DNA of 24,778 bases from a virus: the IMG/VR virus record IMGVR_UViG_3300017963_000723, positions 1 to 24,778 of that record. One strand, 5' to 3'. Numbering within the stretch: the first letter of the stretch is position 1; every line of letters starts with the position of its first letter. The notes under the pieces were generated by a model. That model was not told the origin of the DNA. It saw nothing but the letters and a program-made list of their open reading frames with translations, and searched no databases. Positions 1-24,778 of the stretch are shown here, piece by piece. A program made the translations under genes and the position numbers.

Positions 1-18
1 AAATTTTTCTGGAGAACT

Positions 19-87
19 ATGAACAATGTACCGATTAAAAAACCGAATATAACCGGTAGAGAACGAGATGACAAAGGGCGATTATGA
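19..87 (+). CDS. 22-codon ORF coupled to the small terminase gene, or 3' end of an upstream gene
   Basis: An ATG at 19 is preceded by GGAG at 11-14 and opens a 22-codon frame (begins MNNVPIKKPN, basic and acidic residues at the end) whose TGA overlaps the ATG of the next gene (ATGA at 84-87). The frame is also open leftwards to base 1, so this may equally be the C-terminus of a gene that starts outside the window. The four-base overlap suggests translational coupling, useful because the next gene has only a weak ribosome binding site. No family is recognisable. Confidence 0.35.
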   Translation: MNNVPIKKPNITGRERDDKGRL

Positions 88-722
88 TAACACGACTTAC
101 GCAGAAGCAGGAGACATTCTGTGTTAAATACTTTGAACTTGGCAATGCTACTGAGGCTGCTATTCAGGCTGGATATAAACCTAAAACGGCAACCGTTATC
201 GCTTCAGAGAACTTAACAAAACCTAACATTCAGGCTCGAATTGCTGAACTTCGTCAAGAGGTCACGAGTGCTGCCATTATGAATGTACAGGAGAGGCAGG
301 AGAGATTAACTGAGATAGCCAGAGCGAAGTTAGCAGACTTTATGGAGCTAGGGCAGGATGGATCATGGGTGAACATAGGTTCTGAAACTAAATATGCTGG
401 TGCCATTCAGGAGATACATTCCAGAACTGAATATGATGATGATGGCTCCAAGCCTACTGTTCACACATCGGTAAAACTTCACGATCCTATGAAAGCTATT
501 GACCTGCTCAATAAGATGGACAAAATCTATACGGATGGCTACCAGGACAATAGGGTGGTAAACCGAGTAGTTAATGTATTCGTTATTGACAATGAAACTA
601 AGGACTTAATCAGCTTGGTGGGTAAGAGGACAATACTATTAGCTAATGGACATACGAACAACCAAGGTATTCAAGGCGATTCTGAAAGCGTGGGTGGAGG
701 GGAAGAAGGGGATACTCCTTGA
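84..722 (+). CDS. terS: Phage terminase small subunit
   Basis: A 212-residue protein whose first ~60 residues have the pattern of the Terminase_2 family: 'LTQKQETFCVKYFELGNATE' followed by AAIQAGYKPKTA and a segment ending LTKPNIQARIAEL, the helix-turn-helix that recognises the phage packaging site. The central region (about 65-110) is predicted helical and would form the oligomer, and the tail is acidic and glycine-rich. Small subunits bind DNA and stimulate the large subunit in the packaging motor. The ATG has only a weak upstream AAAGGG, so translation may depend on the short ORF ending at 87. Its 3' end overlaps the large terminase start by 77 bases, much more than other overlaps here. 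The assignment rests on the N-terminal motif plus position. Confidence 0.85.
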   Translation: MITRLTQKQETFCVKYFELGNATEAAIQAGYKPKTATVIASENLTKPNIQARIAELRQEVTSAAIMNVQERQERLTEIARAKLADFMELGQDGSWVNIGSETKYAGAIQEIHSRTEYDDDGSKPTVHTSVKLHDPMKAIDLLNKMDKIYTDGYQDNRVVNRVVNVFVIDNETKDLISLVGKRTILLANGHTNNQGIQGDSESVGGGEEGDTP

Positions 723-1818
723 GGGTGGGACATACAGTTCCAAAACGTTCTCGGCACTACAGTCGTTAATCGTAATAGCACAGGAAACACAAGAGAAACT
801 CGATATTAACGTACTTTCCGAGTCTGTGCCTCATCTCAAGGGTGGGTGTATAAGAGACTTCTTTACTATTTTAGGCGAATGCCCTGAGAATAATCCTTAC
901 TATAACCTGACAGATAGAATATACAGAAATCCTAAATGGAAGGGGGTATTCACTTTTCTCAGTGCAGATAATCAGAAGGCGCTGGGAATGAGGAGGGATA
1001 TTCTATTTATCAACGAGGGGGATACACTATCGTGGGAAGTAGCGAAGGAACTTATCTCTCGTACCAATGTATTTATCATCATAGACTGGAATCCCCGCTC
1101 AAAATTTTGGGCGCATGAATATTATTTAGAAGACCCCAAGTGGGCTTATGACCACTCAACATACCTTGATGCCCTAGACGTTATTCCAGCAGGCAAGCGG
1201 GAAGACATAGAAGGCCTGGGCAGGAAAGACCCTAACTACCACAATGTCTATGAGCTTGGCTTACTCGGCAAGATTGAGGGTTTAGTCTATCCCCACTTTG
1301 AGCAGGTGGATAGTTTACCTATGGGGGAAGTCTTCTACGGTTTAGACTTTGGCTTCTCTGCCGACCCTACGGTTCTTGTTAAGAATGTCATACTCGGTGA
1401 CAAGCTCTACTCTCAAGAGATTTTCTATGATTACTCAGGCTTGACCAACGACCAGATAGCTAGGAAGTTGAATCTAGTTCATGTTAGGAACGAGCCGATT
1501 TACCCTGACCCCAACGAACCCAAGAGTGCTGAAGAGCTACGCAAGTTCGGCTTTGTTGTAATTGAAGCAGTTAAAGGCAAGGGTAGTGTGGAGTATGGTA
1601 TTCAGAAAGTCAACCAGTTCTATCAGCACTGGACCAAGGATAGTCTGCACTGCATCAAGGAACAGAAGAACTTCTGCTACCTCAAGGATAAAACTACCGG
1701 GGAATTTACCGATAAAACCACTCATACTTGGAGTCATGGCATGGATGCCAGGAGGTATGCGGTGGCCAGCCATAAACTGGCGGGAATATCGAGTGTAACA
1801 CCAGTCTGGAAGTACTAG
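646..1818 (+). CDS. terL: Phage terminase large subunit (packaging ATPase/nuclease)
   Basis: A 390-residue two-domain packaging motor. In the N-terminal ATPase, a Walker A-like loop GGTYSSKT lies at residues 27-34, Walker B DILFINEGD at 118-126 with E124 as probable catalytic glutamate, and the coupling motif DWNPRSKFW from 147. In the C-terminal RNase H-like nuclease, acidic metal ligands are likely D234 (GLDFGFSADPT), D288 (YPDPNEPKS) and D367 (HGMDARRY). This motif order matches the Terminase_3/PBSX-type large subunits, and the length is slightly short for that group. The start at 646 is kept despite the long overlap with terS, because Walker A begins only 26 residues later and a later start would remove it. 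The enzyme translocates DNA into the procapsid through the portal and cuts concatemers. Confidence 0.95.
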   Translation: MDIRTTKVFKAILKAWVEGKKGILLEGGTYSSKTFSALQSLIVIAQETQEKLDINVLSESVPHLKGGCIRDFFTILGECPENNPYYNLTDRIYRNPKWKGVFTFLSADNQKALGMRRDILFINEGDTLSWEVAKELISRTNVFIIIDWNPRSKFWAHEYYLEDPKWAYDHSTYLDALDVIPAGKREDIEGLGRKDPNYHNVYELGLLGKIEGLVYPHFEQVDSLPMGEVFYGLDFGFSADPTVLVKNVILGDKLYSQEIFYDYSGLTNDQIARKLNLVHVRNEPIYPDPNEPKSAEELRKFGFVVIEAVKGKGSVEYGIQKVNQFYQHWTKDSLHCIKEQKNFCYLKDKTTGEFTDKTTHTWSHGMDARRYAVASHKLAGISSVTPVWKY

Positions 1819-1827
1819 GAGGACACT

Positions 1828-2052
1828 ATGGGCTTAATTGAATACATCGGTAGTATTGGTGGTATAGCGGGAATACTGGCAGTCCTTATGTTTTGGCAAT
1901 ATCGCCATCTAGTCAATCAAATGAGGGATGACAGGAAGTTTATGGAGGATAGACTCACGCAGATTTTAGACGATTACAATAGGGCGTTCAAGGAGAACAC
2001 ACAGATTTTGAGTGAATTATACACTTGGCTCAAAGCCAAGAATGGGCACTAA
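1828..2052 (+). CDS. Small one-helix membrane protein with coiled coil (holin-like)
   Basis: A 74-residue protein with AGGAGG just before its ATG. Residues about 8-26 (IGGIAGILAVLMFWQY region) form one hydrophobic helix. The rest is a charged amphipathic helix with coiled-coil spacing (MRDDRKFMEDRLTQIL and onward). This architecture, a short N-terminal membrane anchor followed by a coiled coil, is that of BhlA/UviB-type small phage membrane proteins, some of which act as holins. The position between large terminase and portal is unusual for a lysis gene, and no endolysin is adjacent, so a membrane-associated role in assembly or ejection is equally possible. The gene is convincing and the function is not. 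Confidence 0.75.
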   Translation: MGLIEYIGSIGGIAGILAVLMFWQYRHLVNQMRDDRKFMEDRLTQILDDYNRAFKENTQILSELYTWLKAKNGH

Positions 2053-2064
2053 TAGGAGCTAACT

Positions 2065-3756
2065 ATGTCCGATGAAAGTAGAGAAGAATATAAATTAGTC
2101 CAGGCTAAATTAGAGGAGATGAAGCCCCTCTATGACCGCATGGATGAGGACGAGAAGCTATATTTGCTTGACCCTTTCACGATGCGCAAGCTGGATGGTA
2201 GTGGAGATGAGAAAGATGTCGCCAATGTTACGCTGCCAGAGCCATTGGATTACTTAAAAAAGGCCATTGCCATTGTAAGTTCTTACCAGAAGCAGATTAT
2301 TGTCGAAAGTAATGATCTTACTGATAAGGAAACAACCAAAATTGAGTATTTCTCAACAGACTTTCGCAGGGCAGTCAATGAGTGGCTTCCTAGTAGAGAT
2401 ATTCCTAGCCTAGAGGCTTTTGCAAATGAACAGGCCTGCGTTAGGGGTGGTATTCCAGCTAGAGTGTGCATTAGGTTAAATAAAGAAGGGAATATCATCC
2501 CTGATATTGTGCCAGTGGACAGAAGGTGGTTTATCTATAATACAGACGAAGCAGGGATTGCTTGGGCTGCCCCGATTACTAGGCGTTCAAAAGCATCTAT
2601 TGTAAAAGACTATGGTGAAGTAATGGGTCTCAAACCTACTGGGAATGAAGTCATAGACTTCTGGGACAAGGAAAAGGAAGTCGTTTTTGTGGAGAAGAAA
2701 ATAGTCAAAGAACAAGAGAACACATACGGATATGTGCCTTTTGTCCAATCTATTTGTCCGATAGGGTCTCTGCTTTGGACTGATGATGCCTTATCGCATA
2801 AAGGGGAGAGCATTTTCTGGCCAAATCGTGGAATATGGAAAGAGAAAAACGAGATAGCCACGATTGTCAAAACTTTATCCAGAAAGGCATTGAAGGGCGG
2901 GCTGGAGCTCCAACGAAATATAAATAGTACAGATAGGGGGAAAAAGCCAGAGCAATCTCCATATCAAGAGGACGTTGTAATAGAAACGGAGATAGGTGGG
3001 GGATTTAGGCAATTGCCAGTGAGTGATATTAAAAATGCTACAAGGTTATTACTCTCAATAATTCAAGAATCTCAACAGAAGGGAGAGTTAAGTCCATACG
3101 ATTATGGGATGCTTAGGTGGCCGGTTTCAGGTGTCGTACTTATGCAGTTACTGTCTGGCAGAAACGATATTTTAGCACCAATACTCTCTATGATTGCCTC
3201 GTTTGACCAATCCCTCTTAAGAATGGTGATTAACCAGGTTATTCAATTGAATCAAGAGATAAAGGTCGGAAGACTTGGAAATTACTCTACTTATTCTCCA
3301 TCTGATTTTGATGGTGAATACTCAATTGAATATACACTCTCTCTCCTCTCAAAGGAACAAATAGCGGCCGATATGTCATTAGCCAATTCGATGTGGGGGC
3401 GATTACCTGATGATTATATCTTTAGGGAAATCATAAAGGTTCAAAATCCTGATGGGCTGCTGGAACAATTGAGGTCTCAACAAGCTGAGAGGCTGGATGA
3501 TTTAGTATTTTTATATCGGAGAGCACGTGCATTAGTAGATAAGGATAAGCCAACTGAGCCAGACAAAATTGAATCAAAGCTTCTAACCGCCAGAGGGCAA
3601 ACTATCTGGGCGCAGAGACAAACATTGGGAACCTTAAGCCCGATTGAGGGGAAGAAACAACCTAACCCTACACCAACGGAATCATTACCCTTGTTTGCAA
3701 AAGGTGGTGGGCAGGGTAGGCTCCCAGAACAGGAGGCTGAAAGTGAACAAGATTAA
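2065..3756 (+). CDS. Portal protein (probable)
   Basis: A 563-residue soluble protein with a good AGGAG site and the canonical place directly downstream of the large terminase. The first ~60 residues are helical and charged. The middle has a mixed beta core (IIPDIVPVDRRWFIYNTD, VVFVEKKIVKEQENTYGYVP) resembling the clip/stem scaffold of phage portals. Residues about 330-460 form long helices, and the last ~40 residues are proline-, glutamine- and glutamate-rich and probably disordered. The portal is the dodecameric ring at one capsid vertex through which DNA enters and leaves. No short signature is decisive by eye, so the call depends on size, gene order and overall pattern. Its 3' end overlaps the next gene by 14 bases. 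Confidence 0.8.
   Translation: MSDESREEYKLVQAKLEEMKPLYDRMDEDEKLYLLDPFTMRKLDGSGDEKDVANVTLPEPLDYLKKAIAIVSSYQKQIIVESNDLTDKETTKIEYFSTDFRRAVNEWLPSRDIPSLEAFANEQACVRGGIPARVCIRLNKEGNIIPDIVPVDRRWFIYNTDEAGIAWAAPITRRSKASIVKDYGEVMGLKPTGNEVIDFWDKEKEVVFVEKKIVKEQENTYGYVPFVQSICPIGSLLWTDDALSHKGESIFWPNRGIWKEKNEIATIVKTLSRKALKGGLELQRNINSTDRGKKPEQSPYQEDVVIETEIGGGFRQLPVSDIKNATRLLLSIIQESQQKGELSPYDYGMLRWPVSGVVLMQLLSGRNDILAPILSMIASFDQSLLRMVINQVIQLNQEIKVGRLGNYSTYSPSDFDGEYSIEYTLSLLSKEQIAADMSLANSMWGRLPDDYIFREIIKVQNPDGLLEQLRSQQAERLDDLVFLYRRARALVDKDKPTEPDKIESKLLTARGQTIWAQRQTLGTLSPIEGKKQPNPTPTESLPLFAKGGGQGRLPEQEAESEQD
3731..3736 (+). promoter_or_regulatory. Ribosome binding site AGGAGG fixing a GTG start
   Basis: AGGAGG lies six bases before GTG at 3743, inside the last codons of the portal gene. 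The reading frame is open further left with an ATG at 3644, but that start has no comparable site and would read 99 bases within the portal frame. The GTG is therefore preferred. Confidence 0.7.
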
Positions 3757-3898
3757 ATGGACAATAGATGATGTTGACAAGGCATTTACGGAAATGATTG
3801 AAAGCAAACCTGAACAAAAACCAAAAGTAACGCCTAACATTATTCAATTACTAAGGGCAAAGAAGGAACAAGGTAAAACTGAATGGCCATTAACTTAG
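3743..3898 (+). CDS. 51-residue protein between portal and giant gene, unknown function
   Basis: This small gene starts at GTG (AGGAGG six bases upstream), overlaps the portal stop by 14 bases and the next start by 16. The product begins MNKIKWTIDDVDKAFTEMIE, has a proline/lysine linker and ends in a basic helix (NIIQLLRAKKEQGKTEW). It is hydrophilic with no cysteine or membrane segment. The tight double overlap argues for a real, translationally coupled gene. A small adaptor or chaperone for the giant protein or portal would fit, but nothing in the sequence demonstrates this. I do not recognise the family. Confidence 0.65.
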   Translation: MNKIKWTIDDVDKAFTEMIESKPEQKPKVTPNIIQLLRAKKEQGKTEWPLT

Positions 3899-6800
3899 AA
3901 TCTAAAGGTTTACTTCAGAATTATGGGCAGGCTAAGCAACTGGAAATTGAGCGACTGCTGTCTCAGTACGGAACCTCCCTTAAAGAGACGCGAGAAATGT
4001 ATCCTCAATTAACCAGTGCCATTGAGAAAAGAAGGCTGGCATATACCTTGCCCACGCAGGAGTTATTCTTTTCCCCTAGTGAGGCTGCACAGATGGGTTT
4101 GTCGCTTCAGGAAGGCTATATGCTGAAGATGACACCGAAAGTAGACCAGAGTGGATATGACATTAGTTACATTACGCCGTCCAAGTGGGAGATTACAGAG
4201 GACAATTTTTATATCTCGCCATCGGGTGTAAGGTACTCTGAAGCCGATATGCAAGCATGGTTAAGCGAACCGACAGGCGAAGTATTACCAGACTGGATGA
4301 CGTATATCTCTCCTGATTTAACCATTGAGGGATTGACCGAAGAGGGGAAACAAGCATATCAAGAATATCAAGCTACGGGTGGAAAATTGGATGTTGTGGG
4401 GTGGGCTAGATTAAAAGAGCAAGAGAGATTAGAGACGGAAGAGGTATTCGGCGCTGTGTTTCCTGAGCAGGATATTAACGAGGTTATTCAGTATATGCAG
4501 GAGAATCCTGAGGGCTTTCTGGCAGATATACGCGAGATAGGCAGAACTGAGGAGACAGAAGCACTCCTACGTATGCTCATGCCCGAGATAGCCGAAGACG
4601 AAATACAGGAGTTATTCGGTGAGTCTGTGCCAGAGTATACTCAAATGCCTGAATATACTCAAAGACAGTTAATGCCATTCCCACAAACTCCAGTGTGGGC
4701 TACAACAACAACTCCCTTAGATACAGTAGCATTTCCTGGAGCTTATGGGGAATTACCTGCAACGGAAATTGTACCTCTAAAGGATGCTGCATATGTCTTT
4801 GCTGGCAGCATAAAGCTACTCCCATCTCAAATTGCAGCGTCTGTATTACAAGCTATTCAGGGCCATAGTGGAGCGAGTGTGGTGAATCGGGATTGGGCAG
4901 ATGAGAGAATTGCTGAAGCCAATACAGACTTAGATGCCTTTGTTCAGAAAACTATGGCTGAATATCCCTATTCTCAATTCTTAATAGATGTGTCCCAATT
5001 ATCACGGAATTTAGGCTATTCGGTTACTACTATGGGAGCTGGTAATCTAGTTGCCCTACCCTTATGGCTTGTACCTGAACCGACAACCGCAACAAAGATT
5101 GCTGCTGCGGCAACGGCGGGGGCAGTATCGGGATTTGTATCCTTCCGACTAACTACTTACCAAATAACGCAAGAATATCTTGAATTAAAGAATAATGAAA
5201 TGATTGCACAAAGGGGCAGGGAATTAACCTTAGAAGAAGAAAATCAACTCAAGGCTGACTTTCACAGTAGCGCGGTGAAGTATGGGTTATGGGAAGCCGT
5301 TCCAGAAGGTATTAGCAATATGGTCTTCTCTGGTATTTTGGGTGGTTCTTTCAACAGTGCATTAACTAAAATTGTTGGAAGGAAGGTAGCCCAGCAAATA
5401 GCGAGCTCTTTGATTACAAAGTATGGTGCTAAAGCCTTTGGTATTTATGGTGAGGAATTATTAACCGAAACAATAACCCAAAAGGGGCAAGCTGCCATAG
5501 AAATTGAGGCTGGATTGAGAGAGGAAAATATAACTTGGGTAGAAGCCTTCAGGGAAATTGCCCCTCAAACATTTCTCTTGACTACGATAATGGCTGGTGC
5601 TGGACAAATAATAGTAAAAACTGGTGGAGCTATTAGGGGAAGAACTAGCGTTATAAACGTTGACAAAATCATAAATTCCCTTAAAGAGGAAATTGGTGAA
5701 GGGAACCCGTTATATGAGGAAATCAAGCAACATATAGAAGAAGAAATTGGGAAGGGAACAATAACGGAGCAAGATGCTAAGAAGTCCATTGATGCAGGGA
5801 TGTCAGGGCAAATCTTGCAGGACATGAAGGTAGCGGAGGAGATTGCAGTAAAACCTACTGAACCTGCGGTAGAAGTTACTGCAAAAGAACTCTGGCAGAT
5901 GACAAGGCAGGAATACATTAATCAGGCAAAAACCCTAAGTAAGAAAACTGGACTTGGTAAAAACTTAATACCTGAAGGTAAATCCCTCACCGAAGTTTAT
6001 GCAGGAATGGGTCGGTTTCATAAAACTGCTGTTGAATCAGCCTTAGAACAAGGCAAACCCGTTCCCGCCGAAGTCCTGAAGGATTATCCTGACTTGGCAG
6101 GGGGAATTACTGCACCTGTTACCCCTGAAGTTACAGTAGGAAATTGGGTTATCAAGGGTTTTGGGCGTGAAATAACGGCAGGTGAACAATCATTTTATCA
6201 ATCTCTAGCAGAATATACACAAAAGGCAATCCCGGAATTAGGTGGCAAATTCCAAGTGAATATAGCCAAGGTAGGAGCGTTAGGTTCTAAGGGCGTTGTT
6301 AAAGTAACACCATTTACAGAACAACAGGCTAAAAATTATATTGACATAGCTATAGGCATAAATAAAGAGGAACTAAGGCAACTAGCAAATACTTATGGGG
6401 CGAAAAGAGTAGCCGATGTTCAAGAATTTTTCCACGAAATAGGTCATTCATTAGGATTAGACGAAGCGAGGGCAAATAAACTTAGCATAGAACAAACTAG
6501 GAAATACTTAGAAACTACCCCTGAAGTTACTAGTGTCCCACCGACTGAGATTGCCACAGGCAAACCATATACGGCCACTGTTTTTCGAGGGTACAAGCCA
6601 GGGATGCCGCCGACAGATGAAGGGCTATTTGGCAAGGGAACTTACTACACCACAAACCGAGAATACGCCGAAACCTATGACGGCAAAGAGGTTATGCAAG
6701 TTACTCTTAATAATCCTTTTGTTATCAATTCACAAAAGGAAGCCGAAGCCTTCTGGGATGAGCATACCAGACCTGTTAGGGAGAAGGCACTTAACGAAGG

Positions 6801-9800
6801 GAAAACAGTAAAAGAAGCCGACGAACTCGCTGCTCAGGCAGCCAGGCAATGGCTGGAATCACAGGGATATGATGGGCTTGTTGCTAGAAATATCATAGCT
6901 TCAGGTGACGAGATTGTAGTGTTTGAGCGTAAGTCAGTGGGGCCAAAAGTTCCTGTTACCGAAGCTGGTATGCCAGAAGCAGGACTTCAGCCTTCTATGT
7001 TAGAGGAAGTGCCAGCTAAGGAAGTCAGACCAGAAGCAAGAGGGAAGCTTGTGCAGGCTCGCATGGACGATTATCTGAGGCTGAGAGAATACAATGCTAA
7101 GGTTACCGAAGACAGGATCGCTGAAATCAAAAGCCTGTTGGAAAAGAAGGGGCGGCTGCCAAAGGATTTAGGCACAAAAGGCAATCTCCGTCTGGAACTT
7201 GCCAGACTTGAAGCGTTAAGGGAATTAGAGGTTGTTGAGTCTGTTGAGGAGCTTGACCGACTGATAAGACAAGTTGGCGAGGAGCTTGGACTCCGCTCAA
7301 TGCCTTATGCTGGTTATGGTGGTAAGTCACGGATAGACCTCGTTAGGCATGCTGAAAAGCGATTATTTAAGGGTTATACAAGTAAGCAACTTGAGGAGAT
7401 GTTGAGGATATACCAAGAGGCGAGGCAAAGGTTATCGCCTGAGATTCCCGCAACTTCTATTGTCAAGGCTGAGGATATACCAACTGACATACCTGCTTTA
7501 ACAAGTACTCAACTTACATCACAGCAGATAGAGAAAACCATTGACTTATTCAAGGAAGCAGTGGCGTCGCCCAGTGCGGATGCACAGAGAGCAGCGGCCA
7601 TTGAGTTAAGAAAGCACGTCTTTGCTCAAAGAGCGAAATCAGCCAGTGAAAGTGCTCAAGCAATGATAGCCGAAGGCATGAATCCCGAAGAGGCTATCAA
7701 GGCTGCCGAGCAAATGTTCATGTCTGGCAAGCTTCCTGATGTTACCACTGATTACTTCAACGACTTGACCCAGGAAATGCGGAATGTTCTCTTTGGGAAA
7801 GTCTATAACTACTGGAATGGGAAACCGCAAGGGTTTACTGAACTTATATCTACATTCGATGCTCTTACGAACGCTTTAGCTGGAAAGTCAATACCACGAA
7901 AGCCAGGGACGGGAACTAAATATTTTCCTGAAGGTGGGTCGGCATGGGACAGACTAGCTAGGGTATTTATAGGGGACATGGAGCTACTAAATGCCCTTGA
8001 CCAGGGTAAATCGTTACGCACGATAATCGAGGGAGTCTATCTTCAGACTGGCAGAGGGTCAGTTCAATTAGATCAGGGGACAGTTGACTGGCTGAAGGAA
8101 CTGGCAACGATTAGTGAAGAGGATAAATTACTCCTCTCAAAGCCGCTATCTGAACTGACTGAGGCCGATATTAAGCGGATCGCCGAAAGCTGGTTCTGGA
8201 GGAGAAAGGGAGAGCTTGATACACAGCTAAGGGAAGGGGTTATTACAGAACAGGAATATAAGATTGAACTGGCGATGGCTAAGGATAGGGTATTTCCTTA
8301 TAGGCCGATTAGTTCACAGGTTTTGTATCCTGCTGGTTTTGTGCCTGGTCAACCGAGGTTGGGTGAGCAATATATTCCCCCAGCACCGATAGAAGAAACA
8401 AGGACTGAGGCTGAGCTTCGGTTAAGAAAAGAGGCAATGGAGGCCGAGGCCAAGTTAGCCGAGGCCAAGCTCAAAAGAGGCGAATTCCAGCCTGTAGTAA
8501 TTGGCCCAGAACTCAATAGTTTACTTTCAGAACAACTACCTTTACTGACACTTAGAGAAAGGCAGACTATTATTCGCAATCTCAAAAATGCTGGTTTGAC
8601 TGTTATTGACATAGGAAACCTTATAAGGGGTAACAAGGCATCTTTTGACCTTTCCTATTGGAGACAGGCTATGCTGCTAGCCTGTGGGCATCCTGTATTA
8701 TTCTACCGTTCTAATGTCGAGGCGTGGCAAGCAATATGGAGTCAAGAATCTGCTGAGGCTAGTTGGACAAGAATAACAAGGCATCCTTACTACCAGCTTT
8801 ATTTGGATGCAATTGCAAAAGGTGGGACGGATTTCCTTAGACCGCTAACATTACCTAAAGGCACTGAACGATATAAGGGCTTGGAAGAATTTGGTTTCCC
8901 TGGTGGTGAAAGACCTATACCTAAACTCGCTGAAAGAATACCATGGATTAAAATATCTTCCCGAACATTCGTTACTGGTGCCAATTCTATATCATGGGGC
9001 GTTTTCGTTGACAGGATTAACGAATCTAAAAGGTATGGAGAAAAAATAGCATCAGGTGAAATTACACTGCCAGAAGGCGAAGGCTTCAGCTTAATGGATG
9101 ATGTTGTTGCATACACGAAAGAACTAGGAGACTTCGTGCAACGCGCTAGTTTGGGTAAGGCAGCCCCAACGGCACCATATTTGAGTGCTATGTTTTTTGC
9201 CCCAAGGTCAAAGTTAGGGAGGTTGTTAGCTCCAAGGCATTTGCTATCTTCTAATCCTAGAGTTCGCAAAGAGGCTTGGCGAGACTTTATGGGCTTTATT
9301 GGAGTAAATGGCGGTATAGTCATGCTAGGTTATTTTCTTGGGCTTTGGGATGTTGAAAGAGACCCTCGAAATGCTGAGTTTATGAGCATTAGGATCGGAA
9401 ATCTGAGGATAGACCCTTGGACTGGATATAGACAGTTTCTAGTTCTATATACTCGCATTATTACTAAAACAGGCATATCCTCAGTTACAGGTAGGGAGTA
9501 TGAAAGCAACCCCTGGGATGCTCTATGGGGAGAGCGTGGTTTTATCCGCAGTTCCTTATCTCCTCTTGCTAGTATATTAGCTGAATTTGTAACGGGAAAG
9601 AACTTTCTAGGTGAAGAGGTTGATGTTAAGAATCTCAAGCAGTGGATAGACAGGATAGCTCCATTTGCGATACAGGACATATATGAGGCATGGATGGATA
9701 AGTGGCAACATGGCCTGATTGCTATTCTACCGGCTATCTTCGGCGAGGGCGTCCAGACATACACAGGGGATTGGGGGGAGAATTGGGCGAAGATAGGGCT

Positions 9801-11364
9801 TCCCAAGTATCCTGAAAATACCGGATACGGAATCACTGAGCCGATTTATGATTTATCTGACTTCTGGGCTGATACCGCATCACAATTTAAGGGTGTTGAT
9901 CCTGCAACTCTTACAGAATCCAAGGGCTTCCCTGAATATGTGAGGTCAATCGCTCAAGCATTGCAGATTATTGAAACGATAGAATCTCTACCCAATAAGA
10001 AACTCATTTCTCTTAATGCCGATCCAGAAGAAGGCACAACCTTTCAACAATACTACCGGATGTGGCAGGATAGGCAGAAGATTGTCGCTTCTGGCGATGA
10101 AGAGGCGCTGAAAGCCTTCGATGCAGACGAGAGGACAAAGAACGCTTATTATGGCAACATGACTCAGGCTCAGTATGCCCTACTGATGGAGTATCATTCC
10201 CTTCCCGAATCCGAGCAGGCGACTTTTCTCGCAACCCATCCCGAACTTTACACCAACCCTAGAGAAGATTGGCTGGCGAGTCATCCGAAGGAAAATGCAC
10301 TGTTAGCATTGTGGCTTGACCCAGAAACTCATGGCACTGAGGCTGATGTGCATAGTCTTGAAGCACTCGATGAGATTAACCGCCTAGCGAAGTCCCTAGG
10401 TATACCAGACAGTGCAATGTTCGATAGAGAACTTGACGAAATCACAAAGCTAAAACTAAAGAATACTGAATTATTCAATCTATTAGATGCCTACAGCGGA
10501 CTAGATAACGAATTTAAGGGGCCAGACGGACTTACTGCTAGGGGTAGGGCTATACAAAGTTTATACACTGACAATCCCGACTTTAGGGATGATATTAGGA
10601 GAATCGAGGCTCTAGAGGTGGGAACTGAAAAGAATCCCACACCTGAAGACATGGTTGAAGGGTGGGTAGATAGAGGTAAGATAGTTGACGAGTATGGTGC
10701 TTCCTCGGCTGAGGCCAAACTCTGGCTGATTGACAACAAAGAGGCTCACCAGTGGGCTTTGGAGAGCGGTTTACTATCAGACACAGGGGAGGACTGGAAT
10801 GAGCCTATTCTAAGGCTTCAGGTGCAGTATAGAGAGCAATTTGACTTATATGACGCCTACGGTGACAGGATGTCGCTGAACTACATCTCGAATGATACAC
10901 AGAGGGCGGATGCGAGGCGCAATTTATTGTTTGATAATAAAGGGAAGATAACCGAATTTGGAACTGCCTATTACACAAAGAAAGCTCTTGAGGATAAAAT
11001 CCCTGAGAATCTAATCCCTACATATGTTGACTGGTTTGGTATAAGGAAGAAAGAGGGTGTGGATTACTCGGCAGGATGGTATGAGGATGATTGGTATTTG
11101 ATAGAGCATAAAGACTTTTACCAGACCATGTTAAACATGGGCATCTGGACTGAGCAGAGAGATTTTACTAAAGTTCCAACAAAAGAAGTATATAACTTAT
11201 ATAAACAATATCTAGACTTGCCAGCAAAAAGTGATGCTAGAAAACAATTAAGAATCCAATACCCCATATTAGATGCATGGCTTGTTTTTACAAAGGATTA
11301 CGCATACGCCAGCGATGCAGCCAAGTTAATTAAGTTCGAGGAGTTTCTAGCTTATTTACAATGA
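3883..11364 (+). CDS. Giant polyvalent protein with zincin and ADP-ribosyltransferase-like domains
   Basis: A single 2493-residue frame (about 280 kDa). Residues 1-280 are hydrophilic. Residues 380-420, 467-500 and 560-585 hold hydrophobic, glycine/alanine-rich helices. 'VPAEVLKDYPDL' at 727-738 is a motif I associate with phage polyvalent proteins. HEIGH at 851-855 followed by SLGLDE gives a zincin-type HExxHxxGxxE. Residues 895-1020 look ADP-ribosyltransferase-like: FRG with R902, GKGTYYTTNREYAETY from 917, SQGYDGLVARN, and DEIVVFE with E1010/E1015. Coiled coil follows (about 1060-1200). Blocks near 1587-1600, 1755-1860 (with VERDPRNAEF and RIDPWTGYRQ) and 1880-1940 resemble conserved polyvalent-protein regions. 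The last 500 residues are helical with short repeated HP-containing motifs (FLATHPEL, WLASHPKE). Such proteins are thought to be packaged and injected to act on the host. Individual catalytic activity is inferred only. Confidence 0.85.
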   Translation: MAINLESKGLLQNYGQAKQLEIERLLSQYGTSLKETREMYPQLTSAIEKRRLAYTLPTQELFFSPSEAAQMGLSLQEGYMLKMTPKVDQSGYDISYITPSKWEITEDNFYISPSGVRYSEADMQAWLSEPTGEVLPDWMTYISPDLTIEGLTEEGKQAYQEYQATGGKLDVVGWARLKEQERLETEEVFGAVFPEQDINEVIQYMQENPEGFLADIREIGRTEETEALLRMLMPEIAEDEIQELFGESVPEYTQMPEYTQRQLMPFPQTPVWATTTTPLDTVAFPGAYGELPATEIVPLKDAAYVFAGSIKLLPSQIAASVLQAIQGHSGASVVNRDWADERIAEANTDLDAFVQKTMAEYPYSQFLIDVSQLSRNLGYSVTTMGAGNLVALPLWLVPEPTTATKIAAAATAGAVSGFVSFRLTTYQITQEYLELKNNEMIAQRGRELTLEEENQLKADFHSSAVKYGLWEAVPEGISNMVFSGILGGSFNSALTKIVGRKVAQQIASSLITKYGAKAFGIYGEELLTETITQKGQAAIEIEAGLREENITWVEAFREIAPQTFLLTTIMAGAGQIIVKTGGAIRGRTSVINVDKIINSLKEEIGEGNPLYEEIKQHIEEEIGKGTITEQDAKKSIDAGMSGQILQDMKVAEEIAVKPTEPAVEVTAKELWQMTRQEYINQAKTLSKKTGLGKNLIPEGKSLTEVYAGMGRFHKTAVESALEQGKPVPAEVLKDYPDLAGGITAPVTPEVTVGNWVIKGFGREITAGEQSFYQSLAEYTQKAIPELGGKFQVNIAKVGALGSKGVVKVTPFTEQQAKNYIDIAIGINKEELRQLANTYGAKRVADVQEFFHEIGHSLGLDEARANKLSIEQTRKYLETTPEVTSVPPTEIATGKPYTATVFRGYKPGMPPTDEGLFGKGTYYTTNREYAETYDGKEVMQVTLNNPFVINSQKEAEAFWDEHTRPVREKALNEGKTVKEADELAAQAARQWLESQGYDGLVARNIIASGDEIVVFERKSVGPKVPVTEAGMPEAGLQPSMLEEVPAKEVRPEARGKLVQARMDDYLRLREYNAKVTEDRIAEIKSLLEKKGRLPKDLGTKGNLRLELARLEALRELEVVESVEELDRLIRQVGEELGLRSMPYAGYGGKSRIDLVRHAEKRLFKGYTSKQLEEMLRIYQEARQRLSPEIPATSIVKAEDIPTDIPALTSTQLTSQQIEKTIDLFKEAVASPSADAQRAAAIELRKHVFAQRAKSASESAQAMIAEGMNPEEAIKAAEQMFMSGKLPDVTTDYFNDLTQEMRNVLFGKVYNYWNGKPQGFTELISTFDALTNALAGKSIPRKPGTGTKYFPEGGSAWDRLARVFIGDMELLNALDQGKSLRTIIEGVYLQTGRGSVQLDQGTVDWLKELATISEEDKLLLSKPLSELTEADIKRIAESWFWRRKGELDTQLREGVITEQEYKIELAMAKDRVFPYRPISSQVLYPAGFVPGQPRLGEQYIPPAPIEETRTEAELRLRKEAMEAEAKLAEAKLKRGEFQPVVIGPELNSLLSEQLPLLTLRERQTIIRNLKNAGLTVIDIGNLIRGNKASFDLSYWRQAMLLACGHPVLFYRSNVEAWQAIWSQESAEASWTRITRHPYYQLYLDAIAKGGTDFLRPLTLPKGTERYKGLEEFGFPGGERPIPKLAERIPWIKISSRTFVTGANSISWGVFVDRINESKRYGEKIASGEITLPEGEGFSLMDDVVAYTKELGDFVQRASLGKAAPTAPYLSAMFFAPRSKLGRLLAPRHLLSSNPRVRKEAWRDFMGFIGVNGGIVMLGYFLGLWDVERDPRNAEFMSIRIGNLRIDPWTGYRQFLVLYTRIITKTGISSVTGREYESNPWDALWGERGFIRSSLSPLASILAEFVTGKNFLGEEVDVKNLKQWIDRIAPFAIQDIYEAWMDKWQHGLIAILPAIFGEGVQTYTGDWGENWAKIGLPKYPENTGYGITEPIYDLSDFWADTASQFKGVDPATLTESKGFPEYVRSIAQALQIIETIESLPNKKLISLNADPEEGTTFQQYYRMWQDRQKIVASGDEEALKAFDADERTKNAYYGNMTQAQYALLMEYHSLPESEQATFLATHPELYTNPREDWLASHPKENALLALWLDPETHGTEADVHSLEALDEINRLAKSLGIPDSAMFDRELDEITKLKLKNTELFNLLDAYSGLDNEFKGPDGLTARGRAIQSLYTDNPDFRDDIRRIEALEVGTEKNPTPEDMVEGWVDRGKIVDEYGASSAEAKLWLIDNKEAHQWALESGLLSDTGEDWNEPILRLQVQYREQFDLYDAYGDRMSLNYISNDTQRADARRNLLFDNKGKITEFGTAYYTKKALEDKIPENLIPTYVDWFGIRKKEGVDYSAGWYEDDWYLIEHKDFYQTMLNMGIWTEQRDFTKVPTKEVYNLYKQYLDLPAKSDARKQLRIQYPILDAWLVFTKDYAYASDAAKLIKFEEFLAYLQ

Positions 11365-11471
11365 AATTCACACCCTCGCCGACAAAGATAGTACGTGTCA
11401 TTAACAAGGAGGGGAACGTGAAGCTCGTGCCGATGAATAGAGCACAAAGGCGGAGATTGAAGATTAAATAA
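11361..11471 (+). CDS. 36-residue basic microprotein (MNRAQRR type)
   Basis: The ATG overlaps the giant gene stop in ATGA (11361-11364) and opens 36 codons ending at TAA 11469-11471. The product starts MKFTPSPTKIVRVIN and ends with the strongly basic MNRAQRRRLKIK. Short phage proteins ending in an 'M-N/T-R-A-x-R-R' cluster are common next to structural genes, which supports a true gene. The charge suggests nucleic acid or capsid-interior binding, without proof. An internal GTG follows an AAGGAGGGG stretch and could be a second start giving about 17 residues. Confidence 0.6.
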   Translation: MKFTPSPTKIVRVINKEGNVKLVPMNRAQRRRLKIK

Positions 11472-11485
11472 GGGTCGAAGGGAAA

Positions 11486-11507
11486 GCCATCGCCTTAAAA
11501 GGATGGC
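11486..11507 (+). ncRNA. Hairpin in the scaffold gene leader
   Basis: GCCAT (11486-11490) pairs with ATGGC (11503-11507), and CC/GG continues the stem inside a CG bulge, closed by a TTAAAA loop. It stands four bases before the terminator stem. The tandem arrangement suggests a folded leader, possibly an attenuator or processing site. No known riboswitch consensus is matched convincingly. Confidence 0.45.
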
Positions 11508-11511
11508 AACG

Positions 11512-11546
11512 AGCCTCAGAAAATCTTTTACATTCTGAGGCTTTTT
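11512..11546 (+). terminator. Intrinsic terminator between giant gene and scaffold/capsid genes
   Basis: AGCCTCAGAA (11512-11521) is perfectly complementary to TTCTGAGGCT (11533-11542), making a 10-bp stem with an 11-base loop. The run of five T includes the last stem base, then AATT. The scaffold gene's AGGAGG follows within eight bases. This separates the long upstream transcript from the capsid genes, implying either partial read-through or a capsid promoter, which I could not identify. Confidence 0.8.
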
Positions 11547-11562
11547 AATTTAGGAGGTAAAC

Positions 11563-12264
11563 ATGAACGAAACCAAAAAGACCAAACAGGACATCTCTCA
11601 GGATGAGACATCTTCTGCTGGCGAAATTGGGATTACTTCAGAACCGAAAGCCAAGACTTACACAGAGTCAGAGATTCAAAAGGCGGTAAGCGATGCTCTT
11701 GCCAAAGCTGGCAGGGATGCCAAATCCCTAGAAGCCAAAGCAGCTCAACTAAAAGCTGACCAGGAAGCTATTGAGGCTCAAAAGTCACAGATAGCGGAAA
11801 TACAGAGGCAGATAGACGAAGCTGAACTAGAGGCAGCGAGAGGCGATCCTGTCAGGCTCAGGGAAATCCAGGCTAAGAAATCCGTCAAGACCCAATTAGC
11901 CGAAATTGAAAAACAAAAAGCTGAGCTTAGAAAGCAACAAGCAGAGATTGACCGCTCAAAGGCTGAGCATGAGTCAGAGGTTCGGGCAGTCAGGGAAACC
12001 AATAAGGAAATTACCATCTGGCAGATTGCTACTGCTAAGGGCGTTGATCCCATGAGGCTAAAAACCCTCAGCGAGAAATTCAATATCGAAGAGAAGGAAA
12101 AGCTGGAGGAATTGGCAGGGGAGATTGCCTCTGGGAAGCCACAGGATGAAAGTCCTAAAAAGAAAATAACTCCTGATTCTCTTGTAACTTCTGGCAATAG
12201 GCAATCTCAGGAAGGGAAAACTGCAAGGCAAATCTATGCAGAAAGCTTCCGAGACAGAAAATAG
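11563..12264 (+). CDS. Coiled-coil scaffold-like capsid assembly protein
   Basis: A 233-residue, highly charged protein with a strong TAGGAGG site. Residues 1-45 are polar, 45-150 form an almost uninterrupted coiled coil (alternating Q/E/K/A with segments such as AEIEKQKAELRKQQAEID), and 155-185 form a smaller helical unit (ATAKGVDPMRLKTLSEKFNI) that looks like the compact motif found near the capsid-binding end of scaffolds. A proline/lysine linker and a basic tail end the chain. The position immediately before the major capsid gene, the composition and the helix content fit a scaffolding protein that shapes the procapsid and leaves before or during packaging. No protease domain is apparent, so it would exit intact or be cut by another enzyme. 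Confidence 0.8.
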   Translation: MNETKKTKQDISQDETSSAGEIGITSEPKAKTYTESEIQKAVSDALAKAGRDAKSLEAKAAQLKADQEAIEAQKSQIAEIQRQIDEAELEAARGDPVRLREIQAKKSVKTQLAEIEKQKAELRKQQAEIDRSKAEHESEVRAVRETNKEITIWQIATAKGVDPMRLKTLSEKFNIEEKEKLEELAGEIASGKPQDESPKKKITPDSLVTSGNRQSQEGKTARQIYAESFRDRK

Positions 12265-12283
12265 AATTTAGGAGGAAAACTAA

Positions 12284-13276
12284 ATGATTACTGGATATTT
12301 TGCCAGCACCGCCGAAATGGTGAAGCTGACGCAATCCAAGCTGCTACCAGGCATCGTCCAGGAGATATACGAGGTCGGGCAGCTTATTCCCCAACTTCCA
12401 ATTACTACTATTGACTCCTACACCCTGAAGTGGAACAGGGAGGGCGAACTTCCTGTTGTTACTGCAAAGTCGAAGGGTGAGCAGTATGGTTGGAAGGAAG
12501 TAGCAACCTATTCCCAACCTACTTTAGCACTGAAGGAGTATGGCGACCAGTGGGCGTTAGCGAAAGGGGCACAGGAAACCTATAAAGACCCCAACGATTA
12601 CCGGGCAGCCATACAATCCCAAATCATAAAAGGGGCTCTACGAACCATCGAAGACCAGCTTATATATGGCGATGCGACCACGTATCCCAAGCAGTTTGAT
12701 GGTTTGGACAAGCTATGCCCTGCCACTGGCGGGCACACTTTCGCTGCTGGCTATCAGGACTATGACATGGGTGGCGGAACTATCGGCTTATCAATCAAAG
12801 CTCTACTCGGGCTTATTCATGCCTGTAAACCCCGTCCCGACATTCTCTTGATGCCTCAAGAGATAGTTGACCAGTTATTCATTCACGCAATGGGCAAGGC
12901 TGGAGCTATCGTAATGGCTCGTAGTCCCAGCGAGTTTGGAACGATGATTCCAAGCGTCAATGGTGTCCCTATTATCCCTTCCGATTACCTTGCGGATGAG
13001 AATGACAACACTGGTGGCAAGCTGGGCTCTGGGAACCTGGTTAGCATTTACGCTATCAGGAAAGGTTCAGTCGAAGATGGCGGGGTTAGCCTCGCTGTTG
13101 GTGGCTCAACTGGTGGGCAGGACTTCTTCGAGGTTGACTTCTTCGAGAAACTCGAAGGATACAACATGGAAGGGATACGGGCTTACTGCTATGTAGCCCT
13201 GGCAATGGGCAGCCCCAAGTCTGTGGCAAGGGTTCACAGCATCAACAAGACCATAGCCATAGATGCAACCAGCTAA
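12284..13276 (+). CDS. Major capsid protein, HK97-fold type
   Basis: A 330-residue protein preceded by TTAGGAGG. Features usual for HK97-fold shells are present: an N-terminal arm, then IYEVGQLIPQLPITTIDSYTL, a beta-rich E-loop-like region, a long spine helix AIQSQIIKGALRTIEDQLIY ending in 'GDATTYPKQFDGLDKL', the substrate-like 'RPDILLMPQEIVDQLF' P-domain helix, NGVPIIPSDYL, and a beta C-terminus. FDGL after a 'GD' turn recurs in many major capsid proteins. It assembles with the preceding scaffold protein around the portal vertex. No separate maturation protease is seen and the N-terminus lacks an evident delta domain, consistent with the separate scaffold gene. A hairpin follows the stop codon. 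Confidence 0.88.
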   Translation: MITGYFASTAEMVKLTQSKLLPGIVQEIYEVGQLIPQLPITTIDSYTLKWNREGELPVVTAKSKGEQYGWKEVATYSQPTLALKEYGDQWALAKGAQETYKDPNDYRAAIQSQIIKGALRTIEDQLIYGDATTYPKQFDGLDKLCPATGGHTFAAGYQDYDMGGGTIGLSIKALLGLIHACKPRPDILLMPQEIVDQLFIHAMGKAGAIVMARSPSEFGTMIPSVNGVPIIPSDYLADENDNTGGKLGSGNLVSIYAIRKGSVEDGGVSLAVGGSTGGQDFFEVDFFEKLEGYNMEGIRAYCYVALAMGSPKSVARVHSINKTIAIDATS

Positions 13277-13283
13277 TAGACTT

Positions 13284-13314
13284 TTGGGGGATTGGTCTTA
13301 AACTAACCCCCCAA
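13284..13314 (+). other. G/C-rich intergenic hairpin after the capsid gene
   Basis: TTGGGGG (13284-13290) pairs with CCCCCAA (13308-13314). The stem can continue inwards as ATTGGT against ACTAAC with G-U pairs. There is no T-run, only AATAAATTAA before the next AGGAGG. It may be a transcript-stabilising or weak terminator hairpin setting the ratio of capsid to downstream protein. Confidence 0.55.
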
Positions 13315-13333
13315 TAAATTAAGGAGGACAAAA

Positions 13334-13750
13334 ATGCCAGACAAATATGATCAGCAATCAGATGTCCGCAAGGGCACGTTAAAACTCTCTGTGAGTAATG
13401 CCAATGCTGCCGGCAATGCTGCTACGCTTGAAAACCCTGAAGATGACGTAATACTTATTGACAGGGTTGTAGCGGAAATTCAAACGGCGGCAGAGGCAGC
13501 CTCGCTTCTCTTAGTTGGAATTGGCGATAACGCCAACGACAATGTTGAGAATGCTGCGGGGATGCTTCTCAATGTCAATGCTTTGAATATTGGCACTACT
13601 GTGGCTGGCCCTGCTGCCGGCGTTAATTGTAATTGCCGATTGGCAAAGAAAGGTGCCAGTGCAAACGCCTTCATACTGGTTGGGGTAGATGTCCCGGCCA
13701 ATGCTGACAGTCTCGTAGCCGATGTCTATGTGGACTACATAATTCCGTAA
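13334..13750 (+). CDS. Probable capsid accessory/decoration protein
   Basis: A 138-residue protein with AAGGAGG upstream, directly after the major capsid gene. It is rich in alanine, asparagine and valine with alternating hydrophobic patterns (VILIDRVVAEIQ, NAFILVGVDVP, SLVADVYVDYIIP) typical of a beta-sandwich, has two close cysteines (VNCNCRL), and lacks signal peptide or membrane segments. Small beta proteins in this position commonly coat the outer shell or sit at three-fold axes. The sequence does not match a decoration family I can name, so the role is inferred from position, size and predicted strand content. Confidence 0.65.
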   Translation: MPDKYDQQSDVRKGTLKLSVSNANAAGNAATLENPEDDVILIDRVVAEIQTAAEAASLLLVGIGDNANDNVENAAGMLLNVNALNIGTTVAGPAAGVNCNCRLAKKGASANAFILVGVDVPANADSLVADVYVDYIIP

Positions 13751-13763
13751 ACAGGAGGCTGCT

Positions 13764-15056
13764 ATGCTCGATTTCATACTTTATACGTGCTCTTATGGCA
13801 TGGTGACAGACCAGACAGTCATGTCTGTGGAGAAACTACATCACACAGATTACAGGTTTGAGTGGTGGTTCCAGACAGGGGACGCACTTATTAGTCGGAG
13901 TCGTAGCATAGCAGCCTACCAGTTCTTAAAGAAAAACCAGGCGCCTTATCTGATATTCCTTGACGGAGATATTATATTCACCCCACAGGACATTGAGAAG
14001 TTACTAGATGCCCTTAACGAAGGTAAGGATGCAGTAGGCGGTTTATACCCGGTAAGAGGGGGAACTTTCCTGGCACAAAGGGGGTGGAATGGCCAATTCC
14101 ACATCTCAGGGGATTTAGAGGAGGTGCAATTCGTTTCGACTGGCTTTCTAGGCATAAGTCGCAAGATTCTTGAAGCGATTACTAAGGATATGCCACTTTT
14201 GAATAAGGGGAACTGGTCGGAATGTTACCCAGTCTTTGAGGATGGAAGGTTTGAAAACATATTTATCTCGGAGGACTGGGATTTCTGTAACAAGGTAAGG
14301 GAAGCAGGGTCAAAGGTTTACGCCCATACAGGGATTCAGCTAAAACACCTGAAGGAAAGAATATACACGACTCAGGAGGCGATTGAGAGAATGACATGGA
14401 AGCCTGCCAAGAACAATATATTAGAGGACTTAGCCACATATCTCAGTAAACCTGTCGCTGACTTTATTCCTCAAGCTAAGGCTACCGAGCAATTAGGCGA
14501 AAGGTGGAAGGCTTGGAAGGGAACAACCGAAGAGTTCTATCAAGACCCCGAGAATGGACTGCTTTATCTCTATGACCTAGCTTGGTTCAATTCGGCTGAG
14601 TTCTACAAGGAGCAGAGGATGGCTGGCATTAAGAACGCCGAACATCTGCATATTCTTGATGTTGGATGTGGCATAGGGACCGCGCTGCTTGAACTGTGCT
14701 GGAGGAATAAGAACCTGGTCGGCTATGACCTGAGCGAGACAATATTAGACTTCGCAAGGTTCAGAGCTAATAAGCTGGGAGCAAATAATGTCAAGTTCAC
14801 CAGCGAATTTCCCAACTTAGAGAAGTTCGACCTCATTATCGCCATAGATACCTTAGAGCATATCGAGGACTTGAGGCTCTTTCTTCTAAAGCTAGGACAG
14901 GGCATGAAGGAGGGTGCGAGGTTCTATCATTTTGACTGTTTTTGGGAACATGACATCAGCCCGATGCACTTCGACCACAGTGAACATATCAATGAGTGGT
15001 TGAAAGAGGCGGGACTGGTGATATTCGACAAACGATGGTGCATTAAAGGAGGTTAA
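13764..15056 (+). CDS. Glycosyltransferase-methyltransferase fusion
   Basis: A 430-residue protein with AGGAGG. Residues 1-220 look like a GT-A glycosyltransferase: a Rossmann-like start, 'RSRSIAAYQFL', the metal-binding DxD at D67-G-D69 within LIFLDGDIIF, acceptor/nucleotide loop GGLYPVRGG, acidic SEDWDF at 169-174 and a late histidine H188 (AHTGIQLKHL). Residues 230-430 are a class I SAM methyltransferase with motif I LDVGCGIGT (D299 onward), acidic post-I 'VGYDLS' and IIAIDTLEHIED as motif IV. It contains no transmembrane segment. A plausible role is adding and methylating a sugar on a virion protein or host glycan. The gene sits between capsid and adaptor genes, so it would be expressed late with the structural proteins. 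Substrates are unknown. Confidence 0.85.
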   Translation: MLDFILYTCSYGMVTDQTVMSVEKLHHTDYRFEWWFQTGDALISRSRSIAAYQFLKKNQAPYLIFLDGDIIFTPQDIEKLLDALNEGKDAVGGLYPVRGGTFLAQRGWNGQFHISGDLEEVQFVSTGFLGISRKILEAITKDMPLLNKGNWSECYPVFEDGRFENIFISEDWDFCNKVREAGSKVYAHTGIQLKHLKERIYTTQEAIERMTWKPAKNNILEDLATYLSKPVADFIPQAKATEQLGERWKAWKGTTEEFYQDPENGLLYLYDLAWFNSAEFYKEQRMAGIKNAEHLHILDVGCGIGTALLELCWRNKNLVGYDLSETILDFARFRANKLGANNVKFTSEFPNLEKFDLIIAIDTLEHIEDLRLFLLKLGQGMKEGARFYHFDCFWEHDISPMHFDHSEHINEWLKEAGLVIFDKRWCIKGG

Positions 15057-15057
15057 T

Positions 15058-15219
15058 ATGCCAGCCACTACAGAGAATCAAAGGCAACTTTTCTGCATTG
15101 CTCTGAGCATAAAGCGTGGGGAAACCCCAGCTTCATATAGTGCTGAGGCTGCGAAGATGGCTGAGACAATGAGCGAGGAGCAATTAAAGGACTATTGCGA
15201 AAAGCCAATCAAGAAGTAG
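15058..15219 (+). CDS. DUF3008-like small phage protein
   Basis: A 53-residue gene missed by usual length cut-offs. AAAGGAGG precedes the ATG, which starts one base after the previous stop codon. The product begins MPATTENQRQLFCIALSIKR and continues with GETPASYSAEAAKMAETMSE, then a helix and a basic end. This follows the DUF3008 pattern (MPA-x-S/T-x-x-Q-x-x-F at the start, an 'RGE' turn, and M-A-x-x-M-S). Its function is unknown. Such proteins recur in phage structural regions. No membrane segment or signal peptide is present. Confidence 0.7.
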   Translation: MPATTENQRQLFCIALSIKRGETPASYSAEAAKMAETMSEEQLKDYCEKPIKK

Positions 15220-15226
15220 GTGAACT

Positions 15227-15814
15227 ATGACGACATTGAAGACATTTTCGGCAATAAGGGAGACGGCCCGGCAATTACTTCGTGACGAGTTTCAGGAAGA
15301 TGTGGAATACGAGTTTGCCGATGACGAGCTCGACATTCATATCAACGAGGTTCTAATTGAAATCTCTCAACGGTGTCCTCGTGAGGTCAAAGAGACAGTG
15401 GAATCCGACGGCACCAAAGAGGTGGATATAAGCGAGATTGAAGGTTTGATTGGGGAAAGAATAGTTAAAGTCGAATATCCCACAGGAAACGACCCTCTTA
15501 GTTTTGAAAAGTTTAGTATCTTCGGAGACACGCTAAGAATTGAAGATACCACGCCTACTTCCGGGGAAGACATCTATTTATATTGCCACAAGGTTCACGC
15601 ATTGACTGAATCTGCATCTACACTGAACATAGAGCTGGATAAAGTCTTGATAGAGGGCGTTGTGGCAAAAGCGGCAATGGCTTTTCTAAACAAGTTTAGA
15701 AACCAGATAACCCCAGCATCCTTCAGGTTGTATCAAAGCTGGGCAAACAACCAATTTATAATCTATCAAACAAATTTGAATCAAATAACCAGGCAAAAGG
15801 CTTGGAAGTTTTAA
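15227..15814 (+). CDS. Head-tail adaptor (connector) candidate
   Basis: A 195-residue protein whose ATG lies seven bases after the DUF3008-like gene. The N-terminus (AIRETARQLLRDEFQEDVEY then 'FADDELDIHINEVLIEIS') gives the helical start of gp6/gp16-type connector proteins that bind beneath the portal. The middle is beta-rich (ERIVKVEYPTGNDPLSFEKF), and the C-terminus returns to helices (VAKAAMAFLNKF, SWANNQFIIYQTNL). Size, helix-beta-helix order and position after capsid genes fit an adaptor that seals the packaged head and docks the tail. The family is not certain by eye. Confidence 0.65.
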   Translation: MTTLKTFSAIRETARQLLRDEFQEDVEYEFADDELDIHINEVLIEISQRCPREVKETVESDGTKEVDISEIEGLIGERIVKVEYPTGNDPLSFEKFSIFGDTLRIEDTTPTSGEDIYLYCHKVHALTESASTLNIELDKVLIEGVVAKAAMAFLNKFRNQITPASFRLYQSWANNQFIIYQTNLNQITRQKAWKF

Positions 15815-15824
15815 GGAGGTAACC

Positions 15825-16358
15825 ATGAATCCATTTAGGAAACTACAATACTTATTCGGAACAGAGGGGAGGCTGAGTGCTCGTGCTGAATTGACTCTTC
15901 GGCATCTTATCCCTGACCCGAACGGAAATATACTCAGCCAGGACGGAGTTCTGTGTCGGGAGATTAAAAGGGACAGAAGGAGAGCGACAAGGTGTGTAAC
16001 CGATGCCTATGTCGCGCTGTTAGTGGACGAACTACAGTCCTCACAGGCTGCGCACTCCACCTTTAAGTATCACGGCTCAGGGACGGGGACTGGTGATGAG
16101 GCTGCTGCCGATACCACGCTCGGCACGGAAGTAGAGACCCGGGACACTGGAACCCAGGCGGAAGGCGCTACAGCTAACATCTACAAGTCAGTGGCTACGC
16201 ACACTTACGGAAGCTCTCTGGCTATCACCGAACACGGACTGTTCAACGCTGCTGAAGCGGGAACCCTGATGGACAGGAGCAAGTTTGCTGCCGTCAACGT
16301 GACAAATGGTGAAAAGATAGAGTTCACATACCAATTAACCGTAACGGCGGGCGGATAA
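15825..16358 (+). CDS. Small virion structural protein (tail-region beta protein)
   Basis: A 177-residue protein with AAGGAGG. After a basic helical start come 'FKYHGSGTGTGDEAAADTTL', alternating strands through 'NIYKSVATHTY', and 'ITEHGLFNAAEAGTLMDRSK' to 'KIEFTYQLTV'. This pattern, with the H-G-S-G-T-G-T loop and I-T-E-H-G-L-F, I recognise as widespread in uncharacterised phage structural proteins found among tail genes. It is beta-rich, soluble and has no coiled coil. A role as a tail-completion or fibre-base protein is reasonable, while direct biochemical knowledge is lacking. Confidence 0.65.
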   Translation: MNPFRKLQYLFGTEGRLSARAELTLRHLIPDPNGNILSQDGVLCREIKRDRRRATRCVTDAYVALLVDELQSSQAAHSTFKYHGSGTGTGDEAAADTTLGTEVETRDTGTQAEGATANIYKSVATHTYGSSLAITEHGLFNAAEAGTLMDRSKFAAVNVTNGEKIEFTYQLTVTAGG

Positions 16359-16388
16359 TACCATTGATAACATACTCTACATACAAAG

Positions 16389-16409
16389 TAGGGGGCTAAC
16401 CGCCCCCTA
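16389..16409 (+). other. Perfect 8-bp hairpin immediately before a ribosome binding site
   Basis: TAGGGGGC (16389-16396) pairs fully with GCCCCCTA (16402-16409) around a five-base loop, and AGGAGG begins two bases later. No T-run follows, so it is not a classical terminator. It could protect the mRNA or affect initiation of the repeat-protein gene. Confidence 0.65.
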
Positions 16410-16418
16410 TAGGAGGAT

Positions 16419-18257
16419 ATGGCACAGACTTTTTATACGGTAACGCCTGTTGATGTAACGCCTGGGGTAAAAGATAGTTGGACAGATGTGAATGTCGACG
16501 CATATGCGCCATCCGGTGCCACCGGTGTAATTCTGCACATTACCAACACTGGCTATACCAGCTATGCTTTAGGGCTCAGAAAGAACGGCAGCACGGACAA
16601 CAGAAAGCATCCAATGTCCGATACAACGCACTGCTGGGCCATGATGGGGATAGACGCCAATAGAATCTTTGAGGCCTATGTAGGGACTAGCATCACTCTC
16701 TACCTTGTGGGATACACCACCGCAGGCGTGACCTTTTTCACAAATGCCTATAACAAGAACCCCGCAAGTGCTGGCTCCTGGCAAGACGTGAACTGCTCTG
16801 CGCAATGCCCTAATGCCGTTGGCCTGATATTTGAAGTCGTCTCCCTCTATCAGTATCAATTCGGTTTCAGGAAGAATGGCAGCACGGATGACCGGAAAGT
16901 CCAAGTCTACTCGGGCCATGACTGTTTCACGGTGGTGATCGGCTGTGATGCCAGCCAGATATGTGAAATCTACTTTCAGTCTCTTAACTATCAAGGAGCT
17001 CGGCTCGTGGGCTATATCACTGATGGGGCTGAGTTCCACACAAACGCAGTTGATGTTAGTCTTGGGGCGACAGGTAGCTGGATTGACTTAGCATCCTTGC
17101 CAGAGTCGAGCGTAATGGGCATCTATGAAAATATAGGTGCCAACTACTTCGGGTTAAGAGAAAATGGTAGCTCTGAGAATATCTTTGTGGAAGGTGTCCA
17201 CACTTGGGGAATTGTCGCATGTGCCGATGGGATTGTAGAAGGTAAGATAGGGGATATAAATAGGACTACATTTGAGATTGGGTATGCGACCATAGAAGCA
17301 GGGGAAGCAATCCCCCAAGCTGTAAATGGCACATTGACGTTTGCAGGCTCTCTTTCCACAGCACGGATAAGAATAGTATCGCAGGGGGGGGCTATCACTC
17401 CCGCCGGCGCGCTCTCAAGGTCTATGTCAAAGAATGTGGCAGGGCTGATAATGCCTGTCGGGATTACTAAGCGGCAAACGTTTAAGTCTTTGGCAGGGGA
17501 GATGACCCCTGCTGGCAGTTTGACCAAGATGACACGGAAGATAGTTTCAGGGGTGTTGACTCTCTCGGGAACTCTGACTAAATTGACAGGGAAGGTGCTG
17601 GACGGAGCACTCGACCTTGCTGGAAATGTCCTGAAGTCCACTTCTAAGGCTCTTGGCGGGGCATTAAGTCCTTCAGGGGGATTAACCCCTTCCAAGATAT
17701 TTATTCAGGCGGTAGGAGGCGGACTTACCTTCGCGGGGGCAGTGGCAACATCTATTGTGTCAATAACGGCTCAGGCGGTAGGGGGAGCTCTCACTTTCGC
17801 GGGAAGCGTGAGTACAGTTATCATCCATGTAGTAGATATAAGCGCTGGACTGTCATTTGTTGGAGACCTTGTTAAACAGACGAGTAAGAATCTGATAGGT
17901 TCGATTACACCATCGGGGGTGTTAACTGCAGGAAGTACCGTATATCTCGCAATCGGGGGTACTCTTACCCTGGCAGGGGCGGTACTGAAAAGCACAACCA
18001 GAACTCTGGGGGGACTGATAAAACCTGTTGGCATGGTAAGTAAATACACGAGGAAACTTATAGGTGGAACGCTCACTTTAAGCGGAGTGCTCAAAAAGAC
18101 CGTCTCCAAGATTCTGAGCGGTATTTTATCGCTTGCGGGGAATCTACCTAGTTCTGGGCGAGACCTTACTATGAGATTGTTTACCCGACCTTATCGTAAT
18201 GTGTCCACTAAATCAAAGCCGTACAGAGACATGACCTCAGAGGCAAAGGAGGATTGA
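16419..18257 (+). CDS. Large 18-residue-repeat tail protein with triplicated N-terminal beta domain
   Basis: A 612-residue protein with AGGAGG. Residues 1-295 contain three copies of a beta domain of about 90-95 residues, each with a 'SW-x-D' strand, a conserved R-K/E-N-G-S turn and a late aromatic strand. Residues 304-585 are 15 tandem repeats averaging 18-19 residues (consensus G-x-L-T-x-A-G-x-L-x-K-x-T-x-K-x-L-x), suitable for a beta-solenoid or fibrous shaft. The last ~30 residues, MRLFTRPYRN onward, contain KPYRDM and match the end of the protein at 19663-20166. It has no signal peptide and no recognisable catalytic site. It is probably a long fibre or appendage. The stop overlaps the next start (TGATG). 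Confidence 0.8.
   Translation: MAQTFYTVTPVDVTPGVKDSWTDVNVDAYAPSGATGVILHITNTGYTSYALGLRKNGSTDNRKHPMSDTTHCWAMMGIDANRIFEAYVGTSITLYLVGYTTAGVTFFTNAYNKNPASAGSWQDVNCSAQCPNAVGLIFEVVSLYQYQFGFRKNGSTDDRKVQVYSGHDCFTVVIGCDASQICEIYFQSLNYQGARLVGYITDGAEFHTNAVDVSLGATGSWIDLASLPESSVMGIYENIGANYFGLRENGSSENIFVEGVHTWGIVACADGIVEGKIGDINRTTFEIGYATIEAGEAIPQAVNGTLTFAGSLSTARIRIVSQGGAITPAGALSRSMSKNVAGLIMPVGITKRQTFKSLAGEMTPAGSLTKMTRKIVSGVLTLSGTLTKLTGKVLDGALDLAGNVLKSTSKALGGALSPSGGLTPSKIFIQAVGGGLTFAGAVATSIVSITAQAVGGALTFAGSVSTVIIHVVDISAGLSFVGDLVKQTSKNLIGSITPSGVLTAGSTVYLAIGGTLTLAGAVLKSTTRTLGGLIKPVGMVSKYTRKLIGGTLTLSGVLKKTVSKILSGILSLAGNLPSSGRDLTMRLFTRPYRNVSTKSKPYRDMTSEAKED
17328..18173 (+). repeat. 15 tandem 18-residue coding repeats
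   Basis: The DNA encodes 15 successive units, mostly 54 bases with a few longer ones of 57-66. Each starts with glycine and carries LTxAG/LSxSG, then a basic residue, serine/threonine and a hydrophobic end. The nucleotide copies are clearly diverged, so the constraint is on the protein, and this is not a simple DNA repeat. Confidence 0.85.
18247..18252 (+). promoter_or_regulatory. Ribosome binding site AGGAGG for the fibre gene
   Basis: AGGAGG ends four bases before ATG 18257. An in-frame TTG at 18254 would leave a single-base spacing, so the ATG is the better start. The site lies inside the last codons of the upstream gene, tying their translation together. Confidence 0.65.
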
Positions 18258-19297
18258 TGGCAGGAATAACGCATAGTAAAGTAAGTGCAATAGAAGATGG
18301 GGATGACGAGGACTTAATTAGACCCGTTGATTGGAACGCTGCCCATGTGATAGCTTCTGGGACTTCCTTTCCTACAGACCCTGCGCCAGCCGAAAAGGAC
18401 TTGTTCTACCGAACTGATGAGCACAAATTCTATATCTACAATGGCTCAGCATGGGTAGAGTTAACGATTACAGGGCATAAGGACTTAACTACAGGCGTGC
18501 ATGGGGTAGGGGCTGGAACTGTTGGCATTATGAATGCAGATAAGACTATTCAGGATGCCGATGGTGACACCAAGATTCAGGTAGAAGAGTCTGCCGACGA
18601 AGATATAATTAGAATGGATGTGGCGGGAACTGAGGCTTTCAAGTTAAGTAACATAGGCATTCAGATACTAGCGAAACAATCAACCTCTAAGGCTTATTTA
18701 GATGGCGACCTTGCGGGAATTGTAGCATCTACGGTAACAAAGGTTCCCCTTAATGCCGAAGCTCATGATATACAAAACGAGTTTAACACAAGAAAAGTAA
18801 CAGGTACGGCTGATGCTACTGAGAGCAACAAGCTACATGATGCAGATGGAGGGTTTGAGGCTGCCGATGTTGGGGCTACAGTTCGGAATACTACAGACAA
18901 TACGGCTACTACCGTTTCAGGCTTTGTGGACAGTGGGGAACTAGACTTGACCGATAATATTATGGCAAATGGAGAGAACTATATTTTATTTCATGCCAGA
19001 TGGACGGCTACAGAAGATGGTAAATATCTGGCAATCGGCAGCATAGGGTATATGGCTACTAATATGACTGACCAGAAATCACATCAGGCTCGGATTGACA
19101 AGAATGGTACTAATGCTAGTGCGATGGTTCTCCCTGCAAGTGGGGCAAGTCAATTTAACCCCATCGCTATGGAAGTAATTGATATGGCAGCAAATGATTA
19201 TTTGGAACTGTCTGCTTGGCACAATGGAACATCTGGAAACATGAGTCTTAGGGGATTAGTGGGACAAACCTACCTTACCGTTATGAAAGTAGCATAA
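18257..19297 (+). CDS. Tail fibre / receptor-binding candidate with C1q-like C-terminus
   Basis: A 346-residue protein. Residues ~12-65 hold a small motif common in fibres: 'PAPAEKDLFYRTDEHKFYIY' then NGSAW. Residues 85-150 contain glycine turns and short strands (VGAGTVGIMNADKTIQDADG), resembling a trimeric shaft. The last ~130 residues form a jelly-roll pattern ending NDYLELSAWHNG and GLVGQTYLTVMKVA, like C1q/TNF-type trimeric heads used as phage adsorption tips. No chaperone-type autocleavage site is apparent. It sits between the repeat protein and a small accessory gene. Host receptor binding is inferred from architecture and position. Confidence 0.72.
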   Translation: MAGITHSKVSAIEDGDDEDLIRPVDWNAAHVIASGTSFPTDPAPAEKDLFYRTDEHKFYIYNGSAWVELTITGHKDLTTGVHGVGAGTVGIMNADKTIQDADGDTKIQVEESADEDIIRMDVAGTEAFKLSNIGIQILAKQSTSKAYLDGDLAGIVASTVTKVPLNAEAHDIQNEFNTRKVTGTADATESNKLHDADGGFEAADVGATVRNTTDNTATTVSGFVDSGELDLTDNIMANGENYILFHARWTATEDGKYLAIGSIGYMATNMTDQKSHQARIDKNGTNASAMVLPASGASQFNPIAMEVIDMAANDYLELSAWHNGTSGNMSLRGLVGQTYLTVMKVA

Positions 19298-19306
19298 GGA
19301 GAGATT

Positions 19307-19630
19307 ATGAAAACATTTAATATAGAAATTGATGATGAAGTCCAGAAGGCAATGGCGTGGGATATACTTGATTTAGATGTCTGGGTTAATAATGCTATCT
19401 TCAACAAGGCGAGACAATGTGCTGATGAGATTTGCCGATTAGCTCTAGAGGATAAAACACATACTATTTTATGCCTAGCGGATAAGCAATTACTCAGAGA
19501 TTATCTTAACAATCAAGGTATCGTTCTAACTTCTATTAAACAACTTCCCGACAATATCAAGAAGGAAATCGTTAAGAGGGCAAACATTCAATCGGCTGCG
19601 GAAAGAGAAGCCGAAAATGCTGAGATATAG
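19307..19630 (+). CDS. Small fibre-associated protein of unknown function
   Basis: A 107-residue helical protein with AAGGAGAG before its ATG. The start 'MKTFNIEIDDEVQKAMAWDI' continues as LDLDVWVNNAIFNKARQCAD, a pattern with D-x-x-x-W-V/I-x-x-A-I-x-x-K-x-x-x-C that I recognise from small unannotated phage ORFs downstream of fibres. Three cysteines and an acidic end (EREAENAEI) are visible. It might be an assembly chaperone for the preceding fibre. That is inference from order only. Confidence 0.6.
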   Translation: MKTFNIEIDDEVQKAMAWDILDLDVWVNNAIFNKARQCADEICRLALEDKTHTILCLADKQLLRDYLNNQGIVLTSIKQLPDNIKKEIVKRANIQSAAEREAENAEI

Positions 19631-19662
19631 TAACGGCGAAAATCTACAAGAGCTGGTGATAA

Positions 19663-20166
19663 ATGGCAGGAGCTTTTCAAACTAACTTCGTTCAAACAAA
19701 TGCCTTTCAGGTCTCTGAGGCAATACAAAAAGCAGTCGGCGGGGCACTCAGTTTCGCAGGCTCGGTTCTCAAGAACATATCAAAGAATACCAGCGGAGTC
19801 TTGACGCTATCAGGCCTGGCTCAAAAGACAACCTCGAAGATTACCAGCGGGGCATTATCGTTTAGTGGCACAGTGATTAAATCTACTTTGAAGTCGCTGA
19901 GCGGAGGTCTGACATCTGCGGGAAGCCTGATTAAGACAACCTCAAAGGCTATGAGCGGAACTATGACTTTCGCAGGAAGTGTCATTAAGAAGGTCTCAAA
20001 GATTCTAAGCGGAGGGCTTACGCCAGCGGGGGCTTTAGTAACACGCTTAATCCAAGCGGGCAGAAGATTGCTAATGAGGCTTTTTAATCGGACTCAATTC
20101 AAGATGTCCACAGAGACAAAACCTTACAGAAACATATCCGTAGAGACACGGGAGGTAAAATTATGA
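19663..20166 (+). CDS. Short paralogue of the 18-residue-repeat tail protein
   Basis: A 167-residue protein. The start 'GAFQTNFVQTNAFQ' is a motif seen at the N-terminus of phage tail proteins. Residues 27-134 are six regular 18-residue repeats with the same consensus as the long protein upstream. The C-terminus, 'RRLLMRLFNRTQFKMSTETK' followed by PYRNIS, matches the end of that protein (MRLF, ST-x-x-K-PYR). The upstream ribosome binding site is weak (GAGCTGGTG), unlike its neighbours. It lacks the triplicated domain. It may be a second, shorter shaft or adaptor that shares a docking end. The stop overlaps the next ATG (ATGA). Confidence 0.78.
   Translation: MAGAFQTNFVQTNAFQVSEAIQKAVGGALSFAGSVLKNISKNTSGVLTLSGLAQKTTSKITSGALSFSGTVIKSTLKSLSGGLTSAGSLIKTTSKAMSGTMTFAGSVIKKVSKILSGGLTPAGALVTRLIQAGRRLLMRLFNRTQFKMSTETKPYRNISVETREVKL
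19741..20064 (+). repeat. Six tandem 54-base coding repeats
   Basis: Six contiguous exact-length units encode G-x-L-S/T-F/x-A/S-G-x-V/L-x-K-x-T/S-x-K-x-x-S. The regular spacing contrasts with the mixed lengths in the longer relative, suggesting more recent expansion or tighter constraint. The copies differ in sequence, so they are not identical DNA repeats. Confidence 0.85.
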
Positions 20167-20462
20167 GTGTAAACGTATTCCAGGCTGGGGAGACAATAGG
20201 AATCTGGTGTTATATCAAAGACTGGGAGGGGACTTATACCACCCCTGATAACGGTGTAAAGGTTACGCTCACTGACCCAGGGGGAACAGTGCAGGTAGAT
20301 GGTTTGGCTATGACCGCAGTTGACAGTGGGAAACTCGTCTATTACTACAACTCCCAATCTGATGATGTGAAAGGATATTGGTACTACTCATGCAAGAGTC
20401 AAGATGGGACGGGTGATAACGCTAAATATGTGATAACCGAGGGAAGTTTCGAACTTAAATGA
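20163..20462 (+). CDS. Small Ig-like/beta-sandwich tail protein
   Basis: A 99-residue protein translated from an ATGA overlap with the repeat gene and ending in another ATGA overlap with the hub gene; GGGAGG precedes it. Strands such as GETIGIWCYIKDWEG, 'GVKVTLTDPGGTVQVDGLAM' and 'GYWYYSCKSQDGTG' give an immunoglobulin-like or carbohydrate-binding sandwich. Two cysteines (WCY and YSC) are placed as in a buried pair but may be free in the cytoplasm. It probably binds the repeat protein or the hub. The overlaps imply a fixed ratio of the three products. No named family was identified. Confidence 0.65.
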   Translation: MSVNVFQAGETIGIWCYIKDWEGTYTTPDNGVKVTLTDPGGTVQVDGLAMTAVDSGKLVYYYNSQSDDVKGYWYYSCKSQDGTGDNAKYVITEGSFELK

Positions 20463-22657
20463 GAACTATATCAGATACCTTACTTGCAGCTCAGAAGTCT
20501 GCCAGTATGAATCCCCTCTATAAAATCGTCCTGACGAAAGGAGCGACCACCTACACATACGATAAGGCAAGGATACTTCCGTCTGCACATGACGAAGAGA
20601 CATATTCCCACAAGGCTACGATTGTCCTCAGCAACCACGACGGCGCACTGGACGACATAGCCCTCAAAGGCTTCAAGGGCGTGATCTCATATGGAGCAAT
20701 CTCAAGTGCTGGCGAGGAGTATTCTGCCTGTGCTCCGATGTGGGTCATAGACCAGCAGTTTGATTCGGACCCGAACAAATTAACATGCACGTTAACACTA
20801 GTCGGTGCCTTTGACTTGATGGCCGACGACCAAGCCTGCCAGAGCTATATCCCAGAGGACGATGACACTATCATTGTTAAGGATTTGATAGATGATATTC
20901 TCGATACCACACTGGATGCCTACGGACACTGTAAGGCTTTTGATGTAGTATGGGATACCGGTTACGATGAACTGGCTGATACCTACAAGCCGAAGGGGGG
21001 ATTCAGTGTTTATGTTGGTGGAAACAGACTGGCTGCGGTAAGGCGATTACTGGACTATACTTCAAACATAGCTCGGTGGGAATCCGATGGTAAAATTCAT
21101 ATATTAAAGCCAGTTACCAGCGGGGAGACCTATGATTATGAATACTCGCTTGATAAACCTGACCACAAGTTCTTCTCCAAAGCCTACAAGAACACGTTAG
21201 TCATTCCCAACAGAGTCTATGTCATATCCTATGAGGATGACGATCCTCAATATCTGGGCGTGGCCTCGACTGACGATTATGCCTCCCTGCCTGCTGAGGT
21301 CAGGAAAATTCATTACATTCAGGCCAAGCTGGAAAGCAATGATGAGGCTGACGATATAGCCGAGGCATTGATTGCCAAAGCTGAGATGTGGAGCAAGAGG
21401 GGTTCTGCCGAAGTGCCTCTCAATGTTGGTGCTGAGGTGTTTGACTATGTGAAAGTAACTGATTCCAGGCAAGGCGATACAAGGACTGGCAATTTAGGCT
21501 ATGTCCACCGAAGATTTGGGATAGACAAGTGGACGATGACCTTCGGGTTTGGAAACTGGCTAGAGGTTCTCAGATACCGGGAACTGCTCAACAAATTAGA
21601 GACTTATACCGATTCAGGCAATTACTTCCCGCGCTTGCAGGTTGGGAGCTTATATGCTTATTTAGACGAGATAAAAGATGGGCCAGAACTGTATATTCGG
21701 CAGAATTATTTACATCTGGACGCTACTGGGGTTTATGTATCGGAGAACACTCTTTACGCTATTAGAGTGCCTGGCGAAGCCGAGCATAACCTGTGGAAGC
21801 AGGACTCAGCACCGACAAATAAAGAAACTGGCGACTTCTGGCTTGACACAAATTACACACCTAACAAGGTGATGATATGGGATGGGGACTCTTGGGAAGA
21901 GGCAACCTCTGAGCAACTAGAGGAGTTCGGCAGAGCTACGATTCTCAGGAGGTTAAAGTCCGCAGCATTAACCGCCGATGGGCTTGTGGTTCTGGACGAA
22001 GTTCAAGAGGGGACTTATGGGCTGGTGAAATATACTGATATTTCGGCTGGGCATATTATACTCTCGACCTGTAGTGGAGACCTTGACGACATTGCCGATG
22101 GTAACACATATGGCAGGCTACGCCTGACAGACTTGTCCAGTGGGCACATCAAACTAACCGATAATGTACTTGTAGATGGCAAATGGTACAACGAGTCTGG
22201 AGTAGTTCTGGATGCCAGCAGTGGGATAGCACTCTACGGCGGGCAGGGGATCAACGCTTTCAGGACGTTTGCCACAGAAGCAGACTACCTAGCAGGCACG
22301 CCCGTTCAGGTCTACATCGGGACTGACGGCAAGCTATACGCTGGCGCTGGGAAGGTAGCCATTGATTCTGCTGGTGTTACCATAGAAGGGGAAGCTGCTT
22401 CATGGGGACTGCTTAAGTTCAAGTATTCGGGTGGCGATGTTGGCTTCATAACAGCTTGGCATAGTGTAATACAACCAAGTTTGTATGGTCTTATTCTTGC
22501 ATCAGAATCTGGCAAGTGTCTTTACCTTGGCCCGGGAGACCATCAGGTTCTCCCCTTCTCAGCACTGGAGAAGCTAGGGAGCACCGTACAACCTTTTTAT
22601 GGTGGCTACTTCAAGTCCAGGCTCAAAATCCCGGTAGGGACGGATATGTATGATTAA
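20459..22657 (+). CDS. Tail hub/tip-like protein with fibre-like C-terminal region
   Basis: A 732-residue protein, start in an ATGA overlap. Residues 1-370 resemble the baseplate-hub/tail-tip modules of long-tailed phages: 'RTISDTLLAAQKSA' then NPLYKIVLTKG, the strand-rich 'SHKATIVLSNHDGALDDI', CTLTLVGAFDLM, AVRRLLDYTSNIARW and 'YVISYEDDDPQYLG' with a KRGSAEVPLNVGAEVFDY barrel near 310-330. Residues 420-480 hold 'LWKQDSAPTNKETGDFWLDT' then IWDGDSW, a fibre-type insert also seen in the gene at 18257. The remaining ~240 residues are glycine-rich strands resembling a shaft. A hub anchored beneath the tail and carrying fibres is likely. No peptidoglycan hydrolase motif is visible. Confidence 0.72.
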   Translation: MRTISDTLLAAQKSASMNPLYKIVLTKGATTYTYDKARILPSAHDEETYSHKATIVLSNHDGALDDIALKGFKGVISYGAISSAGEEYSACAPMWVIDQQFDSDPNKLTCTLTLVGAFDLMADDQACQSYIPEDDDTIIVKDLIDDILDTTLDAYGHCKAFDVVWDTGYDELADTYKPKGGFSVYVGGNRLAAVRRLLDYTSNIARWESDGKIHILKPVTSGETYDYEYSLDKPDHKFFSKAYKNTLVIPNRVYVISYEDDDPQYLGVASTDDYASLPAEVRKIHYIQAKLESNDEADDIAEALIAKAEMWSKRGSAEVPLNVGAEVFDYVKVTDSRQGDTRTGNLGYVHRRFGIDKWTMTFGFGNWLEVLRYRELLNKLETYTDSGNYFPRLQVGSLYAYLDEIKDGPELYIRQNYLHLDATGVYVSENTLYAIRVPGEAEHNLWKQDSAPTNKETGDFWLDTNYTPNKVMIWDGDSWEEATSEQLEEFGRATILRRLKSAALTADGLVVLDEVQEGTYGLVKYTDISAGHIILSTCSGDLDDIADGNTYGRLRLTDLSSGHIKLTDNVLVDGKWYNESGVVLDASSGIALYGGQGINAFRTFATEADYLAGTPVQVYIGTDGKLYAGAGKVAIDSAGVTIEGEAASWGLLKFKYSGGDVGFITAWHSVIQPSLYGLILASESGKCLYLGPGDHQVLPFSALEKLGSTVQPFYGGYFKSRLKIPVGTDMYD

Positions 22658-22665
22658 GGGGGAAA

Positions 22666-23544
22666 ATGTCAATAAATGCTCCTATTGAAACACCCTATGG
22701 TAATTGGGAATCTGGCTGGAAGGATACCTGGGATGAAGCCCATGACCTTATATCAGCTAACTATAGTGCCGGAGCCAGCCCAAATGCTACTCAAACCTAC
22801 AGTGGTGGCTTGTTCCTAATAAAAAGAGGAGTCTTCACAGTTGATTTAAGCGATGTCCCGCCAGGAACAAATATCGAGAGAGCAAAACTATATCTCGAAT
22901 ACGCTAGTGGGAAGAATGAGACTGCCAGCGCTATCCAAGCTGTCATTGTAGACGGAACAGGTGTTCCTCTCAATGATGGTGGTTATGATGATATGATGCT
23001 GAAGACTACTTGGTATGGTTCTCTAGCTATTCCAGCCTATGCAAACTATCTTGGACAGGTGAGGAATATACCCTTCAATGCAGTAGGGAGAGCAGCATTG
23101 GAGGCAGCTATTGGAGGAACGCTTCAACTGGGTTTGAGGATGAGTGAGGATATATCAGATACACAACCGGACCCGGGGCAGCAATACTTCAACTGGAATA
23201 CTTCTTATGATATGTATGTTCGTATAAACTGGCTACCTGGATATGTTTGGGTCGAGGGAACTAAGATAGCCTACATAGACAACAATGGAAACAAAAGGAC
23301 AAAAGAAGGGACTACCACTGGCACTACAGGGAAAATAGCAGGGCATCACAGCGTAGAGGGGGATTATCTGCACTACATAGACAGCAGCGGAGCTGAGCGC
23401 AGGATACTAGGCTCAACCACTGGACTTACTGGAAAGCAACCTAGCCAAATTTCAATAAACACAAAATCACCTATGCTGGGAATGCATCTTTGCTACATAG
23501 ACAGCTCAGGCAATGAGCGAAGTTTTGAAGGAACGGCATCATAG
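22666..23544 (+). CDS. Adhesin-like protein with jelly-roll domain and C-terminal YID repeats
   Basis: A 292-residue protein with a purine-rich AGGGGGAAA upstream of its ATG. Residues ~45-190 form a probable jelly-roll: GLFLIKRGVFTVDLSD, IERAKLYLEYAS, then LQLGLRMSEDIS and MYVRINWLPGY, resembling the strand order of carbohydrate-binding/DNRLRE-type domains. Residues ~195-292 are three repeats with the core I/H/C-x-YID-x-x-G-x-x-R-x-x-x-G-T/S-T. There is no signal peptide. It lies after the hub gene at the operon end, typical of a receptor-binding or tail-spike accessory protein. Ligand binding is inferred. Confidence 0.7.
   Translation: MSINAPIETPYGNWESGWKDTWDEAHDLISANYSAGASPNATQTYSGGLFLIKRGVFTVDLSDVPPGTNIERAKLYLEYASGKNETASAIQAVIVDGTGVPLNDGGYDDMMLKTTWYGSLAIPAYANYLGQVRNIPFNAVGRAALEAAIGGTLQLGLRMSEDISDTQPDPGQQYFNWNTSYDMYVRINWLPGYVWVEGTKIAYIDNNGNKRTKEGTTTGTTGKIAGHHSVEGDYLHYIDSSGAERRILGSTTGLTGKQPSQISINTKSPMLGMHLCYIDSSGNERSFEGTAS
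23251..23541 (+). repeat. Three tandem YID-type coding repeats
   Basis: Three units encode KIAYIDNNGNKRT, YLHYIDSSGAERR and HLCYIDSSGNERS, each followed by a glycine/threonine turn (about 30 residues per unit). The bases 'tacatagaca' recur at each copy. The likely structure is repeated beta hairpins at the adhesin tip. Confidence 0.7.
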
Positions 23545-23551
23545 GAGAGAT

Positions 23552-23743
23552 ATGGACATAATAGAAGCACAGGCAGACCTGAAACATAGGCAAGAGGCAG
23601 TCGTTAAGGAACTCAACGAGGTTATTAGCCAACAGCAAGTCCTGGCACAGCGAAGGCAAGCCCTAACCGACGAAGCCAAGATGCTCAATGGCGAAGCCCG
23701 GTTGCTTGACAGGCTGTCTGAAAACGGCAAGAAGGGAGAATAA
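23552..23743 (+). CDS. 63-residue coiled-coil protein, unknown function
   Basis: ATG 23552 follows AGGAGA at 23543-23548, while an in-frame ATG at 23513 lies within the previous coding region without a site, so the later one is chosen. The product begins MDIIEAQADLKHRQEAVV and is nearly all charged helix with a coiled-coil pattern (LTDEAKMLNGEARLLDRLSE). It has no membrane segment or cysteine. The stop overlaps the next start (TAATG), indicating coupled expression. A spanin-like, packaging or regulatory role could be proposed but none is visible in the sequence. Confidence 0.65.
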   Translation: MDIIEAQADLKHRQEAVVKELNEVISQQQVLAQRRQALTDEAKMLNGEARLLDRLSENGKKGE

Positions 23744-23940
23744 TGCCTGACAATGCGGAGCTGATAGAAACTTATGACGGAAAGCTCCGTAAAATAATGC
23801 TCGATATGAGACACGATGGGATTAGGCACGAAGCCATTTACCATGTTTTTAATGAACTAACCCTGGACATCAAGGCAATGGCAAAGGCTGAAAGTGAATT
23901 AAGTCCAGTGCAACCTGAGAAGTCTGTAAAAATCGCCTAA
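23743..23940 (+). CDS. 65-residue protein at the end of the late operon
   Basis: The ATG overlaps the preceding stop by one base and GGGAG sits before it. The product is 'MPDNAELIETYDGKLRKIML' followed by DMRHDGIRHEAIYHVFNE and a short linker with SPVQPEK. It is helical, soluble and mixed-charge. Its place as the last gene before the hairpins and terminator marks it as the end of the plus-strand transcript. I do not recognise a family. Confidence 0.6.
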   Translation: MPDNAELIETYDGKLRKIMLDMRHDGIRHEAIYHVFNELTLDIKAMAKAESELSPVQPEKSVKIA

Positions 23941-23975
23941 TCGGTCCTGAAACCATTGTAATTCTGTAGGATTTT

Positions 23976-24002
23976 GGGGGAGAAAATAATTATGAGTCCC
24001 CC
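23976..24002 (+). other. GGGGGA/TCCCCC hairpin downstream of the last late gene
   Basis: GGGGGA (23976-23981) pairs with TCCCCC (23997-24002) around a 15-base AT-rich loop, directly before the intrinsic terminator. It lacks a T-run in either direction and is the third such G5 hairpin in this operon. Confidence 0.5.
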
Positions 24003-24305
24003 TTAACCCTCTCCAGTAATGGAGGGGGAAGCTTTTTTATTGTTATTTTTTAGGACCAATATAGCGATAAACCCAAGAGGCAATAAAATCCAAAAGAGCT
24101 GAAAACGGCTTCTCCCTTTCTGGTGAACAACCCAATTTGTTACAACAAAAAGTAGTATTAAACAAACAAGGATAAATATCCAGGCAATAAATTTCGGCGC
24201 ACCAATGGAATACTGCATAATATTAAAGCAGATTGTAATAGCGGGGACGCATATCAGCCAGGTTAAAACCAGCGTCCAATTCAGATGTCTATTGAACCAA
24301 CTCAC
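24003..24305 (-). CDS. Three-helix membrane protein, unknown function
   Basis: A 100-residue minus-strand gene that starts at GTG 24305 and overlaps the previous stop in GTGA. Hydrophobic helices are near 10-28 (WTLVLTWLICVPAITICF), 38-56 (FIAWIFILVCLILLFVVT) and 70-85 (LFWILLPLGFIAILVL), separated by a short basic loop. The tail SPSITGEG is encoded by the plus-strand terminator palindrome, so those final residues may be sequence imposed by the repeat. The style 'SWFNRHLNWTLVLTWLI' reminds me of proteins from Chloroflexota-type genomes, a weak impression. It could be a superinfection-exclusion or cargo gene, or host DNA beyond a prophage boundary. No assignment is possible. Confidence 0.6.
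   Translation of the reverse strand: MSWFNRHLNWTLVLTWLICVPAITICFNIMQYSIGAPKFIAWIFILVCLILLFVVTNWVVHQKGRSRFQLFWILLPLGFIAILVLKNNNKKASPSITGEG
24007..24038 (+). terminator. Intrinsic terminator closing the plus-strand operon
   Basis: CCCTCTCCA (24007-24015) pairs with TGGAGGGGG (24020-24028) with one U-G pair and a four-base loop, followed by AAGC and six T. The minus strand shows no T-run on its side, so it works for the late transcript only. It lies within the last codons of the opposite-strand membrane protein gene, so the two transcripts converge here. Confidence 0.8.
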
Positions 24306-24424
24306 TTTTTAGTTTTCCTCTTCCTTATCTTTAGCTTGCCCCAATCTATCGGCTTAACCCTCCACCAGGCTAAGCCTGATAGTTCTAATATCTTTCCCCA
24401 AGCAGTATAACGAGGCTCTTTCAT
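24302..24424 (-). CDS. 40-residue basic protein in the minus-strand cluster
   Basis: The frame can be extended to 24496, but ATG 24424 overlaps the upstream stop (TAATG) and follows AGGA, so the 40-codon version is preferred. The extra N-terminus (MGGSPARRNNRGRGR) would merely be out-of-frame reading of the adjacent gene. The product starts MKEPRYTAWGKILELSGLAW and ends in a very basic KLKIRKRKTKK. Such tails bind nucleic acid or acidic partners, and the upstream neighbour is acidic. Function unknown. Confidence 0.5.
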   Translation of the reverse strand: MKEPRYTAWGKILELSGLAWWRVKPIDWGKLKIRKRKTKK

Positions 24425-24778
24425 TATCCTAAGATACCAAGCTGGTAAAATTCTTCCGCGCCCTCTATTATTTCTTCGGGCGGGAGATCCCCCCAACCAA
24501 ACATATCTCTATAATAATCGGCTTTGAACTCAATATAATTGGAATAACCATTTAATTTAAGCCAGGCTTTTTCATTGTCCATAAAGGGATGATGATCCTC
24601 ATATAGAAAAATATCCTCTAAAGCTAAATCAATCAGAAAGGCTTGGTGGCTATCCTCTGGCGATACATAGCCCCACTCTGGAATGATAGTATAAGAAAAG
24701 TGCCAAAGCGCTGCTTCAGCACAGGCAACAACAATTTCGTCCTCTTCATTTGGCTCGTTTGATGATTGTATTAGCCCA
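24424..24778 (-). CDS. Acidic protein, partial (5' end beyond the window)
   Basis: An open minus-strand frame runs from the right edge to TAA at 24424-24426, giving at least 117 residues with no start required inside. The visible part includes EEDEIVVACAEAALWHF, IIPEWGYVSPEDSH, 'AFLIDLALEDIFLYEDHHPF' and 'DMFGWGDLPPEEIIEGAEEF'. It is strongly acidic and rich in tryptophan, tyrosine and aspartate, without membrane segments. The stop overlaps the start of the 40-residue gene, so the cluster is probably one operon. I do not recognise a family, and the missing N-terminus may hold the informative part. Confidence 0.6.
   Translation of the reverse strand, partial: GLIQSSNEPNEEDEIVVACAEAALWHFSYTIIPEWGYVSPEDSHQAFLIDLALEDIFLYEDHHPFMDNEKAWLKLNGYSNYIEFKADYYRDMFGWGDLPPEEIIEGAEEFYQLGILG

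Follow-up and report, generated by a model that had tools for sequence, protein, structure and literature searches.

A giant polyvalent-type phage protein encoded between portal and scaffold genes, with varying enzyme-like cassettes and joints conserved at the DNA level

Introduction

In a virus of the IMG/VR collection (record IMGVR_UViG_3300017963_000723), the portal and scaffold genes are separated by one very long gene, whose product we call the giant. This raises the question of what so large a protein does among head genes and how its segments came to share a single frame. The window analysed here is the whole stretch of 24,778 nucleotides, positions 1 to 24,778 of that record, in which an earlier reading of the DNA (the original prediction) had proposed a multi-domain polyvalent effector.

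Polyvalent proteins are described as large phage proteins that are encoded near virion genes and unite two or more domains differing in activity (PMC5512222). The part of the Iyer et al. 2017 account considered here describes the accretion of domains, and not DNA-level joints that exchange cassettes inside one orthologous gene (PMC5512222). These proteins are known to be modular, and how their domains are exchanged is not settled in the literature considered here.

Results and discussion

The giant gene and its neighbours

The giant gene (3883..11364, plus strand) starts with ATG and codes for 2493 amino acids in a single frame that is open throughout, as originally predicted. It has about two dozen distinct relatives, so a chance frame is impossible. 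Genes for TerS (84-722) and TerL (646-1818) lie upstream, followed by the portal gene (2065..3756, plus strand), which was assigned from its location, helped by a PHROG match that is very weak, and always directly precedes the giant. A coiled-coil scaffold-like gene (11563..12264, plus strand) comes directly downstream, and then the gene of a major capsid protein of the epsilon15 gp7 type (12284..13276, plus strand; NF045672, 1e-23). The order portal-giant-scaffold, usually continued by the capsid gene, is found in all IMG/VR relatives with enough context, which agrees with the predicted location between portal and scaffold. The giant thus adjoins virion genes of a portal-terminase phage, as is typical of polyvalent proteins, and its conserved slot fits a virion protein. 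We conclude that it is a polyvalent-type protein of podovirus-like phages.

A fused glycosyltransferase-methyltransferase gene (13764-15056) also lies amid the structural genes; several relatives have it at about 80% identity, and it is better conserved than the portal gene.

An ADP-ribosyltransferase fold of a divergent type

The first enzyme-like region is an ADP-ribosyltransferase (ART) cassette at residues 889-1018 (6547..6936, plus strand), with R902, Y921/Y922, and D1009-E1010 as its characteristic residues. An AlphaFold model of residues 741-1036, built from 13 rows, reaches a pLDDT of 93 within the ART. Compared with the PDB by Foldseek, the modelled ART retrieved tankyrases, the anti-CRISPR protein AcrIF11 (6kyf), ParT, MbcT, NatT, and diphtheria-type toxins, with probabilities up to 0.99, and compared with BFVD it retrieved viral polyvalent proteins, several of them named ART-PolyVal, with E-values down to 3.8e-6. 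The Pfam ART-PolyVal profile (PF18760) covers positions 29-127 of its 140 on the window protein with a score of 24.3, below the gathering score of 31.2; the homologous cassette of one relative, L021, clears that threshold at 32.7. Profile and fold together bear out the predicted ART-like domain, and the ART fold is well supported by these model-based comparisons. A tblastn search for the ART cassette in named phages returned no match.

Across the relatives, R902, a G-K-G-T-Y-Y stretch around 917-922, and D1009-E1010 are kept, R902 being replaced by Lys in two of them (L035 and L050). R902, YYTT at 921-924, and E1010 therefore stand where they had been predicted and E1010 is conserved, whereas E1015, also named as a candidate, is not. 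Polyvalent ARTs have been described with an H-Y-D active-site configuration; the window cassette shows R/K-Y-(D)E instead, which makes it a divergent ART variant. It resembles AcrIF11 in its fold and in the D-E pair of the catalytic loop, to be compared with D1009-E1010. AcrIF11 is nevertheless free-standing and shares only about 17% identity with the window ART. Another phage ART, Alt of T4, acts on the host polymerase. By analogy, the window cassette could act on the host polymerase like Alt or on a defence complex like AcrIF11, and it would modify a host or defence protein in the infected cell.

A probable zincin metallopeptidase

Directly ahead of the ART, residues 752-877 (6136..6513, plus strand) probably form a zincin metallopeptidase, as judged from its motif, its helix layout, and its conservation in a relative. 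The predicted HEIGH motif is present at residues 851-855 (6433-6447), and an HExxH motif is expected only 0.016 times in a protein of the composition of the giant. When the isolated slice was compared with Pfam, all four weak matches were zincins. The AlphaFold model places HEIGH inside a predicted helix (840-856) and E861 at the start of the next one (861-878), the three-stranded sheet region being modelled at low confidence; Foldseek on the model of 741-1036 retrieved no zincin.

Protein searches in IMG/VR, phages, and plasmids found no relative of this cassette. The only known one, which surfaced solely through the joint search described below, is a 46%-identical segment in L078 that has HEIAH and keeps the following Glu and an AN pair. 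Since E861 is kept in L078 and D860 is not, E861 is the likely third ligand. For the same reason, we lowered a metzincin reading of the segment (HExxHxxGxxD, with D860 as third ligand). The processing of a polyvalent protein after its delivery by a zincin has been proposed earlier; here, the zincin could likewise cut the giant itself after delivery, releasing its parts, or else cleave a host protein.

Chassis and non-enzymatic segments

The N-terminal chassis, residues 1-255 (3883..4647, plus strand), is shared at 54-65% by most relatives of the family and is predicted to be folded, with pLDDT values mostly between 65 and 91. A fold search with the N-terminal 660 residues, whose model is poor past residue 250, gave one modest match (E 5e-3), a viral protein whose name refers to a large polyvalent-protein domain. 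Next comes a helical, mildly hydrophobic segment at residues 260-640 (4660..5802, plus strand), found in this version only in some relatives. Hydrophobic helical segments had been predicted, and residues 260-660 are indeed helical and mildly hydrophobic. Their hydrophobicity is nevertheless weak in the window giant, where the best Kyte-Doolittle 19-mers score 1.31 (406-424) and 1.63 (1803-1821), and stronger in relatives. Residues 296-575 match the DarB-like giant of Klebsiella phage LASTA (26.6%, E 2e-10), which is also encoded next to virion structural genes but is about 4,433 amino acids long and has only this helical segment in common with the window giant.

The sequence ILQDMKVAEE, residues 644-653 (5812..5841, plus strand), marks the left border of the region in which the cassettes vary. 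It is followed by a mini-module, WQMT...GKPVPAEVLKDYPDL, at residues 668-738 (5884..6096, plus strand), also present in L008, L010, and L026, which has 98% nucleotide identity to L010 across 43 nucleotides and weak matches to DarB-like proteins of phage-plasmids. The motif VPAEVLKDYPDL, singled out in the original prediction, was found and ends at residue 738. Beyond the enzyme-like cassettes, module M1 at residues 1046-1190 (7018..7452, plus strand) is common to about half of the relatives.

The C-terminal chassis, residues 1576-2475 (8608..11307, plus strand), exists in at least three versions among the relatives. The polyvalent-type blocks expected around residues 1587-1940 could not be substantiated: they have no counterpart among Pfam, PHROG, or LPD families, and a Pfam scan of 13 relatives gave nothing. 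LPD38 (PF18857) at 1576-1936 was ruled out by an hhalign probability of 0.1 against L026, the only giant in which LPD38 is recognised, and by the lack of a Pfam hit. A sequence search against the PDB gave no matches.

The window giant is thus comparable to phage polyvalent proteins in being large, in lying amid virion genes, and in combining domains of disparate activity within its 2493 residues (the ART fold and the probable zincin), and one of its relatives carries LPD38. It differs from them in that no LPD domain of Pfam exceeds the threshold in it. The chassis, that is the N-terminal 255 residues together with the C-terminal region, may have its role in assembly, either in the head or at the portal vertex, and would deliver the giant together with the DNA.

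Cassettes vary on a conserved chassis

Comparison of the relatives, referred to by their L numbers, shows that residues 655-1021 are a hotspot that holds several ART types, zincin types, and other segments while the chassis is kept. Region by region, the N-terminal domain, the helical segment, the cassettes, and three C-terminal versions assort independently. L001, L010, L011, L014, and L023 have most of the C-terminal half of the window giant without its ART or zincin, and relatives that share much of this half (C1 region 69-75% identical) carry different cassettes. Conversely, the ART of the window giant recurs at 76-81% identity in L004, L008, L013, and L030, whose C-terminal version is a different one (C1 region 44-45%). 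A common helical spacer in L014 and L004 is followed by a HEALH cassette in the former and the ART in the latter. A second insertion site occurs directly after module M1 in L003 and L012, which have different ART-like or HEIGH segments there. On the portal tree (22 rows), ART presence requires 6 changes, versus 6.8 with shuffled labels, and about a third of the shuffles are as low. Cassettes are gained and lost without regard to the portal tree.

The combination of domains to which the original prediction drew attention is present as an ART with a probable zincin. It is however not a fixed feature of these proteins, only one sample of a shuffled set, and we consider the shuffling, an organisation which that prediction had missed, more interesting than the particular combination.

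These comparisons also bear on whether the giant is simply a structural protein of a common kind, such as an ejection or tape-measure-like protein, whose ART- and zincin-like segments, as passengers or in a decayed state, have no effector role. Such a protein would agree with the chassis being the most widely shared part, with the helical nature of much of the giant, and with L011, L023, and L026, which have neither an ART nor an HExxH motif at the hotspot. The ART residues are, however, strongly kept across relatives and on unrelated chassis even though synonymous sites have largely diverged, and the same sites repeatedly hold ART-like and HExxH cassettes that are unrelated to one another, which neutral passengers leave unexplained. 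We therefore regard a purely structural role as quite unlikely. As part of an effector, the mid-protein hotspot would hold at least one enzyme cassette whose activity is exerted in the infected cell.

Joints conserved at the DNA level

The edges of the cassettes are marked by short joints. In the window, a 15-nucleotide in-frame direct repeat, TACCCCTGAAGTTAC (VTPEVT), coincides precisely with the two edges of the zincin cassette, at 6120..6134 on the left and at 6516..6530 on the right (both plus strand). A different joint, GMPEAGLQPSML (6967..7002, plus strand), lies on the right, behind the ART, and shows DNA-level conservation across 12 relatives. Its synonymous comparisons are identical in 77 of 105 cases (0.73), where the same residues elsewhere in the gene lead one to expect 0.38; this synonymous-codon identity was not reached in any of 20,000 resamplings. 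The left-type joint, PVTPEVT, is most commonly spelled GTTACCCCAGAGGTTAC. The pair PE is spelled CCAGAG in 22 of 34 joints, compared with 63 of its 562 occurrences elsewhere in these genes (Fisher 2.7e-12); homologous positions are among those counted, so the counts are not fully independent. Both types of joint are kept alike at the DNA level.

Several relatives connect the joints with rearranged cassettes. The ART of L013, L021, and L035 stands directly behind a PVTPEVT-type joint with no zincin in between, two copies of the right joint flank a short cassette in L041, and two GMPE-type joints are found in L003. Hybrids of both joint types (EAGMPEVT) occur in L012, L035, and L050. Exact repeats of at least 14 nucleotides across the giants number 24, versus 4.9 in codon-shuffled controls; most of these lie elsewhere in conserved motifs, and they were counted as evidence solely where they fall exactly on cassette edges.

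Joint conservation could also stem from a function of the DNA or RNA: translation might start internally at the Met of GMPEAGLQPSML, for example, or the joint might be a regulatory element or a site where codons cause a pause between domains. The excess of synonymous conservation is sharp and local, in genes whose synonymous sites have otherwise largely diverged, and AGGA precedes the ATG within the right joint, both as such a function would have it. The Met is nevertheless missing from the right joints of L003 and L004, the PVTPEVT joint contains no start codon and occurs at many positions, up to four per gene, and the hybrid joints point to exchange. This explanation is in our opinion unlikely, and we infer that recombination has kept the joints alike, the phages trading cassettes in frame at PVTPEVT and GMPEAGLQPSML.

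An exact 17-nucleotide joint string was then used as the sole query in IMG/VR. It retrieved 33 stretches, some of them near-copies so that the count is not fully independent, and in 27 of the 33 it lies in frame within giant-related ORFs, at positions from about 257 to 1246. A synonymous control string retrieved 18 stretches, 2 of which are in related ORFs (Fisher 1.1e-6 versus the joint). L078 has four joints in one gene, with a module spacing of 133-161 residues; its giant has a different chassis, and its first inter-joint cassette, exactly between two joints, is the relative of the window zincin. L086 has two joints with an ART-like cassette between them (YYHGART...YDG), judged by eye. The other inter-joint cassettes, also judged by eye, are unknown modules. 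Pfam gave no usable name for any of them or for the ART-like one. The search thus turned out as the idea of joints predicts and recovered a zincin relative that had otherwise escaped detection. The joint can serve as a probe, since searches of viral collections with it pull out new candidate effector cassettes whatever their sequence.

The same 17-nucleotide string occurs in frame (SYVTPEVT) in a 420-amino-acid protein family of other viruses (L082, L091, L099), which is probably unrelated to the giants.

Taken with the conserved slot, these results lead us to propose, at a probability of roughly 0.7, that the giant is a virion-carried polyvalent effector with a fixed chassis, in whose hotspot enzyme cassettes are exchanged in frame by recombination at the joints; it would be packaged and injected, and may counter host defences. 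The named joints, the direct repeats at cassette edges, and the hybrid joints offer a testable mechanism of exchange. Polymorphic toxins and modular tail-fibre genes likewise combine a conserved carrier with modules that are exchangeable at a short conserved boundary. In the giants, unlike in those systems, the carrier is a head-region protein, the cassettes are internal and stackable, and the boundary recurs inside a single gene.

Relatives and hosts

Relatives were collected by protein scans of IMG/VR and by one scan of 84,980 prokaryote genomes, which gave a single relative, in a Dehalococcoidia MAG. A drawn set of 294 Dehalococcoidia genomes contains three giant carriers, this MAG included; one of the three has a portal gene directly upstream and one has scaffold- and capsid-like genes alongside. 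The analysis in this way ties a poorly known phage family to Dehalococcoidia. We lean, more tentatively than for the effector itself, towards the view that environmental phages, probably infecting Dehalococcoidia and their kin, keep an effector-exchange platform inside one head-region gene, in which the joints are recombination sites where ART, protease, and other cassettes can enter, stack up, drop out, or be traded between phages, the delivery chassis remaining the same.

In the MAG found by the scan, the relative of the giant (L041; DUEE01000026.1, 2998-18792) has a chromosomal ribF-like gene on one side and, on the other, a tyrosine integrase gene that overlaps tRNA-Thr. The region has a primase/helicase-like gene and no portal or capsid gene near the relative, and the protein encoded ahead of the integrase has a 53-residue stretch in common with the scaffold-like protein of the window. 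We read this element as a decayed prophage or a satellite.

A relative without adjoining portal and capsid genes is what might be seen if the giant were expressed late and, without being injected, served in the producing cell to exclude superinfection or to control the host, and the giant gene does belong to a late operon. We find this quite improbable, the least probable of the alternatives weighed here, in view of the strict slot between portal and scaffold and of the polyvalent precedents, which are described as packaged. A virion-carried effector remains our preferred reading.

The same MAG has a further prophage-like region (L061, 13432-14298, on contig 3 of G001), with a capsid protein 28-32% identical and no giant found beside the capsid gene. 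The giant of L027 (5727-12215) is in two frames of 1417 and 431 amino acids, for which a natural split or an assembly error is possible. Finally, the 3318-amino-acid giant of another phage (L056, 2511-12464) carries two ART copies of the same kind.
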